A stretch of DNA of 64,000 nucleotides from an uncultured Sphingomonas sp. (GTDB taxonomy: Bacteria > Pseudomonadota > Alphaproteobacteria > Sphingomonadales > Sphingomonadaceae), in the NCBI RefSeq assembly GCF_902806265.1, contig NZ_CADCVZ010000002.1, positions 1 to 64,000 on the forward strand, read 5' to 3'. This document shows positions 1 to 64,000 of this stretch, piece after piece. Position 1 is the stretch's first letter. Each line of letters starts with the position of its first letter. The notes under the pieces were generated by a model. It did no database searches. It was not told where the DNA came from and saw only the letters and a list, made by a program, of their open reading frames with translations. Both the position numbers and the translations under genes were made by a program.

Positions 1-1
1 C

Positions 2-79
2 AGCTGCGTGACCCGCTGGGCGCGTGCCAACGACCTCAACGCCGTGTTCATTAGCTCCATCAAGTTTCCGGAACCCTGA
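2..79 (+). CDS. 3' end of an unidentified gene upstream of carB
   Basis: The window opens inside a reading frame that ends in TGA at 77-79, overlapping the carB ATG by one base. The 25 visible residues end in ...FPEP. The one-base overlap suggests translational coupling with carB. In many proteobacteria carA precedes carB, but this tail does not resemble the usual CarA C-terminus (the HPE region plus a short helical tail), so I do not call it carA. The start lies outside the window. Confidence 0.45.
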
Positions 80-3000
80 TGCCCCGCCGCACCGACATCT
101 CCTCCATCCTCATCATCGGCGCGGGTCCGATCGTCATCGGGCAGGCAGCGGAGTTCGATTACTCGGGCAGCCAGGCGGTCAAGGCGCTGCGCGAGGAGGG
201 CTACCGGGTCATCGTGGTCAACTCCAACCCGGCGACGATTATGACCGACCCCGAGCTGGTGCTTGGCGGGAGCCAAGACGGCGCGACCTATATCGAGCCG
301 ATCACGCCCGAGGCGGTGACGCGGATCATCGAGGCGGAGCGACCGGATGCGCTGCTGCCGACCATGGGCGGGCAGACGGCGCTGAACACGGCGCTGGCGC
401 TCGACAAGGATGGAACGCTGGAGCGGCTCGGGGTGGAGCTGATCGGCGCCAATGCGGCGGCGATCGAGAAGGCGGAGGACCGGCAGAAGTTCCGCGACGC
501 CATGGACCGCATCGGGCTGGAGTCGCCCAAATCCGCTATCGTTCATTCGGTCGAGGAAGCGATGGCGGCGCTCGACACCGTTGGCCTGCCGGCAGTGATC
601 CGCCCGAGCTTCACGCTGGGCGGGACCGGCGGGGGCATCGCCTACAACCGCGACGAATATGCGGCGATCGTCCGGTCGGGCCTCGAAGCCTCACCCACGA
701 CCGAGGTGCTGATCGACGAAAGCGTGGTCGGCTGGAAGGAGTATGAGATGGAGGTGGTCCGCGACCGGGCCGACAATGCGATCATCATCTGCTCGATCGA
801 GAACGTCGACCCGATGGGGGTGCATACGGGGGATTCGATCACCGTCGCCCCGGCGCTGACGCTGACCGACAAGGAATATCAGCGGATGCGCTCGGCCTCC
901 ATCGCGGTGCTGCGCGAAATTGGTGTGGAAACAGGGGGTTCCAACGTCCAGTTCGCAGTCGATCCGAAGACCGGGCGGATGCTGGTGATCGAGATGAACC
1001 CGCGGGTGTCGCGATCCTCGGCGCTGGCGAGCAAGGCGACCGGCTTCCCAATCGCCAAGGTCGCGGCCAAGCTGGCGGTCGGCTACACGCTGGACGAGAT
1101 CGCCAACGACATCACCGGCGGCGCGACCCCGGCCAGCTTCGAGCCGACGATCGACTATGTCGTCACCAAAATCCCGCGCTTCACCTTTGAGAAGTTCAAG
1201 GGCGCGGCGGGGACGCTGTCGACCGCGATGAAGTCGGTGGGCGAGGTGATGGCGATCGGGCGCTCCTTCCCCGAAAGCCTGCAAAAGGCGCTGCGGGGGC
1301 TGGAGACCGGGCTGTCCGGACTCGACCGGGTGCGCGACCTGGAGCTGGCGTCGGACGAGCAGATCGAGGCGGAGTTGAGTGTGCCGACCCCCGACCGGCT
1401 GCTGGTCGCGGCCGAGGCGCTGCGGCATGGTTTCACGGTGGAGCGGATCAACGCCATCGCCGGTTTCGATTCCTGGTTCCTGGAGCGGCTGGCGGAGATC
1501 GTCCGGGCCGAGGGGCAGGTGCGGGCGCTCGGACTGCCGAACGATACGGCCGGGCTCCGGCGCTTGAAGGGGATGGGTTTCTCGGATTGGCGGCTGGCGC
1601 AATTGTCGCTGCGCTCGATCGGCGCGCCGCGCGGCATGAGCGAGGCGGTGGCGGCGAGCGGCGGCGGCATCGTCCATGACGCCATGCGGGCGATGTCGGG
1701 CGGGGTCACCGCTGACGAGGTGCGGCGGCTGCGCGAGCGGCTTGGCGTGCATCCGGTCTACAAGCGGATCGACAGCTGCGCGGCCGAGTTCGACGCGGCG
1801 ACGCCCTATCTCTACTCGACGTACGAGGCGCCGCTGTTCGGCGAGCCGGAGGACGAGGCGGAGGTCAGCGATCGGCGCAAGGTCATCATCCTGGGTGGCG
1901 GTCCGAATCGGATCGGGCAGGGGATCGAGTTCGATTACTGCTGCTGCCACGCTGCCTTCGCGCTGCGCGACGCCGGGCTCGAGACCATCATGGTCAACTG
2001 CAATCCGGAAACGGTGTCAACCGATCCGGACACGTCGGACCGGCTGTATTTCGAGCCGCTGACGGCCGAGGACGTGCTGGAGATCGTGCGGCGGGAGCAG
2101 GCGCGGGGGCAGCTGCTGGGCGTGATCGTTCAGCTGGGCGGGCAGACGCCGCTCAAGCTGGCCGCCGAGCTGCAGGCCGCGGGCGTGCCGATCCTGGGGA
2201 CCTCGCCCGACAGCATCGACCTGGCGGAGGACCGGGAGCGGTTCGCGGCGCTCGTGTCGCGCCTGCGGCTCAAGCAGCCGGAGAACGGCATCGCCCGCAG
2301 CCGCGACGAGGCGCTCACGGTGGCCGAGCGGATCGGCTATCCGGTGCTGCTGCGGCCGTCCTACGTGCTCGGCGGGCGGGCGATGGAGGTGGTCGACGGG
2401 CCCGCGCAGCTCGACAACTATATCGCGACCGCGGTGGCGGTGTCGGGGTCGAGCCCGGTGCTGATCGACCGCTATCTGCGCGACGCGATCGAGGTCGACG
2501 TCGATGCGCTGTGCGACGGCACCGAGGTGGTGGTCGCCGGCGTGCTGGAGCATATCGAGGAGGCGGGGGTTCACTCGGGCGACAGCGCCTGCTCCATTCC
2601 GCCGCACAGCCTCTCGCCCGAGATCGTGGCCGAGATCGAGCGGCAGACGCGCGAACTGGCGCTGGCGCTGAAGGTCCGCGGGCTGATGAACGTGCAGTTC
2701 GCGGTCAAGGATGAGCTGGTATACCTGATCGAGGTCAACCCCCGCGCAAGCCGTACGGTGCCCTTTACCGCCAAGGCGCTCGGGGCACCGATCGCTAAGG
2801 TGGCGGCCAAGCTGATGGTCGGCGGCAAGCTGGCGGAACTCGCCGCACTGCCGGAGATCCGCGGCCACATCGCGGTCAAGGCGCCGGTGTTCCCATTCGC
2901 CCGCTTCCCCGGCACCGACCCGGTGCTTGGACCGGAGATGAAGAGCACCGGCGAAGTCATGGGGATCGCTGGCGATTTCGACGTCGCCTTCGCCAAGTCG

Positions 3001-3438
3001 CAGCTCGGCGCCGGGGTCAGGCTGCCGCAGGGCGGGACGCTGTTCGTGTCGGTCAAGAACAGCGACAAGGAACTGGTCGTGCCCGCAGTGCAGGAGATGA
3101 TCGACCTTGGCTTCTCGGTCATCGCCACCGGCGGGACGTGCGATCATCTGAGAAACTGCGGGCTGCCGGTCGAACGGGTCAACAAGGTGGCGCAGGGCCG
3201 CCCGCACATCGTCGACCGGATCGTCGACGGCGAGGTGGACATCATCTTCAACACCACCGAGGGCTGGCAGTCGCTGAAGGACAGCCAGTCGATCCGGGCC
3301 ACCGCATTGAACCGCAAGGTGCCCTATTTTACAACGGTCGCCGCCAGCCAGGCGGTGGCCCGCGCGATCGGTGCAATGCGGGGGCGCTCGCTTGAAGTCC
3401 GCTCCTTGCAGTCCTATTATTCCGCCCTCGAAAGATAA
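79..3438 (+). CDS. carB: Carbamoyl-phosphate synthase large subunit
   Basis: Makes carbamoyl phosphate from bicarbonate, glutamine-derived ammonia and two ATP for arginine and pyrimidine synthesis. The 1119-residue protein shows the family's internal duplication. Two ATP-grasp halves each begin with a GGGPNRIGQ-like or GAGPIVIGQ-like dinucleotide-loop segment followed by EFDY (residues about 14-30 and 605-625). An oligomerisation region lies between them, and a C-terminal MGS-like allosteric domain starts near residue 975 (segments FSVIATGGT and IFNTTEG). Length is normal. The ATG at 79 is chosen because the protein starts with the conserved [16 protein letters not shown] segment. The small subunit carA is not recognisable in the 79 bases upstream. 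Confidence 0.98.
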
Positions 3439-3525
3439 CTCCCTTCATCCAGCCAAGCGAAGCGTTCCCGGCCCAGGCGGACGCGGCGCGGCGGATACCA
3501 GAACAAGAAAAGGAACGGGGCTACC

Positions 3526-3999
3526 ATGGCGAGCGACAAGGTGCCGATGCTGGCCGAGGGCTATCGCCAGTTGGAGGACGAGCTGAAGCGGCTCAAGTTG
3601 GAGCGGCCGCAGATCGTCGACGCGATCGAGGAAGCGCGTGCCCACGGCGACCTGTCGGAGAATGCCGAATATCATGCCGCCAAGGAGCGCCAGGGCCAAG
3701 TCGAGGCATCGATCGCGGAGATCGAGGACCGGCTGAGCCGCGCGCTGGTGATCGATCCGACGACTTTGAGTGGCGACAAGGTGGTGTTCGGTGCGACCGT
3801 CAGCCTGATCGACGAAGATGAGAAGAAGATTCGCTATCAGTTGGTCGGCCAACAGGAGGCGGACGCCAAGGTCGGCCGGATCAGCTACAATTCGCCGCTC
3901 GGCCGCGCGTTGATCGGCCGGCAGGTCGGCGAGGAGGTGGAAGTGACCACCCCGTCCGGCGATCGCTATTACGAGATCGAAGGCATCGAGTTCGTTTGA
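3526..3999 (+). CDS. greA: Transcription elongation factor GreA
   Basis: GreA enters the secondary channel of RNA polymerase and stimulates cleavage of backtracked RNA. At 157 residues it has the normal length. It carries the N-terminal antiparallel coiled coil (residues about 10-75, including the acidic tip [18 protein letters not shown]) and a C-terminal FKBP-like globular domain ending in ...YEIEGIEFV. An AAAAGGA-type ribosome binding site lies upstream of the ATG. Its stop is one base before the GTG start of the rhomboid gene, so the two are probably co-transcribed. Enrichment of greA next to carB is common in proteobacteria. Confidence 0.97.
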
Positions 4000-4000
4000 G

Positions 4001-4624
4001 GTGACTCTTCGCAGCGCCACCCTTGTCCTCGCGGCGCTGACGAGCGTTGTGTCATTGGCGCTACTCGCCGGTGGCATGGTCGATGCGGCGGCGGGGATGA
4101 TGGGCTTCATCCCGGCGCGGTTGTCCGGAATGCTGGACCTGCCGGGCGCGCTTCCCGCGATTTCGACGCCGTTCAGCTGCACGCTGGTCCACGGCGGCTT
4201 CTTTCACCTGTTCTTTAACATGTTCATGCTGCTGGTCTGCGGCGTCGCGGTCGAGCGCGTGCTCGGGGCGGGGGCGCTGGTGGCGCTGTATCTGGTGAGC
4301 GCGATCGTCGCGGCGCTGGCACAATTGAGCGTCGACCCGTCCGGGGTAGCTCCGGTGATCGGAGCGAGCGGAGCTGTCAGCGGGGTGCTCGGCGCCTACG
4401 CGTTGAGCTTCGGTCGGCCCAAGCGCCTGTCGGCGTCACCGGCAGTGAACCGGGCCGTGCACATCGTCTGGCTGGCGCTGGCCTGGACCGTGCTGCAAGT
4501 GGCAGTAGGCTATGCCGCCGGCGCGCAGGGCCTGATGCTCGCCACGCCGGCGCATGTGGGCGGGTTCCTGACTGGCCTGGTGCTGCAGCGACCGCTGCTG
4601 CTGTGGCGGTATCGGAAGGCCTAG
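4001..4624 (+). CDS. Rhomboid family intramembrane serine protease
   Basis: Six-helix membrane protein of 207 residues. The rhomboid active site is complete: HGGFFHLFFNM in helix 2 with His69 and oxyanion Asn73, nucleophile Ser123 in GASG of helix 4, and His185 in the last helix (PAHVGG). It would cleave transmembrane substrates in the inner membrane; the substrate cannot be read from the sequence. The GTG start follows the greA stop by one base, which suggests coupling. Its last codons and TAG stop lie inside a 20-bp perfect palindrome shared with the convergent DUF4170 gene. Confidence 0.9.
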   Translation: MTLRSATLVLAALTSVVSLALLAGGMVDAAAGMMGFIPARLSGMLDLPGALPAISTPFSCTLVHGGFFHLFFNMFMLLVCGVAVERVLGAGALVALYLVSAIVAALAQLSVDPSGVAPVIGASGAVSGVLGAYALSFGRPKRLSASPAVNRAVHIVWLALAWTVLQVAVGYAAGAQGLMLATPAHVGGFLTGLVLQRPLLLWRYRKA

Positions 4625-4632
4625 GCCTTCCG
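4613..4632. terminator. 20-bp perfect palindrome joining two convergent stop codons
   Basis: The 10-base half CGGAAGGCCT is followed directly by its reverse complement. The palindrome carries the final codons and TAG stops of both the rhomboid gene (plus) and the DUF4170 gene (minus), so both proteins end in Arg-Lys-Ala. As RNA it would fold into a hairpin on either strand. There is no T-tract, so it may be a transcript-end or RNA-stabilising structure rather than a classical intrinsic terminator. Confidence 0.5.
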
Positions 4633-4845
4633 CTCCACCTCGGGCTCGAGCAGCCGATGCAGGTGGACGACCACATATTTCATCTCGGCATCGTCCACCG
4701 TGCGCTGGGCGTTGGCGCGCCAGGCGTCCTCGGCGTCCGCATAATTGTCGAACAAGCCGACGATGTGCATGTCATTGAGATTGACGAAGTCCAGGCCCTG
4801 CGGGTCCTGCACGCGGCCGCCGAATACGAGGTGAAGCTTGCTCAT
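4621..4845 (-). CDS. DUF4170 domain-containing small protein
   Basis: A 74-residue cytoplasmic protein that begins MSKLHLVFGGRV and contains the alternating beta/alpha pattern of DUF4170, a short YciI/ferredoxin-fold-like family common in Alphaproteobacteria (segments GLFDNYADAEDAWR and VDDAEMKYVVVHLHRLLEPE). The family has no established function. It converges on the rhomboid gene, and their stops overlap within the palindrome at 4613-4632. Family assignment rests on recognition of the pattern. Confidence 0.85.
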   Translation of the reverse strand: MSKLHLVFGGRVQDPQGLDFVNLNDMHIVGLFDNYADAEDAWRANAQRTVDDAEMKYVVVHLHRLLEPEVERKA

Positions 4846-4966
4846 GGGGCGAGGCCGTTAGCATAGGGTCGAGCGGCGCCCAACCCGTCATCGCGTGGTT
4901 AGCGGGAACGAAGCGATCCAGTGGCTTCGGAGAAGCTAGATCGCTCCGTTCTGCTTGCGATGAGCG

Positions 4967-5509
4967 TTAAAGGTTCGAGCCGGTGCCGCCAGTCGAGGTG
5001 CCGCCAGTCGAGGTGCCGCCAGCCGAGGTGCCGCCAGCCGAGGTGCCGCCAGCCGAGGTGCCGCCGCTGCTGTCGGTCGTCCCCGACGACCCGCCGCCGC
5101 TCCCCGAACTGCCGCCGCCCATGCCAAGGAACTCGCGGAACTTTTCGCCGGCCATCTCGTCGAACTTCTGCTTGCTCATGTCGCGAGCGCGATCCACCGC
5201 CCCGGTACCGGCGGTGGTGAGCTTGGTCCCGAGCGGCGCAAGCAGTTCCTTTTCCTTGCGGGATGCAGGCAGCACCGCACCGAGCACGGCGCCGAGCGCC
5301 GCACCCGCTCCGACCGCGATCAGCGGCGAGTTGTTGATCTGCTGCGAGGCCTTCTGAGTGGCGCCCGAGGCGCGGGCCCGGGCGCCGGTGCTGCTACTGC
5401 TGCTGCCGGAGTAGCTGCTGGTGGTGCTGCCGCCGGTGCTGCCGAAATCGTCCGTGCCGCCGCCCAGACGATCGCTGTCCAGGGTCGCCGATTTGTTGCT
5501 CTTAGCCAT
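4967..5509 (-). CDS. Gly/Ser/Thr-rich protein with C-terminal GGTSx repeats
   Basis: A 180-residue low-complexity protein. The N-terminal half is Ser/Gly/Thr-rich (residues 15-50). A hydrophobic Ala/Gly/Leu segment around residues 62-82 (SPLIAVGAGAALGAVLGAVL) resembles the glycine-zipper anchors of DUF883/YqjD-type proteins. A helical charged region follows, and the tail is a pentapeptide repeat (GGTSA or GGTST) encoded by 15-bp tandem repeats. It is the last gene of a minus-strand block with a DUF3618 protein and a holin-like membrane protein. I know no function; location in that block and composition suggest a stress or envelope role. Confidence 0.7.
   Translation of the reverse strand: MAKSNKSATLDSDRLGGGTDDFGSTGGSTTSSYSGSSSSSTGARARASGATQKASQQINNSPLIAVGAGAALGAVLGAVLPASRKEKELLAPLGTKLTTAGTGAVDRARDMSKQKFDEMAGEKFREFLGMGGGSSGSGGGSSGTTDSSGGTSAGGTSAGGTSAGGTSTGGTSTGGTGSNL
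4982..5056 (-). repeat. 15-bp tandem repeat, five copies, in coding sequence
   Basis: Five consecutive 15-bp units (plus strand GGTGCCGCCAGTCGA or the variant with GCC in place of GTC) sit at the 3' end of the preceding gene and encode the GGTSA/GGTST pentapeptides. The first two and last three units differ at a single base. Being in-frame and a multiple of three, copy number could vary without a frameshift. Confidence 0.85.
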
Positions 5510-5862
5510 TACTGATACCTTTCCGAAGAGGCCGCGCGGCGGCGGCCCGTGTTTTCGTAATCGTCTCCGCGCGCGTTCTTGCGGCGGAAGAGTCCGGTGA
5601 CTGCCCGGAACAGCGGCTTGCGGGCGAGCAGAAGCAACACGCCGGCGCCGATCCCTGCCGCCACCCCCGGCTTCTGCTTGGCCGCAGTCACCGCGCCGTC
5701 GGCGGCGACGATGCTCTTGTCCTTGGCGGTCTGCACCGCGTCGGAGGCAAGCTTGCCCGGCGCGAGCCGCGCCTTGAGCTCGTCGACGTCGCCCATCAGC
5801 CGAGCCTTGGCGGCATCCGCCTCGCCCCGGGCGCGGGCCTCGCGCACCTGGATCTCGCTCAT
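5509..5862 (-). CDS. DUF3618 domain-containing protein
   Basis: A 117-residue protein starting MSEIQVREARARGEADAAKA. The N-terminal amphipathic helix (residues 1-45, with VDELKARLAPGK) matches DUF3618, followed by a hydrophobic segment (about residues 72-90) and a basic C-terminal tail. DUF3618 proteins are small inner-membrane-associated proteins of unknown role in Alphaproteobacteria. I chose the ATG at 5862 because it overlaps the upstream stop as ATGA and begins the conserved helix; a longer upstream frame lacks family similarity. Confidence 0.75.
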   Translation of the reverse strand: MSEIQVREARARGEADAAKARLMGDVDELKARLAPGKLASDAVQTAKDKSIVAADGAVTAAKQKPGVAAGIGAGVLLLLARKPLFRAVTGLFRRKNARGDDYENTGRRRAASSERYQ

Positions 5863-6263
5863 GCCTTGCCTCCAGCGGCCGCTTTGCCCTTGGTATAAGC
5901 GAGATAGCCCAGGACTCCGGCGATCGCGCCCAGGATCAGCACCGTCAGCACACCGGCGAGCCAGTCCTTCATGACCGCGGACAAGGCCACGAACAGCGTC
6001 GCGCACAGCGCACCGAACGCCCCAAGCGCGAACAGCAGCGCGGCGACGCCGAGGATGAGCGGGTTGAGGAGCGCCTTGCCGCGCTCGGTCCCGATCGTCT
6101 TGTAGTAGTTGACCTCGGCCTTGGCGTAGGCCTTGCCGCCTTCCACCACGCGGTGGAACAGGTCGCCTACGCTTGGCTGCTCGCCATTCGCCGTTTCCGT
6201 GCGATAGAGCATCGGATCACCCGGCGGTGCCGGTCCGGTCGTTGTTACGGTTACCGGTGCCAT
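5859..6263 (-). CDS. Phage-holin-3_6 (holin-X) family membrane protein
   Basis: A 134-residue protein with a soluble N-terminus (to about residue 65) including the typical GDLFHRVVEGGKAYAKAEVNYYKT segment, then two hydrophobic spans (about 69-92 and 100-124). This is the layout of the PF07332 'putative actinobacterial holin-X' family, which in Alphaproteobacteria is chromosomal, not phage, and usually travels with DUF3618 and DUF883-like genes. It overlaps the DUF3618 gene by 4 bp and the upstream gene by 47 bp. No lysis genes are nearby, so a real holin function is unlikely. Confidence 0.8.
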   Translation of the reverse strand: MAPVTVTTTGPAPPGDPMLYRTETANGEQPSVGDLFHRVVEGGKAYAKAEVNYYKTIGTERGKALLNPLILGVAALLFALGAFGALCATLFVALSAVMKDWLAGVLTVLILGAIAGVLGYLAYTKGKAAAGGKA

Positions 6264-6990
6264 ATTGGCTCTCCTCCAATCCGATCTTGAGCAAGCGTGC
6301 GAGGCCGAAGCCGAGCACGGCGGCGCCCGTCAGGGCGACGGTGGGGCTCTTGCGCACCAGCGCGCGCGCATCGTCCACCAGCTCGTCGGGGTTTTTGTTC
6401 TGCAGCGTCGTGGCATAGCCGTTGATCGCCTGGCTCGCCTTGCGGGCGTACTCGCCATACTGGGGCCCGAGCCGCTCTTCGATCTGCTGAACCGTGTCGT
6501 CGACGATGCCGGCGATGTTGGTCAGCGTGGAGCTGCCGCGCTCGAGGCCCTGGCTGGCCAGGCCGTGAATCTTGTTCTTGCTTTCATCGCGCAGCTTGCC
6601 GCCCGCATTGGAGACGAGGCCGCGAACACCCGAGCTCTTGCCGCCAGTGCCGCTGCTGTCGCTACTATTGCCGCCGCTGCTGCCCGCACCCGCAGTGCCG
6701 CCCATGGAGGCGCTTCCGCCAGTGGCCGTGCCGCTGCTGCCGAGAGCGCTGTTGCCGGCGGTCGCAGCGCCGGTCGTGCCGCCAGCGCCGGCGCCGGTGA
6801 TCAGCGCGTCCGTTGCATCGCTGCTGTCGGTGGTGCGGGTCTGCCCGCCCGTGGCGTTGGTCTGGGTCGAGGTGGTCGCGGCCGAGCCGGCAGTGCCGCT
6901 GCGGCCGGTGCCGCCCGTACCGCCGCCGCTGCCGGCGCCTCCGATGATCGTATCCGTGCCTTCCGGCAGCTTGTTGTTGGGGTCAGCCAT
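6217..6990 (-). CDS. Low-complexity 'nutrient deprivation-induced'-type protein
   Basis: A 257-residue protein starting MADPNNKLPEGTDTIIGG, with a strong AGGAGG ribosome binding site just upstream of the ATG. Residues 15-140 are almost entirely Gly/Thr/Ser/Ala. The C-terminal third has a helical region (IVDDTVQQIEERLGPQYGEYARKA) and a hydrophobic glycine-rich anchor (VALTGAAVLGFGLARLL), reminiscent of proteins named nutrient deprivation-induced protein in rhizobia and sphingomonads. It is the first gene of the minus-strand stress block, behind a near-match EcfG promoter. Its 3' end overlaps the next gene by 47 bp. Confidence 0.65.
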   Translation of the reverse strand: MADPNNKLPEGTDTIIGGAGSGGGTGGTGRSGTAGSAATTSTQTNATGGQTRTTDSSDATDALITGAGAGGTTGAATAGNSALGSSGTATGGSASMGGTAGAGSSGGNSSDSSGTGGKSSGVRGLVSNAGGKLRDESKNKIHGLASQGLERGSSTLTNIAGIVDDTVQQIEERLGPQYGEYARKASQAINGYATTLQNKNPDELVDDARALVRKSPTVALTGAAVLGFGLARLLKIGLEESQYGTGNRNNDRTGTAG

Positions 6991-7011
6991 GATGGCCCTC
7001 CTGTTGGTTAA

Positions 7012-8424
<1,413 letters not shown>

Positions 8425-8426
8425 CC

Positions 8427-8855
8427 ATGGCTGATGCGTTGACCATCGTCGAAGGGCTCGAGAACCGGTGGATGCGAGCGTGGGTCGCGGGGGACGCGAA
8501 GACGCTGAAGTCGCTGACTTCCAGCAAGTTCCGACTGGTGGTCGCATCCAAGCCAAGCGTGCTGCTCGACTCCCGCAGCTGGTTGGACGCAGCGACAAGC
8601 CGCTTTCGCTGCAGCAGCTTCCGCTACGGCGACATCTACTCGCGATCGCTGGGTGCAACCGTCGTTTTCGGGACCAGGATGGAGATCCTTGCATCGCTCG
8701 ACGGTGAGGACTGGTCCGGGCAGCTCTGGGTCACCGACCTTTGGCAGAAGTCCCCTGTTCGCCGGAGGTGGGTCATGGCCGAACGGCACCTTTCGCGACC
8801 TGAGGAAAGCCCGCAAGTTCCCCGGCTGATCCAGTCGTTGCAGCTCTGGCGCTGA
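8427..8855 (+). CDS. NTF2-like / SnoaL-DUF4440 family protein
   Basis: A 142-residue protein with the cone-shaped NTF2-like pattern: an N-terminal helix (MADALTIVEGLENRWMRAWVAGDAKTLKSL), a segment like FRLVVASKPSVLLDSRSW, then beta strands ending with a Trp-rich strand (SGQLWVTDLWQ) and a final basic strand. DUF4440-like proteins bind small ligands or act as isomerase-like folds; no specific function can be assigned. It starts two bases after the eno stop, so it is likely in the eno transcript. Confidence 0.65.
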   Translation: MADALTIVEGLENRWMRAWVAGDAKTLKSLTSSKFRLVVASKPSVLLDSRSWLDAATSRFRCSSFRYGDIYSRSLGATVVFGTRMEILASLDGEDWSGQLWVTDLWQKSPVRRRWVMAERHLSRPEESPQVPRLIQSLQLWR

Positions 8856-8986
8856 GCTAGCGCCACTTCCGCGGCCCAGCGGCAGCCGCGGCGTTCGCCG
8901 AGGTGATCCGCTTTCGTGAAAAAACGCCGGACACGAAGCTGCGCAGTCGCGTTCTGAAGGGGCGATACCGCACTGTGGAGTGACGC

Positions 8987-9310
8987 ATGCTGATTCAGGT
9001 GAACCGGGACAATCAGGTGGACGAGCGGGAGGCTCCGACGGAGCTGGTCGAGGGGATCGTAGAGAAGCGGCTCGGCCGCATCCTCGAGAAGGTAAGTGCG
9101 ATCGAGGTGCATGTGGGACACACCAAGACGAGCCGCACGGACCAGCCGGAAATGCGCTGCTCGGTCGAAGTGCGGCCGCTCAACCTGGGCCCGGTCGCGG
9201 CGTCGGCGGAAGGGGTTGGCACCGAGGCCGTCGTCCGCTCGGCCTGCGACAAGGTGCTGCACGCCTATGACAAGGTGATCGGCAAGCAGAACGCACGCGC
9301 CAGCGCCTGA
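8987..9310 (+). CDS. Short HPF/RaiA-family ribosome-associated protein
   Basis: A 107-residue single-domain protein of the sigma-54 modulation/hibernation-promoting factor fold (beta-alpha-beta-beta-beta-alpha). Seen features are the first helix ELVEGIVEKRLGRILEKV, strands AIEVHVGHTK and MRCSVEVRPLN, and the C-terminal helix AVVRSACDKVLHAYDKVIGK. It lacks the C-terminal dimerisation domain of long HPF. The role would be binding the 30S decoding site to silence ribosomes in stress, though the basic patches are less pronounced than in classical HPF. Confidence 0.7.
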   Translation: MLIQVNRDNQVDEREAPTELVEGIVEKRLGRILEKVSAIEVHVGHTKTSRTDQPEMRCSVEVRPLNLGPVAASAEGVGTEAVVRSACDKVLHAYDKVIGKQNARASA

Positions 9311-9316
9311 TCCGCC

Positions 9317-9766
9317 TCATACCGGGTAGGCGGTGGTGTATTTGACTCGCTCCATGGCGAAGTTGCTGGTCACGTTCTTGAGCGGGACGGCGCCGATCAG
9401 GCGACGGTAAAAGTCGTCGAACCCGGCCATGTCGCGAACGGCCACGCGCAGGAGATAGTCGGTCTCGCCGGCCATGCGGTAGATCGCCATCACTTCCGCC
9501 ATGGCTGCGACCGTTTCCGTGAACTGCCGCAGCCACTCGGGGCTGTGGTCGCGCGCCTCGATGCCGACGAAGACGTTGAGGCCGAGCCCGATTGCCTGCG
9601 GGTCGACCAGGGCGACTGTGCGCTGGATCACGCCTGCGGCGCGGAGCTTCTGGATACGGCGCCAGCAGGGCGTGGGGGAGAGCCCAACCGCCGCCGCCAC
9701 CTCGGCCACCGGCTGGTCGGCATCCTCCTGCAGCAGGTGGAGGATCTTGCGGTCGGTATCGTCCAT
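9317..9766 (-). CDS. Lrp/AsnC family transcriptional regulator
   Basis: 149 residues: N-terminal winged helix-turn-helix (residues 1-60, MDDTDRKILHLLQED ... LSPTPCWRRIQKLRAAGVI) followed by an RAM ligand-binding domain (residues 65-145). Lrp/AsnC proteins bind DNA as octameric discs in response to amino acids. The ATG at 9766 begins the canonical MDDTDRKIL start. It is divergent from the candidate small RNA; the target is unknown and no amino-acid catabolic gene is adjacent. Confidence 0.9.
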   Translation of the reverse strand: MDDTDRKILHLLQEDADQPVAEVAAAVGLSPTPCWRRIQKLRAAGVIQRTVALVDPQAIGLGLNVFVGIEARDHSPEWLRQFTETVAAMAEVMAIYRMAGETDYLLRVAVRDMAGFDDFYRRLIGAVPLKNVTSNFAMERVKYTTAYPV

Positions 9767-9848
9767 AGCGTCGAATTGCCCCGGATTGGAAGAATGTTGC
9801 ACTTGGCCGATTGAGCTTGCACGATCAACGTTATTTGCTTGGTCCTCT

Positions 9849-9876
9849 TTGCTGCACCGCAACTCGCGGCTAAATA
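9849..9876 (+). promoter_or_regulatory. Sigma-70-type promoter of candidate small RNA
   Basis: TTGCTG (9849-9854) and TAAATA (9871-9876) are separated by 16 bases. They lie just upstream of a long inverted repeat and 100 bp before an intrinsic terminator on the same strand, with no open reading frame between. Confidence 0.6.
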
Positions 9877-9880
9877 GAGG

Positions 9881-9998
9881 GTGTCCACCCCGGAACGAGG
9901 TTCTGGCGGAGCACGCAAGATTATTCCAATTTGCGGGGTGGACACCCTCCTTTTGAACAACTTGGCCCCGGTGGAGCGATCCGCCGGGGCCGTTTTTA
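9881..9998 (+). ncRNA. Candidate structured small RNA
   Basis: Predicted from sequence only. Downstream of a good promoter comes a perfect 15-bp inverted repeat, 9877-9891 with 9935-9949 (GAGGGTGTCCACCCC and its complement), enclosing 43 bases. Those can form two small hairpins (GAAC/GTTC near 9893-9903 and CGCAA/TTGCG near 9914-9935). It ends in a strong intrinsic terminator. The transcript would be about 115-120 nt. It is not tmRNA, RNase P or SRP RNA: none of their conserved cores is present. 6S RNA is not excluded but would be short. Confidence 0.55.
9964..9998 (+). terminator. Intrinsic terminator of the candidate small RNA
   Basis: An 11-bp stem (GGCCCCGGTGG with CCGCCGGGGCC, one G-T pair) closes a 6-base loop AGCGAT and is followed by GTTTTTATT. 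It is the clearest rho-independent terminator in the window. It points along the plus strand, where no protein gene precedes it; the Lrp gene upstream is on the other strand. Confidence 0.85.
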
Positions 9999-10057
9999 TT
10001 TGCGCGCTCTTTAACCAAGCCCTTGCCAAGGCTGTCGCCTTCTGATTCTGTGTCTTT

Positions 10058-10375
10058 ATGGGGCGGGCAACACAGAAGAGTTTCGGGCTGATCCGGCGGG
10101 CGGCGCTGCCGGCGCTGGCGCTGGTGATCATCGGCACCTTCGGCGGGCATGCGGTGGCCGGGCCCAATGGGTTGCTGGCGCTCGGTGGATACCATCGCGA
10201 CCTGGAGCAGCGGAAGCGCGAGCTCGCGCGGCTGGAAGTGCAGCGCGACCAGTTGAAGCACCGTTCGGCCCTGCTCGATCCGCGCAAGGCCGATCCCGAC
10301 ATGGCCGACGAGCTGGTCCGCCGCGACCTCGGCTTGATCCGCCCCGACGAGGTAATCGTCCCGCTGGAGGATTGA
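10058..10375 (+). CDS. FtsB/DivIC-like septum formation initiator
   Basis: A 105-residue bitopic protein: basic N-terminus, one membrane span (about residues 14-35), then a periplasmic coiled coil (DLEQRKRELARLEVQRDQLKHR, about 47-70) and the family ending AELVRRDLGLIRPDEVIVPL-like. FtsB joins FtsL and FtsQ in the divisome. In Alphaproteobacteria this gene commonly lies between eno and pdhA, as here. Confidence 0.88.
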   Translation: MGRATQKSFGLIRRAALPALALVIIGTFGGHAVAGPNGLLALGGYHRDLEQRKRELARLEVQRDQLKHRSALLDPRKADPDMADELVRRDLGLIRPDEVIVPLED

Positions 10376-10387
10376 GGCTCGGCACGG

Positions 10388-10417
10388 TTGCCCTGACTCG
10401 GCTAGCGCTCATATAGG
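10388..10417 (+). promoter_or_regulatory. Candidate promoter of pdhA
   Basis: TTGCCC (10388-10393) and TATAGG (10412-10417) are 18 bases apart in the 74-bp gap before pdhA. An AAAGG Shine-Dalgarno-like site follows near 10438. Confidence 0.4.
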
Positions 10418-10449
10418 ACGCGCGCGTAGCTCTATCCGAAAGGCCCACC

Positions 10450-11505
10450 GTGGCGCGTTCCGCCAAGACCCAAGCTGCTCCAGCCGCCGTGCCGCTCACG
10501 CCCAATCGCCAGCGCCCGCAGCAGCCTGAGCGATACCAGGCGAGCAAGGAAGAACTGCTCGAACTGTACAAGCAGATGCTGCTGATCCGCCGTTTCGAGG
10601 AGCGGGCGGGGCAGCTCTACGGGCTGGGGCTGATCGGCGGCTTCTGCCACCTCTACATCGGGCAGGAGGCGGTGGCGGTCGGGCTGCAGTCGGCGATGAC
10701 CGTCGGCAAGGACAGCGTGATCACCGGCTATCGCGACCACGGTCACATGCTGGCCTATGGCATCGACCCCAAGCTGATCATGGCGGAGCTGACGGGGCGG
10801 GCCGCCGGCATCTCCAAGGGCAAGGGTGGCTCGATGCACATGTTTTCGGTCGAGCATGGCTTCTACGGCGGGCACGGCATCGTCGGCGCGCAGGTCAGCC
10901 TGGGCACCGGGCTGGCGTTCAAGCATCAGTATTCGGACGACGGCGGCGTATGCCTCAGCTACTTCGGCGACGGCGCGGCCAACCAAGGGCAGGTCTACGA
11001 GAGCTTCAACATGGCCGAGCTGTGGAAGCTGCCGGTCATCTATGCCATCGAGAACAACCATTATGCCATGGGCACCAGCGTCGAGCGCTCGGCGTCCGAG
11101 CCCGACTTCTACAAGCGCGGCGAGAGCTTCCAGATCCCGGGTATCCAGGTCGACGGGATGGACGTGCTGGCGGTGCGCGGAGCGGCGGCGGTCGCGCTGG
11201 AGTGGACCCGGTCGGGCAAGGGCCCGATTATCCTGGAGCTCAAGACCTATCGTTACCGCGGCCATTCGATGAGCGATCCAGCCAAGTACCGCACGCGTGA
11301 GGAAGTGCAGAACTACCGCGAGAACCAGGACCCGATCGATCGCGCTGGCAAGGAGTTGGCGGCGTTGGGTGTGGCCGAGGATGCGCTCAAGGCGATCGAC
11401 AAGGAGATCAAGGAGATCGTGGTGCAGGCGGCCAAGTTCGCGGAGGAAGCCCCGGAGCCGGAGGCGGCCGAGCTGGCCACCGAAGTGCTGGTGGAGCGCT
11501 ACTGA
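10450..11505 (+). CDS. pdhA: Pyruvate dehydrogenase E1 component, alpha subunit
   Basis: Thiamine-diphosphate-dependent decarboxylation of pyruvate, first step of the pyruvate dehydrogenase complex. The protein has 351 residues. The ThDP motif is clear: GDGAANQGQ (about residue 174) followed after the usual interval by [11 protein letters not shown]. The phosphorylation-loop-like segment [18 protein letters not shown] is present. The GTG start precedes an Ala/Pro-rich N-terminus. The stop overlaps the pdhB ATG by one base. Confidence 0.97.
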
Positions 11506-12935
11506 TGGGGGTCGAGCTGAAGATGCCGGCGCTGTCGCCGACCATGGAAGAGGGCACGCTCGCCAAGTGGCTGGTCAAGGAAGGCGATAGCGTCAAGTCG
11601 GGCGACATCCTGGCCGAGATCGAGACCGACAAGGCGACCATGGAATTCGAGGCGGTCGACGAGGGGACCATCTCCCAGATCCTGGTGCCGGAGGGCACGG
11701 ACGGGGTGAAGGTCGGCACTGCGATCGCGGTGATGAACGGGGAAGGGCAAAGTGCCGCGCCAGCACCGGCGTCGGCGGCGCCTTCTGCCGCGGCACCCGA
11801 GAGAGCGGTTCCGCCGACGCCGTCCGACCAGCAGACCCAGGTTACGCACGTCGAGCTGCCGAAACAGCAGCAACAGCCTGCGACCGGAACCCAGCAGCTG
11901 GTTTCCGCCGCTGCTCAGACTCGGACCGACCTGGAGGTACCTGCCGGCACCGCGACCCAGGAGGTCACGGTACGCGAGGCCTTACGCGACGCCATGGCCG
12001 AAGAGATGCGCCGCGACGAGCGGGTGTTTGTGATCGGCGAGGAGGTCGCGCAGTATCAGGGGGCCTACAAGGTTACCCAGGGGCTGCTCGACGAGTTCGG
12101 GCCCAGGCGCGTGGTCGATACGCCAATCACCGAGTACGGCTTCGCCGGGCTGGGCTCGGGCGCGGCGATGGGCGGGCTTCGACCGATCGTCGAGTTCATG
12201 ACCTTCAACTTCGCCATGCAGGCGATCGACCACATCATCAACTCGGCCGCCAAGACGAACTACATGTCGGGCGGGCAGATGCGTTGTCCAATCGTGTTCC
12301 GCGGGCCCAACGGCGCTGCGAGCCGGGTGGCGGCGCAGCATAGCCAGAACTTCGGCCCGTGGTACGCCAGCGTGCCCGGGCTGGTGGTCATCGCGCCATA
12401 TGACGCTGCTGACGCCAAGGGGCTGCTCAAGGCCGCGATCCGGTCCGAGGACCCAATCGTGTTCCTAGAGAACGAGCTGCTCTACGGGCAGCAGTTCGAC
12501 GTGCCGCAGGTGGACGATTGGGTGCTGCCGATCGGCAAGGCTCGGGTAATGCGCGAGGGGCGCGACGTCACCATCGTCAGCTACTCGATCGGCGTCGGCG
12601 TGGCGCTGGAGGCCGCCGACACGCTGGCGGGCGAGGGGATCACGGCGGAGGTGATCGACTTACGCACACTGCGCCCGCTCGACCGGCAGGCGGTGCTGAC
12701 CTCGCTGGCCAAGACCAACCGAATGGTGGTGGTCGAGGAAGGCTGGCCGACCTGCTCTATCTCGTCGGAGATCATGGCGATCTGCATGGAGGAAGGCTTC
12801 GACGACCTCGATGCGCCGGTCATGCGGGTGACGGATGCGGACGTCCCGCTGCCCTATGCCGCCAATCTGGAGAAACTGGCACTGATCAAGGCCGAGGATG
12901 TAGTGAAGGCGGCCAAGGCAGTCTGCTATCGCTAA
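11505..12935 (+). CDS. pdhB: Pyruvate dehydrogenase E1 beta subunit with N-terminal lipoyl domain
   Basis: 476 residues in two parts. Residues 1-77 are a biotinyl/lipoyl domain with the lipoylation site Lys43 in IETDKATM. An Ala/Pro/Gln-rich linker (about 80-145) leads into the transketolase-like E1-beta body (from [27 protein letters not shown]) and its C-terminal domain ([13 protein letters not shown]). A lipoyl domain fused to E1 beta is known from Zymomonas and rhizobia, so this is a lineage trait, not an anomaly. The E2 and E3 genes are not adjacent. LipA, which makes the cofactor, is at 46.4 kb. Confidence 0.97.
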
Positions 12936-12978
12936 AGCGCCGAAGCGCGACCGCGACCTTGTCCGGCTGCATTGGCCG

Positions 12979-13551
12979 GTGGAGCTGCGGCCCGCGTTCG
13001 ATGCGCTGCTCGGGGTCGATGACGCCATGGCGGAGGCGGCGCTCACCGCGAGCCAGCCGGCGCTCGGCGCGATCAAGCTGGCGTGGTGGCGGGAGGCATT
13101 TGAGAAGCTCGACGCTGCGCCAGCGCCGCCCGAACCGCGGCTGCAGGCGGCTGCGTCCGAGCTGCTGCCTCGTGGCCTCCATGGGCGCCGCCTCGCCGAG
13201 CTCGAGGACGGCTGGCTAAGCTTGATCGACGACACCGAGGATCTGGCGAGGGTCGAGGAACACGGCCGCGCCATGTTCACCTTGGCCGGCGATCTGCTGG
13301 GGCGGCCGGACCCGGTGCTCGCGCGTGCCGGGGCGACCTGGGCGCTGGCCGACGTAGCGCGACGAACAGGCGAGCCGCGGTATCTCCAAGCGCCAATGCA
13401 GCCCGGCCACGTGCCGAGACCGCTGCGCCCCCTTACCATGCTGGCCGCCCTTGCCGGCCGTGACGGGCGCCGCGGATGGCCGCCGGAGCCCGAGGCGACG
13501 CCGCAGCGTGCCTTGGCGATCCTGCGGCATCGGCTGACCGGAAAGCTGTAA
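12979..13551 (+). CDS. Phytoene/squalene synthase-like protein, start uncertain
   Basis: A 190-residue protein from the first usable start (GTG at 12979). It resembles the short trans-isoprenyl-diphosphate-synthase-like proteins of sphingomonads (NDUFAF6/HpnC-like), with LGAIKLAWWREAFEKLD near the N-terminus. The Asp-rich substrate motifs of true phytoene synthases are not evident, so an enzyme role is doubtful. The same frame stays open upstream to 12907 and encodes a matching family-like lead-in ([22 protein letters not shown]) but contains no ATG, GTG or TTG. Confidence 0.6.
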   Translation: MELRPAFDALLGVDDAMAEAALTASQPALGAIKLAWWREAFEKLDAAPAPPEPRLQAAASELLPRGLHGRRLAELEDGWLSLIDDTEDLARVEEHGRAMFTLAGDLLGRPDPVLARAGATWALADVARRTGEPRYLQAPMQPGHVPRPLRPLTMLAALAGRDGRRGWPPEPEATPQRALAILRHRLTGKL

Positions 13552-13611
13552 GGCAGCACCCTTCGTTAAGGCTTTGGAGCCATCACGCGCTTCGCCGGAT
13601 CTCACGACGTT

Positions 13612-14079
13612 TTGGAGAGCTCCCATGAGGCGTTTTTCGCCGGGGTTGCGGCGCGCTTCCTGATGATGACCGGAGCGTTCCTTCTATGGCAGGGCAAGGC
13701 GCAGGAGGCGCCGCTGCCGGACGCGCCAGCGATGGCAGCCGAGGAAGCTGGCGGCGCCTTGCTTCAAGCACCCCCGAGCGCGCGCCGGCGCGCGCCGGAA
13801 GCCAGCCCCAAGTCGCGCGAAGAAAAGCGCTTCGCCCGAGCCGACAAGGACGACGATGGCCGGATCACCCGCGACGAGCTGTTCGAACCGCGCAAGAAGG
13901 CCTTCGCCAAGCTCGACAAGAACGGCAACGGAGCGCTGAGCTTCGAGGAATGGGCAGCGCGCACGGTGGACAAGTTCGCGGGTGCCGACAAGGACCGCTC
14001 AGGCTGGCTTACCGGGCCGGAGTTCGCGACCACGGCACCCAAGCCCGCCAAGCGGAGAGCCAGCTGCGCCTGCGGTTAG
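13612..14079 (+). CDS. EF-hand protein, apparent 5' frameshift
   Basis: Three EF-hand calcium loops are visible: DKDDDGRITRDE, DKNGNGALSFEE and DKDRSGWLTGPE, with a hydrophobic N-terminal segment (GAFLLWQG), a Pro/Ala-rich linker, and a CACG ending. It is probably periplasmic or membrane-anchored. The frame's only upstream start is a TTG at 13612 with no ribosome binding site. An ATG at 13625 with a GGAGAG site lies in another frame and would join this frame if the T5 run at 13633-13637 had one more T, giving a normal MRRFFAGVAARFL signal-like start. Either a sequence error or a real frameshift. Confidence 0.65.
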   Translation: MESSHEAFFAGVAARFLMMTGAFLLWQGKAQEAPLPDAPAMAAEEAGGALLQAPPSARRRAPEASPKSREEKRFARADKDDDGRITRDELFEPRKKAFAKLDKNGNGALSFEEWAARTVDKFAGADKDRSGWLTGPEFATTAPKPAKRRASCACG

Positions 14080-14137
14080 CGGCTTCGATCGGCCTAGAGC
14101 CTTGTGTGCGGCGGCATGATGTAGCAAATGCCGGCCG

Positions 14138-14548
14138 ATGGAGCTGAAATCGCTCACTTATACCAGCTGGGCGCGACCCGGCATCAGCGACGCGGACATC
14201 GAGGCGATCCTTCGTTCGGCCCGTACCAACAATCCGCTCGACGGGCTCACCGGGGTGCTGATCTTTAATGGGGGCGCCTTTGTGCAGATTCTGGAAGGCA
14301 GTGAGCAGGCGGTGAACGAGATCGTCGGCCGCCTTTGCACCGACAAGCGTCATTCCAATCTCTTCATTCGCGAAGAGCGGCTGATCGAGGAGCGGGCATT
14401 TCCCGATTGGTCCATGGCTTATCTGCGGCTCGAGGACGACGAGTTCCTCGGGGAGGACAAGGTGCAGCGTGCGCTGGCCCGCAGCATGCCCGAGTCCACG
14501 CGCAACATCATCAAGGCACTGACACAGTCGATGCCCGTGGCGCGCTGA
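14138..14548 (+). CDS. BLUF-domain blue-light sensor (stand-alone)
   Basis: 136 residues, almost entirely one BLUF domain that binds FAD. Key positions are present: Tyr8 (LTYTS), Asn31/Asn32 (RTNNPLDGLTG), Gln50 (FVQILEG), His72 (DKRH), Trp91 and Met93 (FPDWSMAY). A short C-terminal helical tail follows, with no fused EAL or other output domain. Light-driven flavin/hydrogen-bond rearrangement would signal through a partner protein. The neighbours do not identify the partner. It converges on trmFO with abutting stops. Confidence 0.92.
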   Translation: MELKSLTYTSWARPGISDADIEAILRSARTNNPLDGLTGVLIFNGGAFVQILEGSEQAVNEIVGRLCTDKRHSNLFIREERLIEERAFPDWSMAYLRLEDDEFLGEDKVQRALARSMPESTRNIIKALTQSMPVAR

Positions 14549-15877
14549 TCAGGCGGGCTCCAGCATGGCACTTTCCAGCCAGGGGTCGAAGGCGCCGCGG
14601 GCCCGGTCGGTGTACAGCTTCTTGCGGTCGGCCTTGCGGGTGCGTCCCGGGATGGGCGGCATCAGGCCGAAGTTGACGTTCATCGGCTGGTAGGTCTCGG
14701 CTTCCGCGCCGCCCGTGATGTGTCCCAGCAGCGCGCCCATCGCGGTCTCGGCCGGTGGCGGCGGCACCGTGCGGCCGGCCAGCTCGGCAGCGGCGAACCG
14801 GCCGGCCAGCAACCCGATCGCGGCGCTCTCCACATAGCCCTCGCAGCCAGTGATCTGCCCGGCGAAGCGGATGTTGGGCCTGCTTCTGAGGCGCAGTTCG
14901 CGGTCCAGCAGTTCGGGCGAGCGGATGAAGCTGTTGCGGTGGATGCCGCCGAGCCGCGCAAACTCGGCCTTCTCCAGGCCGGGGATGGTGCGGAAAATGC
15001 GGACCTGCTCGGCATGCTTCAGCTTGGTCTGGAAGCCGACCATGTTCCACAGCGTACCGAGCGCATTGTCCTGGCGGAGCTGCACCACCGCATGGGGCCA
15101 GCGGCCGGTACGCGGATCGTCCAGGCCGACGCCCTTCATCGGGCCGTAGCGCAGCGTCTCGATCCCGCGCTCGGCCATCACCTCGATCGGCATGCAGCCC
15201 TCGAAGTAAGGGGTGTCGCGCTCCCAATCCTTGAAGGCGGTCTTCTCGCCGGCGTTGAGGGCGGCGACGAAGGCTTCGTACTGCTCCCGGTTCATTGGGC
15301 AATTGATGTAGTCCTTGCCGCCCTTATCCCAGCGCGCCGCCATCCAGCACACGCTCATGTCGATGCTGTCGCGGTGGACAATAGGGGCGATCGCGTCGAA
15401 GAAGGCGAGGGCATCACTGCCGGTCTCCGCGGCGATCGCCTCGGCGAGGCCGGAGCCGGTCAGCGGGCCGGTGGCGATGATCGCCGGGTGCTCGGGGAGG
15501 CTGTCCACCCGCTCGCGCACCACAGTGATGTTGCGGTGCTTTTCGACCGCGTGGGTCACTTCCGAAGCGAAGCCGTCGCGGTCGACCGCCAGCGCCGATC
15601 CGGCAGGCACCCGGTGCGCATCCGCCGCCCGCATGACCAACGAGCCCAGGCGTCGCATCTCCTGGTGCAGCAAGCCCACCGCATTGTTGTCGGCATCGTC
15701 CGAGCGGAAGCTGTTGGAGCAGACCATCTCGGCCAAGCGGTCGGTGTCATGCGCGGGCGTGGTGTCGCCCCCGCCGCGCATCTCCGACAGGCGCACCCGC
15801 CACCCCGCCTCGGCGAGCTGCCACGCCGCTTCCGAGCCGGCGAGCCCGCCGCCCACGATCTGGATGTCGTGCGTCAT
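14549..15877 (-). CDS. trmFO: Methylene-THF:tRNA (uracil-54-C5) methyltransferase, FADH2-oxidizing
   Basis: Folate/FAD-dependent enzyme that methylates U54 to ribothymidine in the tRNA T-loop. 442 residues. The N-terminal FAD-binding motif [17 protein letters not shown] (residues 9-25) and TrmFO-type segments ([67 protein letters not shown]) identify it over the related GidA. Its start overlaps the stop of the upstream sugar-transferase gene as ATGA. Confidence 0.97.
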
Positions 15878-17160
15878 CGTGCGCCGAACCCGTTCAACAT
15901 GGTCCGGGCGGTCTTAAAAAGGATCAGCACGTCGAGCCAGGGACTGAAATATTTGATGTAGTAGAAGTCATATTGAAGCTTGCGGTGCACCTCGCCGACC
16001 TCGGCGACATGGCCTTGGTTGGTCTGCGCCCAGCCGGAGATGCCGGGCTTCACCACATGGCGGTAGCGATAAAAGGGCAGTTCGCCCACATACCAGTGGG
16101 ACAATACCTCGGCCTCAGGTCGCGGGCCAATCCAGCTCATCTCCGCGCGGAGAATGTTGAAGATCTGGGGCAGCTCGTCGATACGCGTCCGGCGGAGCAG
16201 TGCGCCGACGCGCGTGACCCGCGGGTCGAGCTCCCCTGTCATGGCGGCCGCCCGGGCGTCGGCGGGATGGCCGCTGCCCGCACGCATGGTGCGGAACTTG
16301 AAAACGGTGAACTGGTGGCCGCGGTGCCCGATACGGACCTGCCGAAAGAAGATCGGCCGGCCATCGTCGATCAGGGTGGCGAGAGCCGCCACGGCCATCA
16401 CCGGCGCGAGCACCGGCAGCAAAGCCAAAGCGACGAGCCAGTCAATCAGCGTTTTCAGGTGAAAATAACCGCGCGCCGGGACCAGGGATCCGAAGCTGTT
16501 CTCCGACAGGTGGGCGATCTCCACTCGTCCCGTCAGCGACTCGCGCAGCGGTTTGACCTGGTAGACGATGGTTCCGGCAAGCGCGGCATCGGCCAGGAAG
16601 CGCTCCCATTCGGCGGGCAGGTCGGCCGTGAAGTCGGCCACCAGGGCGTCGCAACGGCTCAACGATGTGAGCTGCGGACCGGGCAGGGCAATCCAGAGCA
16701 CGGTCTCGATTTCCGCCAGCCGCTCCACCCCGCCGAACGGAACAACGCCGATCCGCAACCGGCTGCGACGCTGCACCAGGAAGTACAGGAGGTAGAACCA
16801 GAGAACGTGGACGAAGAAGCCCAGCAGAAAGCCGAGACGGTCATAAGGCAGGCGGGCGAAGAAGAAGAAGGCCAGGACCAGGCCGTGAGCGGCGGCCGCG
16901 GTGGGCAGGATGACGTAGCTGGAGCGGATGCCCGGGTAGGGCTCGATCGACAGCCGCATCCAGAAGGCGATGGCGACCGCCACCACATTGGCCAGGAACG
17001 CGTTCCAGGTTGCGGGCTCGAGCAGGGTATGCGGCACGAGGAAGGCGCGGGTGAGAACGGGCACGCTTCCGGCGAGCAGCATCGCGCCAAGCAGCTGGGC
17101 GCGGCGGCGGATCAGCCACGCACGCCGGCCGCGGCTTCGAACCGGGTTGAGCTGCAACAT
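15874..17160 (-). CDS. Polyprenyl-phosphate glycosylphosphotransferase (exopolysaccharide initiation)
   Basis: 428 residues. The N-terminal half has several membrane spans and a CoA-binding-like region. The C-terminal half (from about residue 232, [15 protein letters not shown]) is a bacterial sugar transferase domain (PF02397) with the conserved [35 protein letters not shown] and WIGPRPE segments. Such enzymes attach the first sugar-1-phosphate to undecaprenyl phosphate. No other polysaccharide genes are adjacent, so the product is unknown. The 4-bp overlap with trmFO suggests coupling. Confidence 0.9.
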
Positions 17161-17324
17161 AATTGCTCGCTTCTAGTGAGGCGCCCACACCCGGCAAGTA
17201 TTTTGGCGTTGCAGCGACCCGGCCTTGGGCCGGCGCCTGCAACCGCTTGTTCCCCGAGCCGTTTAGCTGCAATAATGGCGGTTCGAACCAACGGGGCATG
17301 GGCTCCAGCAGCGGGAGTTCGAAG

Positions 17325-17711
17325 ATGATTGCAGCGCGCATGGCCTTGTGTGTTGGACTTCTGGCGTGCGGCACCGCCGCCGGAGCCCAGAGCTGGACCC
17401 CCGGGTCAGAGATCGCCGGGCAGACGGTGCAGGTCGACACCAACGGGGTGGTGAACAACATCACCTTCAACCCGGACGGGTCGGCGATCATCACCACGCC
17501 GTCCGGACGTGCGGTGCCCGCCAGCTGGACGGCAAGCGGCAGCCAGCTCTGCCTCACCGCCGGGGGCCCGGCCGAGTGCTTCCCCTACGCCCAGGCCTTT
17601 CAGGCCGGCCAGCCGGTCACGCTGACCAGCAGTTGCAACGCGACTTCCCGTTGGCTGGCCACCAACACCAACCAACCGGCCACGCAGCGGCCGGCCGGCG
17701 AGCGCGGCTAA
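17325..17711 (+). CDS. Small secreted hypothetical protein
   Basis: 128 residues with a signal peptide (MIAARMALCVGLLACGTAAGAQ, cleavage likely after AGA). The mature part is Thr/Asn-rich with two cysteines around a short beta-rich region (SQLCLTAGGPAECFPYA) and a later Cys (SSCNAT). The ATG at 17325 is preceded by GGGAG at good spacing. I do not recognise a family with certainty; it is predicted periplasmic or outer-membrane associated. It converges on a small acidic gene with a 4-bp stop overlap. Confidence 0.65.
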   Translation: MIAARMALCVGLLACGTAAGAQSWTPGSEIAGQTVQVDTNGVVNNITFNPDGSAIITTPSGRAVPASWTASGSQLCLTAGGPAECFPYAQAFQAGQPVTLTSSCNATSRWLATNTNQPATQRPAGERG

Positions 17712-17920
17712 GCCGGTTCGGAGCCTCCGTCGGCGCTGCCCGAGCGGATCGGGGCGCCGAGCTTGCGCGCGATCCGGGCGACTTCCTCGTCGCTTGGCGG
17801 CTGGGGCAACTCCTGCCCGGGCGTGACCGCTTCGTCCGGGATGCCTGGTCCGGTCCCCGCGATCGTTTCGTTCACCGCCGCTTCGTTCGGGCCGGTGCTG
17901 ATCTTCTCACGATCTTCCAT
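17708..17920 (-). CDS. Small acidic hypothetical protein
   Basis: 70 residues, acidic, Pro/Glu/Gly-rich, no hydrophobic segment, with one predicted helix (DEEVARIARKLGAPI). The TAG stop overlaps the convergent secreted-protein stop. The ORF has a plausible AGGACGCACC lead-in but no strong ribosome binding site. No family recognised; it could be an unstructured cytoplasmic stress protein. Confidence 0.5.
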   Translation of the reverse strand: MEDREKISTGPNEAAVNETIAGTGPGIPDEAVTPGQELPQPPSDEEVARIARKLGAPIRSGSADGGSEPA

Positions 17921-17990
17921 GGTGCGTCCTCCAGCTTCGAAGCGGATAAAGCCGGCACGCGCAAAGGCGTTCCCACCGGTCGACCAGTTG

Positions 17991-18019
17991 ATTGATTAGC
18001 GCGGGCGGTCGCACCATAT
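17991..18019 (+). promoter_or_regulatory. Candidate heat-shock (sigma-32) promoter of lon
   Basis: ATTGATT (17991-17997), 14 bases, then CACCATAT (18012-18019) compare with the sigma-32 consensus CTTGAAA-N13/14-CCCCATNT (TTGA core kept, 7 of 8 in the second element with N free). Transcription would begin about 40 bases before lon, a classic heat-shock gene. Confidence 0.45.
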
Positions 18020-18067
18020 GCGCCGTGGATTGCAGCTTGTTCCCGGCGCTGCGCAAGGAGCCGTTTG

Positions 18068-20470
18068 TTGACCCTCAAGCTTCCTATTCTTCCGCTGCGC
18101 GACATCGTTGTGTTCCCGCACCGGATCGTTCCCCTGTTCGTGGGCCGGGAGAAGTCGGTGGCGGCGTTGGAAGCAGCGCTGACCGCCGACAAGCAGATCT
18201 TCCTGGTTGCCCAGCTCGATCCCGCTGAAGACGATCCGCAGCGCGACGCTCTGTACGACCTGGGCGTGGTGGCGACCGCCATGCAGATGCTGAAGCTACC
18301 CGACGGCACCGTTCGCGTACTGGTGGAAGGCGCGCGCCGGGCGCGGCTGCTGAGGCTGGAGGAGGCCGACGGGCACCTGCTGGCCGAGATCGAAGAAGTT
18401 GAGGAGGAGGCCGCGGACGGGCCTGAAGCGCAGGCACTGATGCGTTCGGTCGTCGACCAGTTCGAGAACTATGCCAAGCTCAACAAGCGCTTGCCGGCAG
18501 AGACCAGCATCCAGCTGAGCGAGATTGAGGACGCATCTGCGCTGGCCGATGCGGTCGCCTCCAACCTGTCGGTCAAGGTGGCCGACAAGCAGGCGATCCT
18601 GGGCGAGCTCAAGCCACAGCGCCGGCTGGAGATGGTGTTCGCCTTTATGGAAGGCGAGCTCGGCGTGTTGCAGGTCGAGAAGAAGATCCGCAGTCGGGTC
18701 AAGCGCCAGATGGAGAAGACCCAGCGCGAATATTACCTCAACGAGCAGCTGAAGGCGATCCAGCGCGAGCTGGGCAACGACGACGGCGAGGGCGGCGACG
18801 AGCTGGCTGAGCTGGCTGCCAAGATACGCAAGACCCGGCTGAGCAAAGAAGCCAAGGTGCGCGCGACCGCCGAGCTTAAGAAGCTTAAAGGTATGGCGCC
18901 GATGAGCGCTGAGGCGACGGTCGCGCGCAATTACCTGGACGTGCTGCTCGGCCTGCCATGGGGCAAGAAGTCGAAGCTCAAGCGCGACATCGCCGAAGCG
19001 CAGCGGGTGCTCGACGGGGATCATTATGGGTTGGAAAAGGTCAAGGACCGGATCGTCGAGTATCTGGCGGTGCAGGCCCGGACCAACCGGCTGAAGGGGC
19101 CAATCTTGTGCCTGGTGGGGCCGCCGGGCGTCGGCAAGACCTCGCTTGGCCGCTCCATCGCTAAGGCGACGGGCCGCGAGTTCGCGCGGCAATCGCTGGG
19201 CGGAGTGCGCGACGAGGCGGAGATCCGCGGTCACCGCCGGACCTACATCGGCTCGCTGCCGGGCAAGATCATCTCCAACCTCAAGAAGGCGGGGACCAGC
19301 AATCCGCTGTTCCTGCTCGACGAAATCGACAAGCTCGGCCAGGATTTCCGCGGCGATCCCGCATCGGCGCTGCTGGAGGTGCTCGACCCCGAGCAGAATG
19401 CCAAGTTCCAGGACCATTATCTGGAGCTCGACTACGACCTGTCGGACGTGATGTTTGTAACCACCGCCAACTCGCTCGACATGCCGCAGCCGCTGCTCGA
19501 CCGGATGGAGATCATCCGGCTCGAGGGCTACACGGAGGACGAGAAGGTCGAGATCGCCCGCCGCCATCTCATCCCCAAGCAGATGGAAGCGCACGGCCTC
19601 AAGGCCGAGGAGCTGGTCTTTGCGGACGATGGTCTGCGGGCGATCCTGCGCTACTACACGCGGGAGGCGGGCGTCCGGACGCTCGAACGCGAGCTGGCCA
19701 AGGTGGCGCGCAAGGCGTTGCGCCAAATCCTCGAAGGCAAGATCGAGGGTGTCACGGTTACGGAAGGCAACCTCCAGGACTTCCTGGGCGTACGCCGCTA
19801 CCGCTTCGGGGTCGGCGAGGAGGAGGATCAGATCGGCGCGGTCACCGGGCTGGCCTGGACCGAGGTCGGCGGCGAGCTGCTGACGATCGAAGCCGTGACC
19901 GTTCCCGGCAAGGGGCAGATCAAGACCACCGGCAAGCTTGGCGACGTAATGCAGGAGTCGATCCAGGCGGCGATGAGCTTCGTCAAGGCGCGAGCCCCGG
20001 CCTATGGCGTGAAGCCATCGATCTTTGCGCGCAAGGACATCCACGTCCACCTGCCCGAGGGCGCGGTTCCAAAGGACGGTCCGTCCGCCGGCATCGGCAT
20101 GGTGACAGCGATGATCTCGACCCTGACCGGCGTTGCCGTGCGCCGCGACGTGGCGATGACCGGCGAGGTCACGCTGCGCGGCCGCGTGCTGCCGATCGGC
20201 GGCCTCAAGGAGAAGCTGCTGGCGGCGCTGCGCGGCGGCATCACGACGGTGCTAATCCCGGAGGAGAACGAGAAGGATCTCGCCGAGCTGCCCGCCAACC
20301 TGAAGGAGCAGCTGACGGTGGTGCCGGTCGCCCACGTCGACCAGGTGCTGGAGCTCGCCCTGTCCGAGAAGCTGCAGCCGATCGAGTGGACTGAAGCCGA
20401 CGAACATGCCGCCGAGCCGACGCCGCACGGCCACGGCACAGCCGATGCTGGTGTCGGTCTGCGGCATTAG
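18068..20470 (+). CDS. lon: ATP-dependent protease Lon
   Basis: Cytosolic AAA+ serine protease for misfolded and regulatory proteins. About 800 residues: N-terminal substrate-binding LON domain ([15 protein letters not shown]...), AAA+ module with Walker A GPPGVGKT (about residue 352), Walker B FLLDEIDK, and C-terminal protease domain with the Ser-Lys dyad in PKDGPSAG (about Ser674) and GGLKEK (about Lys717). There is no ATG. Two consecutive TTG codons (18065, 18068) follow an AAGGAG site at 18055-18060; I chose the second for its 7-base spacing. The normal Lon start motif follows immediately. Confidence 0.97.
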
Positions 20471-20545
20471 GCTGGACGTAGCGGTGAGTTGGGGAGTTAA
20501 GGCGGCGCGTCCGGTTGCCGGGCGAGCCAGTGGAGCGTGTTGTCG

Positions 20546-20818
20546 ATGAACAAGCAGGAACTCATCACCCAAGTTGCCGATCGTGCCGGGTTGAACCGGA
20601 ACGACGCGGCCCGGGCTGTCGAGACCATGCTGGAGGTGGTTACCTCGACGCTGAAGCGAGGCGACGAAGTGCGGCTCGTGGGGTTCGGCAATTTCTCTGT
20701 GACGCGACGCAAGGCGTCCGTCGGCCGCAACCCGCGCACAGGCGAGCCACTGCAGATCGCCTCCAGCGCCAACCCCAAATTTCGCCCAGGCAAGGTACTG
20801 AAGGACGCCGTTCAATAG
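20546..20818 (+). CDS. hup: HU-type DNA-binding protein
   Basis: 90-residue nucleoid protein with the HU/IHF fold: N-terminal helices (MNKQELITQVADRAGLNRNDAARAVETMLEVVT), strands with VRLVGFGNFSVTRRKASVGRNPRTGEPLQI, and the DNA-minor-groove arm with NPKFRPGKVLKDAV. ATG at 20546 gives the canonical MNKQEL start; TGGAG at 20531 is the ribosome site. lon followed by hup is a widespread proteobacterial order. Confidence 0.97.
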   Translation: MNKQELITQVADRAGLNRNDAARAVETMLEVVTSTLKRGDEVRLVGFGNFSVTRRKASVGRNPRTGEPLQIASSANPKFRPGKVLKDAVQ

Positions 20819-20831
20819 TGGACAGGCCAGC

Positions 20832-20852
20832 GGTGCTCCTCTAGGGGGCACC
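20832..20852 (+). terminator. Hairpin between hup and tRNA-Val
   Basis: GGTGCTCC (20832-20839), loop TCTAG, GGGGCACC (20845-20852): 8 bp including one T-G pair. It begins 13 bases after the hup stop and ends 6 bases before the tRNA. There is no T-tract, so it may end the hup message or simply separate it from the tRNA. Confidence 0.4.
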
Positions 20853-20858
20853 CGGCAT

Positions 20859-20933
20859 GGGCGCGTAGCTCAGTGGTAGAGCACACCCTTCACACGGGTG
20901 GGGTCGTAGGTTCAATCCCTACCGCGCCCACCA
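20859..20933 (+). tRNA. tRNA-Val (anticodon CAC)
   Basis: Full cloverleaf: acceptor GGGCGCG/CGCGCCC, D-arm AGCTCAGTGGTAGAGC, anticodon stem CACCC/GGGTG around loop TTCACAC (anticodon CAC at 20891-20893), T-arm GTAGG-TTCAATC-CCTAC, discriminator A and an encoded CCA. Reads GUG. Confidence 0.97.
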
Positions 20934-20942
20934 TGCTCCGAC

Positions 20943-21371
20943 TCAGTCCTTGGCAGCGCGATTTCGCAGGTCCGTGACCAGCGCCGCGGGTGCCGGCTGC
21001 GAGTCTCTGAGGTTCGGGACTCCGGGCCAGCCCAGGTCCGGAAAGTCGGTGCCGTCATATGCGCGGGCGCCTTCGTATCGCGGCACCACGTGAAAGTGGA
21101 CATGGGGGTCCACCATCATCAGCATCAGGTAGTTGATCCGCTCGTAAGCGACGAGTTCGCGCAGGAGGCGCTCCGCCAGCGAGACCAACTCCCGCTGTTC
21201 GGCAAAGGCCTCCTCCGGCAAGTCGCCGTAAGCCAGCGCTTCGGATCTGGCGCACAGCACCAAGCTGCCGAGCGTGACCTGGGCAGGGCGAACCAGCAGG
21301 GCCCAATGCTCGGTCTCAACGATCGCCGTCGCCGGGTAGCCGAACTTGGTCAGGGTCGCGTGCGCCATCAT
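20943..21371 (-). CDS. HIT family protein
   Basis: 142 residues with the histidine-triad signature HVHFHVVPRY (about residues 92-101) used by nucleotide hydrolases and transferases that form an AMP-histidine intermediate. It lies between tRNA-Val and tRNA-His on the opposite strand. Two consecutive ATGs (21371 and 21368) are possible; GAGGG upstream fits the second better. The substrate is unknown. Confidence 0.9.
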   Translation of the reverse strand: MMAHATLTKFGYPATAIVETEHWALLVRPAQVTLGSLVLCARSEALAYGDLPEEAFAEQRELVSLAERLLRELVAYERINYLMLMMVDPHVHFHVVPRYEGARAYDGTDFPDLGWPGVPNLRDSQPAPAALVTDLRNRAAKD

Positions 21372-21379
21372 GCCCTCGC

Positions 21380-21408
21380 TTGCGCTATCGTTTCATGAAC
21401 CTTAAGGG
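21380..21408 (+). promoter_or_regulatory. Candidate promoter of tRNA-His
   Basis: TTGCGC (21380-21385) and TAAGGG (21403-21408) with a 17-base spacer, 27 bases before the tRNA. The region lies just upstream of the divergent HIT gene start. Confidence 0.4.
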
Positions 21409-21434
21409 ACGCGCGCGCCCTGCCAAGGGTTCAT

Positions 21435-21512
21435 GGCGATCGTAGCTCAGCTGGTTAGAGCATCGGTTTGTGGTACCGAGGGTCGCGGGTTCAAGTCCCG
21501 TCGGTCGCCCCA
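21435..21512 (+). tRNA. tRNA-His (anticodon GTG)
   Basis: Cloverleaf with acceptor GCGATCG/CGGTCGC, anticodon loop TTGTGGT (GTG), T-arm GCGGG-TTCAAGT-CCCGT. The extra G at 21435 faces C73 (21509), the usual bacterial G-1:C73 identity pair, and CCA is encoded at 21510-21512. Some alphaproteobacteria lack encoded G-1 and use A73; this organism does not. Confidence 0.96.
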
Positions 21513-21540
21513 TCTCTCCCGTTTCAGCAGCAGGAACGCA

Positions 21541-22590
21541 ATGACCACGCTTTGGGGCTTGCCCGACTTCGACGCGCACGAGGAAGTGCATTTCATCACC
21601 GACGAGGCCAGCGGCCTGCGGGCGATCGTTGCGATGCACTCGACCCATCTCGGGCCGGCGGCGGGCGGGTGCCGTTTCTGGCACTACCCGGAGGACGGCA
21701 AGGCGCTGACCGACGCCCTGCGGCTGTCGCGGGGAATGAGCTACAAGAACGCCATGGCCGGCCTGCCGCTGGGCGGCGGCAAAGCGGTGATCCTGGCCGG
21801 CGAGGACAAGAACAAAACGCCCGCCATGCTGGCGGCGTTCGGCCGGGCGGTCGAGGGTTTAAGCGGACGCTACGTTACGGCGGAAGACGTCGGCATCAAC
21901 GTGGCCGACATGACGGAGGTCAGCCGCCAAACCCGCCACGTCGCCGGCCTGCCGGTCGCGCAGGGGGCGGTCGGCGGCGACCCGGGGCCGCATACCTCGC
22001 TCGGCGTGTTCCTGGGCATCAAGGCCGCGGTTCGCCGGGCGCTGGGCAAGGACAGTTTGGACGGCCTCCACGTCGCCCTGCAGGGCGCGGGGAGCGTGGC
22101 GGGCGGCGTCGCGATGCACGCGGCGGCCGAGGGCGCGCGATTGTCGATCGCCGATGTCGACGGCCCGCGCGCGCAGAAGCTAGCCGACGCTACCGGCGCC
22201 ACGGTGGTGGACCCGGCCGAGATCATGACGGTCGAAGCGGACGTGTTCAGCCCTAACGCGCTCGGCGCGATCCTCACCGAGACCTCGATCGCGGCTTTAC
22301 GGACGCCGATCGTCGCGGGCGGCGCGAACAATCAGCTGGCCATCCCTGCCGACGGCGAGCGGCTGAAGCAGCGCGGCATTCTCTATGCGCCCGATTATGT
22401 GATCAACGCCGGCGGCATCATCAACGTGTCGACCGAGTATCTGCGCGACGGCGACGCTTCGGTGGTGCGCCGGCGGATCGAGGGCATTCCCGAGCGGCTG
22501 GAGCGGATCTGGGTGGAGAGCGAGGCGAGCGGCCGCGACCCGGCAGCGGTGGCGGACGCCATGGCCCGCCAGCTCATCGGACGCGGCTGA
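21541..22590 (+). CDS. Leu/Val/Phe/Glu dehydrogenase family protein
   Basis: 349 residues. NAD-dependent oxidative deamination of branched-chain or aromatic amino acids. The N-terminal catalytic domain has the Lys-containing SYKNAMAGLPLGGGKAVI, and the C-terminal Rossmann domain has LQGAGSVAGGVAMHAAAEGA. Leucine dehydrogenase is the closest type by pattern; substrate is uncertain. The ATG at 21541 is chosen since it starts the family-like TTLWGLPDFDAHEEV segment and follows a GCAGGAAC site; upstream sequence is tRNA-His. Unrelated in function to the following ccm genes. Confidence 0.9.
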   Translation: MTTLWGLPDFDAHEEVHFITDEASGLRAIVAMHSTHLGPAAGGCRFWHYPEDGKALTDALRLSRGMSYKNAMAGLPLGGGKAVILAGEDKNKTPAMLAAFGRAVEGLSGRYVTAEDVGINVADMTEVSRQTRHVAGLPVAQGAVGGDPGPHTSLGVFLGIKAAVRRALGKDSLDGLHVALQGAGSVAGGVAMHAAAEGARLSIADVDGPRAQKLADATGATVVDPAEIMTVEADVFSPNALGAILTETSIAALRTPIVAGGANNQLAIPADGERLKQRGILYAPDYVINAGGIINVSTEYLRDGDASVVRRRIEGIPERLERIWVESEASGRDPAAVADAMARQLIGRG

Positions 22591-22635
22591 GCGGTTCCCA
22601 AGCGCGGCCCCGTGCACTAGATAACCGCACGCCCG

Positions 22636-23400
22636 ATGCATCGCTTCGCCAACCCCGTACGCTTTCTCAAGATCGCTCGTCCCGCGACCGCGTGGTTGCT
22701 TGGGCTCGGCCTGGTTCTGACCGCCGCGGGAGTGCTCGGCGGGCTGTTCGTCACGCCGCCCGATTACTTGCAGGGCGAGACGGTGCGCATCCTGTACATC
22801 CATGTCCCGACCGCCTGGCTGGGCATGGGCGGCTGGACCGGGATCGCGGTCGCCAGCCTCGCGACCATAGTCTGGCGGCACCCGCTCGCGAGCGTCGCCG
22901 CCCGCGCGATCGCTCCCGTCGGCGCGACCTTTGCCTTTCTGTGTCTCGCGACCGGCTCCATCTGGGGGCGCCCGACCTGGGGCACCTGGTGGGAATGGGA
23001 CGGGCGGCTGACCTCCATGCTGGTGCTGTTCTTTCTCTACCTCGGCAATATCGCCCTGGCCGCGGCTGAGCGGGAGCGCGGTCCGGACGGGCGGATCGCC
23101 GCCATCTTCGGGCTGGTCGGGGCGGTGAACCTGCCGATCATCCATTTCTCGGTGCAATGGTGGCGCACCCTGCACCAGGGCGAGAGCATCAAGCTGACCG
23201 GCTCGTCGATCGCCCCCGAGCTGCTGTGGCCGCTGCCGCTCACCCTGTTCGGCTTCTCCGCCCTGTTCGGCGCCGCGGTGCTGATGCGGATGCGGACGGA
23301 GCTGGCGCAGACCCGGATTGAGGCACGGCTGAGGCGCATGGCCGCGGCTAGCGCAGGACGGGGCGCTTCGACAGGCTCAGGACAGGCGGCGGCCGTATGA
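22636..23400 (+). CDS. ccmC: Heme exporter membrane protein CcmC
   Basis: Six-span inner-membrane protein (254 residues) that presents heme to CcmE in cytochrome c maturation. The tryptophan-rich periplasmic signature GRPTWGTWWEWDGRL is present, flanked by the heme-ligand-like histidines in YIHVPTAWL and IIHFSVQWW. The last 15 or so residues (RGASTGSGQAAAV) are encoded by a sphingomonad-type intergenic repeat, so the true C-terminus has grown through repeat DNA. The stop overlaps the ccmD start as ATGA. Confidence 0.96.
   Translation: MHRFANPVRFLKIARPATAWLLGLGLVLTAAGVLGGLFVTPPDYLQGETVRILYIHVPTAWLGMGGWTGIAVASLATIVWRHPLASVAARAIAPVGATFAFLCLATGSIWGRPTWGTWWEWDGRLTSMLVLFFLYLGNIALAAAERERGPDGRIAAIFGLVGAVNLPIIHFSVQWWRTLHQGESIKLTGSSIAPELLWPLPLTLFGFSALFGAAVLMRMRTELAQTRIEARLRRMAAASAGRGASTGSGQAAAV
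23364..23387 (+). repeat. REP-like repeat inside the 3' end of ccmC
   Basis: The bases GCTTCGACAGGCTCAGGACA and the next four match a short intergenic repeat that I recognise as common in sphingomonad and related genomes (its complement reads CCTGAGCCTGTCGAAG). Here it is translated as ASTGSGQ at the CcmC C-terminus. Confidence 0.5.
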
Positions 23401-23528
23401 ACCAGCTGCTGTTCGTCGCCGCGGCCTACGCGGCCGTGCTGGGCGGGGTCGGCGGCCTACTGGCCCTGTCCGCAACGGCGATGCGCCGGGCCGAACGCGC
23501 TGCCGACGCGATGAGCGAGCGCCGATGA
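23397..23528 (+). CDS. ccmD: Heme exporter protein CcmD
   Basis: A 43-residue protein with one N-terminal membrane span (LLFVAAAYAAVLGGVGGLLAL) and a basic, Arg-rich cytoplasmic tail (MRRAERAADAMSERR), the CcmD pattern. CcmD holds the CcmC-heme-CcmE complex. It overlaps both neighbours by 4 bp and is easy to miss because of its size. Confidence 0.85.
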   Translation: MNQLLFVAAAYAAVLGGVGGLLALSATAMRRAERAADAMSERR

Positions 23529-23974
23529 GGGCAGCGCCCAAGCACCAGCGGCTTGCCCTGGTGCTGCTTGCCATGGCCGCGCTGGTCGGCGCGGCGCTGC
23601 TCGCCATGTGGGGGCTGGGCGATCGCGCGGCCTATTTCCGGACGCCCCAGGACATCGCGGCCGGGCGCGCCGACGTCGGTCAGCCCCTGCGGCTTGGCGG
23701 CATGGTGCAGCAGGGCTCGATCGAGAAGCAACCGGACGGCGTGTCGATCCGCTTCGTGGTGACCGATGGTCCGGCGAGCGTCCCCGTCCAGTTTCGCGGG
23801 ATCACGCCCGACCTGTTTAAGGAAGGCAGCGGAGTGGTCGCGGAGGGCCGCTTGACGCCGGCCGGAGTGTTCACCGCGGACACCATCCTCGCCAAGCATG
23901 ACGAGCGCTACATGCCGCCGCAGCTGGGCAACCAGGCGGCGGAGCTGGCGACCCGGCAGACGCTCGACCGATGA
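23525..23974 (+). CDS. ccmE: Heme chaperone CcmE
   Basis: 149 residues: N-terminal anchor (about 8-30), then a periplasmic OB-fold. The covalent heme-binding His125 lies in LAKHDERYMPP, and the tail resembles other CcmE proteins. It carries heme from CcmC to CcmF/CcmH. Confidence 0.97.
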   Translation: MRAAPKHQRLALVLLAMAALVGAALLAMWGLGDRAAYFRTPQDIAAGRADVGQPLRLGGMVQQGSIEKQPDGVSIRFVVTDGPASVPVQFRGITPDLFKEGSGVVAEGRLTPAGVFTADTILAKHDERYMPPQLGNQAAELATRQTLDR

Positions 23975-25890
23975 TCGCCGAGGCGGGTCTCGCCGCATTA
24001 TGGCTGGCCGCGGCGCTGAGCCTGCTGCAGCTCGTCGCCAGCCTGGCGGGGCCGCGCGTTCCGGAACTGCGGCGGCTAATCGTGCCGGTGGCGGCAGCCC
24101 AGGGTGCGTTGACCCTGTTCGCCTTTCTGATGCTCCTGTGGCTGTTCCTGCGGACCGACCTGTCGGTGCAGCTGGTGGCCGCGAACAGCCATTCCATGAA
24201 GCCGTGGATCTATCGCTTTGCCGGTACCTGGGGCAACCACGAAGGGTCCATGCTGCTGTGGGTGACCGTGCTGACGGTCGCGGGCGCGCTGCTGGCGCTG
24301 CTCGAGCGGCGGCTGCCCGAGCGGACGCTGCACGCGACGCTGGGCGCGCAGGCGGCGCTGGCGTTGGGCTTCTTCGCCTTTCTGCTGCTCGCCTCCAACC
24401 CGTTCGCGCGCCTGGTGCCGGCGCCGCGGCAAGGTCTCGGCCTCAATCCCCTGCTACAGGACCCCGGCTTAGCCTTCCATCCGCCAACCCTTTACTTCGG
24501 TTATGTCGGCCTGTCGGTTGCCTTCAGCCTGGCGGTCGGCGCGCTACTGACCCGCGAGGTCGGGCCGGCGCTGGCCCGGACGATGCGCCCGTGGGTGCTG
24601 GGCGCTTGGGTGCTGCTGACGGTCGGCATCACGGCGGGAAGCTATTGGGCCTATTACGAGCTCGGCTGGGGCGGCTGGTGGTTCTGGGACCCGGTCGAGA
24701 ACGCCTCGCTGATGCCGTGGCTGGCGGCGACGGCCCTGCTCCACTCGATCAGCGTTCTCGCTGCCCGCGGAGGGCTGCGCACCTGGACCATCATGCTGGC
24801 GGTGGTCGCCTTTTCCATGTCGATGGTCGGCACCTTTCTGGTCCGCTCGGGCATCCTGACGTCGGTGCATAGCTTCGCCGTCGACCCGGCGCGGGGCAGC
24901 TTCATCCTCGCCTTGCTGGCCCTCTACGTGGGCGGCGCGCTGTTCCTGTTCGCCACCCGCGTCGGCACGGTAAAGGAGGGCGCCGGGTTCGACATCGTCA
25001 GCCGCGAGGGCGCGCTGGTCCTCAACAACCTGCTGCTGAGCGTGATCCTAGGCACGGTGTTCGTCGGTACGCTCTACCCGCTGTTGGCCGAAGCGGTGAG
25101 CGGCGAGAAGCTGTCGGTCGGCCCGCCATACTTTAACGCGGTAACCGGCCCGTTGACCCTGGCCCTGGCGCTGCTGCTGTTCATTGGGCCGCTGCTGCGG
25201 TGGCGACGGGACAGCCGGCCTAACGCACCTCGGATCGCCGCGCCGCTGGTCGTGACGGTGCTGGCCTTTGCGGCAAGTTTCGTGCTGGACCCGGCGATGA
25301 GTGCCCTGGCGCGGCTCGGGTTGGGGGTAGCGGCGGGGCTGGCGGTCGCCAGCCTGCTGCCGCTCGCCGGACGGAACCTCCGGCGGACGCCGCTGGCGAC
25401 CTGGGGCATGGTGATCAGCCACTTGGGGGTAGCGGTGGCCATCGCCGGTGCCGCGGCGGATACCGCGTTCACGGAGGAAACTCTCGCGGCAGCGCGCCCG
25501 GGCGAGACTCTCGCCGTGGGTCCATGGCAGGTCCGCTTGGGAAGCGTCGTGCCCGTTGCCGGACCCAACTGGACGGCGGTTGAGGGCCGCCTCTCGGCCA
25601 GCCGCGGTGGGCGAACGATCGATCTACAGCCGCAGAGCCGCTTCTTCTCCGATCCGCCGACCGAGACCAACGAGGCCGCCATCCGCACCTTGTGGGACGG
25701 GCAGCTCTACGCGGTGATCAGCGGCGCCGAGGACGGGGGGCGTTGGCAGCTGCGTCTCTGGTGGAAGCCGTTGGTGACGCTGATCTGGCTCGGCGGCGGA
25801 TTGATCGCCCTGGGTGGTCTGCTGGCCCTGCTCGGCCGCTGGTGGCGCGGCCGCCGCCGGGTGCGCGAACCGGAGCTGGCCTATGCGTAG
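23971..25890 (+). CDS. ccmF: Cytochrome c-type heme lyase subunit CcmF
   Basis: Large polytopic membrane protein of 639 residues that joins heme to apocytochrome c. It has the WWD signature GWGGWWFWDPVENASLMPWLAATAL (about residues 232-256), conserved histidines in SHSMKPWIYRFAGTWGNHEGS and HPPTLYFGYVG, and a late periplasmic domain. Overlaps ccmE by 4 bp and ccmG by 8 bp. Confidence 0.97.
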   Translation: MIAEAGLAALWLAAALSLLQLVASLAGPRVPELRRLIVPVAAAQGALTLFAFLMLLWLFLRTDLSVQLVAANSHSMKPWIYRFAGTWGNHEGSMLLWVTVLTVAGALLALLERRLPERTLHATLGAQAALALGFFAFLLLASNPFARLVPAPRQGLGLNPLLQDPGLAFHPPTLYFGYVGLSVAFSLAVGALLTREVGPALARTMRPWVLGAWVLLTVGITAGSYWAYYELGWGGWWFWDPVENASLMPWLAATALLHSISVLAARGGLRTWTIMLAVVAFSMSMVGTFLVRSGILTSVHSFAVDPARGSFILALLALYVGGALFLFATRVGTVKEGAGFDIVSREGALVLNNLLLSVILGTVFVGTLYPLLAEAVSGEKLSVGPPYFNAVTGPLTLALALLLFIGPLLRWRRDSRPNAPRIAAPLVVTVLAFAASFVLDPAMSALARLGLGVAAGLAVASLLPLAGRNLRRTPLATWGMVISHLGVAVAIAGAAADTAFTEETLAAARPGETLAVGPWQVRLGSVVPVAGPNWTAVEGRLSASRGGRTIDLQPQSRFFSDPPTETNEAAIRTLWDGQLYAVISGAEDGGRWQLRLWWKPLVTLIWLGGGLIALGGLLALLGRWWRGRRRVREPELAYA

Positions 25891-26413
25891 GCGTTGGTGG
25901 CTGGCGGTGCCGCTGGTCATATTCGCGTTGTTCCTGCTGGCGGTCGGCTGGCGATTGAGTGCGCCGCCCGATGCCACCGTCAAGTCCCGGCTGGTGGGAC
26001 GGGCCATGCCGGAGTTCCAGCTGCCCGCGGCGACACCGGGCAGGCCTGACTTGCGATCGGCGGACCTGGCCGGGGGAGGGCCCAAGCTGGTCAACCTGTT
26101 CGCGAGTTGGTGCGTGCCGTGCATCGCCGAAGCGCCGGTGCTGGGCGAGCTGAAGGGGCGGGGTGTGACCATCCATGGCATCGCCATCCGAGATGCGCCG
26201 GCGGATGTGGCGGCATTCCTCCGCGACCATGGCAACCCTTACCGCCGCATCGGCGCCGACCCGCGCAGCCAGGTACAGATGACGCTCGGCTCGTCCGGAG
26301 TGCCGGAAAGCTTCGTGGTCGATGGCCGCGGCGTGATCCGCTACCAGCATATTGGGCCGATCATGCCTCAGGACGTGCCGACGGTGCTGGCCGAGCTGGA
26401 GAAGGCGGGGTGA
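25883..26413 (+). CDS. ccmG: Thiol:disulfide interchange protein CcmG/DsbE
   Basis: 176 residues: N-terminal membrane anchor (about 5-22) and a thioredoxin-fold periplasmic domain with the redox motif WCVPC (about residues 74-78). It keeps the apocytochrome CXXCH cysteines reduced. The ATG at 25883 overlaps the ccmF stop by 8 bp and gives the usual short cytoplasmic basic start MRRRWW. Confidence 0.95.
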   Translation: MRRRWWLAVPLVIFALFLLAVGWRLSAPPDATVKSRLVGRAMPEFQLPAATPGRPDLRSADLAGGGPKLVNLFASWCVPCIAEAPVLGELKGRGVTIHGIAIRDAPADVAAFLRDHGNPYRRIGADPRSQVQMTLGSSGVPESFVVDGRGVIRYQHIGPIMPQDVPTVLAELEKAG

Positions 26414-26817
26414 GGGTTCCTCTCGCCGGATTGGCGTTGATGCTCGCAGCTCCCGCCGTTGCCGACAGCGGCCAACCCGCGGCGCCCTATGCCTACCGGC
26501 AGCTCACCGACCCGGAGCAGGAGGCCCGGGCCAAGGCGCTGATGGAGGAGCTGCGCTGCCTAGTCTGCCAGGGCCAGTCGATCGCCGACAGCGATGCCGA
26601 GCTCGCAGGCGACATGCGCAGCCTGGTGCGGGAGCGGATCGCGGCCGGTGAAAGCCCTGAGCAGGTGCGGTCCTGGCTGGTCGAGCGCTATGGAAGCTGG
26701 GTAAGCTACGCGCCCGTCCTCGGAGCGGACACCTTGCTGCTTTATGCCGCGCCGTTGCTGTTGCTGCTGCTCGGCGGGCTGCTGGCGGCGCGGCGCTTGA
26801 AGCGGCGTGCGCGGTGA
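26410..26817 (+). CDS. ccmH: Cytochrome c maturation protein CcmH/CycL
   Basis: 135 residues with a signal peptide (VPLAGLALMLAAPAVA), the redox motif RCLVCQGQSIADSDA (about residue 50), and a C-terminal span (LLLYAAPLLLLLLGGLLAARRL). Reduces apocytochrome thiols. The GTG at 26410 overlaps the ccmG stop and places the signal peptide correctly. Confidence 0.94.
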   Translation: MRVPLAGLALMLAAPAVADSGQPAAPYAYRQLTDPEQEARAKALMEELRCLVCQGQSIADSDAELAGDMRSLVRERIAAGESPEQVRSWLVERYGSWVSYAPVLGADTLLLYAAPLLLLLLGGLLAARRLKRRAR

Positions 26818-27491
26818 TGGGCTGGCTGATCCTAGGCGGACTCGTGGCGCTCACCGCCGCTGCGCTGTGGTGGCTGGGACATCTCCGGAGCGCGCAGGCG
26901 CAGCTGGTGCTGGGGGCGTTGATGATCGGGGGTGCCGGCTATGCGCTTCAAGGGGAACCCGGCCTGCCGGGAGCGCCGCGGGAGGCCGGGCGCCGGGCAG
27001 CCTCGCTGCCGCTGACCGAGCCGCGCCAGGCCATGCTGGGCCGGTTCAACTCAAGCGACCGCTGGCTGACCATTGCCGACAGCTTCGCCTCGCGCGGCAA
27101 CACCGAGGACGCGGTGGGCGTGATCCGCTCCGGTTTGCGGGCGGACCCGGACGACCTCGGCTTGTGGATCGGGCTGGGCAATGCGCTGGTCGATCATGCC
27201 GGGATGGTCACTCCGGCATCCACGCTGGCTTACGCGCGAGCGAGGGAGCTCGCACCAAGGCACCCGGCGCCATTGTTCTTCGAGGGGCTGGCGCTGGCCC
27301 GGTCGGGCAAGCGGGACGAAGGACTCGCGCTTTGGCGCCGGGCACTGGCGCTAACCCCGCCGGGCACGAGCTACCGGCCGATGATCGAAGGCGGAGTGGC
27401 GGCGCTGGCGGGACGTGCCCGTCGCCGCTCCCGTAGTTACCCCGGCCCTGAGCCGGGGTCCGCCTTCCTTCGCAATCGAACAAGCAAGTAA
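26817..27491 (+). CDS. ccmI: Short CcmI-like TPR protein
   Basis: 224 residues. It has two hydrophobic segments at the N-terminus and then TPR-like helices (DRWLTIADSFASRGNTEDAVGVIRSGLRADPDD, LWIGLGNALV, ALFFEGLALARSGKRDEGLALWRRAL). CcmI/CycH delivers apocytochrome to the heme lyase; this copy is short compared with the usual two-domain protein. The final 25-30 residues are encoded by repeat DNA. ATG at 26817 or GTG at 26814. Confidence 0.8.
   Translation: MGWLILGGLVALTAAALWWLGHLRSAQAQLVLGALMIGGAGYALQGEPGLPGAPREAGRRAASLPLTEPRQAMLGRFNSSDRWLTIADSFASRGNTEDAVGVIRSGLRADPDDLGLWIGLGNALVDHAGMVTPASTLAYARARELAPRHPAPLFFEGLALARSGKRDEGLALWRRALALTPPGTSYRPMIEGGVAALAGRARRRSRSYPGPEPGSAFLRNRTSK
27440..27458. 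repeat. GC-rich hairpin repeat in 3' end of ccmI-like gene
   Basis: CCCCGGC, five bases, GCCGGGG: a palindromic element of the kind scattered in sphingomonad genomes. Here it is read through as coding sequence (YPGPEPGSAF). Confidence 0.45.
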
Positions 27492-27496
27492 GCCGG

Positions 27497-27518
27497 ATCC
27501 CCGGGTCGAGCCCGGGAT
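27497..27518. repeat. GC-rich palindrome after the ccm operon
   Basis: CCCGGG, loop TCGAG, CCCGGG, flanked by ATC/GAT-like ends. It sits just beyond the ccmI-like stop and resembles a REP element; it may stabilise or end the ccm transcript. No T-tract. Confidence 0.45.
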
Positions 27519-27527
27519 GACGATCGC

Positions 27528-27752
27528 CTACTTGCCCCTGCCAGTCTTATCCTGAAGCTGGTCGATCTTCTTGGATGCGTCGGCCTTGTTGAGCTCGGGA
27601 TCGAACTCCTCGCCGGCTTCCTCGCTCAAGGTCTCAAGATAGGAAGCCTGCGCGCCGGTCATTGGCTCACCGCCGGTGGTCCAATGGTCGGGGTCCTTGA
27701 CCGCATTGCCGGTCGGATGAGCCTTGGGGTCGTCGGGAATTTTGTCGGACAT
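27528..27752 (-). CDS. DUF3072 domain-containing protein
   Basis: 74 residues, hydrophilic. The family core MTGAQASYLETLSEEAGEEFD (about residues 31-51) and the final KKIDQLQDKTGR match DUF3072. Function is unknown; it is found in Alphaproteobacteria and actinobacteria. A perfect EcfG promoter lies 36 bp upstream of the ATG, making this a likely general-stress gene. GAGAAGG precedes the ATG as ribosome site. Confidence 0.88.
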   Translation of the reverse strand: MSDKIPDDPKAHPTGNAVKDPDHWTTGGEPMTGAQASYLETLSEEAGEEFDPELNKADASKKIDQLQDKTGRGK

Positions 27753-27787
27753 TGATGCACCTTCTCAAGAGTTTGAGTTGGTGCACT

Positions 27788-27812
27788 AACGGTCGCGTTC
27801 TTTTTATGTTCC
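27788..27812 (-). promoter_or_regulatory. EcfG-type promoter of DUF3072 gene
   Basis: Minus strand: GGAAC (27812-27808), 16 bases, CGTT (27791-27788). This is an exact match to the alphaproteobacterial general-stress sigma factor consensus. Start of transcription would be about 30 bases before the ATG. Confidence 0.75.
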
Positions 27813-27815
27813 CGT

Positions 27816-28934
27816 CTATGCCGCGGCTGCGAACGGCAGGTCGAGCGCTTCGGCAACGGTCTCGTGCCGGATCTGGCCGCCCGATACATTGAGCCCGTTG
27901 GCAAGGTGCGGATCCTGCCGCATCGCCTCTTCGGCGCCGAGGTTCGCAAGCTTTAGCGCGAAGGGCAGGGTGGCGTTGTTGAGGGCGAAGGCGGAGGTGC
28001 GCGACACGGCGCCGGGCATGTTGGCGACGCAATAGTGGATCACTCCGTCGACCTCGAACACGGGGTCGTCGTGGGTGGTGGCCCGGCTGGTCTCGAAACA
28101 GCCGCCCTGATCAATTGCGATGTCGACCAGCACCGAGCCGCGCTTCATGGTCTTGAGCATGTCGCGAGTGACGAGCTTGGGCGCGGCGGCCCCGGGCACG
28201 AGCACCGCGCCGATCACCAGCTCGGCTTCTTCCACCGCGCTAGCGATGGAGGCTTTGGTGGCGTAGGCGGTCTTGATCTGGCTGGAGAAGAACATGTCGA
28301 GTTCGGCCAGCCGCTCCATGCTGATATCGTAGATGGTGACGTCGGCGCGCATGCCGACCGCCATCTGCGCCGCGTTAACGCCAGACACCCCGCCGCCGAG
28401 GATCGCCACCTTGGCGGGGGCAACACCAGGGACGCCGCCCAAGAGCACGCCGCGGCCGCCCTGCTCCTTTTCGAGATAGTGGGCGCCAACCTGTACCGAC
28501 ATGCGGCCCGCGACCTCGCTCATCGGCTTGAGCAGGGGCAGCGCGCCCGTGCGCGACGTCACCGTCTCATAAGCGATACAGGTCGCGCCCGACTTCATCA
28601 GACCTTCGGCCTGAGGCTTGTCGGCCGCGAGGTGGAGGTAGGTGAACAGCAGGTGGTGCGGCCTCAGCAGGGCGATCTCGTCGGGCTGGGGTTCCTTGAC
28701 CTTGACGATCATCTCGGCCGTGTCGAACAGCTCGGCTACGCTGCCGACGATGGTCGCGCCCGACCGCTGGTAGGCGCTGTCCGGACAGTCGATCCCGCCG
28801 CCCGCCCCCGACTGCACGAAGACCTCGTGTCCAGCGGCCACCAGCTCCTTCACGGACGCGGGCGTGAGCCCGACCCGATATTCGTGGTTCTTGATCTCCT
28901 TGGGGACACCGACGCGCATTCCGTTCGCTTTCAT
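27816..28934 (-). CDS. ald: Alanine dehydrogenase
   Basis: 372 residues. Reversible NAD-dependent deamination of L-alanine to pyruvate. Seen: RVGVPKEIKNHEYRVGLTP at the N-terminus, catalytic Lys in VKVKEPQPDE and His in TYLHLAADK, Rossmann glycine motif ILGGGVSGVNAAQMA (about residues 173-187), and the C-terminal MPGAVSRTSAFALNNATLPFALKLA. The first ATG (28934) is used; MRVGVPKE at residue 6 is the family start and an alternative. Confidence 0.97.
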   Translation of the reverse strand: MKANGMRVGVPKEIKNHEYRVGLTPASVKELVAAGHEVFVQSGAGGGIDCPDSAYQRSGATIVGSVAELFDTAEMIVKVKEPQPDEIALLRPHHLLFTYLHLAADKPQAEGLMKSGATCIAYETVTSRTGALPLLKPMSEVAGRMSVQVGAHYLEKEQGGRGVLLGGVPGVAPAKVAILGGGVSGVNAAQMAVGMRADVTIYDISMERLAELDMFFSSQIKTAYATKASIASAVEEAELVIGAVLVPGAAAPKLVTRDMLKTMKRGSVLVDIAIDQGGCFETSRATTHDDPVFEVDGVIHYCVANMPGAVSRTSAFALNNATLPFALKLANLGAEEAMRQDPHLANGLNVSGGQIRHETVAEALDLPFAAAA

Positions 28935-29038
28935 ATGACTAGGTTAAGGTCGTTGGCGCGGCCCTATAGACCGGATGCGGCGCGGAGTGCCAGCCGATTG
29001 CGGGACCACAACGCTCCTGCTAGAGCGCCCCGCCGCCG

Positions 29039-31000
29039 ATGAACATCACCGCAACCGGAGCCGCCGTGTCGGCCCCCGCGAATGAGGGGGTTACGGACAC
29101 CAGCCATGTCGGGGGCCATGCACCGCAGGGCTCGCTCGCGAAGCTTGCGGTCGGCGCGGTGGGCATCGTTTTCGGCGACATCGGCACCTCCCCCATCTAC
29201 GCCTTTCGCGAGACCTTCGCCGGTCATCACCAGCTCGCTCCGGACGCCTTGCACATCTACGGCGTTCTTAGCCTGATATTCTGGTCGATGATGATCATCG
29301 TGACGCTGAAGTACGTCACCATCATCATGCGCGCCGACAACAAGGGCGAGGGCGGCAGCCTGGCGTTGCTGGCATTGATCAACCGATCGACCAGCGACAG
29401 GCGGCGCTGGACCGCCGGGATCGTCATGCTGGGCGTGTTCGCGACGTCGCTGTTCTACGGCGACAGCATGATCACGCCGGCGGTTTCCGTGCTGTCGGCT
29501 GTCGAGGGGCTGACGACGGTCAATCCGGCGTTCGAGCCTTACGTCATTCCGCTGGCGGTTGCGATCCTGGTCGGGCTGTTCGCCATCCAGTCGCGCGGCA
29601 CCGCCAAGGTCGGGACGCTGTTCGGGCCGATCATGCTGCTGTACTTTACTGTGCTCGCGGGACTGGGCGTGCTGCACATTTTCAAGCACCCGCCAGTGTT
29701 GTGGCACATGCTGAACCCGGGCAACGCGCTGGCCTTCTACATTGCCGAGCCGCTGCCGGCCTTTATCGCCATGGGCTCAGTGGTGCTGGCGGTGACCGGC
29801 GCCGAAGCGCTGTACGCCGACATGGGGCATTTCGGGCGGCGGCCGATCCGGGTGTCGTGGCTCTACTTCGTGTTGCCCGCGCTGCTGCTCAACTACCTTG
29901 GGCAGGGTGCGATGCTGCTTAGTCAGACTCCCGCCGAGGCGCTCGAGACGGTCAAGAACCCGTTCTTCTATCTTGCCAGCGAATCCTTCCGGCTGCCGCT
30001 GGTCCTGCTTGCGACCTGCGCCACCATTATCGCCAGCCAGGCGGTGATCAGCGGGGCGTTCTCGGTCACCCAGCAGGCGATCCAGCTGGGCTTCATCCCG
30101 CGGCTGCGGATCACCCACACCAGCGAGACTGCGGCCGGGCAGATCTACATCCCGGTGATCAACTGGGCGCTGATGGTGATGGTGATCCTGCTGGTAGTCA
30201 CTTTCCAGAGCTCGTCCAACCTCGCTGCAGCCTACGGGATCGCGGTCACTGGGGCGATGTTCATCGACACCCTGCTGCTCGCGGTGGTGTTTTTCTCCCT
30301 GTGGAAGTGGCCGGCGTGGAAGGCAGTGCCGCTGATCGCGCTGTTCCTGTTCGTGGACATCCTGTATTTCAGTTCCAACCTCCTGAAGGTGCCGGACGGT
30401 GGCTGGTTCCCGCTGCTGGTGGGCGCAGTCGCCTTTACCATGCTCACCACCTGGGCGCGGGGCCGCAAGCTGATGCTCGACCGCATGTCGGAGGCCAGCC
30501 TGCCGATGGAGGTGTTCATCAAGTCGGCCGCGGCTAGCGCCACCCGCGTTCCCGGCACCGCGGTGTTCATGACGACGTCCATGCGGGGCGTGCCCCACGC
30601 GCTGCTTCATAATCTCAAGCACAACAAGGTGCTGCACGAGCGGGTGATGTTGCTCACCGTCCGGATCGAGGACGTGCCTCATATCCCGGCCGAGAAACGG
30701 CTGCAGACAGAGGATTACGGCGCGGGCTTCTTCCGGGTGCTGCTGCGCTACGGCTTCATGGAGGAAGTCAACGTTCCCGCGGAGCTGAGCCAGCTCGAGA
30801 ACTGCGGTCCGACCTGCAAGATGATGGACACCAGCTTCTTCCTCGCTCGCCAGACGCTGATCGCGTCGTCCAAACCGGGAATGGCAATCTGGCGCGAGCG
30901 CTTGTTCAGCTGGATGCTGCGCAATGCGGAAAGCGCCATGGAGTTCTTCAAGCTGCCGACCAATCGGGTGGTGGAGTTGGGCAGCCAGGTCGAGATCTGA
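29039..31000 (+). CDS. kup: Low-affinity potassium uptake protein Kup
   Basis: 653 residues, about 12 membrane spans and a cytosolic C-terminal domain. Proton-coupled K+ uptake. Recognised by [19 protein letters not shown] (about residues 44-62), [50 protein letters not shown] and LNYLGQGA. The ATG at 29039 is preceded by a short non-conserved tail of about 35 residues. Confidence 0.97.
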
Positions 31001-31018
31001 CGACCCGAACGGGCGGTG

Positions 31019-31042
31019 GGCAGGGTAGGCTTGCCTCCTGCC
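31019..31042 (+). terminator. Hairpin after kup
   Basis: GGCAGG (31019-31024) pairs with CCTGCC (31037-31042); inner bases AGG/CCT can extend the stem. It lies 18 bases after the kup stop. There is no T-tract. Confidence 0.35.
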
Positions 31043-31115
31043 GACTGAGCGCCGGTATTCCGCTTCTGCCGAGACGAGCGCGTGAACCATGCGCCGCGCC
31101 GCAGGTTCACGCGCC

Positions 31116-31682
31116 ATGGATCAGATCGCCTCCTGGGTCGCGACCGTCGCCACCATCTTCGCCGCCTGCCTCACCGCTTCGAACCTAGGTTCCCGGATCA
31201 CCGGCTACGGCTTCATCGTCTTCACCGTCGGCTCGATCGCCTGGTTCACCCTCGGCATCCTGACCGGACAGCCGGCGCTCATTTGGACCAACATCGTGAT
31301 GACGGCGCTGAACCTGTTCGGCGTGTGGCGCTGGCTCGGGCGACAGGCCAAGGTGGAGGACGGGGCACAGGCAGCAGCAGAGGAAAGCCGCGCGCTGCCG
31401 GGCGAAACGCTGTTCCCGGCGTCGTCGCTGAACAGCGCCAAGCTGGTGAGCGCCGACGGGGCGAACCTTGGCACCTGCGTCGACGCCATGCTGGGCTGCG
31501 GTAGCGGGCGGCTGCAGTATCTGGTCGTGGCCGAGGGCGGGCTGGCCGGGGTGGGGGAGACCTTCCGGCGGCTGGAGTGGGGGGATGCCCAGGTGCACGA
31601 CGGGGCGGTGCAGACCAGGTTCGACGAGGGGCGCTTCTCCACGTTGCCCGAGCTCACCAAAGACAATTGGCCCGGACGATGA
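31116..31682 (+). CDS. PRC-barrel domain membrane protein
   Basis: 188 residues from the ATG at 31116 (or 197 from 31089). The N-terminal part has two to three membrane spans (DQIASWVATVATIFAACLTASNLG; YGFIVFTVGSIAWFTLGIL; TNIVMTALNLFGVWRWLG). The C-terminal part resembles a PRC-barrel, starting with LNSAKLVSADGANLGTCVDAM. PRC-barrels often bind other proteins or RNA-processing machinery; no specific role is known here. The start choice is uncertain. The stop overlaps the next gene's ATG. Confidence 0.7.
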   Translation: MDQIASWVATVATIFAACLTASNLGSRITGYGFIVFTVGSIAWFTLGILTGQPALIWTNIVMTALNLFGVWRWLGRQAKVEDGAQAAAEESRALPGETLFPASSLNSAKLVSADGANLGTCVDAMLGCGSGRLQYLVVAEGGLAGVGETFRRLEWGDAQVHDGAVQTRFDEGRFSTLPELTKDNWPGR

Positions 31683-32182
31683 GCGCGTTGATTGTGACCG
31701 CGGAGCTTGGGGCACGGGACTTCGCCTGGCTTGACGGTGAGCGCCGCGCTTACTTCCCGCCGGAGCGCAACCAGCTGTCTGCGCACCTGACGATGTTCCA
31801 TGCGTTGCCGCCGTCGGCCGAAGGCGAAGTGCGGCGAGAGCTTGCGCGGCATGTGGGCGGAGCGCCGCCCCGAGCGACGGTGGCCGGATTGATGAACCTG
31901 GGGCGGGGCGTGGCCTACCGGATCGTTTCGGATGAGCTTGAAGCCATCCGCGGGTCCCTGGCCGATCACTTCCAAGGCCTGCTCACCGCGCAGGATGGGC
32001 AGGGCTGGCGGCCGCACGTCACCGTTCAGAACAAGGTGGAGGCGGCGGAGGCGAAAGCGCTGCTGCGCTCCCTGGAGGCGGCATTCCGTCCGCGGCCGCT
32101 CGGCATCAGCGGCCTTGGGCTACATCGTTACCTCGGAGGGCCCTGGGAAGCGCTCGGCCGGTGGAGCTTCCGGGGCGCCTAG
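31679..32182 (+). CDS. 2'-5' RNA ligase / LigT-type 2H phosphoesterase
   Basis: 167 residues with two HxT-type signatures, HLTMF (about residues 36-40) and HVTVQ (about 113-117), the 2H phosphoesterase hallmark. Likely cyclic-phosphate phosphodiesterase or ligase activity on RNA or small cyclic nucleotides. The ATG overlaps the PRC-barrel stop (ATGA). It converges on the DUF3775 gene with overlapping stops. Confidence 0.88.
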   Translation: MSALIVTAELGARDFAWLDGERRAYFPPERNQLSAHLTMFHALPPSAEGEVRRELARHVGGAPPRATVAGLMNLGRGVAYRIVSDELEAIRGSLADHFQGLLTAQDGQGWRPHVTVQNKVEAAEAKALLRSLEAAFRPRPLGISGLGLHRYLGGPWEALGRWSFRGA

Positions 32183-32592
32183 CTCAGTTCGCCCACGCCC
32201 TCGCAGGTCAAGTCGAAGGCCGCCATCCCGGCTTCGAGCACGGAGGCGAGCATGGGCAGGTCCATCAGCTCTTCGACCGCCCCGCTGCGCCCGGTGTCCA
32301 TCGCCTCTTCCATGGCCTCGCTCCAGTCGGAAGCCTCATAGGTTCCTTGGCCGACCCAGCAGAAGGCGAGCACCTCGGCAAGCTGGTCCTCGCCCAGATC
32401 GTCGAACGCCTGCCGGAGCTCCTCTTCAACGCCCGTGTTGATGTCGTCCTCCAAGACCGACAATGCGCCTTCGTCCTCGTCGTCCACGTTGTCCGCGGCC
32501 TCGTCCTCGAACTCGCCGGGGGTCTGAGCTTCATACTCCCGCGCACGCAGGATGATGCGGCAAAGCGTGTCGAGGGGGGTCAGCGGGTCCAT
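32179..32592 (-). CDS. DUF3775 domain-containing acidic protein
   Basis: 137 residues, strongly acidic (about residues 25-55 contain clusters such as FEDEAADNVDDEDEG). The helical core, with LDTLCRIILRAREYEAQ near the start and LRQAFDDLGEDQLAEVLAFCWVGQGTYEASDW, matches DUF3775, a function-unknown alphaproteobacterial family. The ATG at 32592 gives the family start MDPLTPLDTL. Confidence 0.85.
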   Translation of the reverse strand: MDPLTPLDTLCRIILRAREYEAQTPGEFEDEAADNVDDEDEGALSVLEDDINTGVEEELRQAFDDLGEDQLAEVLAFCWVGQGTYEASDWSEAMEEAMDTGRSGAVEELMDLPMLASVLEAGMAAFDLTCEGVGELS

Positions 32593-32650
32593 TTGACAAT
32601 CTCCTGATTTGCCCGCTGAACACGGGGATGGAGCGGACGGTTCCACCGCG

Positions 32651-32679
32651 TTGACCGGCGCACGCCCCCCCACTATATG
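32651..32679 (+). promoter_or_regulatory. Strong sigma-70-type promoter of tRNA-Met
   Basis: TTGACC (32651-32656) and TATATG (32674-32679) with a 17-base spacer. About 62 bases of leader, with a GCCCGC/GCGGGC hairpin, precede the tRNA. Confidence 0.6.
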
Positions 32680-32747
32680 CCGCCCGCACCCGCCTGGCGG
32701 GCAGCCCGAGACCATCCGTTGGCCCCCTGGAGCCGCGGGCATCGTGG

Positions 32748-32824
32748 GGCGGAGTAGCTCAGCTGGTTAGAGCAGCGGAATCATAATCCGCGTGTCGGGG
32801 GTTCAAGTCCCTCCTCCGCTACCA
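32748..32824 (+). tRNA. tRNA-Met (anticodon CAT), elongator type
   Basis: Cloverleaf with acceptor GGCGGAG/CTCCGCT (G1-T72 wobble), D-arm AGCTCAGCTGGTTAGAGC, anticodon stem GCGGA/TCCGC with CAT at 32782-32784, T-arm GGGGG-TTCAAGT-CCCTC and encoded ACCA. It lacks the initiator features (mismatched 1-72 C-A and three G-C pairs in the anticodon stem). A lysidine-modified Ile2 tRNA is a less likely alternative. Confidence 0.94.
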
Positions 32825-32919
32825 TCTTCTCCGGTCGACGACCTTGCCGGGGACAAGGGCCGCCAGAAGCGGTCGCACGGATCCGATGAACAGCCGCGCC
32901 GCAATCGGCGGAGGGTTCC

Positions 32920-33798
32920 TTAGGACACGATGGCCTTCAGCATGCCGGTCACTAGCGGACGCAGGTCGCCGCCCATGCGACCGGCCTCGAACAACAATCC
33001 GAAGGTGAGCGCGTAGGTTAGCGCCCGATAGCGCTCAAGAATGTACGACATCGGGGCCTTCACGAGCGCTGGCAGCACGGCACTGGCAAGGATAACGAGC
33101 ACAATCCCATTCAGGGCCGAAAACACCACATCGCTGACGAAGTGGATGCCGGTCACCAGCCTTGGCAGAGCCACGGCAAACACCGCCCACCCAAAGGCGA
33201 ACAGCCCAACTCGGCGTGAGTAGAGGTAAACGACGGTGCTCAAGCCAAACACCAGCGCGCATGTATCGCTCGGAAAGGAGCTGATGTCGCGCTGAGGCGC
33301 CCCGCCGAAGAACTGTGTGAAGGTATAGCCCGGCTGGAAGAACGGCCGCTCCCGATGGCCGATCAGCTCCTGAACTGCCATCGCCACGACGATGGAGATG
33401 AAGGAAGCAGCCAAACCCACGGCGATCCGCAATTGGAGCCGGTCCGTATCCGGCCGGTCATTGCTGGAGAACCAGCACCAGACCACGAGCATCAGCGACG
33501 GCAAGGTCTTGATCAGCAAAGCAGCCGTCAGCCAGTACGTCTGCCCGACGAATTGAGGATGGGCGTGGCCGAACCGGTTGAAGGCTTTGGCGCTAGCCGT
33601 ATCGAAAGAGATGAGCCACGGCATCTCGAACTTCACTGCCCAGACGAGGAACAGCTGGATCAGGATCAGGGCGAAGCAAAAGAGCTTGGCCTGCCCGCTA
33701 AACTCAATGCCCGAGGAGGCGGAGAGATACCTGCCCAGCCTGGCCTGACTGTCGGGCTCGAGCCGCTTCGAAGAGACAGGCACCCGGGTGTCAAGCAT
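32920..33798 (-). CDS. PAP2-superfamily membrane protein with altered catalytic motif
   Basis: 292 residues, five to six membrane spans, with PAP2-type motifs in order: ELIGHRERP (C1, about 144-152, Lys replaced by Glu), SFPSDTCALVFG (C2, about 174-185, where the usual PSGH/PSDH His is Thr179), and PRLVTGIHFVSD (C3, about 212-223, His219 kept, Ser replaced by Pro212). Typical members dephosphorylate lipid phosphates. With C2 His missing, activity is doubtful. The ATG at 33798 has an AAGGG site. Base composition is less GC-rich than the neighbours. Confidence 0.75.
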   Translation of the reverse strand: MLDTRVPVSSKRLEPDSQARLGRYLSASSGIEFSGQAKLFCFALILIQLFLVWAVKFEMPWLISFDTASAKAFNRFGHAHPQFVGQTYWLTAALLIKTLPSLMLVVWCWFSSNDRPDTDRLQLRIAVGLAASFISIVVAMAVQELIGHRERPFFQPGYTFTQFFGGAPQRDISSFPSDTCALVFGLSTVVYLYSRRVGLFAFGWAVFAVALPRLVTGIHFVSDVVFSALNGIVLVILASAVLPALVKAPMSYILERYRALTYALTFGLLFEAGRMGGDLRPLVTGMLKAIVS

Positions 33799-34247
33799 AA
33801 ATGACCCTTCTTCTATACGGCTCCTCAGACGGGCATCGATACACGGATTGTCACAAGATTGAAATAGTGTGTTCACGGTTTTGGAGTTAAGCGTAAGATA
33901 ACGGGCTGGCCGGATTTGTACCCGCTGCTGCCGTCTCGTTGGCAAGTCGGGGCTTGGCCGAACGGCAAACGCCCGGACCGCTTGTTCAGCGACCCGGGCG
34001 TCCGCGTGACGACTGCTCGTCAGCCCCCTTTGGAGTGGTGCGGCAGCGGAAGCTCACTCCTCACCGCGGTCCTCCGGATCATCGGGCTTGCACCCATGAC
34101 CGCTTGGAGAAAGGAGGCTAGGGTCACGGGCCCCGACTTGTCCACGGGAAGCTTCGCGGCCGTGACCTTTGCGTAGGCCCTGTGTCGGTCGCGCCACATG
34201 CCCGCTTGCATTGCCAGTTCAGCTTCTGCCCCCTAGGACGCGCGCCC
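33799..34247. other. 449-bp intergenic region before proS
   Basis: No gene I can support. Two short open frames (33916-34176 plus, 34020-34211 minus) lack ribosome sites and resemble nothing. It holds the divergent leaders of the PAP2 gene and proS and a hairpin: ACGCCCGG (33969-33976) with CCGGGCGT (33994-34001). The AT content is higher near 33830-33900, consistent with the PAP2 gene's promoter side. No tRNA-end repeat or mobile-element remnant was seen. Confidence 0.5.
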
Positions 34248-35570
34248 ATGCGCCTGTCCCAAGCCTTTCTGCCGGTCCTCAAGGAAAGCCCGACCGACGC
34301 CCAGATCGTCAGTCACAAGCTGATGCTCCGCTCCGGGCTGGTGCGGCAGACGGCCGCGGGCATCTACGCGTGGCTGCCGCTCGGCTACCGCGTGCTCAAG
34401 AAGATCGAGGGGATCGTCCGCGAAGAGCAGGACCGGGCGGGCGCAATCGAGTTGCTGATGCCGACGCTGCAATCGGCCGAGCTATGGCGGGAGAGCGGTC
34501 GCTACGACGCTTATGGGCCGGAAATGCTGCGCATCCGCGACCGGCACGAGCGCGAGATGCTCTACGGGCCGACCAACGAGGAGATGATCACCGTCATCTT
34601 CCGCGACGAGGCCCGCAGCTACCGCGACCTCCCGCGCACGCTCTACCATATTCAATGGAAGTTCCGCGACGAGGTGCGCCCGCGGTTCGGAGTGATGCGC
34701 GGGCGCGAGTTTCTGATGAAGGACGCCTACAGCTTCGACCTGGACGAGGCTGGCGCGCGGCAAAGCTACTATACGCAGCTGCTCGCCTATCTGCGCACCT
34801 TTCAGCGCATGGGCATCCGAGCGGTACCGATGAAGGCGGCGTCCGGGCCGATCGGCGGCGATCTTTCCCACGAGTTCATCGTGCTTGCTCCGACCGGTGA
34901 GAGCGAGGTGTTCTACGATGCCGAGTACGAGGGCATGGATTGGACCCAGTCGGGGCTCAGTTACGGCGATGCCGTGGGGCTGCAGGCGCTATTCGACCGC
35001 ATCGGCCAGACCTACGCGGCGACCGACGAGACCCATGAAGAAACGCGCTGGGCCGAGGTGCCGGGCGAGCGGCAGCGGCAGGGTCGCGGCATCGAGGTCG
35101 GGCACATCTTCAACTTCGGCACCAAGTACAGCGAAGCCATGGGCTTTCGGGTGTCGGGGCCAGATGGCGCGATGGTGACGCCGCAGATGGGCAGCTACGG
35201 CATCGGCGTGTCGCGGCTTGTGGGGGCGATCATCGAAGCCAGCCATGACGAGGCCGGGATCGTCTGGCCGGAGGCGGTGGCGCCGTGGCGGGTGGGACTG
35301 GTGACCATGCGCGGCGACGACGCGGCAAGCGTCGCGGCCGCCGGCGACCTCTACGACAAGCTGACTTCGGCGGGGGTCGAGACGCTCTACGACGACCGGG
35401 ACGAGCGGGGCGGGGCCAAGCTCGCCGGCATGGACCTCATGGGCCTGCCCTGGCAGCTCATCATCGGTCCGCGGGGCCTGGCGCAGGGGACAGCGGAGCT
35501 CAAGGATCGCCGCACCGGCGAGAAGCAGGAGCTTAGCCTGGAAAGCGCGTTGGCGAGGCTGACGGCGTGA
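34248..35570 (+). CDS. proS: Proline--tRNA ligase (short class II type)
   Basis: 440 residues, the short alphaproteobacterial/mitochondrial-like form without the inserted editing domain. Class II motifs: motif 2 around [26 protein letters not shown] and motif 3 [18 protein letters not shown], followed by an anticodon-binding domain ([21 protein letters not shown]). The ATG at 34248 starts [13 protein letters not shown]. The stop overlaps the lolC GTG (proS-lolC order is typical here). Confidence 0.97.
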
Positions 35571-36817
35571 TCCTCAACCGCTACGAACGCACCATTGCCA
35601 AGCGCTACCTGTTGCCCGGCAAGGGCGAGGGGTTCATCTTCCTGGTCGCGGCGATCAGCCTGGGCGCGGTCGCGCTGGGCGTAGCGGCGCTGATAATCGT
35701 CATGAGTGTGATGAACGGCTTCCGGGCGGAGCTGTTCGACAAGATCGTCGGCTTGAACGGTCATGCTGTGGTTCAGGGATACGACGGCCGCTTGCCGGGG
35801 TGGCAGCAAATGGCTGCGCAGGCCAGGCGGGTTTCGGGCGTTACTTCGGCGACGCCGCTGATCGAACAACAGATGCTGGTGAGTGGAAACGGACGCGCCA
35901 CCGGCGCGATCGTCCGCGGAATGCGGGTCGAGGACATCCGCACCAATCCCACCATTTCGGGCGGAGTCAAATCCGGCGACATCCGCTCCCTGACGCCGGG
36001 CAGCGACAGGGTTGCCATCGGCAGCAGGCTTGCGGAGTCCATTGGCGCTTACCCCGGCGGTACGATCAGCCTGATCAGCCCGGAGGGTCGTTCCACCCCA
36101 GTCGGTACCGTGCCGCGCATCGTCAGCTATACGGTGGGCGCCACCTTTGAGGTCGGCATCTACGATCTCGATAACCTGTATGTGCTGATGCCCATGGAAG
36201 ACGCGCAGAACCTGCTCATGTTGGGTGAGGACGTCAGCACCATCGAAGTGGAAGTCGCGGCGCCCGACCGGATGAACGACCAGCTTGGCGCTCTGCAACA
36301 GATCGTCCAGGGCAGGGGCGTGGTGGTCGATTGGCGCTCCATGAACTCGGCATTGTTCGAGGCCTTGGAGGTCGAGCGGATTGCCATGTTCGTGGTGCTG
36401 TCGCTGATCATCCTGGTCGCGGTGTTCAACATCCTGTCCTCCTTAATCATGCTGGTCCGCGCCAAGACGCGTGATATCGCCATCCTCCGCACCATGGGCG
36501 CCAGCCGCCGCGGCATGCTCAAGATCTTCGTGACGGTTGGGGTGACCATCGGCTCTCTGGGGATCTTGCTCGGCCTGCTCCTCGGAGCGGTGTTTCTATT
36601 CTTCCGGCAGGCGGTGGTGAACGCCATCCAGGTTCTGACCGGTCAGAACCTGTGGGACCCCAGTGTTCGTTTCCTGTCCGAGCTACCCAGCAAGACGGAC
36701 CCGCTGGAGGTGACCGCGATTGTTGTCCTGGCGCTGGTGCTGGCATTCCTGGCGACGCTCTATCCCGCCTGGAAGGCGGCGAGCACCGATCCGGTGCAGG
36801 TGCTGCGCTATGAGTGA
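35567..36817 (+). CDS. lolC: Lipoprotein-releasing ABC transporter permease LolC/LolE
   Basis: 416 residues: N-terminal cytosolic stretch, first membrane span ([31 protein letters not shown]), a large periplasmic domain, and three C-terminal FtsX spans ending in [10 protein letters not shown]. With LolD it extracts lipoproteins from the inner membrane and passes them to LolA. One permease gene indicates a LolF-like homodimer, as common in Alphaproteobacteria. GTG start overlaps the proS stop. Confidence 0.96.
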
Positions 36818-37505
36818 GCCGGTCCTGGAGACCCGCGGCCTTGCGCGCAGTTTCGTCCAGGGCGACGTTACGATCGAAGTGCTCCGCGGCATCGACCTGG
36901 CGGTGCAGCCGGGCGAGATCGTGGCGTTGCTTGGGCCCTCAGGATCTGGCAAGTCGACCCTGCTCCAGGCGGTCGGCCTCTTGGAAGGCGGCTTCTCGGG
37001 CTCAATCCGGATCGCCGGCAAGGAAGCCGCGAGCCTCGACAACGACCAGCGCACGGAGTTGCGGCGCGACGCGCTCGGCTTCGTGTACCAGTTCCACCAC
37101 CTGCTGGCCGATTTCGATGCAACCGAAAACGTGGTCCTGCCGCAGATCATCCGCGGCGCTGAAACGGACCAGGCGCATGACCGGGCCAAGCAGCTGCTGA
37201 CCACCCTTGGTCTTGGAGCGCGGCTGGAGCATCGGCCGGCCAAGCTGTCGGGCGGCGAGCAGCAGCGGGTGGCGGTTGCGCGCGCCCTGGCAAACCGGCC
37301 ACCGCTGGTCCTGGCGGATGAGCCGACCGGGAACCTCGATGAGGCTACCGCGAACGTGGTGCTCGCCGAATTTCTGGGGCTCGTCCGGGGCGAGGGCAGT
37401 GCCGCGCTGGTAGCAACGCACAATGAGCGACTAGCGGCAAAAATGGACCGGGTCGTTCGGCTGCACGACGGTCGGCTTGAGCCATTGGGACCAAATCGCC
37501 CCTGA
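36810..37505 (+). CDS. lolD: Lipoprotein-releasing ABC transporter ATPase LolD
   Basis: 231 residues. Walker [10 protein letters not shown] (about residues 42-50), Q-loop in [16 protein letters not shown], signature LSGGEQQR, Walker [12 protein letters not shown] and H-switch VATHNE. The HHLL segment is LolD-typical. The ATG at 36810 overlaps lolC by 8 bp and starts the conserved N-terminus [11 protein letters not shown]. Confidence 0.97.
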
Positions 37506-37520
37506 AACGTTGCGCCCGTC

Positions 37521-38900
37521 ATGCCAGATCGTCCGTCCGAGCCGCCCTTCGACCCGCGTGACCCGCGCAACCGTCCACCCCGCGACCCGCGTAACGAACC
37601 GCGTCAGGACCCCCGTTACGATCCGCGCAACGACCCGCGTCAGGACCCCCGTTACGACCCGCGCAGCGATCCGCGATATGACCCTCGCGAGGGAGGAGGC
37701 TTCGCTGCCGGCAGCGATCCCCGGCACGATCCGGCGGATCCCCGTTACGATCCGCGGTACGATCCCCGGGCGGACGCGCGCTACGATCCGCGGACGGACC
37801 CGAGGTACGACCCACGATATGATTCTCGTGCCGACCCGCGTTACGATCCCCGGCATGGGCCCGACCCGCGGTCGGGCGGATCGGTTCCGCCGCCCCCGCC
37901 TCCCGCGCCGCCGCTTGCAACGACCGAGCGGCCACGATCCCGGGGGCGGATGCTTGCCATTCTGGCGGGTCTCCTTGCGCTGCTGCTGATTGGCTTCTTC
38001 GCCTATCGCCTCACTCGGGCCGGGCCGGCTGAAGACCGCCTCAATGAAGCGGGTGCCGCAAGCGAGAACGCCGCTGTTGCAGAAGGGCCTGCGGAGCGCT
38101 GCGCTACCCAGCGCACCTATGAGTCGATCAAGCAGCAGCTGTTCCGCCGCGCCGCCCAGGTTCGCGGCACCGATCAGGCGGCGTTCGACCGCCTCGCCGC
38201 CTACGCCGTGGTGCGTGTCGATGCTCCGGTGCTCAAGCGTCAGGACGAGGAGCTCGGCACCCAGGTCTGCTCGGGCAACGTGTCGATCGACCTTCCGCCG
38301 GGGGTGGCGGTGGTCGGCGGCCGCCGCACCCTGACCGCTGAGATGGACTATGCGCTTCAGCCGGCAGCGGACCGCACCGGCGATGTGGTGACCCTGAGCG
38401 GCGCGGATGGGATCGTCGTCCCGCTGGCGACCCTGGCACGGACCGGCACCCAGCCGGGCTTGCCGCAGGCGGTTCAGCCGGGGCAGCCGCTGCCTCAGGC
38501 GCTGCCCCCGGGATCGCCGCAGCAGCCGGCACCCGTGCCAGTCCCGACTGCGCCCCCTCCGCCGCCCGCACCCACGCCCGCGCCACGTGCCGAACCCGCC
38601 CCCCCGCGAGCGGCCGCGGCCCGCCCTAGCTTCAACTGCGCCAATGCCCGCACTCGCGGCGAGCGCGCGGTGTGCGGCGATCCCGAGCTTGCCTCGCTCG
38701 ATCGGCTGATGGCTGCGCAATATGTGGCGGCGCTGCGGCGGGCCGACTCCTCGGAGCGTGCGCTGCTGCAACGCACCCGCGACGCGTTCCTTGGGCATCG
38801 CGACCAGTGCACTTCCGACGCCTGCGTGGCGCAGACCTACCGCGGCCGCATGCGCGAGATTTCCGACATCATGTCGGGACGGTGGCAACCGCCGCGCTAA
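37521..38900 (+). CDS. DPR-repeat membrane protein with C-terminal LprI-like domain
   Basis: 459 residues in five parts. Residues 11-118 hold twenty DPR tripeptides, mostly DPRx/DPRY with 12-residue (36-bp) higher-order units. Residues 121-131 are poly-Pro. A single membrane span lies at about 143-163. Then come a periplasmic region (about 190-310, with Cys194 and Cys250) and a long Pro/Ala linker (about 310-370). The end (370-459) carries FNCANARTRGERAVCGDPELASLDRLMAAQY and Cys373, Cys385, Cys430 and Cys435, matching the LprI/DUF1311 lysozyme-inhibitor-like pattern. The repeat faces the cytosol. It sits between lolD and dnaE. Confidence 0.8.
   Translation: MPDRPSEPPFDPRDPRNRPPRDPRNEPRQDPRYDPRNDPRQDPRYDPRSDPRYDPREGGGFAAGSDPRHDPADPRYDPRYDPRADARYDPRTDPRYDPRYDSRADPRYDPRHGPDPRSGGSVPPPPPPAPPLATTERPRSRGRMLAILAGLLALLLIGFFAYRLTRAGPAEDRLNEAGAASENAAVAEGPAERCATQRTYESIKQQLFRRAAQVRGTDQAAFDRLAAYAVVRVDAPVLKRQDEELGTQVCSGNVSIDLPPGVAVVGGRRTLTAEMDYALQPAADRTGDVVTLSGADGIVVPLATLARTGTQPGLPQAVQPGQPLPQALPPGSPQQPAPVPVPTAPPPPPAPTPAPRAEPAPPRAAAARPSFNCANARTRGERAVCGDPELASLDRLMAAQYVAALRRADSSERALLQRTRDAFLGHRDQCTSDACVAQTYRGRMREISDIMSGRWQPPR
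37551..37874 (+). repeat. DPR tandem repeat region, 36-bp higher-order period
   Basis: Encodes residues 11-118 of the membrane protein. Near-identical 36-bp units start at 37601 and 37637 (GCGTCAGGACCCCCGTTACG in both, then diverging slightly). The remaining copies keep DPR codons but vary in spacing and third position, indicating older duplications. Confidence 0.8.
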
Positions 38901-38925
38901 GCTGGGGATAACCGGGGCGGCGCGC

Positions 38926-38953
38926 TTGGCTCGGAGGCGCACCGCTCTATAGT
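38926..38953 (+). promoter_or_regulatory. dnaE: Promoter placing dnaE start at or near a leaderless ATG
   Basis: TTGGCT (38926-38931), 16 bases, TATAGT (38948-38953). Expected transcription start is 38960 or so, immediately before the ATG at 38961. This argues for the ATG rather than the GTG at 38952, which lies in the promoter. Confidence 0.5.
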
Positions 38954-38960
38954 GGGATCG

Positions 38961-41900
38961 ATGGTCTTCGTTCCCCTTCGCGTCTTTTCCTCTTTCACCA
39001 TGCTGGAGGGGGCGATGGAGCCCAAGACCATCGCTAAGACGGCGCGCAAGCTCGGCTTTCCGGCGGTTGGATTGACGGACCGGAACGGGCTGTACGCTGC
39101 CATGGCCTTCAGCGAGGCCTGCATGGGCGAAGGCGTGCAGCCCTTGATCGGCGCGACCCTTGGCCTGGCGCGTCCGGCCGACCTGCCGGGCACCCGCCTC
39201 GACTCGCTGGTGCTGCTCGCCAAGGATGAGGAGGGCTACGCCAACCTTTGCCGGCTAGTGTCCGCGGCGCACATGGAGCGGCCCGACAGCGACACCCCGC
39301 ACGTCAGCCTGGAAGCGCTTGCCGCGCAGGCGGGCGGGCTCCTGGCGCTGACCGCCGGCGGTGAAGGCGCGGTTGCCCGTCTGCTGGCTGATGGGCAGGC
39401 GCGTGCGGCACGCGACTATCTCGAGCGGCTGCAGGCGATCTTTCCCGAGCGTCTGTACATCGAATTGTCACGTCGCGGGGACGGCGCGGAAGAAGCGGCG
39501 GAGAGCGCGCTCATTGATCTCGCCTACGCGTTCGACCTGCCGCTGGTCGCGACCAATCCCGCGGCTTACGCCGAGCAGGCCTTCCACCCGGCGCACGACG
39601 CGCTGCTGTGCATCGCCCAGTCCGCTTACGTCGAGAGCGCCGATCGGACGGCATCGAGCGAGCATGCTTGGCTGAAATCCGCGGGCGAGATGGAGGCGCT
39701 GTTCGCCGATCTGCCCGAAGCGCTGGCCAACACTGCCGTGATTGCCGAGCGCTGCGCCGTCGCCGCGCCCAAGCGCCGACCGATTCTCCCGCGGCTCAGC
39801 GACGACGAGGACGAGCAGCTGCGCCGGGACGCACGGGCGGGGCTGGAAGAGCGACTGGCCGACCGGGGGGAAGGCGATAAGGCGCCCTATCGCGAGCGGC
39901 TCGACTTCGAGCTCGACGTCATCGCGCGGATGGGCTTCTCGGGCTATTTCCTGATCGTCGCCGACTTCATCAAGTGGGCCAAGGCCAACGACATTCCGGT
40001 CGGCCCCGGCCGTGGTTCCGGCGCCGGCTCGGCGGTCGCCTGGGCGCTGACCATCACCGACCTTGACCCCATCGAACTCAACCTCCTCTTCGAGCGCTTC
40101 CTCAATCCCGAGCGCGTGTCGATGCCGGACTTCGACATCGACTTCTGCGAAACCCACCGCGACAAGGTCATCCAGTACGTCCAGGGCAAGTACGGCCGGG
40201 ACCGGGTGGCGCAGATCATCACCTTTGGGCGATTGAAGGCGCGGGCAGTGCTCAAGGATACCGGCCGCGTGCTGCAGATGAGCTACGGCCATGTCGACCG
40301 GCTCGCCAAGCTAGTGCCCAACCACCCGACCGATCCCTGGACGCTGGAGCGCTCGCTGAACGGGGTGAGCGAGCTCGCGGCCGAGTACCGCGACGAGCCG
40401 CAGGTCAAGCGGCTGTTCGACCTGGCGATGAAGCTCGAAGGTCTGCCGCGGCATGCCTCCACCCACGCGGCGGGCGTGGTGATCGGCGACCGGCCGCTGC
40501 AGGAGCTGGTGCCGCTGCATCGCGACCCGCGCTCCGACATGCCGGTTACGCAGTTCGACATGAAATATGTCGAGGCGGCGGGGCTGGTGAAGTTCGACTT
40601 CCTCGGGCTCAAAACCTTGTCGGTGCTCAAGGAAGGGCAGCGGCTGCTTCGCCAGCGCGGCGTGGAGGTCGACTATGCCAAGCTGAAGTGGGACGATCCC
40701 CAGGTCTACGAGTTGCTCCAGCGCGGCGACACGGTGGGCGTGTTCCAGCTCGAATCCGAAGGCATGCGGCGGACGCTGGCGGCGGTGCGGCCGACCAGCT
40801 TCGGCGACATCATCGCGCTGGTGTCGCTCTACCGGCCCGGCCCGATGGACAACATTCCGCTGTTCGGCGACCGCAAGAACGGCCGGGTGCCGATCGAATA
40901 CCCGCACCCGATGCTGGAAGAGGTGCTGGAGGAAACCTACGGCATCTTCGTCTACCAGGAGCAGGTGATGGAAGCGGCCAGGGTGCTGGCCGGCTACAGC
41001 TTGGGCGAGGCGGACCTGCTGCGCCGGGCAATGGGCAAGAAGATCCAGGCGGAGATGGACGCCCAGCGCGCCCGCTTCGTGGAGGGCTGCGCGGCGCACG
41101 CCATCACGCCAGCAAAGGCCAACGGGCTGTTCGACCTGATCGACAAGTTCGCGGGCTACGGCTTCAACAAGTCGCACGCCGCGGCCTACGCGCTGGTCGC
41201 CTATAATACCGCTTGGCTCAAGGCGCACCACCCGGCCGAGTTCTTTGCCGCCTCGATGAGCTTCGACATTCATCAGACTGACAAGCTCAGCCTGTTCGTC
41301 GAGGACCTGCGCCGGTCGGGGCTGGAGTTGCTGCCGCCTGACGTGAACGGGAGCCGTGCGGACTTCAGCGTCGAGGACGGCCGCGTCCGCTACGCGCTTG
41401 GTGCGCTCAAGGGCGTCGGTGAGAAGGCAATGGCCGACCTGGTTGTCGAGCGCGAGCGGAATGGACGGTTCAAGAGCCTGGACGACTTCGCCCATCGGAT
41501 CGACCCGCGGCTGCTCAATCGGCGGCAGCTGGAGAGCCTCGCCGCCGCGGGCGCGCTGGACGGGCTGAACCCGAACCGCCCGGCGGTGCATGCGGGCGTG
41601 GAAACGATCCTCGCCCATGCGGCCAGCGCCGCGGATGCGCGGGAAAGCGGGCAAGGCGGGCTGTTCGGCGGTCCCGGCGAAGTTGCGGTCGCGCCCATCC
41701 GTTTGCCGCGCGATGCCCAATGGAGCCTGGCCGAGCGGATGGCGGCGGAACGCGATGCGTTCGGCTTCTACTTCTCGGCGCATCCGGTCGATCACCACAA
41801 GCACCTGCTGGCCGCGCACCGGGTCCGCACCTCAGCCGAGCTCGGTAGCATCCCCATGCCCGTGGATGGCGGCCGCACCGCCGCGACCATGGCCGGCCTG

Positions 41901-42395
41901 GTGGAGGAGGCCCGGTGGCGCACCTCGCAGAAAGGGCGGCGCTTCCTGATGGCGCGGCTAAGCGACAGCGCCGGACAGTTCGACGCGACGGTGTTCGACG
42001 ATGAAGCGAGCGCCGCGGTGGAGGCGGCCGCCAAGGCGGGCGCCTGCGGCCTGCTGTCGGTCGAGGTGGACCGGCGTCCGGGCGAGGAGCAGCCGCGGGT
42101 CACCATCCGCCGCTTCCAGCCGCTGGACGAGCTGGCGAAACGGAGCAGGCTAGAGCTGAGGATCCGCTGCGAGGACGTCGCCTGCATCGAGGCGGTCGCC
42201 GCGGAGCTGCGCAAGGCGGCGGGCGGTACTGGGTTCGTGCGACTGGTCACCCGGCTGGCGAACGGACGCGAGGCCGTGCTGCTGCTGGGCAAGAACTATG
42301 CGCTCGATGCCGAGCTGGTCGCCCGGCTGGAGCGGCACACAGGTGCAGGGAGCATCGCTCTGGATGCAGCCGAGCCGATGCGGCTGGTGGGATGA
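38961..42395 (+). CDS. dnaE: DNA polymerase III alpha subunit
   Basis: Replicative polymerase, 1144 residues. PHP domain at the N-terminus (FVPLRVFSSFTMLEGAMEPKTIAKTARKLGFPAVGLTDRNGLYAA), pol III palm with the acidic residues in SMPDFDIDFCE (PDxDxD), finger domain, HhH2 segment (ALKGVGEKAMADLV) and an OB-fold (TMAGLVEEARWRTSQKGRRFLMARLSD). Normal length. The ATG was chosen because the promoter overlaps the upstream GTG. Confidence 0.97.
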   Translation: MVFVPLRVFSSFTMLEGAMEPKTIAKTARKLGFPAVGLTDRNGLYAAMAFSEACMGEGVQPLIGATLGLARPADLPGTRLDSLVLLAKDEEGYANLCRLVSAAHMERPDSDTPHVSLEALAAQAGGLLALTAGGEGAVARLLADGQARAARDYLERLQAIFPERLYIELSRRGDGAEEAAESALIDLAYAFDLPLVATNPAAYAEQAFHPAHDALLCIAQSAYVESADRTASSEHAWLKSAGEMEALFADLPEALANTAVIAERCAVAAPKRRPILPRLSDDEDEQLRRDARAGLEERLADRGEGDKAPYRERLDFELDVIARMGFSGYFLIVADFIKWAKANDIPVGPGRGSGAGSAVAWALTITDLDPIELNLLFERFLNPERVSMPDFDIDFCETHRDKVIQYVQGKYGRDRVAQIITFGRLKARAVLKDTGRVLQMSYGHVDRLAKLVPNHPTDPWTLERSLNGVSELAAEYRDEPQVKRLFDLAMKLEGLPRHASTHAAGVVIGDRPLQELVPLHRDPRSDMPVTQFDMKYVEAAGLVKFDFLGLKTLSVLKEGQRLLRQRGVEVDYAKLKWDDPQVYELLQRGDTVGVFQLESEGMRRTLAAVRPTSFGDIIALVSLYRPGPMDNIPLFGDRKNGRVPIEYPHPMLEEVLEETYGIFVYQEQVMEAARVLAGYSLGEADLLRRAMGKKIQAEMDAQRARFVEGCAAHAITPAKANGLFDLIDKFAGYGFNKSHAAAYALVAYNTAWLKAHHPAEFFAASMSFDIHQTDKLSLFVEDLRRSGLELLPPDVNGSRADFSVEDGRVRYALGALKGVGEKAMADLVVERERNGRFKSLDDFAHRIDPRLLNRRQLESLAAAGALDGLNPNRPAVHAGVETILAHAASAADARESGQGGLFGGPGEVAVAPIRLPRDAQWSLAERMAAERDAFGFYFSAHPVDHHKHLLAAHRVRTSAELGSIPMPVDGGRTAATMAGLVEEARWRTSQKGRRFLMARLSDSAGQFDATVFDDEASAAVEAAAKAGACGLLSVEVDRRPGEEQPRVTIRRFQPLDELAKRSRLELRIRCEDVACIEAVAAELRKAAGGTGFVRLVTRLANGREAVLLLGKNYALDAELVARLERHTGAGSIALDAAEPMRLVG

Positions 42396-42403
42396 CGTAG
42401 AAA

Positions 42404-42434
42404 GGGCGGGTTCGGCATCGAGCCGATCCCGCCC
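42404..42434. terminator. Bidirectional hairpin between dnaE and hemerythrin gene
   Basis: GGGCGGG (42404-42410) pairs with CCCGCCC (42428-42434), and the loop contains a nested TCGGC/GCCGA stem. It sits between two convergent genes. No T-tract. Confidence 0.5.
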
Positions 42435-42462
42435 TCCTGAAGCCCGGATCGAGTTCGGGGTG

Positions 42463-42489
42463 CTTTGGTCCGCCTGCGGCGGATCAAAG
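42463..42489 (-). terminator. 12-bp hairpin overlapping the hemerythrin stop
   Basis: CTTTGGTCCGCC, loop TGC, GGCGGATCAAAG (one G-T pair). The minus-strand stop codon at 42484-42486 lies inside the 3' arm. Likely stabilises or ends the hemerythrin message. Confidence 0.45.
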
Positions 42490-43131
42490 CATCTTCATGC
42501 CTTCCTTGTTCATGAGCGCGGTGATCTTCTTGTTCTGCTCTTCGCTGATCTCGTTCTTGAACCGCGGGTAGACCTGGTCCTCCTCCATCCGCGCATGCTC
42601 GGCGATGAGATTGCGGAACTCGCGGACGCGGACCAGGAACTCCGGCGAATCCTTGGGCATGTTGTCGAGCTCGTACAGGTAGGTCTTCACGTAGCCGTGC
42701 TCATGCTCGAGGTGGTCGGCGTCCACTGTCTCGTTGGCCTGACGAAGCGCCGGGTAGACGACGTTTTCTTCCTGATGGGCATGCTTCTCCAGCGCGTAGC
42801 TGAGCTTCTTGACCAAGGTCGCGCGCTTGCCTGTCTCGTTGTCGTCGGTCGCAAGCAAGGTATCGAAGGTCGCAAGCGTCGCCTTATGCTCGAGCTTCAG
42901 GATCTCGTCCCACTGATTGCCGGCAGCCATCGATGCGGATTTCTGCATCAGGAACTTGCGCGCCCAGTTCGCGCCGACCCCGATTACCGCACCTGCTGCC
43001 AGGGCGCCCAGCAGCGGGCCGGTGTTGGCGCTGGAGCCGAAGCTAAATGCGCTCCCGTCGGAACTGCTGTGCTTGCGCTCGGTGCGCCGGTCGGAACTCT
43101 TGTTGTCGCGGGTGTCACTACGGGTGGCCAT
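42484..43131 (-). CDS. Hemerythrin HHE-domain protein with N-terminal hydrophobic segment
   Basis: 215 residues. The N-terminal third is basic and Ser-rich with a glycine-rich hydrophobic stretch (about 35-53, GPLLGALAAGAVIGVGAN). The C-terminal two-thirds is a hemerythrin fold with iron-binding His/Glu positions (LEHKATLATFDTLL, EKHAHQEENVVYPAL, LEHEHGYVKTYL, EHARMEEDQVYPRF). Roles in O2/NO/iron sensing or stress are known for the family. The ATG at 43131 has a GGAGAG site; an EcfG near-match lies 35 bp upstream. Confidence 0.88.
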   Translation of the reverse strand: MATRSDTRDNKSSDRRTERKHSSSDGSAFSFGSSANTGPLLGALAAGAVIGVGANWARKFLMQKSASMAAGNQWDEILKLEHKATLATFDTLLATDDNETGKRATLVKKLSYALEKHAHQEENVVYPALRQANETVDADHLEHEHGYVKTYLYELDNMPKDSPEFLVRVREFRNLIAEHARMEEDQVYPRFKNEISEEQNKKITALMNKEGMKML

Positions 43132-43165
43132 CGTCTGCTCTCCTATCGGAATGGATTGCGGCTCC

Positions 43166-43191
43166 AACCGATGGGTGAGCAGCGGCGTTCC
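43166..43191 (-). promoter_or_regulatory. Candidate EcfG-type promoter of hemerythrin gene
   Basis: Minus strand GGAAC (43191-43187), 16 bases, CGGTT (43170-43166); equally GGAAC-N17-GGTT. One mismatch to the general-stress consensus. The same CGGTT variant occurs before the lipoprotein gene at 45995. Confidence 0.5.
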
Positions 43192-43215
43192 TGTTGCGAA
43201 CAACTCTCATCCGCC

Positions 43216-44238
43216 TCACAGTGCGTTAACGGGCGACTCCTCAGCTTCGAAGGGTGGTGGAGCCTCGGCCGGAATCTCCGGCGACGGCGCTTCCTCGATC
43301 GGACCGTCCGTCTCTAGTGCCGGGTCACCCGCAGGCTGCGGCGCAACCTCCAAGGGCAAATCGCTGGCTTCCGGCAGATCGCGCACGACCTCCTGCAAAG
43401 GCGGGAGGGGCCTGGCGCTTTCATATTCCTCACCGGGCAGCCGCTGCGGCCTGCGGCTTGGCGGGGGAGCCCGGTTCACCGGGGCGGACGCACCCTGGTA
43501 GACGCAGCGGTCGAGGCCGTCGCGGGCAACCACGCCGACCCGCGCAGCGATGCTGTTGCCGTAGCGCCGGGTGAAGCCTGCGGGGGCGACGGCTCCGCGC
43601 TCCTTGGGCAGGGGCAGCACGGCCGCAATCCGCGCCGCTTCCTGGCGCGACATCGCACTGGCGTCATGACCGTAGTAGCGCTGGGCGCCGGCGTTCACGC
43701 CATAAGTGCCAACTCCGGTTTCGGCGAGGTTGAGGTAAACCTCCATGATCCGCCGCTTGCCCCAGATCTGCTCGATCAGCAGGGTGAACCAGGCTTCCAG
43801 CCCTTTGCGGAAGTAGCCTCCGCCCTGCCACAGGAAGGCGTTCTTGGCGGTCTGCTGGCTGATGGTGGAGCCGCCCCGGATCCGCCCGCCCGAGGCGTTG
43901 CTCTTCAAGGCATCCTCGATTGCCTCCAGATCGAAGCCGGAGTGCCGGCAGAACTTGCTGTCCTCCGCGGCGACGGCGGCGCGGACCATGTCGCGGTCAA
44001 TCCGGTCGATGCCCATCCACTCACGATTGGCACCGCGCCCAACGAGCAGGTCGCTGACCATGGTCGCGGTAATTGGAGGATTGATGAAGCGATAGGCGAC
44101 CACCCACAGCACGGACAGCAGCAGGAACGCTACCGCTAGCTTCAGAAAGAACAGCGCCAAGCGGCCGGGCAAGGAACGCCGGGTGCCTGCGCGCTTGTAT
44201 CTGGGGATCGGAGAAGGCGAGGCAGCGCTGCGGGCCAT
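43216..44238 (-). CDS. mtgA: Monofunctional peptidoglycan glycosyltransferase
   Basis: 340 residues. N-terminal membrane anchor (about 26-50), then a GT51 domain with the five motifs: EDSKFCRHSGFD (catalytic Glu), GGSTISQQTAKNAFL, KRRIMEVYLNLAETG and related. It polymerises lipid II glycan strands and lacks a transpeptidase domain. The C-terminal 90 residues form an acidic proline-rich tail (LPGEEYESARPLPPLQ...), absent in short MtgA proteins. Confidence 0.95.
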   Translation of the reverse strand: MARSAASPSPIPRYKRAGTRRSLPGRLALFFLKLAVAFLLLSVLWVVAYRFINPPITATMVSDLLVGRGANREWMGIDRIDRDMVRAAVAAEDSKFCRHSGFDLEAIEDALKSNASGGRIRGGSTISQQTAKNAFLWQGGGYFRKGLEAWFTLLIEQIWGKRRIMEVYLNLAETGVGTYGVNAGAQRYYGHDASAMSRQEAARIAAVLPLPKERGAVAPAGFTRRYGNSIAARVGVVARDGLDRCVYQGASAPVNRAPPPSRRPQRLPGEEYESARPLPPLQEVVRDLPEASDLPLEVAPQPAGDPALETDGPIEEAPSPEIPAEAPPPFEAEESPVNAL

Positions 44239-44276
44239 GGGTTGGACCTAACGGCGGTATCGCCGGCTGCAAAGCG

Positions 44277-44504
44277 TCAGGAGCGAATGCGGGCGCCAGT
44301 CTCGTAATTGTCGGCCATTGCGCGCAGCACCTGCGCCGCCTCAAAATCGCATACCCCGGCCGCCAGCCTACGGCATTGCGCTGCCTTCGCCAGAAGGTCG
44401 GACGCGGGGGCTTCCCGAGCTACGACCTGCACGTTGGTGCCTGGTTGGTTTTTCAAGTCGGATCTCTTGTGAGCACCTAACAACAATCCGCCAGCCAAAG
44501 TCAT
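44277..44504 (-). CDS. Small hypothetical protein
   Basis: 75 residues at most. The C-terminal half, KAAQCRRLAAGVCDFEAAQVLRAMADNYE, resembles a short helical motif common in sphingomonad small proteins (Cys-Arg-Arg-Leu-Ala then Ala-Leu-Arg-Ala-Met-Ala). The start is doubtful; a GTG at 44432 could give a shorter 51-residue protein. No function known. Confidence 0.45.
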   Translation of the reverse strand: MTLAGGLLLGAHKRSDLKNQPGTNVQVVAREAPASDLLAKAAQCRRLAAGVCDFEAAQVLRAMADNYETGARIRS

Positions 44505-44563
44505 GTTCCCGACTTCATGCGTAAGAAGGGTACTGTGGCAACGACGCTACAGCCGGCCGCCTG

Positions 44564-45085
44564 TTAGACCGAGACTTCCGCGCGATTGGCGCGCTGGTGG
44601 TCCTCGCCGGGATCACGCCCGAGCATCTTCAGGGCTGCCGCTACCAGCGTAGCGCCCGATTCCGACTTCCAGATGTCGGCCTTGTCGGTGTCGAAGCGCA
44701 CCAACTGAACCTCCGGATCGTCCTTGCCGTTCTTGTACCAGCTGGCGACAAAGGGGTTCCAGAGTTTGTCTACCAGGGCCCGGTCGTTGACCAGCTCAAG
44801 CGTGCCATGGATGTGAGCGAACAGGTCATGTCCCTTGGACACATAGGTGGCCACGGCGCGGTTGCCGGTGCTGATACCCTGGACCAGATGATCGGACTTG
44901 GAACCGAAGAAGTAGATGGTTCCGCCATCCTCCTTGTCGCCGGCATCGGCAGTATCGATCTGCGCCGTCCAAGGCCGCGTGCGGCTGTCCTCCACGCCTT
45001 GCAGGCCGATCATCATGAACGGGGAGGAGGCGAGCTCCTTCCAGAACATCTGCTTCAGTTCCTGGTCGCGATTGGCGTCCGCCAT
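44564..45085 (-). CDS. Pyridoxamine 5'-phosphate oxidase-fold general stress protein
   Basis: 173 residues from ATG 45085 (GGAGA site 5 bases upstream; an earlier ATG lies at 45097). The split-barrel flavin fold is shown by ASSPFMMIGLQG, TIYFFGSKSDHLVQG, RAVATYVSKGHDLFAHIHGTLELV, and WNPFVASWYKNGKDDPEVQLVRFD. This matches the general stress protein 26 family that binds FMN or F420. A perfect EcfG promoter stands 33 bp upstream, fitting a stress role. Confidence 0.9.
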   Translation of the reverse strand: MADANRDQELKQMFWKELASSPFMMIGLQGVEDSRTRPWTAQIDTADAGDKEDGGTIYFFGSKSDHLVQGISTGNRAVATYVSKGHDLFAHIHGTLELVNDRALVDKLWNPFVASWYKNGKDDPEVQLVRFDTDKADIWKSESGATLVAAALKMLGRDPGEDHQRANRAEVSV

Positions 45086-45117
45086 CACCGTCTCCATCCA
45101 ATAGGGTTTTGCAACCG

Positions 45118-45142
45118 AACGGCGCAGCGGAGCGGCGGTTCC
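45118..45142 (-). promoter_or_regulatory. EcfG-type promoter of PPOX-fold stress gene
   Basis: Minus strand GGAAC (45142-45138), 16 bases, CGTT (45121-45118): an exact consensus match. Predicted start of transcription is about 25 bases before the ATG at 45085. Confidence 0.75.
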
Positions 45143-45156
45143 GTCCTATTCATCAC

Positions 45157-45807
45157 TCAAGCAGGGAGCTGTTCCCCGATGGGCTCGAAGTTATTTGTGC
45201 CCTCGCTCAGCAGCAGAAGCTCGCCGCGAGCGATGGAGAAATGACAACCGACGATTGCGAGTTCTCCGGCATCCTCCCGCGCACGCACGAAGGGGAAAGT
45301 CCGCAAGTTGAGCAAGCTCCCGCGAATGGCGTCCTCCTCCAGTCGGCGGGCAGCCTCTGCACCTGTGCCATGCGCCGCGGCAATGTCTCCTGCCCGCTGC
45401 TCGATCTGAGACATCCACCGAGCCACGAAGCCTCCCTCGCCGGCCGCCGCCCCATCGAAGCAACCGGTCAGCGCCGCAGCAATGCCGCCGCAGCTTTCAT
45501 GCCCCATGACAATGATTTCGGGCACCTTGAGCTGGGTCACGGCGAACTCAAGCGCGGCCGAAACTCCGTGGCGGCCGCCGTCGGGTTCGAACGGCGGAAC
45601 CAGGTTGGCGACGTTGCGGACCACAAAAATCTCGCCTGGATCCGTGTCAAAGATGGTGGCGGGGTCCGCTCGGCTGTCGCAACAGGCGATCACGACCGCC
45701 CGCGGAGTTTGCCCCTCGGCCAGCTTGCGCCAGCGGTGTTTTTCGGCCTCGTACCGGTTCGTTCGGAAGCGTTCGTAGCCGGCCAACAGATTGCCGAAAC
45801 CCTTCAT
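45157..45807 (-). CDS. Beta-class carbonic anhydrase
   Basis: 216 residues. Reversible hydration of CO2. Zinc ligands Cys42, His103 and Cys106 with catalytic Asp44-Arg46 in CCDSRADP and GHESCGG, the beta-class layout. Cytosolic; supplies bicarbonate for carboxylases such as carbamoyl-phosphate synthase. A minus-strand gene ahead of the PPOX gene; 15 bp separate its stop from that gene's promoter. Confidence 0.96.
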   Translation of the reverse strand: MKGFGNLLAGYERFRTNRYEAEKHRWRKLAEGQTPRAVVIACCDSRADPATIFDTDPGEIFVVRNVANLVPPFEPDGGRHGVSAALEFAVTQLKVPEIIVMGHESCGGIAAALTGCFDGAAAGEGGFVARWMSQIEQRAGDIAAAHGTGAEAARRLEEDAIRGSLLNLRTFPFVRAREDAGELAIVGCHFSIARGELLLLSEGTNNFEPIGEQLPA

Positions 45808-45929
45808 GGACCTCTCCCTTGTTCTGCCGAACGACTAGGAGGAGCCTTCCGGAGTGACAAGGCGTTCGGGTCAAGTGTCGCTTTGCGGCCACGTTTCGGC
45901 GTAGCGAGCAGTAGGTACGCTCCGGAGCC

Positions 45930-45955
45930 GGAACGAAAGCGACAGCTCTGCGGTT
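45930..45955 (+). promoter_or_regulatory. Candidate EcfG-type promoter of lipoprotein gene
   Basis: GGAAC (45930-45934), 16 bases, CGGTT (45951-45955), i.e. GGAAC-N17-GGTT. Forty bases before the ATG at 45995. Confidence 0.5.
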
Positions 45956-45994
45956 GAGTTAGCCGGTGGGTGGGTGAGTTTTGGAGTGCAAATC

Positions 45995-46327
45995 ATGAAA
46001 CATGCGATGCTGACTGCGGCGCTGGCGGGCGGACTGGCCCTGAGCGGCTGCGCGACCAACCCTTATGGCTCGGGCGATCCGTACGCCAACAATTCCAGGA
46101 CGAGCCGCGCGGCGACCGGCGGCGTGCTCGGCGCGGCCACTGGTGCAGCGATCGGTGCGATCGTTCCAGGCGTGTCGGCGGTTGAAGGCGCCGTTGCGGG
46201 CGGCATCGCCGGTGCGGTCCTCGGCGCCGTGGTCAACGGGCGGCAGTATTACCGCGATACGCGCGGCGCCTGCTACTACGTCGACCAGTACGGGCGTCCG
46301 ATCTACGACTACAACACGCGCTGCTAG
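45995..46327 (+). CDS. Glycine-zipper lipoprotein
   Basis: 110 residues. Signal peptide with lipobox LSGC (Cys at about residue 20), then a glycine-zipper stretch (AATGGVLGAATGAAIGAIVPG and AVAGGIAGAVLGAVV) and a Tyr/Arg/Asn-rich tail with a cysteine pair (GACYYVDQYG..., ending NTRC). Likely an outer-membrane lipoprotein of the YMGG/Gly-zipper type. Ribosome site GGAG lies 8 bases before the ATG. Confidence 0.88.
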   Translation: MKHAMLTAALAGGLALSGCATNPYGSGDPYANNSRTSRAATGGVLGAATGAAIGAIVPGVSAVEGAVAGGIAGAVLGAVVNGRQYYRDTRGACYYVDQYGRPIYDYNTRC

Positions 46328-46379
46328 CTGAACGACGGGGGCGGGGCCGTGCGCTCCGCCCACGTCCCACAAGCGCGGG

Positions 46380-47330
46380 GTGGCGCGGCAGGACTTCAAT
46401 CGCTATCTGGCGGCGATGCTGACCACCGCCGCCCCCAAGCCGCGCAAACCGGACTGGATCCGGGTCAAGGCCCCGACCAGCCACGGCTATGCCGAGACGC
46501 GGCGGCTGATGCGCTCGCTGAACCTTGCCACCGTGTGCGAGGAGGCGGCCTGCCCGAACATCGGCGAATGCTGGACCAAAAAGCACGCCACCGTGATGAT
46601 CCTGGGCGATACTTGCACCCGGGCCTGCGCCTTCTGCAACGTCAAGACCGGCATGCCGCGGGCAGTGGACCCGCTCGAGCCCGAGCATGTCGCCACGGCC
46701 GCGGCGGAGCTGGGCCTGGAGCACATCGTGGTGACCAGTGTCGACCGCGACGATCTCCCCGATGGCGGTGCGTCGCAGTTCGTCAAGGTGATCGACGCGC
46801 TGCGGCGGAACACGCCAAGCACCACTATCGAGATCCTGACGCCCGACTTCCGTAACAAGTCTGAGGCGGCGGTGGAGGCGATCGTCGCGGCTGGGCCGGA
46901 CGTCTACAACCACAATCTGGAGACGGTGCCCCGGCTGTACCCGACCATTCGGCCGGGCGCGCGCTACTATGCTTCCCTGCGGCTCCTGGAGAACGTCAAG
47001 CGCCATGCGCCGCACATCTTCACCAAGTCTGGCGTGATGGTCGGCCTGGGCGAGCAGCGGCTGGAAGTGCATCAGGTGATGGACGACATGCGCTCGGCCG
47101 GGATCGATTTCCTGACCATGGGCCAGTATCTCCAGCCTACGCCGAAGCACGCTACCGTGGAGGAGTTCGTCACGCCCGACGCGTTCAAGGCCTACGCCGC
47201 GATCGCCCGAGCCAAGGGCTTTCTGCTGGTCGCCGCTTCGCCGCTGACCCGGTCGAGCTACCACGCGGGGGACGACTTCAAGAAGATGCAGGCGAACCGG
47301 GCGGAGCAGTTGGCGCGGGCAGGGCGTTAA
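46380..47330 (+). CDS. lipA: Lipoyl synthase
   Basis: 316 residues. Radical-SAM enzyme inserting sulfur into octanoyl-lysine. Two iron-sulfur clusters: auxiliary CxxxxCxxxxxC ([12 protein letters not shown]) and radical-SAM CxxxCxxC (CTRACAFC). C-terminal RSSYHAGD is the lipoyl-synthase ending. GTG start. Provides lipoate for pyruvate and 2-oxoglutarate dehydrogenase and glycine cleavage. Precedes a COQ10-like gene as in many Alphaproteobacteria. Confidence 0.98.
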
Positions 47331-47338
47331 GCCGGGCG

Positions 47339-47800
47339 ATGCCCCGTCATAGCGAGACCAAGCATCTACCTTACTCTCCCGAGCAGCTGTTCGAGCTGGT
47401 CGCGGACGTGCGTCGCTACCACGAGTTCCTGCCGTGGGTCACCGCCGTGCGCGTGCGGTCATCTTCCGAAACCGAACTGCTCGCGGACCTGATCGTGGGC
47501 TTCGGCGCGTTCAAGGAGCGCTTCACCAGCCGCGTCCAGAAGGAACGGCCAAGCCGCATCTTGGTCGACTACGTCGAAGGTCCGCTTAAATACCTCAAGA
47601 ACGAATGGCGGTTCGAACCTGCGGCCGATGGCGGCACGGAAGTCCATTTCTCCGTCGACTTCGCCTTCCGCTCGCGGATCTTCGAGACCCTAGCCGGGGC
47701 GATGTTCGACCGGGCTCTGCGCAAGATGACCGGCGCCTTTGAAGCGCGCGCAGCCGCGCTCTACGGCTCCAGCAGTTCCAAGGCGCAAAGCGCAGCCTGA
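47339..47800 (+). CDS. COQ10/RatA-type START-domain protein
   Basis: 153 residues, START-like fold: MPRHSETKHLPYSPEQLFELVADVRRYHEFLPWVTAVRV ... FKERFTSRVQKERPSRILVDYVEGPLKYLKNEWRF ... VHFSVDFAFRSRIFETLAGAMFDRALRKM. In Alphaproteobacteria these bind ubiquinone and aid its transfer. The name 'RatA toxin' is used for a related E. coli protein, but no antitoxin gene lies here. Its 3' end overlaps cinA tail to tail by 40 bp. Confidence 0.9.
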   Translation: MPRHSETKHLPYSPEQLFELVADVRRYHEFLPWVTAVRVRSSSETELLADLIVGFGAFKERFTSRVQKERPSRILVDYVEGPLKYLKNEWRFEPAADGGTEVHFSVDFAFRSRIFETLAGAMFDRALRKMTGAFEARAAALYGSSSSKAQSAA

Positions 47801-48267
47801 AGCCGGATACCGGCGCGGCCATCGACCTCGTCGAACAGCTTGCTGTCGGCGAACACCCGGTCCGGATCCTCGCCGCGCTCCGCCCGGGCGAAGACCACCG
47901 TACCGACGGGCTTGGTTGGAGAGCCTCCATCCGGCCCCGCAATCCCGGTGATCGCTACCGCCACATCCGCATCCGACGCCTTCAGCGCGCCCTGAGCCAT
48001 TGCCCAGGCAGTGGCCACGCTGACCGCACCGAAGGTTTCGACCACATCGGAACTGACCTTCAACACCTGCTGCTTGGCGGCATTAGAGTAGGTCACGTAG
48101 CCGGCCTCGAACACGTCGGAAGATCCGGGGATCTCGGTCAACGCAGCGCTGACCAGGCCGCCGGTGCAACTCTCCGCCACCGCGATGCGCCGGCCCGCGG
48201 CGCGGTTCTTGTTGATCACCTCGCGTGCCTTGTCGACGAGCTTTGCCGGCAGCAGCGCTTCCATCAT
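47761..48267 (-). CDS. CinA-like C-terminal NMN amidase (PncC type)
   Basis: 168 residues: the amidohydrolase domain without the N-terminal MoCF domain of full-length CinA. Seen: AVAESCTGGLVSAALTEIPGSSDVFEAGYVTYSNAAK, AVSVATAWAMAQGAL and AITGIAGPDGGSPTKPVGTVVFA. Recycles nicotinamide mononucleotide. The ATG at 48267 overlaps the ispDF stop. Its 3' end overlaps the convergent COQ10 gene by 40 bp. Confidence 0.92.
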   Translation of the reverse strand: MMEALLPAKLVDKAREVINKNRAAGRRIAVAESCTGGLVSAALTEIPGSSDVFEAGYVTYSNAAKQQVLKVSSDVVETFGAVSVATAWAMAQGALKASDADVAVAITGIAGPDGGSPTKPVGTVVFARAERGEDPDRVFADSKLFDEVDGRAGIRLQAALCALELLEP

Positions 48268-49403
48268 CCGACCTCCATGCGGATCGAGGCGGCCGCCTGC
48301 GCCGCAATGCCTTCGCTCCGCCCGGTGAAACCCAACCGCTCGGTCGTGGTTGCCTTGATGCTGACCTGCGTCGGGCGCAGCTCCAGTATTTCCGCAACCC
48401 GTTGCTGCATGGCGGCGCGGTGCGGACCGACCTTGGGCGCTTCGCAGATGACCGTACAATCGACATGGTCGATGATGCCGCCGCGAGCCCGGATGAGCTT
48501 GGCCGCATGCGCCAGGAAGAGGTGGGAAGCCGCACCTTTCCACTGCGGGTCGGAAGGTGGGAAATGCTGGCCGATGTCGCCCAGCGCCGCCGCCCCGAGC
48601 AGCGCGTCGGTGATGGCATGGAGCACCACATCGGCGTCGCTGTGGCCAGCCAGGCCTTCAGGATGGTCGATTCGGATGCCGCCCATGACGATCGGGCCGG
48701 AGCCTGCAAAGCCGTGCACATCGAAGCCCATTCCCGTGCGGCTGACAAGGCGGGCGCTCAGCATGGCCTCGGCCTTCTCCCAATCTCCTGCCGAAGTAAG
48801 CTTATGCAGCATCTCATCTCCCGGAACCGTGGCGACCTTCAGCCCGGCGTTCTGCATGACGGTGGACTCATCCGTGTTCCGCGAAGTGCCTGCTTTCGCC
48901 ATCGCAAACAGCAGGTCATCCACGTCGAATGCCTGCGGGGTCTGCACCCGCAGCAACTGGGTCCGATCGACGGTGCCGCGCAGCTCCCGATCACCTTTGG
49001 CCAGCGTATCCGCGACGGGCAGAACGGGGACCGCGCCATCGGCGCCTGCAAGGGCGTCGAGCAAGCGGTCGACCACGTCCGCTGGGCAGAAGGGCCGGGC
49101 GGCATCGTGGACCAGGACCACGCCCGAACCGACCGCGGCAAGACCCGCTCGCACGCTGTCGGCCCGTTGTTCGCCGCCAGAAATGAGTTCGCCTATGTCC
49201 AGCCCATCCAACGCAGCCCCAGCGAGTTGCTCCTGACCCGCTCCAATGACCACCCGCACCGCATCAACCCGGGGGTGACCGATCAGGGCCTCGACCGAGC
49301 GCCGCAGCACCGACTTGCCGCCGAGCGGCCGATATTGCTTGGGCACATCTCCGCCAAGGCGCTCTCCCTTGCCGGCGGCGACGATCAGGGCGGTGACGGG
49401 CAT
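48264..49403 (-). CDS. ispDF: Bifunctional IspD/IspF isoprenoid synthesis enzyme
   Basis: 379 residues: N-terminal IspD (MEP cytidylyltransferase; ALIVAAGKGERLGGDVPKQY, VHDAARPF) and C-terminal IspF (MECDP synthase; GMGFDVHGF..., GHSDADVVLHAITDALLGAAALGDIGQHFPP) in one chain, as usual in Alphaproteobacteria. They perform steps 3 and 5 of the MEP pathway. It reads divergently from dusB, whose ATG is 50 bp away. Confidence 0.97.
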   Translation of the reverse strand: MPVTALIVAAGKGERLGGDVPKQYRPLGGKSVLRRSVEALIGHPRVDAVRVVIGAGQEQLAGAALDGLDIGELISGGEQRADSVRAGLAAVGSGVVLVHDAARPFCPADVVDRLLDALAGADGAVPVLPVADTLAKGDRELRGTVDRTQLLRVQTPQAFDVDDLLFAMAKAGTSRNTDESTVMQNAGLKVATVPGDEMLHKLTSAGDWEKAEAMLSARLVSRTGMGFDVHGFAGSGPIVMGGIRIDHPEGLAGHSDADVVLHAITDALLGAAALGDIGQHFPPSDPQWKGAASHLFLAHAAKLIRARGGIIDHVDCTVICEAPKVGPHRAAMQQRVAEILELRPTQVSIKATTTERLGFTGRSEGIAAQAAASIRMEVG

Positions 49404-49453
49404 GGCCGTGCCTTGCCCGCTGCCTGCCGCTCCTGTAAAGGCGCGCGGCTCCC

Positions 49454-50449
49454 ATGACGTCCTTAAAGCCCATCACCGTTGGTCCGGTCCGCATCGACGC
49501 GCCCGTCATCTTGGCGCCGATGACGGGCGTCACCGACCTGCCGTTTCGCAAAATCGTGAAGCGCTTCGGGGCCGGGCTGACCGTCAGTGAAATGATCGCC
49601 AGCCAGGCGATGATTCGGGAAACGCGGCAAAGCCTGCAGAAGGCGGCGTGGGACCCTGCGGAGGAGCCGGTGTCGCTGCAGCTCGCGGGCTGTGCGCCGG
49701 CTGAGATGGCCGAAGCGGCCAAGCTCAACGAGGGACGCGGCGCCGCGATCATCGACATCAACATGGGCTGTCCGGTCAAGAAGGTCGTAAACGGCGATGC
49801 CGGCTCGGCCCTGATGCGCGACCTGCCCCTGGCCGCCTCCATTATCGCGGCGACGGTCAAGGCGGTGTCTGTACCGGTGACGGTAAAGATGCGCATGGGC
49901 TGGTGTCATGAAAGCCTCAACGCGCCCGAACTCGCGCGTATCGCCGAGGACCTGGGCGCGCGGATGATCACCGTGCACGGCCGCACCCGCAATCAGATGT
50001 ACAAGGGTAGCGCCGACTGGAGCTTCGTCCGGCGGGTAAAGGAGGCGGTCTCGCTGCCGGTGATCGTCAACGGCGACATCTGCTCGGTGAGCGACGCGCG
50101 CGAGGCCCTGCGGCAGTCGGCCGCGGATGGCGTCATGGTCGGGCGGGGCGCTTACGGCCGGCCGTGGCTGCTGGGGCAGGTGATGGCCGACCTGGCAGGG
50201 GAGGAGCGGCGCGACCCGAGCATGGACGAGCAACTCGCCATGATCCTCGAGCAATATGACGTCATGCAGTCGCTGTACGGCCGTCAGACCGGCGTGAACC
50301 TCGCCCGCAAGCATATCGGCTGGTACACCAAGGGGCTGCCCGGATCGGCCGAGTTCCGCAACAAGGTGAATGTGCAGGACGACCCGGCGGTGGTGGTCGC
50401 GATGCTGAAGGACTTCTACGCGCCCTGGCTGGCACGCCGGGCTGCCTGA
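49454..50449 (+). CDS. dusB: tRNA-dihydrouridine synthase DusB
   Basis: 331 residues. FMN-dependent reduction of uridine in the tRNA D-loop. TIM barrel motifs: ILAPMTGVTDLPFRKIVKRFGA, INMGCPVKKVVNGDAGSALM, the catalytic-Cys-bearing VKMRMGWCHESLNAPEL, and VHGRTRNQMYKG. The ATG at 49454 starts the conserved MTSLKPITVGPVRI. First gene of the ntrY-ntrX-hfq group. Confidence 0.96.
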   Translation: MTSLKPITVGPVRIDAPVILAPMTGVTDLPFRKIVKRFGAGLTVSEMIASQAMIRETRQSLQKAAWDPAEEPVSLQLAGCAPAEMAEAAKLNEGRGAAIIDINMGCPVKKVVNGDAGSALMRDLPLAASIIAATVKAVSVPVTVKMRMGWCHESLNAPELARIAEDLGARMITVHGRTRNQMYKGSADWSFVRRVKEAVSLPVIVNGDICSVSDAREALRQSAADGVMVGRGAYGRPWLLGQVMADLAGEERRDPSMDEQLAMILEQYDVMQSLYGRQTGVNLARKHIGWYTKGLPGSAEFRNKVNVQDDPAVVVAMLKDFYAPWLARRAA

Positions 50450-50507
50450 AAAATCTTACAAGTAGCAGCAACAACTGTGTTCTTTGTGCAACGGAGCCGT
50501 GCTAGGC

Positions 50508-52838
50508 ATGGCTTCGATGGACGCACGCACAGCCGGTTCCACGATCGCTGAGCAGCCGCCAAGCCTCCGGCGCTGGCTCGCGGCGGAACGCGCGAACGGC
50601 CGGTTCTACCGGGTAGCGGAACTGCTGACCGGCCTGGTGCTGCTCACCATGCTGGTTACCAGCTTGTCGGTGCTCCGTGGCGGCGATCCGTCGAGCCGCC
50701 TGTCCCCACCGATGATCGCACTTCTGCTGATCGCCAATCTCATCCCGGCAATCGCCCTGATGGTGCTGTTCTCCCGCCGCCTCGCGTTGCGCCGGGCCGA
50801 AGCTGGGGGGCTCGGGACCGGACGGTTGCACACACGGCTGGTGGCGCTGTTCTCCGTCATCGCCGCCGTGCCCACCGTCCTGGTGGCAATCTTCGCGTCG
50901 CTGCTGTTCCAGTCGGGCCTCGAATTCTGGTTCTCCGACAAGTCCCGCGGCATGCTGGAGAACAGCGTGCAGATCGCACGCACGATGTACGAGAACGAGG
51001 CTGAGCGGATCATGGCCCAGACGCTCGCCATGGGCGGCGACTTGTCCGGCTATCTGCGGCAATTAGCGTTGGACGATCCGCAGTTCGTCGACGCGTTCGG
51101 ACGGGTGCAGCTGCTGCAAAGGGAATTCTCGGAAGGCATCATCTTCCGCGTCAGCGACAAGGGGGAGATCCTAACCGAGGTCCTGATCAATCCCTACGCG
51201 CGGGACCTGTCGGAGGAGATCACCACCGACAAGCTGACGGCGCTGCGCTCGCAGCCTGTTGTGTCGATCACTTCGGCGGACCGGATCGGAGCTCTGACAC
51301 GCCTGGATTACGGGCCGAACACGTATGTATACGCCGCCCGCTACGATCCCGAGTTTCGTGCGCAGATCGGGCGCGGCGACGATGTCCTCGAGGATTACCG
51401 GGAGCTGGTCGCCCGATCCCGCACCAACCAACTGCGGTTCAACGCTGCGCTTCTGCTCGGGTCGCTGGTCATCGTCGGCCTCGCCATTTTCGTCGCCCTG
51501 AAGATTGCCGACCGCCTCGTCCGACCGGTCGGAGCGCTGGTCAACGCGGCGGGCAGGGTGGAGGAAGGGGACTTTTCCGCGCGGGTGCCAATCGAGCGCT
51601 CGGACGATGAGATCGGCGTGCTGGCCGCGGCGTTCAATCGGATGACCGGCCGGCTGGAGGAACAGACCGGTGCGCTGCGGGCGGCGAACACGCAGCTCGA
51701 TACAAGGCGGGCCTTCATTGAAGCCGTTCTCGGCAGCGTCACGGCAGGCGTGGTGGCGCTCGGCACCAACCGGCACGTGCTGCTGATCAACCGTTCGGCC
51801 CAGGCGCTTCTTCAACATGGCGACGAGAGCGTTGAAGGCCGGCCGCTGGACGAGATCGGTCCGGAACTCGACGAGTTCCTCCGCGGCGACAAGCGCGAGG
51901 CTGACGTGCTGGTCCGTTCCGAGCATGGCCAGCGCACTCTGGCGGTCAAGCGGGTGCGCTACTCGGACGGTACCGTGCTGACCTTCGACGACATCACCGA
52001 CCAGCTCGCCGACCAGCGTCGCGCCGCCTGGTCGGACATTGCCCAACGGATCGCCCACGAGATCAAGAACCCACTGACACCCATCTCGCTCGCGGCCGAG
52101 CGATTGCAGCGGCGGTACGGCAAGGAAATCTCCAGCGATCCCGAAACCTTTGGACGACTGACCGAAACCATCATCCGCCAGGTCGGCGACCTCCGCCGCA
52201 TGGTGGATGAATTCTCCAATTTCGCGCGCATGCCCAAGCCGGTGTTCCGCGAGGAGAACGTCCACGACATCGCGCGCACCTCCCTGTTCCTGCACGAGGT
52301 CGCGCACCCGGGAGTTGGCTTTTCCTTGGAGCCGGCGGCGGGCGACATCCGCATGGTGTGCGATCGACGCCAGCTTGCCCAGGCGCTCACAAACGTTGTG
52401 AAGAACGCGGTTGAGGCGATCGAAGCCCGGCGCAACCGCGGCGAACACAGCCTGGCCGGCGACCGTGTGAACCTGGCCATCTGCGACAGCGACACGCAGC
52501 TGGTGATCGACGTCACCGACACTGGGATCGGCCTGCCCGAGGAACGCGACCGGCTCACCGAGCCCTATATGACGACGCGGGTGCGGGGCACGGGCCTGGG
52601 CCTCGCGATCGTCAAGAAGATCGTCGAGGAGCATGGCGGCGAGATCGCCTTTCTGGATCGCTCCGGCGGGGGCACCCATGTGCGTATCGCCTTCGACAAG
52701 GCGAGACTTGCCGTGCTCGCGCAGGCGGCCGCGGCGGAGGAGGAGAGCGGGGAGGGCACCGGGGAACCCGCTTCGCAGCGTCGCACTGACGACCCGGACA
52801 ACATTGATAACGAGGAGCCGCGACGTAATGGCGCTTGA
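50508..52838 (+). CDS. ntrY: Sensor histidine kinase NtrY
   Basis: 776 residues. N-terminal membrane spans and a large periplasmic or extracytoplasmic part, a HAMP segment (VRPVGALVNAAGRVEEGDF...), PAS-like region and HisKA/HATPase domains. Phospho-accepting His517 in AQRIAHEIKNPLTPISLAAERL; N, G1 and G2 boxes NVVKNAVEAI, DTGIGLPEE and GTGLGLAIVKKI. Partners NtrX. Start uncertain: ATG 50508 fits the ACGGAG site at 50491; TTG 50484 is longer. The usual ntrB and ntrC genes are missing between dusB and ntrY. Confidence 0.95.
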   Translation: MASMDARTAGSTIAEQPPSLRRWLAAERANGRFYRVAELLTGLVLLTMLVTSLSVLRGGDPSSRLSPPMIALLLIANLIPAIALMVLFSRRLALRRAEAGGLGTGRLHTRLVALFSVIAAVPTVLVAIFASLLFQSGLEFWFSDKSRGMLENSVQIARTMYENEAERIMAQTLAMGGDLSGYLRQLALDDPQFVDAFGRVQLLQREFSEGIIFRVSDKGEILTEVLINPYARDLSEEITTDKLTALRSQPVVSITSADRIGALTRLDYGPNTYVYAARYDPEFRAQIGRGDDVLEDYRELVARSRTNQLRFNAALLLGSLVIVGLAIFVALKIADRLVRPVGALVNAAGRVEEGDFSARVPIERSDDEIGVLAAAFNRMTGRLEEQTGALRAANTQLDTRRAFIEAVLGSVTAGVVALGTNRHVLLINRSAQALLQHGDESVEGRPLDEIGPELDEFLRGDKREADVLVRSEHGQRTLAVKRVRYSDGTVLTFDDITDQLADQRRAAWSDIAQRIAHEIKNPLTPISLAAERLQRRYGKEISSDPETFGRLTETIIRQVGDLRRMVDEFSNFARMPKPVFREENVHDIARTSLFLHEVAHPGVGFSLEPAAGDIRMVCDRRQLAQALTNVVKNAVEAIEARRNRGEHSLAGDRVNLAICDSDTQLVIDVTDTGIGLPEERDRLTEPYMTTRVRGTGLGLAIVKKIVEEHGGEIAFLDRSGGGTHVRIAFDKARLAVLAQAAAAEEESGEGTGEPASQRRTDDPDNIDNEEPRRNGA

Positions 52839-54213
52839 AGTGCTGGTGGTTGATGACGAGGCAGACATCAGGGAGCTGGTCGCGGGCGTCCTGGAGGACG
52901 AGGGCTATGCCGTCCGCTCCGCTGCCAACAGCACCGACGCGCTGGAGGCGATCGAGGAGCGGCGCCCCAGCCTGGTGCTGCTCGACGTGTGGCTGCAGGG
53001 TTCGCGCCTCGACGGCTTGCAGCTGCTCGAGGAGGTCAAGCGGCGTGATCCCACCATGCCGGTGCTGATGATCTCCGGCCATGGCAACCTCGACACGGCG
53101 GTGGCGGCGATCCGCGAAGGCGCGATCGATTTTATCGAGAAGCCGTTCGAAGCGGGTCGCCTGCTGCACCTGGTCGGACGCGCGACCGAGACCGATCGTC
53201 TACGTCGTGAGAACGCCACCTTGCGTGAGCGAGCCGGGCACGATGAGCAACTGAATGGTAGTTCGGTATCGATCAACACGGTCCGCGCGACCCTGAAACG
53301 CGTCGCGCCGACTGGTAGCCGCGTCATGATCACCGGCCCAGCCGGGGTCGGCAAGGAAATCGCAGCCCGTACCATTCACGGCTGGAGCACGCGGGCGTCC
53401 GCCCCCTTCATCGTCGTTTCGTCGGCAATGATGGCCCCTGAACGGGTAGAAGAGGAACTGTTCGGCGCCGAGGCCGAGGGAGTGGCAAGGCCGGGATTTC
53501 TGGAACAGGCGCATGGCGGAACGCTGTTCCTAGACGAGATCGCCGACATGCCGCTCACCACGCAAGGCAAGATCCTGCGGGTGCTGACCGACCAGAGCTT
53601 CACGCGGGTCGGCGGGTCGCGACCAGTCAAGGTCGACGTGCGAGTACTGTCAGCGACATCCCGCAGCCTTCAGGACGAGATCATGAACGGGCGTTTCCGA
53701 GAGGACCTCTACTATCGGCTCAACGTCGTCCCTGTCCGGATCCCGCCCCTGCGGGAGCGGCGCGAGGACATACCGGAGATCGCCCAGCACTTCCTGGCAC
53801 GCTTCGCGGCCGAGCGGCGGGCGCCTTCGCCAAGCCTGTCGGAAGAAGCGTTGGCCGCTTTGCAGGCCCATGATTGGCCGGGTAACGTCCGGCAATTGCG
53901 CAACATCATCGAGCGGACGGTTATTCTCGCGCCGTCGGACCGGCTCGGGCGCATCGATGTTGATCTTCTGCCGCCGGAAATCATCGACGGCAATCGCTCC
54001 AACGGCGTCAACAGCGCGACTCTCTCGATCATGGGATCGCCGCTGCGGGAAGCGCGCGAAAGCTTTGAACGGGAATACCTCCGGGTACAGATCCGCCGGT
54101 TTTCCGGCAACATCTCCCGCACGGCGTCGTTCATCGGAATGGAGCGTTCCGCTTTGCACCGCAAGCTCAAGGCACTCGGCTTAGGCGACAAGGGACACAA
54201 TGGCGAAGATTAG
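52828..54213 (+). CDS. ntrX: Response regulator NtrX
   Basis: 461 residues: receiver domain (phospho-Asp53, LLDVWL), AAA+ domain with Walker A GPAGVGKE and LDEIADMP, and a C-terminal Fis-type HTH (NISRTASFIGMERSALHRKLK). The GAFTGA loop needed for sigma-54 contact is replaced by GAEAEGVARP, as in other alphaproteobacterial NtrX proteins. ATG 52828 overlaps the ntrY stop by 11 bp. Confidence 0.95.
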   Translation: MALEVLVVDDEADIRELVAGVLEDEGYAVRSAANSTDALEAIEERRPSLVLLDVWLQGSRLDGLQLLEEVKRRDPTMPVLMISGHGNLDTAVAAIREGAIDFIEKPFEAGRLLHLVGRATETDRLRRENATLRERAGHDEQLNGSSVSINTVRATLKRVAPTGSRVMITGPAGVGKEIAARTIHGWSTRASAPFIVVSSAMMAPERVEEELFGAEAEGVARPGFLEQAHGGTLFLDEIADMPLTTQGKILRVLTDQSFTRVGGSRPVKVDVRVLSATSRSLQDEIMNGRFREDLYYRLNVVPVRIPPLRERREDIPEIAQHFLARFAAERRAPSPSLSEEALAALQAHDWPGNVRQLRNIIERTVILAPSDRLGRIDVDLLPPEIIDGNRSNGVNSATLSIMGSPLREARESFEREYLRVQIRRFSGNISRTASFIGMERSALHRKLKALGLGDKGHNGED

Positions 54214-54227
54214 AAAAGGCGTAAGTA

Positions 54228-54722
54228 GTGCCGGATAAGCCCCTGAGTTTGCAAGATCATTTCCTGAACAGCCTGCGTCGTTCCAAGACTCCGGTCACGA
54301 TCTTCCTGGTGAAAGGGGTGAAGCTCCAAGGCGTGATCACCTGGTTCGATGCTTTCTCCCTGCTGCTCCGGCGCGAGGGGGTGAACCAGCTGATCTACAA
54401 GCACGCGATGTCGACGATTATGCCTTCGTCCCCGCCCACCGACCTGGAGCTGTCAGGGTTCATCGGGGATCGGGTGGCGGAAGGCCGCGCCACCCTGCAA
54501 GATCGTTTCCTTACCGCCGCAACCCGCCAAAGCGAGCCGATGACCGTGTTCCTGGTAAATGGCGTCATGCTGCAGGGGGAGGTGCTGGCGTTCAACCGCT
54601 TCTCCATGCTGCTCGGCCGCCGCGGCCAACTGCAATTGGTGTACAAGCATGCGGTGTCGACCATGCAGCCCGGCCGCTCCTTGATGCTCGGCAACGGCGA
54701 CGACGAGGAGGGCGGCTCGTGA
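54228..54722 (+). CDS. hfq: RNA chaperone Hfq with two tandem Sm domains
   Basis: 164 residues, twice the usual length. First Sm domain at 8-66 ([30 protein letters not shown] ... [10 protein letters not shown]), second at 90-148 ([30 protein letters not shown] ... [10 protein letters not shown]). Both keep the proximal-face YKH motif (residues 57-59 and 139-141). Rim arginines (Arg17, Arg18) occur only in the first, and the second has Met114 in place of the first's Lys32. Tail acidic ([10 protein letters not shown]). GTG start with AAAAGG site. The tandem form recalls Novosphingobium Hfq. Confidence 0.96.
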
Positions 54723-56017
54723 GCGGCTTCGGCAGGGCGTCGGAAGACGGCATCGCGCGGGGCGAGAGGGCGGTGTTGGTGCTCCCCGATCGGAGCGGCG
54801 AGCCCAATAGCCGCTCGATCGACGCGCGACTGGACGAAGCGGCCGGCCTCGCCGCCGCGATCGGCATCGACGTGGTCGCCCGGCGTGCGCTCCGCATCCG
54901 CCAGCCGCGCCCGGCCACACTGTTCGGCAAGGGGCAGGGCGAGGAGATCGGCGGCTTGGCTGGCGAACATCAGGCAGGATTGCTGATCGTCGATGCGGCG
55001 CTGACCCCCGTGCAGCAGAAGAACCTGGAAGAGCAGACCAAGACCAAGGTGATCGACCGAACGGGCCTAATCCTCGAAATCTTCGGAGAACGGGCCGCTA
55101 CCGCGGAGGGACGCCTGCAGGTCGAGCTCGCGCATCTCGATTATCAGGCGGGGCGCTTGGTCCGGAGCTGGACCCACCTCGAGCGGCAGCGCGGCGGCTT
55201 CGGCTTCTTGGGCGGACCGGGCGAAACCCAGATCGAGGCCGACCGTCGGCTGATCCGTGACCGGATGGCGCGCATCCGCAAGGAGCTGGAGCAGGTCCGC
55301 CGCACCCGCGGGCTTCACCGCGACCGCCGTCAGCGCGCTCCTTGGCCGATCATCGCGCTCGTCGGCTACACCAATGCCGGCAAGTCGACGTTATTCAACC
55401 GAATGACCCGCGCCGACGTGTTTGCGGAGAACCTGCTGTTCGCCACGCTCGATCCAACCATGCGTGAGGTCAAGATCCCGGGGTTCGACAAGGCCATCCT
55501 GTCGGACACGGTGGGGTTTGTGTCCAATCTGCCGACCGAGCTGGTGGCGGCGTTTCGCGCGACCTTGGAAGAGGTAAGCTCTGCGGACCTGATCCTGCAC
55601 GTGCGCGACATCTCGCATCCGGACAGCGAGGCGCAGAAGGCCGATGTGGAGGGCGTGCTGACGACACTAGGGCTGAACGAGGAAGGGGCGCCGCCGCGGC
55701 TCGAACTCTGGAACAAGATCGACCTGCTCGAAGGCGATGATCGGGAGGCCATGCTTAACGAAGCTGCGCGGCGGGAGGATGTCGTGGCGATCTCGGCCGT
55801 TGACGGGTCCGGGCTGGACGACTTGCGCGACATCGTCGGCCAACGGCTGCGCGGCTCCGCAACGGTGCACCATGTCAGCCTGCCGGTGGCGGATGGTGGC
55901 AAGCTCGCTTGGCTTCACTCGCGCGGGGAGGTGCTGGACAGTCGCTCCGAAGGAGAGACGATCGACGTTGCCGTGCGGCTGAGCCCGGAGAATTGGACCC
56001 GCTTTCAGTCGCTCTGA
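54719..56017 (+). CDS. hflX: GTPase HflX
   Basis: 432 residues. N-terminal HflX domain ([22 protein letters not shown]), glycine-rich linker [23 protein letters not shown] domain with G1 [10 protein letters not shown]3 [18 protein letters not shown] and G4 NKID. Ribosome-splitting GTPase in stress. GTG start overlaps the hfq stop (4 bp). Its 3' end overlaps mazG by 13 bp. Confidence 0.96.
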
Positions 56018-56808
56018 GCCTTAGCGGCTGCCCAGAGCGCTTCCTTTTCGTCTAGGCCTAAATCGGCGAAGCCAGGCGCCTGCTCGATCTGCCGGAAGCG
56101 CCGCTCGAACTTTGCATTCGCTTTCCGCAGAGCCTCTTCCGGAGCAATCCTAAGAAAGCGTGCGAGGTTCACGACGGCAAACAGCAGGTCGCCTAGCTCT
56201 TCCTCGCGATGAGCTTCATCGGCGGCCGCCTCCAGCTCGGCGAGTTCCTCGGCGATCTTCGCCTTGGGGCCGCTGGCATCGGGCCAGTCGAACCCCGTAC
56301 GGGCAGCGCGCTTCTGCAGCTTGGCCGCTCGCTCGAGTGCGGGCAGAGCCAATGCAATGCCAGCGAGCGCGCTTGGGTCGGACCCGCCGGAGCGTTCCTC
56401 CGCCTTGATCTTTTCCCAGAGGTGGTGCCCACCGTCCGGCGCGCTCCCGAAGATATGGGGGTGGCGGCGCTCCATCTTGTCGCAAATGCCGTTGAGCACG
56501 TCGGCCAGGCTGAAATGTCCGGCCTCGCTAGCCATCTGAGCATGGAAGACTACCTGAAGCTGTAGGTCGCCGAGTTCGTCACGAAGCGCCATCATGTCAT
56601 CGCGATCGATCGCGTCAGCGACCTCGTAAGCTTCCTCGACCGTGTAGGGCGCAATGGTCGCGAAACTCTGCGCGCGATCCCATTCGCAGCCGCGGTCCGG
56701 ATCACGGAGCCGCGCCATGACTTCCGCCAATCGTACCAGCGCCTGAGCTGCTGCCGTCCAGTCGGTCGAACTTAACCTAGCGGCAACCGCTGCGGGGGAC
56801 CCCGTCAA
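56005..56808 (-). CDS. mazG: Nucleoside triphosphate pyrophosphohydrolase MazG
   Basis: 267 residues from a TTG at 56808. MazG has two repeats of the MazG motif: ARLRDPDRGCEWDRAQSFATIAPYTVEEAYEVADAI with EE(x)nE/D metal site and DELGDLQLQVVFHAQMA, then GPKAKIAEELAELEAAADEAHREEELGDLLFAVVNLARFL. House-cleaning of aberrant NTPs. TTG was chosen because GAGG lies 7 bases before it and it gives the usual N-terminus; no ATG or GTG fits. Confidence 0.92.
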   Translation of the reverse strand: MTGSPAAVAARLSSTDWTAAAQALVRLAEVMARLRDPDRGCEWDRAQSFATIAPYTVEEAYEVADAIDRDDMMALRDELGDLQLQVVFHAQMASEAGHFSLADVLNGICDKMERRHPHIFGSAPDGGHHLWEKIKAEERSGGSDPSALAGIALALPALERAAKLQKRAARTGFDWPDASGPKAKIAEELAELEAAADEAHREEELGDLLFAVVNLARFLRIAPEEALRKANAKFERRFRQIEQAPGFADLGLDEKEALWAAAKAQSD

Positions 56809-56882
56809 ATCACATCCTCGCCAAGTATGATAATACACATTATGTAAAGGTTGCCTTAGCGTTGGTGGTCGTGCCTTGCTGT

Positions 56883-57470
56883 TCAGGCCTCGAGGATGAG
56901 CCAGCGCCCTTCGACGCTCCAGCGCCTGAGCGTCGAAAGCCAATTCATCCCGAGCACGTTGAGGTCGTCGTTCGCTGCGACATGGATCGCCATGTTCTCG
57001 CGCTCGATATCCTTGACGTTGAGCGTCCGTGCTCGCCCGAGAGCTACGCGGATGATGCCGTTGCCCGTGCGGACTAGCTGACCGCGGTTCGGGTCGATCC
57101 TCAAGCCGGTCTGCATGGCGGTCGCCTGATCCACGGTGGTCATGGTGGCGCCGCTGTCGATCAGGAAGCGCACCGGAACATCGTTGACCTGGCCCTCGAC
57201 CCAGAAGTGACCGTCGATCGCCATTGGAATGCGGATCTGCCGGCCGACTTCGACTGGCTGTCCAGTCGCCTCCGAGCGCAATCGCTGCGCCACATAGCCG
57301 AGGTCGTCCCGGAAGGTGAACACAACGAAGCCGGCGCCGAAGATCGCCAGCCAGGCGAGCGCCATGGTCAGCATGCTACCGACCCGGCCACGCCGTCCGA
57401 TCAGGCTTCCGGCGACTAGCATGAGCGCCATGAGAAGGTACAGGCTGCCGAGATGAAGATCGTTGGTCAC
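56883..57470 (-). CDS. Retropepsin-like aspartic protease, membrane-anchored (copy 1)
   Basis: 195 residues. Two N-terminal spans (LYLLMALMLVAGSLIG; MALAWLAIFGAGFVVFTF), then a retropepsin-like domain with catalytic Asp105 in FLIDSGATMTTV, and a conserved ending GMNWLSTLRRWSVEGRWLIL. TIGR02281-type clan AA family. GTG start at 57470 is set by alignment with copy 2, whose start and length (196) coincide. The second copy ends 22 bp upstream. Substrate unknown. Confidence 0.85.
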   Translation of the reverse strand: MTNDLHLGSLYLLMALMLVAGSLIGRRGRVGSMLTMALAWLAIFGAGFVVFTFRDDLGYVAQRLRSEATGQPVEVGRQIRIPMAIDGHFWVEGQVNDVPVRFLIDSGATMTTVDQATAMQTGLRIDPNRGQLVRTGNGIIRVALGRARTLNVKDIERENMAIHVAANDDLNVLGMNWLSTLRRWSVEGRWLILEA

Positions 57471-57492
57471 AAAGCTGAAGTGGGCGCTGGGC

Positions 57493-58083
57493 TCAAGGTT
57501 GCAAGACCAACGTCCGGCCCTGCACCCCCCATCCTTCAAGCGACGAAAGAGTGTTCATCCCCAGCACGTTAAGGCCCTCCTGCTCGGCGACCAGGACCGC
57601 CACATCCGACAGCCGGATCGGTCCCATCTGCAGCCGCTCGGCGCGGGCGGGGCGCATCCGCACGGTCCCGTTCGCCGTCTCCACTTCAGCCACCCGCATG
57701 CCCGTTTCGATCCTGGCAGCATCGGCGACTTTGCGCGAAATGGTGGTGACCGAAGCGCCGCTATCGACCAGGAAGCGCACGGGCGCGCTGTTTACTCGGG
57801 CGTCGACCCAGAAATGGCCATCCTCCTGCATGGGGATCCGCAGCTCGCCTCCAGCCCCTTCCACCGTCGACGCACCGAAAGCTTCGTCGCGCAACTTATT
57901 GCCGAGACTAGAAAAATCGCTTCGAAACGCGAACAAAGCGAAGCCCACTCCGAAGATCGCGACCCAGGCGAGCACGATCTTCGCCGCCTTGCCGATCGGC
58001 ATCCGCATGCCGAACAGCGAGCTGGCGACCAGCAGGAGGCAGAGGAGCAGGTACAGCGCACTGGGCGCACTATCGTCGGCCAT
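57493..58083 (-). CDS. Retropepsin-like aspartic protease, membrane-anchored (copy 2)
   Basis: 196 residues, same architecture as the adjacent copy: two spans (ALYLLLCLLLVASSLFG; IVLAWVAIFGVGFALFAF), catalytic Asp107 in FLVDSGASVTTIS, ending LGMNTLSSLEGWGVQGRTLVL. Divergent from copy 1 at most positions, so the duplication is old. ATG at 58083 lies one base before the MBL gene's stop, so the two are co-transcribed. Retropepsins dimerise; the copies might form a heterodimer (inference). Confidence 0.85.
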   Translation of the reverse strand: MADDSAPSALYLLLCLLLVASSLFGMRMPIGKAAKIVLAWVAIFGVGFALFAFRSDFSSLGNKLRDEAFGASTVEGAGGELRIPMQEDGHFWVDARVNSAPVRFLVDSGASVTTISRKVADAARIETGMRVAEVETANGTVRMRPARAERLQMGPIRLSDVAVLVAEQEGLNVLGMNTLSSLEGWGVQGRTLVLQP

Positions 58084-58848
58084 CTAGAGCTTGATCTCCA
58101 TGCCGTCATGAGCGGGAGCTGCCCAGTCCGGAAGCTCGGCGCTAAGCTCCCCCACATCCATGCTGTTGTCGAGATGGCTTAGGACAAGCTGCCCGACCTG
58201 GAGCTGGCGCGCCCAGCCGAGCACTGCATCCAGGTGCGCGTGCGTCGGGTGCGGCCTTCGTCGGAGGCAATCGGCAACCCACACGTCCATGCCTTCATAT
58301 AATGCCGCCATGGCGTCGTTGAGCCGGTGGAAGTCGATCGCGTAGCCAAGGCTTCGACCCCCTTCGTCGAACCTGATGCCCAACGAGGTGATTTGGCCAT
58401 GCGGCTGGTCGCAGAAGCGCACGGTCGCCTCGCCGACCGTCCAATCACCTGCAATCGGCTGTGCGCGGGCCACCGCCGGGTAGAGAGCCGTGCCGCTGAA
58501 CAGGTAACCAAACCGTGCCTGCACCCGCTCCATCAGGTCGGCGCGGCCGTGCACCGCAACCTGGTCCCCGCGATTGTGCGCGAGCTGCCGGATATCGTCG
58601 AGGCCATGGCAATGGTCCGCATGATCGTGGGTGATGATCACGCGGTCGACCTCCCCTCGCCCGGCGGCGTTTAGCTGTTCGCGCATGTCCGGCCCGCAAT
58701 CGATCAGGAGCGTCTCGCCGCCGACCTCCGCAAGCGCGGCTGCCCGGGTACGGCGGTTGCGCGGCTCCGCTGGGCTGCATCGCCCCCAATCGTTGCCGAT
58801 GCGCGGTACTCCCGACGATGTCCCACAACCGAGAATGCGGAACCTCAC
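58084..58848 (-). CDS. MBL-fold metallohydrolase (PhnP-like phosphodiesterase)
   Basis: 254 residues with the metallo-beta-lactamase motif THDHADHCHGLDDIR and GTSSGVPRIGNDW at the N-terminus, the PhnP/RNase Z-related form that cleaves cyclic or phosphodiester bonds. Downstream of tatD with a 4-bp overlap. Co-occurrence of this protein with tatD and metG is common in Alphaproteobacteria. Confidence 0.92.
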   Translation of the reverse strand: MRFRILGCGTSSGVPRIGNDWGRCSPAEPRNRRTRAAALAEVGGETLLIDCGPDMREQLNAAGRGEVDRVIITHDHADHCHGLDDIRQLAHNRGDQVAVHGRADLMERVQARFGYLFSGTALYPAVARAQPIAGDWTVGEATVRFCDQPHGQITSLGIRFDEGGRSLGYAIDFHRLNDAMAALYEGMDVWVADCLRRRPHPTHAHLDAVLGWARQLQVGQLVLSHLDNSMDVGELSAELPDWAAPAHDGMEIKL

Positions 58849-59615
58849 CGCGCCGCCCTGTGGAACAGCCGGTAGAAATTGGCGGTGGTCTGTTCGGCGA
58901 GCACCTCCGGAGCGACGCCGCGCAGGTCCGCCAGGAAGGCCGCTGTGTCCGCTACGAACGCCGGCTCGCAGGTCTTCCCGCGGTTCGGGACGGGCGCAAG
59001 AAAGGGCGCGTCAGTTTCGACCAGCAGGCGTTCGTCGGGAACGATCCTGGCGACCTCCTGCAGCCCCTTGGCGTTCTTGAAGGTGACGATGCCGGACAGG
59101 GACACGTAGTAGCCGAGTTCCAGGCCCTGCTCCGCCAGCCAGCGAGTGCCGGTGAAACAGTGCAGCACGCCGCCGACCCCGTTCTCCTCGCGGAGGATCG
59201 CGGCAGTGTCCCCTTCCGCGTCCCGGGTATGGATCACGAGCGGCAGACCGCTCTCGCGGGCGGCGGCGATGTGCGCGCGGAAGCGGTCACGCTGAGCGCC
59301 GCGATCGGACTTGTTGTAATGATAGTCGAGCCCGCACTCACCGACCGCCACCACCTTCGGGTGAGCGGCCGCCTGCACGAGCGTGTCGGTCCCAAGATCG
59401 GGGTGCGCGTCGGCTTCGTGCGGGTGAACGCCGACGGTTGCCCAGACGTCATCATGGCGTTCGGCTGCCGCCATGACGTCGCGCCACTCCGACTGCCGGG
59501 TCGAGATATTGAGAAACCCGCTTACGCCCCTCGCCCGCGCGCGGTCCAGCACACCGGTCTCGTCCTCGACCAAGCCCGGGTAGTTAAGGTGGCAATGGCT
59601 GTCGATCAGAGTCAT
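58845..59615 (-). CDS. TatD family metal-dependent deoxyribonuclease
   Basis: 256 residues, TIM-barrel. HxH pair in LIDSHCHLNYP, plus GVHPHEA, GECGLDYHY, PLVIHTRDA, GVLHCFTG and LVETDAPFLAP. DNase/3'-exonuclease of the TatD/YcfH type. ATG at 59615 overlaps the metG stop as ATGA. Confidence 0.94.
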   Translation of the reverse strand: MTLIDSHCHLNYPGLVEDETGVLDRARARGVSGFLNISTRQSEWRDVMAAAERHDDVWATVGVHPHEADAHPDLGTDTLVQAAAHPKVVAVGECGLDYHYNKSDRGAQRDRFRAHIAAARESGLPLVIHTRDAEGDTAAILREENGVGGVLHCFTGTRWLAEQGLELGYYVSLSGIVTFKNAKGLQEVARIVPDERLLVETDAPFLAPVPNRGKTCEPAFVADTAAFLADLRGVAPEVLAEQTTANFYRLFHRAAR

Positions 59616-61108
59616 GCGGCGACGTCCAGCTCCAACCGCGGGAAGATCGGTTGGGGCTGGCCAACGCGACCCTCGCGGCGGCCTTCGTCCAGGTAGGCCA
59701 GAAGCTTGCCGGCAGCGCCGGGAACGACCGGCTCCACCGCTTGGGTCAGGTGCCGCACGGCCTCGGCCAAGGTCCCGAGCACCGCCGCCATTCGCTGAGG
59801 GTCGGTCTTCCGCAGGGCCCAAGGCGCGGCGGCATCAACGTAGGCGTTGCACGCGAACACCCCGGCCATCCAGGCTTCCAGGCCCGCCGAAAAGGACAGC
59901 TGCTCAAATTCGGCCGCGAGCCTGCTGGTGCTGAAACGCACCTGCTCGAGCAGTGCAACATCCTGCAGTAGCTCACCTGGCGGCGGAACAACGCCCTCCA
60001 GGTTCTTGAAGATCATAGAAAAGGTACGCTGGGCCAGGTTACCGAAGCTATTTGCCAGCTCGGCGTTGGCACGGGACACGATCGCCTCGTCCGAGTAGCT
60101 GCCGTCCTGCCCGAAGCTGATCTCGCGCAGGAGGAAATAGCGCAGCTGATCGACCCCGTAGCGCTCGGCCAGCGCAAGCGGGTCGACGACGTTGCCGAGC
60201 GACTTGGACATCTTCTCTCCGCGCGCCAGGAGGAAGCCGTGGCCGAACACCTGCCGCGGCAGCGGCAGGCCGGCGCTCATCAGGAAGGCCGGCCAGTAGA
60301 CGGCATGGAAGCGCACGATATCCTTGCCGATGAGATGGATGTCGGCCGGCCAGAAGCGCGCGAACTCGCCATTTCGCTCGGGGAAGCCGATCCCGGTCAT
60401 GTAGGTGGTGAGCGCATCGACCCACACGTACATGACGTGCTCCGGCGAGCCGGGCACGGGCACGCCCCAGTCGAAGCTCGTCCGCGAGACGCTGAGATCC
60501 TTGAGCCCGCCTTCGACGAAGCGGACGACTTCGTTGCGGCGGCCTTCCGGCCGGATGAAGCCGGGCTGCTCCGCGTAGAGCTTCAGCAGCGGCTCGGCGT
60601 AGCGCGACAGGCGAAAGAACCAGGTCTCCTCCGTGGTCCACTCGACCGGAGTGCCCTGGGGCGAAAGCTTCTCCCCGCCTTCCCCTCCGATCAGTTCGTC
60701 CTCGTCGTAAAAGGCTTCGTCGCGGACCGAGTACCAGCCTTCGTAGCGGTCCAGGTACAGGTCGCCGGAAGCTTCCATGGCCTTCCACAAAGCAATGCTG
60801 GCTTGGTGGTGATGCGGCTCAGTGGTGCGCACGAAGGCATCATAGCTGATATTCAGATCGTCGCACATCTGTCGGAAATGATTCGACATCTCGTCCGCGA
60901 ACTCAAGCGTGTCGCGGCCTTGCACGCGGGCGGTTTGGACCATCTTGAGGCCATGCTCGTCGGTGCCGGTGACCAGCCGCACGTCGCGTCCTTGAGTACG
61001 CTGAAAACGAGCGATGACGTCGGCGGCAATGGCCTCATAGGCATGGCCGATGTGGGGACGGCCGTTGGGGTAGCTGATTGCGGTAGTGATGTAGAAGGGC
61101 TCGGGCAT
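59612..61108 (-). CDS. metG: Methionine--tRNA ligase
   Basis: 498 residues. Class I synthetase: HIGH motif as PHIGHAYEA (residues 17-25), KMSKS as EKMSKSLGN, and an anticodon-binding helical domain. The insert lacks the paired zinc-cysteines of the long form, and there is no C-terminal EMAP-like domain. Normal for the lineage. Confidence 0.97.
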   Translation of the reverse strand: MPEPFYITTAISYPNGRPHIGHAYEAIAADVIARFQRTQGRDVRLVTGTDEHGLKMVQTARVQGRDTLEFADEMSNHFRQMCDDLNISYDAFVRTTEPHHHQASIALWKAMEASGDLYLDRYEGWYSVRDEAFYDEDELIGGEGGEKLSPQGTPVEWTTEETWFFRLSRYAEPLLKLYAEQPGFIRPEGRRNEVVRFVEGGLKDLSVSRTSFDWGVPVPGSPEHVMYVWVDALTTYMTGIGFPERNGEFARFWPADIHLIGKDIVRFHAVYWPAFLMSAGLPLPRQVFGHGFLLARGEKMSKSLGNVVDPLALAERYGVDQLRYFLLREISFGQDGSYSDEAIVSRANAELANSFGNLAQRTFSMIFKNLEGVVPPPGELLQDVALLEQVRFSTSRLAAEFEQLSFSAGLEAWMAGVFACNAYVDAAAPWALRKTDPQRMAAVLGTLAEAVRHLTQAVEPVVPGAAGKLLAYLDEGRREGRVGQPQPIFPRLELDVAA

Positions 61109-61120
61109 GTCGCCGCCGCC

Positions 61121-62098
61121 CTACCCGTCGCCGGTCGTCGCGGCAACGGAAGCAAGAATGTTGCCCATCTGGAAGGTCGCGGCGGCCGGATCGAGGGACA
61201 AGCGCGGCGCCATGGCGGCGGTTTCCCGGGCCTTGGCGTAGGCGTCCAACGCCCGCTGCCGGCGCGCCCCCTCGTGCACCTTGGCCTCGCGGGCGATCAG
61301 CGCCGGGGCCAACTCCAGGAACGCGAGGTAGCGCGGCGCGGCCGCCTTGAGCGCCAGCGCGCCGGCCAGCTTGGACCGGCGCAGGTTGCGAGGATCGCCG
61401 TCCTGCATGATGGCGGCGGCCTCCGCCTCCAGCGGTGCGAGGTCCAGTTCGGCGAAGGCGAGTGCGCGGCCGACGCTGCCGTTGGCAAGCGCGGCCAGCT
61501 TGTCTCGCTTGTGCTCCGGCACGTCCGGCAGCACTTCGGCAAGCGCCGACGTCATGGCGGCGTCGTCCAGCCGGGCGAGATCCACCCGACGGCAGCGCGA
61601 GCGGATGGTCGGCAGGAGGCGCCCGGGCGCATGGCTCACCAGGAAGAAGATGCTGTTGGCGGGCGGCTCCTCCAGCATCTTGAGCAGCGCGTTGGCGGCG
61701 TTGGGCTCGAGGTCGTCAACGCAGTCGATCACCACGGCGCGCCAAGGCGACAAGGCCGGCGCCAATGCGAATAGGTCACCAAGCTTGCGCACCTGCGCGA
61801 TCGTGATGTTGCGGCGGAGGTCGCCCTTGTCGTTCGGCTCGCGCTCGAGGCGGCGAAAGTCGGGGTGGCTCCCGGCCGCGATCAGGGCGGCAATGGGGTG
61901 ATCTTCCGGCGTGGCCAGGCTAGGCAGCGTCACCGCGGGGCCCGCGGCCTCCGCCAGCAGGCGCAATGACGCTAGGTCGGCGAAGCGCGCTTTGCCGACG
62001 CCGCGGGGACCGGTGAGCAGCCAGGCATGGTGCAGGGTCCCGCTGTCCCGCGCGGCTGTGAACGCCGCCACCGCCCTGTCCTGGCCATACAGGCTCAC
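61121..62098 (-). CDS. holB: DNA polymerase III delta' subunit
   Basis: 325 residues. AAA+ clamp-loader protein with Walker-A-like GPRGVGKARFA, LLKMLEEPPANSIFFLVSHAPGRLLPTIRSRC sensor segment, and C-terminal collar-like helices. Assembles the clamp loader. Stops 12 bp before the metG start; overlaps tmk by 4 bp. Confidence 0.93.
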   Translation of the reverse strand: MSLYGQDRAVAAFTAARDSGTLHHAWLLTGPRGVGKARFADLASLRLLAEAAGPAVTLPSLATPEDHPIAALIAAGSHPDFRRLEREPNDKGDLRRNITIAQVRKLGDLFALAPALSPWRAVVIDCVDDLEPNAANALLKMLEEPPANSIFFLVSHAPGRLLPTIRSRCRRVDLARLDDAAMTSALAEVLPDVPEHKRDKLAALANGSVGRALAFAELDLAPLEAEAAAIMQDGDPRNLRRSKLAGALALKAAAPRYLAFLELAPALIAREAKVHEGARRQRALDAYAKARETAAMAPRLSLDPAAATFQMGNILASVAATTGDG

Positions 62099-62715
62099 AG
62101 CAGGTCCTCGATAGCGACGAGCAGCCGTGCAGTCACTTGCTCCGGGGTGCCGGACGCGTCCACCAGTCGCACCCGCTCCGGTTCGGCCGCGGCGATCTCT
62201 CGGAAGGCACGATCGACCGCCCGGTGGTAATCGGCCGGCCGACCGCCGATCCGGTCGCTGGCGCCCTCGTCACGCGCCCGCGCGCGCTCCGTTCCTTCCG
62301 GCTGCAGCAGGACAAGGGTTCGATCCGGGAACAACTCGCCGATGCCGAAGGCGTTGATCGCCCGCACCGCCGCAATGCCTAGCCCGGCCGCGACCCCCTG
62401 ATAGGCAAGCGAGCTGTCGATGAACCGATCCGAGAGGACCCAACGTCCTGCGAGCACGGCTGGGCGGATCACCCGGTCAACATGGTCGGTCCGGGCCGCC
62501 GCGAACAGCAGCGCCTCCGCCCGGGAACTCCAACGGTCGTCGGTGCCGGTGAGCAGCAATTCGCGGATCGCCTCCCCGCCTCGGCTCCCGCCCGGCTCGC
62601 GGGTTCTCACCACCTCTCGCCCGCGTTCGCGCAGAGCCGCCGCGAGGGCCGGGAGCTGGGTCGACTTGCCGACCCCCTCCCCGCCCTCCAGGCTGATGAA
62701 CCTGCCGCGCTTCAA
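62095..62715 (-). CDS. tmk: Thymidylate kinase
   Basis: 206 residues. ATP-dependent phosphorylation of dTMP. P-loop ISLEGGEGVGKST near the N-terminus, DR(x) motif in VLSDRFIDSSLAYQG, and lid Arg region RARDEGASDRIGGRPADYHRAVD. ATG at 62715. tmk-holB pairing is typical. Confidence 0.97.
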   Translation of the reverse strand: MKRGRFISLEGGEGVGKSTQLPALAAALRERGREVVRTREPGGSRGGEAIRELLLTGTDDRWSSRAEALLFAAARTDHVDRVIRPAVLAGRWVLSDRFIDSSLAYQGVAAGLGIAAVRAINAFGIGELFPDRTLVLLQPEGTERARARDEGASDRIGGRPADYHRAVDRAFREIAAAEPERVRLVDASGTPEQVTARLLVAIEDLL

Positions 62716-62718
62716 CGA

Positions 62719-63900
62719 TCAGGCGAGCCCAACCAGTTGCTTGAGGCCGACCCAGAAGCGGCCGAAGAAGCCGGATTCCTCTACCGCCTCCGCCGCGGTC
62801 AGCGGGGTGCGCTGCACCGTTCCGTCCGGCAGGGTGACGACCAGCTCCGCAACCTGCTGCCCCTTGGCGATCGGCGCCTTGAGCGGTCCGTTGTAGCGCA
62901 CCTTGAGGCGCGGATCGCCAAGCGTTAGCCCCGCCGGATAGGTGACCGCGATCGCCTTGGGCGCGACCAGGTAGACACTCTCTTCGCTGCCTAGCTGCAC
63001 CTCCGCCTGGCCGACCTTGGCGCCGGCCGCCAGCAGCGGCTTGGTCTGCCAGGCATTGAAGCCCCAGTTCATCAGCTTGGTGGATTCGTCGATGCGCTGG
63101 TTGAAGCTGCCGAGACCGGCCACCACCATGATCAGCCGCCGCCCGTTCTGCTCGGCCGAGCCGGTGAAGCCGTAGCCGGCCTCCTCCGTGTGGCCGGTCT
63201 TGAGGCCGTCGGCGCCGGCAATCTTGCCTAGGATCGGGTTGCGGTTGCCCTGGGTGATCGCCTGCCCCGAGCCCAGCGTCTTGCCCCAGGTGAAGCTCGG
63301 CTGCCCATAGAACTGCTTGTACAGCTTGGGGTGGCGCTCGATCGACGCGCGGGCGAGCTTGGCGAGGTCGCGAGCGGTGACGTAGGTGACGCCCTCGTCC
63401 GGCCAGCCATTGGAGTTGCCGAAGTTGCTCCCGGTCAGCCCGAGCTTGCGCCCGAGCTCGTTCATTTGCGCGGCGAAGGCCTGCTCGGTACCGGCGATGC
63501 ACTCGGCCAGCACCACGGACGCATCGTTGCCCGACAGGGTGACGATGCCGTGCAGGAGGTTCTCAATGCTGACCTGCTCATTGGGGCTGAGGAACATCGT
63601 CGAGCCCGCCTGCGGCCCATGCCACCTCTGCCAGGTCTCGGGCCGCACCGTGCACATCTTGTTAAGCGGCAGCTTGCCCTGGTCGATCAGCTCGAACGCG
63701 ACCTCCGTGGTCATCATCTTGGCCATGGACGCGGGGGGCATGCGCCCGTCCGCGTTCTTGGCAAGGAGCTCGGCGCCGGACGACAGGTCGAGGAGGTAGG
63801 CGACCTTGGCCGGCGTCTCGAACGGCGGCGCGGCGGCCGGGGACGCGGTTGCGAGCAGGCTGAGCGAGGTGGCGGCGAGCAGCAGTCGGGTGGCGGTCAT
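62719..63900 (-). CDS. dacA: D-alanyl-D-alanine carboxypeptidase
   Basis: 393 residues, S11 family penicillin-binding protein. Signal peptide (LLLAATSLSLLATASPAAA), SxxK in PPASMAKMMT, SxN in LSGNDASV, KTG in LKTGHTEEAG, then a C-terminal beta domain and amphipathic helix (SGFFGRFWVGLKQLVGL). Removes the terminal D-Ala from muropeptides. Its stop is three bases before the tmk ATG. Confidence 0.97.
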   Translation of the reverse strand: MTATRLLLAATSLSLLATASPAAAPPFETPAKVAYLLDLSSGAELLAKNADGRMPPASMAKMMTTEVAFELIDQGKLPLNKMCTVRPETWQRWHGPQAGSTMFLSPNEQVSIENLLHGIVTLSGNDASVVLAECIAGTEQAFAAQMNELGRKLGLTGSNFGNSNGWPDEGVTYVTARDLAKLARASIERHPKLYKQFYGQPSFTWGKTLGSGQAITQGNRNPILGKIAGADGLKTGHTEEAGYGFTGSAEQNGRRLIMVVAGLGSFNQRIDESTKLMNWGFNAWQTKPLLAAGAKVGQAEVQLGSEESVYLVAPKAIAVTYPAGLTLGDPRLKVRYNGPLKAPIAKGQQVAELVVTLPDGTVQRTPLTAAEAVEESGFFGRFWVGLKQLVGLA

Positions 63901-63959
63901 CGGAGAAGCTTGGGCTCCAGCTTAAAGTGGCACCCGCTGATTAGCGCCGCGCGAGCCGC

Positions 63960-64000
63960 TTAGCGAGTGGCGACGGCGCCACTATCCACCGACGATTGCA
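63960..64000 (-). CDS. 3' end of a gene leaving the window
   Basis: On the minus strand an open frame enters at 64000 and stops at TAA (63960-63962), ending ...SGAVATR. In related genomes an SPOR-domain/RlpA-like gene often precedes dacA, but thirteen residues cannot prove it. Confidence 0.3.
   Translation of the reverse strand, partial: QSSVDSGAVATR

Follow-up and report, generated by a model that had tools for sequence, protein, structure and literature searches.

The first 64,000 nucleotides of contig NZ_CADCVZ010000002.1 of an uncultured Sphingomonas sp. (hereafter the window) open with the last 25 codons of a reading frame that ends on the start of carB, and raise the question of which gene stands before carB in this genome. 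The original prediction held that these residues do not look like the C terminus of CarA and that a different gene may be inserted between carA and carB in this lineage. We find that the fragment is an unremarkable gene end in itself and that it lies, within a core operon, at a site of recurrent gene swapping where carB stubs occur. Identification of bases 2–79 as the C terminus of a small predicted lipoprotein is, taken by itself, nearly certain on the sequence evidence; together with gene turnover at the carA/carB site, this reading has in our estimate a probability of roughly 80%.

The gene end before carB

The window starts with the first base of its contig (C2), a true contig end with no sequence upstream of it, in an assembly of 64 contigs and 2.33 Mb. 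The 3′ end of the predicted lipoprotein gene (25 codons and a stop; positions 2–79, forward strand), assigned by translation, profile match and identity to a relative, is joined to carB by a TGATG stop–start overlap (77–81, forward strand), in which the TGA of the tail (77–79) shares one base with the carB ATG (79–81). carB itself (79–3438, forward strand) is intact and encodes the 1119-amino acid large subunit of carbamoyl-phosphate synthase. An open reading frame lies 3′ of it (3526–3999, forward strand) that we take to be greA, from its sequence and the known carB–greA order; the gap between carB and this greA-like gene is used as a control below.

The CarA small-chain domain has a single match in the genome, on another contig (C50), in an intact 389-codon reading frame that matches CarA families and ends in SFYLFERFVGMMR before its stop codon. 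An unusual CarA C terminus, with carA running straight into carB in this lineage, would have a precedent in layout, as carA touches carB in 7 of 50 genomes of the genus; the only CarA of this genome, however, is complete on C50 with its usual ending ERFVGMMR, and the tail matches another family. The complete carA already refutes this reading, whose residual chance is negligible. The tail was also rejected as a CarA end at the level of domains: both the CPSase small-chain and the GATase domains are complete on C50 and have no continuity with it. An ordinary CarA bearing the tail was looked for and none was found, and the first part of the original prediction, that the tail is not a CarA C terminus, holds. 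Separately, the CarA interdomain linker carries insertions in G008, G085 and other genomes, where the match is split or the frame lengthened.

The 25-residue tail is the sole match in the window's genome to the profile of an intergenic protein family of about 90 residues (E = 1.6e-6), and it shares 62.5% identity over 24 residues with the protein at the same place in G008, the genome nearest to the window's in the carB tree. A Pfam scan of the tail gave no match. Given the profile match, the identity to G008 and the family's median dN/dS of 0.36 (27 members, 339 pairs with dS < 3), the tail is more than the end of a chance reading frame; the family as a whole seems to be under purifying selection, as real genes would be. 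The position at contig base 1 could also point to an assembly artefact with no true carB neighbour. We consider this very improbable, because the family lies directly 5′ of carB on one contig in G024, G062, G064 (the complete S. sediminicola chromosome) and others, and is present at the junction in the nearest genomes, G008 and G296.

Of 71 genomes searched in the genus, 31 matched the profile of the lipoprotein family (23 of the 53 of good quality); across the order it matched 9 of 246 genomes and 1 of the 71 genera sampled. Named carriers include Sphingomonas sediminicola, S. daechungensis, S. hankyongi, S. arenae and S. segetis; a metagenome-assembled genome labelled Sphingomicrobium is a further one. 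In all 31 genus genomes that have it, the gene lies beside carA and/or carB (coordinates compared by eye), one flank being hidden by a contig end in some, such as G070, G032, G061 and the window's genome. This constancy of place bears out the second part of the original prediction, that another gene stands between carA and carB.

Of this protein, the window covers no more than the C terminus. Full-length relatives carry, by eye, L-S/A/P-A/G-C near residue 16, which we take to be the lipobox of a signal peptide, as well as two near-invariant cysteines, C34 and C65 in the numbering of the first alignment row, which may form a disulfide. A structural model built from 11 sequences adopts a helix–strand–strand–helix–strand order with a mean pLDDT of 81.8 and block means of 86–96 over residues 21–80; an earlier single-sequence model was poorer (mean 68.0). 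The predicted fold had no match in the PDB at E ≤ 0.001, and Pfam gave no family common to the members, only stray single-member matches (best E = 0.025). The features of the family would fit a role at the cell envelope.

On C50, a second gene, here called X, begins as a GTG that overlaps the carA stop codon (GTGA) and runs for 201 codons to the contig end (L004:5710–6314), which again places a gene other than carB directly after carA. Its GC content is about 0.54, compared with 0.65–0.71 in carA, and residues 3–179 match phrog_13799 (E = 3.2e-15), a phage protein family of unknown function; unlike that family, the close relatives recovered for X are chromosomal and stand between carA and carB. 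No known family was found for X in Pfam, NCBIfam or PADLOC, tblastn against plasmid and phage collections returned no match, and none was found among named genome contigs or in 60 close genomes (0 of 60). A profile built from two rows, X and its homologue in G085, matched five of 396 genomes of the order, strongly in G000, G085 and G242 and weakly in G265 and G280. The three strong matches, from three genera, lie at the carA/carB junction, flanked by both genes in one stretch in G085 and G242; the loci of the two weak matches contain neither carA nor carB. Among 289 genomes of the class, G085 was joined by a single weak match (G568; 27% identity, E = 1.7e-5), with no carA or carB in the examined locus.

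The G085 homologue has 207 residues, so X is probably short by only a few codons, and the unassembled stretch should hold the first 64 or so codons of the lipoprotein gene as well. The ends of C50 and C2 were compared and do not overlap. Since a break in the assembly separates X from the lipoprotein gene, the order carA–X–lipoprotein–carB, including the join of C50 to C2, is put forward as probable.

Gene turnover between carA and carB

Throughout the family, genes are captured and swapped at the carA/carB junction. Inserts are flanked by carA and carB in 140 genomes with sequence. Within the genus, 50 genomes had the two genes on contiguous DNA (out of 55 with loci, from 60 relatives, five of them unfetched); they touch (−1 to 1 bp) in 7 and lie 240–1494 bp apart in 43. 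Across the family, gaps were measured in 131 of 139 genomes, leaving out G000, G034 and six whose carA and carB were split or absent; they run from −1 bp up to 2202 bp, with a median of 394 bp, and 18 are of at most 30 bp, 12 of 31–150 bp and 101 above 150 bp.

For comparison, neighbouring gaps were taken from 40 control loci of about 20 kb, 20 from the genus and 20 from other genera, picked for long contigs and thus non-random. The standard deviation of the carA–carB gap is 336 bp in the genus and 674 bp in the other genera; it is 6 and 16 bp for carB–greA, and 3 and 89 bp for rpoD–dnaG. The dnaG–yqeY gap, three genes away, varies too (296 and 277 bp), so the carA/carB site is not unique, and dnaG–yqeY failed as an invariant control, its gap being bimodal. 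It spans −4 to 860 bp (L179–L218), and a DUF559-like match occurs in 5 of its 19 large gaps.

We then define filled junctions as gaps of at least 140 bp, 125 in number; those from the wider family were chosen for length (60 of 87 further gaps of at least 140 bp fetched) and give no estimate of prevalence. Reading frames of at least 50 codons start exactly on the carA stop in 102 of the 125, compared with at most seven at any other listed offset, and in 65 frames the last base is shared with the carB start. At junctions with gaps of 5 bp or less, carA and carB themselves overlap by one base in 9 of 13.

The cargo is diverse. Of ten cargo proteins scanned with Pfam, four had no match and the others fell to RraB, PIN, a FitA-like antitoxin, DUF559, T5orf172 and an FkbM methyltransferase; none of the ten was an integrase or transposase. 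BLAST clustering of gap frames added several families of unknown function. A PIN/FitA-like pair lies on the reverse strand in seven genomes (G063, G280, G284, G617, G635, G643 and G666), three of which (G063, G284 and G643) also hold a carB stub; a DUF559-like gene, likewise on the reverse strand, occurs in nine. The RraB name comes from G622 (L240), the cluster member that was scanned (PF06877, E = 1e-20). As a side observation, this RraB-family cluster is a common insert between carA and carB, found by BLAST in 24 genomes, 19 of them outside the window's genus.

Close sister genomes differ in their cargo when placed on the carB tree. Mapped on this tree (43 genomes), the lipoprotein gene switches between presence and absence at least seven times: the clade of the window's genome (G000, G008 and G296; SH-aLRT 100) has it, and ten sister genomes, grouped with a support of 82, are without it and hold other cargo or none.

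This pattern could have arisen without capture if the inserts were old and vertically inherited: a single ancestral intergenic gene that diverged quickly, and was lost in some lineages, would look like turnover. An iterated profile does unite 46 gap frames from 42 genomes in one loose superfamily of small secreted proteins, and drew in none of 216 reverse-strand frames; X, too, keeps its position across three genera, as would be expected under common descent. Against this stand the unrelated known families in the cargo (RraB, PIN, FitA-like, DUF559, T5orf172 and FkbM), the differing cargo of close sisters, the carB stubs within inserts, and the distinct GC content and phage-family match of X. 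We therefore regard ancient vertical descent as distinctly improbable, and favour repeated gene gain and exchange at the junction.

carB stubs and a proposed route of insertion

A broken carB start, of about 11 to 43 codons by eye, lies inside 9 of the 125 filled junctions (G643, G284, G063, G019, G134, G131, G664, G183 and G654). Compared with the gaps, the carB N terminus scored 40 or more in 11 of 125 on the forward strand and in none on the reverse strand; codons 31–60 did so in one. Two weak cases among the 11, G635 and G280, were left out of the nine. In G131, G183, G654 and a second site in G643, reading frames begin with CarB-like residues and continue into a stretch resembling a signal peptide.

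The stubs were compared with the carB starts of 140 genomes, ungapped identity being excluded for G284, where there is an indel. The G643 and G131 stubs are closest to the carB of their own genome, which ranks 34th for the stub of G019, 56th for that of G134 and 29th for that of G183, in comparisons of 33–69 nt. The insert of G019 consists of a gene akin to the lone one of G031 (82% DNA identity), a carB stub and a gene akin to that of G080. Over 33 nt the stub shares an identity of 0.91 with the carB start of G031 and of 0.76 with that of G019 itself. Over its first 30 nt, the intact carB of G019 is nearest, among 56 compared, to that of G022, a genome without the second gene, and next nearest to that of G080, which has it. 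This one short comparison, the sole donor test and drawn, as throughout, from one genome per species, hints that recombination within carB brought in the second gene together with a carB 5′ end.

On this basis we propose how the locus may have taken shape. Whole small genes would enter between carA and carB, mostly keeping the start–stop overlaps at their ends, and sister species would end up with different cargo or none. The likeliest route, to which we give about even odds, would be recombination of an incoming foreign gene, carrying a carB 5′ end with it, into the resident carB, an event that would sometimes leave the old carB start behind as a stub. In the window's genome, the last gene of the insert would be the small secreted lipoprotein, with X beside carA in the same insert. 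Because its stop codon overlaps the carB start, the lipoprotein gene is probably expressed from the carAB transcript, with its translation coupled to that of carB. Such coupling would not be universal, since 23 of 125 filled junctions are without an overlapping frame on the carA side, and the PIN/FitA-like and DUF559-like genes are on the reverse strand.

Inserts might also arise with no donor carB: the carB 5′ end would be duplicated locally, and insertion or de novo gene birth would follow. The close resemblance of the G643 and G131 stubs to their own carB, and the continuation of some stubs into signal-peptide-like stretches, would be expected from such a process; the low ranks of the resident carB in G019, G134 and G183, short as those comparisons are, and the members of known families among the inserts speak against it, and we judge it rather unlikely as the general explanation. 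Recombination with an incoming carB 5′ end remains our preferred route. A bolder version, which we hold tentatively and as slightly more credible than local duplication, casts the carB start as a modular landing pad: genes bringing their own carB 5′ end would replace the start, the old one would stay as a stub, and some stubs would be reused as signal peptides. If true, the operon of an essential two-subunit enzyme would be a site of gene capture and gene birth across a bacterial family.

Relation to known junctions

Neisseria gonorrhoeae has a variable carA–carB spacer, and the junction described here likewise holds variable DNA between the two genes; a search of open-licence papers did not retrieve a report of that spacer. 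The same literature yielded no paper on a carA–carB gene-swap site in sphingomonads, which is weak evidence of absence.

That unrelated genes can stand between carA and carB is already published for Pseudomonas and Xanthomonas. In one report (PMC4619228), the order is carA–orf–carB–greA in Pseudomonas aeruginosa and carA–orf–carB–greA–rpfE in Xanthomonas citri, where the 444-bp orf overlaps carA by one base and is co-transcribed; the two orfs are described there as dissimilar. The operons of both species resemble ours in having an extra gene between carA and carB and greA 3′ of carB. They differ, as presented there, in offering one orf per species, whereas the survey of turnover, the lipoprotein family and the carB stubs come from the present analysis. 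In the sphingomonads, gene position supports a carA–orf–carB operon layout, and a single transcript would be consistent with it.

A minimal mobile element, as the concept is used, carries no integrase or transposase. In Neisseria, such elements are defined as whole-gene cassettes that differ from genome to genome between the same pair of conserved genes and that enter the chromosome by homologous recombination (PMC3082526). The carA/carB junction appears to work like such an element, with varied whole-gene cassettes between two conserved genes, and we do not claim membership. In contrast to the Neisseria elements, variation is shown here between species and genera rather than strains, homologous recombination is the route that we infer, and some inserts contain stubs of the flanking gene.

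For annotation, the junction counsels caution: a gene fragment that precedes carB should not be assumed to be carA. For the biology of these bacteria, it points to a core biosynthetic operon in which the two subunit genes remain linked and small genes are gained and lost between them, with carB stubs recording some of the insertions. It thereby offers a case of gene addition inside operons with no evident dedicated mobile element, one that can be tested by strain sequencing in harmless environmental sphingomonads.

Follow-up and report, generated by a model that had tools for sequence, protein, structure and literature searches.

A predicted non-coding RNA between lrp and ftsB

The window, by which we mean the whole 64,000-nucleotide stretch analyzed here, carries an Lrp/AsnC-family regulator gene (lrp) on its minus strand at 9317..9766, with Pfam matches to HTH_AsnC-type and AsnC_trans_reg domains and its start codon at 9766. 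On the plus strand lies ftsB (10058..10375; DivIC family, Pfam DivIC). Between the two we find a predicted non-coding RNA, also on the plus strand (9882..9998, with a putative start), for which ftsB is the downstream neighbor and lies outside the RNA unit. A candidate promoter, TTTGCT-17-TAAATA (9848..9876, plus strand; hexamers 9848-9853 and 9871-9876), is followed on the same strand by the left arm of a closing stem, GAGGGTGTCCACCCC (9877..9891), and its right arm, GGGGTGGACACCCTC (9935..9949). An earlier note on this DNA had claimed a perfect 15-bp inverted repeat at these positions, and direct reading of the sequence confirms that each arm is the perfect complement of the other. Conservation within the RNA loop is highest in a core, GAGCACGCAAGATTATTCCAA (9909..9929), of which positions 9913-9929 constitute an Lrp-type operator, here called box 2. 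Downstream of the stem, on the plus strand, come a linker, CTTTTGAACAACT (9950..9962), that is unpaired in the fold and has CCUCC immediately 5' of it, and an intrinsic terminator with a T-rich tail (9963..9998). The terminator had been described as strong, with an 11-bp stem; it is strong, and its hairpin (9963-9992) has 13 pairs, 10 of them GC.

The predicted structure is unusually stable. For the 122-nt strand, the folding energy is -73.8 kcal/mol (z = -7.8), a value that none of 200 shuffles equaled, and the 73-nt hairpin by itself has z = -6.1.

The unit accompanies lrp in 13 genomes of the genus

Using the 21-nt core as a query with up to three mismatches, we detected it in 11 of the 71 genus genomes and not at all in the reversed control. 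Each of the 11 core-bearing genomes has a single copy, and we therefore reject a repeat or mobile element as the source of the sequence. When up to two mismatches were allowed across 296 genomes of the order, two had the core, both of them members of this genus, and the reversed control gave 1. Searching 41 genomes at the DNA level, we recovered the loop core in four other genus genomes (G020, G019, G010 and G016), the remaining matches being terminator-like stretches, and a scan of named genomes gave six loci, of which we judged two (Sphingomonas) to be real and four lay in unrelated bacteria. With G342 and G008 added, the layout beside lrp is found in 13 of the 71 genus genomes, and the divergent neighbor of the RNA is an Lrp-type gene in every one of the 13.

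The copies fall into two classes. In class 1 (G000, G342, G210, G312 and G313), the unit is directly upstream of ftsB; in class 2 (G016, G314, G010, G228, G019, G020 and G320), it is away from ftsB, a placement that rests on coordinates relative to ftsB with flanks read for part of the class-2 loci. G008 has a similar layout with a different core and is also away from ftsB. The setting upstream of ftsB given in the earlier note is thus true here and in class 1, but it is lrp that the unit goes with, and eight of 13 copies are located elsewhere.

This distribution bears on the possibility that the unit is an ftsB leader or attenuator, riboswitch-like, that controls read-through into ftsB. The position of the five class-1 copies is what such a leader would have, and among the 30 ftsB loci listed the unit occurs at those five alone; the seven class-2 copies and that of G008, however, face lrp at other places. 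A role as ftsB leader is therefore very improbable and we reject it. At the ftsB locus of G341, whose FtsB is 93% identical to that of this genome, there is no lrp-RNA cassette, and the upstream gene is directly followed by the ftsB leader. No lrp match was found in G341 at E 1e-40, in an assembly that is only 86% complete.

We also built a covariance model, R1, from four of the five class-1 sequences (G342 was left out). Every one of the five class-1 genomes has one strong match to it (at least 67 bits), among them that of 103 bits at 9880-9998 of the window, whose own sequence is among the four in the model. At E <=0.01 the model also matches 27 further genomes, bringing the total to 32 of 71, at no more than 38.8 bits, and some of the five class-1 genomes have second, weaker matches, while most class-2 copies are missed. 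We take the weaker matches for generic hairpin-terminators.

Candidate promoter and operator elements keep near-fixed offsets

The promoter had been given as TTGCTG-16-TAAATA, the same site as ours with a shift of one base. The position stands, but the site is weak by consensus, and a sigma-70 consensus scan of 9000-10800 returned no sites. Because the scan fails at this site, the promoter rests on comparison among relatives. In all 13 RNA genomes, a TTGC-type -35 is found at an offset of 83-86 from the lrp start. The -10 is less clear than the -35, being TARRTA-like in most class-1 and GCAAAT-like in most class-2 genomes; this comparison covered hexamers at 17-nt spacing only and hence is no test of spacing, and the promoter of G008 would require 19 nt. 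If the promoter is right, the RNA would start near 9882, so that the outermost three to five pairs of the repeat may be untranscribed. Between box 1 (see below) and the promoter lies a further element, GTTATTTGC (9830..9838; GTTATT), with a match to [GC]T[TA][TA]TT at offset 66-68 in 13 of 13 RNA genomes. The core follows at 144-148, and all three elements are thus near-fixed relative to the lrp start. By eye, a sequence similar to the GTTATTTGC element is also present in G004 and G007, two relatives in which lrp faces sulfate-assimilation (cys) genes.

In such cys-facing relatives, dyads of the form TTGGAAGAWTWTTCTAA are found close to both the lrp start and the facing gene. We constructed a 17-bp Lrp matrix from 10 boxes in seven genomes, using only lrp loci without the RNA. 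The boxes were chosen by eye, and weaker ones were left out (those of G332, G319, G326 and G337, box 1 of G334, G316 and G003, and box 2 of G004). This choice makes scores partly circular at the cys-facing loci but not in the RNA genomes. Over the 63,984 positions of the window, the best match is box 1, TTGGAAGAATGTTGCAC (9786..9802), at 17.8 bits, and the second is the core at 9913, at 14.0 bits. The third (52203, 13.7 bits) is within a 790-codon open frame. In all 12 core-bearing genomes, the core is one of the two best matches in the scanned lrp-upstream region (7.7-14.0 bits), and G008 has a different box, of 18.7 bits, in place of the core. At the sequence level, then, the core matches the operator of this Lrp lineage. 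Within the core but beyond the operator box, GAGC is invariant in 12 of 12 genomes, a hint of a function at the RNA level.

Class-1 genomes have a strong box 1 (15.5-17.8 bits), as does G008 (11.3 bits), and the offset of the box from the lrp start is identical in these six genomes. A 16-mer box pattern, written to exclude the core, matched box 1 alone, in five of 14 genomes. In class 2, box 1 was not recognized by the matrix (at most 2.4 bits in 7/7 genomes). Several of the class-2 loci L059-L063, L065 and L066 have, by eye, a CTTGCA-N4-TGCAAG-like dyad near the place of the class-1 box 1, possibly a changed operator or the site of another regulator. Of the eight cys-facing loci, six reach at least 9.5 bits in both boxes, the lrp-side box being weak in G003 (-0.1) and G334 (4.7). 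The two boxes are 119-130 bp apart in G008 and the class-1 genomes; in the eight cys-facing loci, with the weak lrp-side sites of G003 and G334 counted, they are 144-158 bp apart.

Conservation of the predicted RNA structure

The earlier note had pointed to stem pairing in related genomes as a check on its candidate, and we find that the pairing is kept by compensatory changes in both classes. For class 1, in an alignment of five sequences that was fitted to the structure, both partners have changed in 16 of 37 pairs, and the share of paired cells is 94.0%, versus 38-50% with slid partners. These changes are concentrated in the closing stem (helix 1; 8 of 13 pairs) and the terminator (helix 4; 6 of 12); around the core, helix 2 has none and helix 3 has two. 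In the seven class-2 sequences, 8 of 43 pairs changed on both sides, six of 15 in a further stem on the downstream side of the core and two of 11 in the terminator, and helices 1-3, which enclose the core, have no such pair. The locus therefore combines two properties expected of bacterial small RNAs, an intrinsic terminator with a U-tract and a conserved structure with compensatory change, the latter not around the core.

Structural conservation is uneven in other ways. The class-1 and class-2 RNAs have different folds, and class-2 terminators have poor U-tracts. When the hairpins of 10 of the 13 copies were folded singly, seven gave z <=-2.3, and those of G312 (-0.5), G008 (-0.7) and G016 (-1.2) were barely more stable than shuffles. 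Full-length folds lack the closing stem in G312 and the core hairpin in G228 and G020.

These patterns can be weighed against the view that the locus works as DNA only, as operators with an insulating terminator or as a cruciform, its RNA being irrelevant. Such a view would account for an Lrp-type operator being the most conserved stretch and for the near lack of covariation in the helices around it. It fits poorly with the 43-nt loop between the arms and the covariation of the terminator helix, which are typical of RNA, and with G008, where the promoter-like element and terminator are retained despite a different operator sequence. We regard a DNA-only element as quite improbable. A short gene with a conserved peptide is more improbable still, to the point that we give it almost no credence: a 54-aa open frame with a GTG start (9881-10045) does overlap the unit, but it passes through the terminator, and by eye the two classes do not have the same open frames.

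Comparison with known small RNAs

The earlier note could match the RNA to no common housekeeping RNA, and a covariance search of Rfam places it in no family. In the whole window the only hits at cutoff are three tRNAs, all outside the RNA locus; in 9770-10060 there are five matches, the best at E 0.5 and none at cutoff; and across the 13 loci there are two, both below the gathering cutoff. We therefore reject membership in a known Rfam family. One match, at the class-2 copy of G320 (L066), is to RF02342 (ar7, an alphaproteobacterial sRNA), but its 30.4 bits (E 0.027) compare with a gathering score of 60, and it was seen at one of 13 loci. It is probably a generic hairpin-plus-terminator match.

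Small RNAs tied to a dedicated regulator are known from other bacteria. GcvA is a LysR-type regulator, and gcvA and gcvB are divergent. By analogy, we consider GcvB to be the nearest functional parallel of the predicted RNA. The enterobacterial system resembles the one predicted here in that a small RNA gene lies near its controlling, amino-acid-responsive regulator: GcvA activates gcvB when glycine is high, and a 1,347-bp fragment holds both genes (PMC3658693). The GcvB RNA is 206 nt, however, and the regulator here is Lrp-type, with a predicted operator within the transcribed region. A second likeness is to the AbcR RNAs and VtlR, an alphaproteobacterial small RNA system linked to a dedicated regulator (PMC7486931). 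VtlR, however, is LysR-type and the regulator here Lrp-type, and the comparison with AbcR was made through the Rfam scans, in which no family reached cutoff. A literature search, at the level of search results, returned no report on this RNA, nor on any Lrp-linked small RNA from the Sphingomonadales. The predicted RNA would form a new family, a regulator-linked small RNA is a known sort of system, and the evolutionary setting described below is unusual.

A tandem Hfq, also claimed previously for this genome, is present in the window as one open frame with two Hfq stretches (54225-54719, plus strand), but no link between it and the RNA was seen. Relevant to a possible mode of action is the linker at 9950..9962, which by eye resembles CCCUU..GAACU in most relatives and which we take as a candidate seed of the anti-Shine-Dalgarno type. 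In a search of the 64-kb window for complements of the linker with five short patterns, the sole one near a start codon was the RNA's own antisense, and the search yielded no target.

Sulfate-assimilation genes and a possible origin of the unit

To place the unit in context, we looked at lrp across the genus. An ortholog (E <=1e-40) is found in 24 of 71 genomes: 13 with the RNA, eight facing cys genes and three with other neighbors (G319, G326 and G337). The lrp gene hence faces sulfate-assimilation genes in eight of the 11 other lrp-bearing genomes, and at least six of these have two clear boxes. The cys clusters include, by eye, cysH, siroheme, cysN-like and cysI-like genes, and by Pfam a PAPS reductase and DUF2849. 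Within the genus, cysH occurs in eight of 71 genomes, which are precisely the eight with cys-facing lrp. Direct searches of the 13 RNA genomes and G341 found neither cysH nor DUF2849 in any of the 14, G342 being only 79% complete. In a tree, the Lrp proteins of the RNA genomes form one clade (support 94/88; 96/89 with outgroups), and the cys-facing ones lie on the other side. A single origin is likely. Among 199 sampled genomes of the family, 11 had an Lrp match at E 1e-45, namely our own, nine that were placed with paralogs, and G441, in which an lrp with a strong box faces rpmJ (by eye) without the RNA core.

The three remaining genus genomes have settings of their own. In L152 (G319) and L153 (G337), lrp without cysH faces a terminator-like hairpin (by eye) and is preceded by an Lrp-type box of 20.2 and 26.1 bits, respectively; these hairpins are possibly independent non-coding RNAs or operon scars. 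In L154 (G326), lrp faces a gene that by eye resembles an FMNH2-dependent sulfonate/sulfone monooxygenase and whose first 60 residues have no Pfam match.

The predicted RNA lies where the promoter of a sulfate-assimilation operon is found in the sister lineage. The unit might be no more than the scar of a lost cys operon, with promoter, 5' leader and terminator transcribed without function and the operators kept for lrp autoregulation. A scar would explain the similar two-box layout of cys-facing relatives, the lack of cysH in all 13 RNA genomes, the restriction of the core to one lineage and the loss of the whole cassette in G341. A functionless remnant would not, however, be expected to have both-side changes that preserve the closing stem and the terminator, an invariant core that reaches past the operator to GAGC in 12 of 12 genomes, or an element, -35 and core at near-fixed offsets. 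We consider a scar unlikely, though not so improbable as the alternatives above.

A proposed model for the lrp-RNA unit

Based on the layout, the terminator, the stem pairing, the linkage to lrp and the match of the core to an Lrp-type box, all at the sequence level, we propose that the locus encodes a structured, terminated non-coding RNA of ~115 nt whose promoter is predicted to be under the control of the divergent Lrp through two operators, a reading that we judge reasonably probable. That a lineage-specific regulatory RNA gene is predicted here, and is probably real, is the more general conclusion.

In the proposed mechanism, one operator would lie before lrp and the other inside the transcribed region, ~127 bp away. 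The layout suggests that Lrp may bind both boxes, bridging or looping between them or wrapping the promoter, and box 2, which with a start near 9882 would span roughly +32 to +48, could act as a road-block or as a piece of the wrap. Since this lrp has relatives that adjoin cysH/cysI clusters, Lrp may sense a sulfur amino acid or another amino-acid signal, which the RNA would then report. The RNA could be trans-acting, with its C/U-rich linker (CCUCCUUUU in this genome) directed at ribosome-binding sites and Hfq perhaps taking part.

As to how the unit arose, we tentatively suggest, as a possibility short of a probable one, that the cys operon was lost and its two-operator Lrp promoter kept, that this promoter now drives a structured RNA carrying the regulator's output, and that the downstream operator became the conserved part of that RNA. 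The sister lineages have the same regulator and similar operators, one with cys genes and the other with a predicted non-coding RNA, which makes the locus a tractable case for how small RNAs may arise. It also predicts a specific regulator-RNA pair.

Other candidate Lrp sites

A 15-mer Lrp-box pattern with at most one mismatch has 70 sites in eight genomes. The counts exceed those of the reversed control in G000, G312, G313, G010 and G016, and do not in G210, G228 and G320. We read 17 of the 70 sites: 14 are inside an open frame by a longest-ORF rule, and a shorter start would move two of them upstream of a gene. At L128 (G000:C64:16000-19200), an exact 15-mer near 1512 is located between two divergent genes that by eye encode an outer-membrane receptor (start 1443, minus strand) and a permease-like protein (start 1645, plus strand); a 58-residue stretch of the receptor has no Pfam match. 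This box is a possible second Lrp target in the G000 genome. At L142 (G228), an Lrp-like box with one mismatch at 1439 is flanked by a thiolase-like gene and by a divergent gene of the acyl-CoA dehydrogenase type (both by eye).
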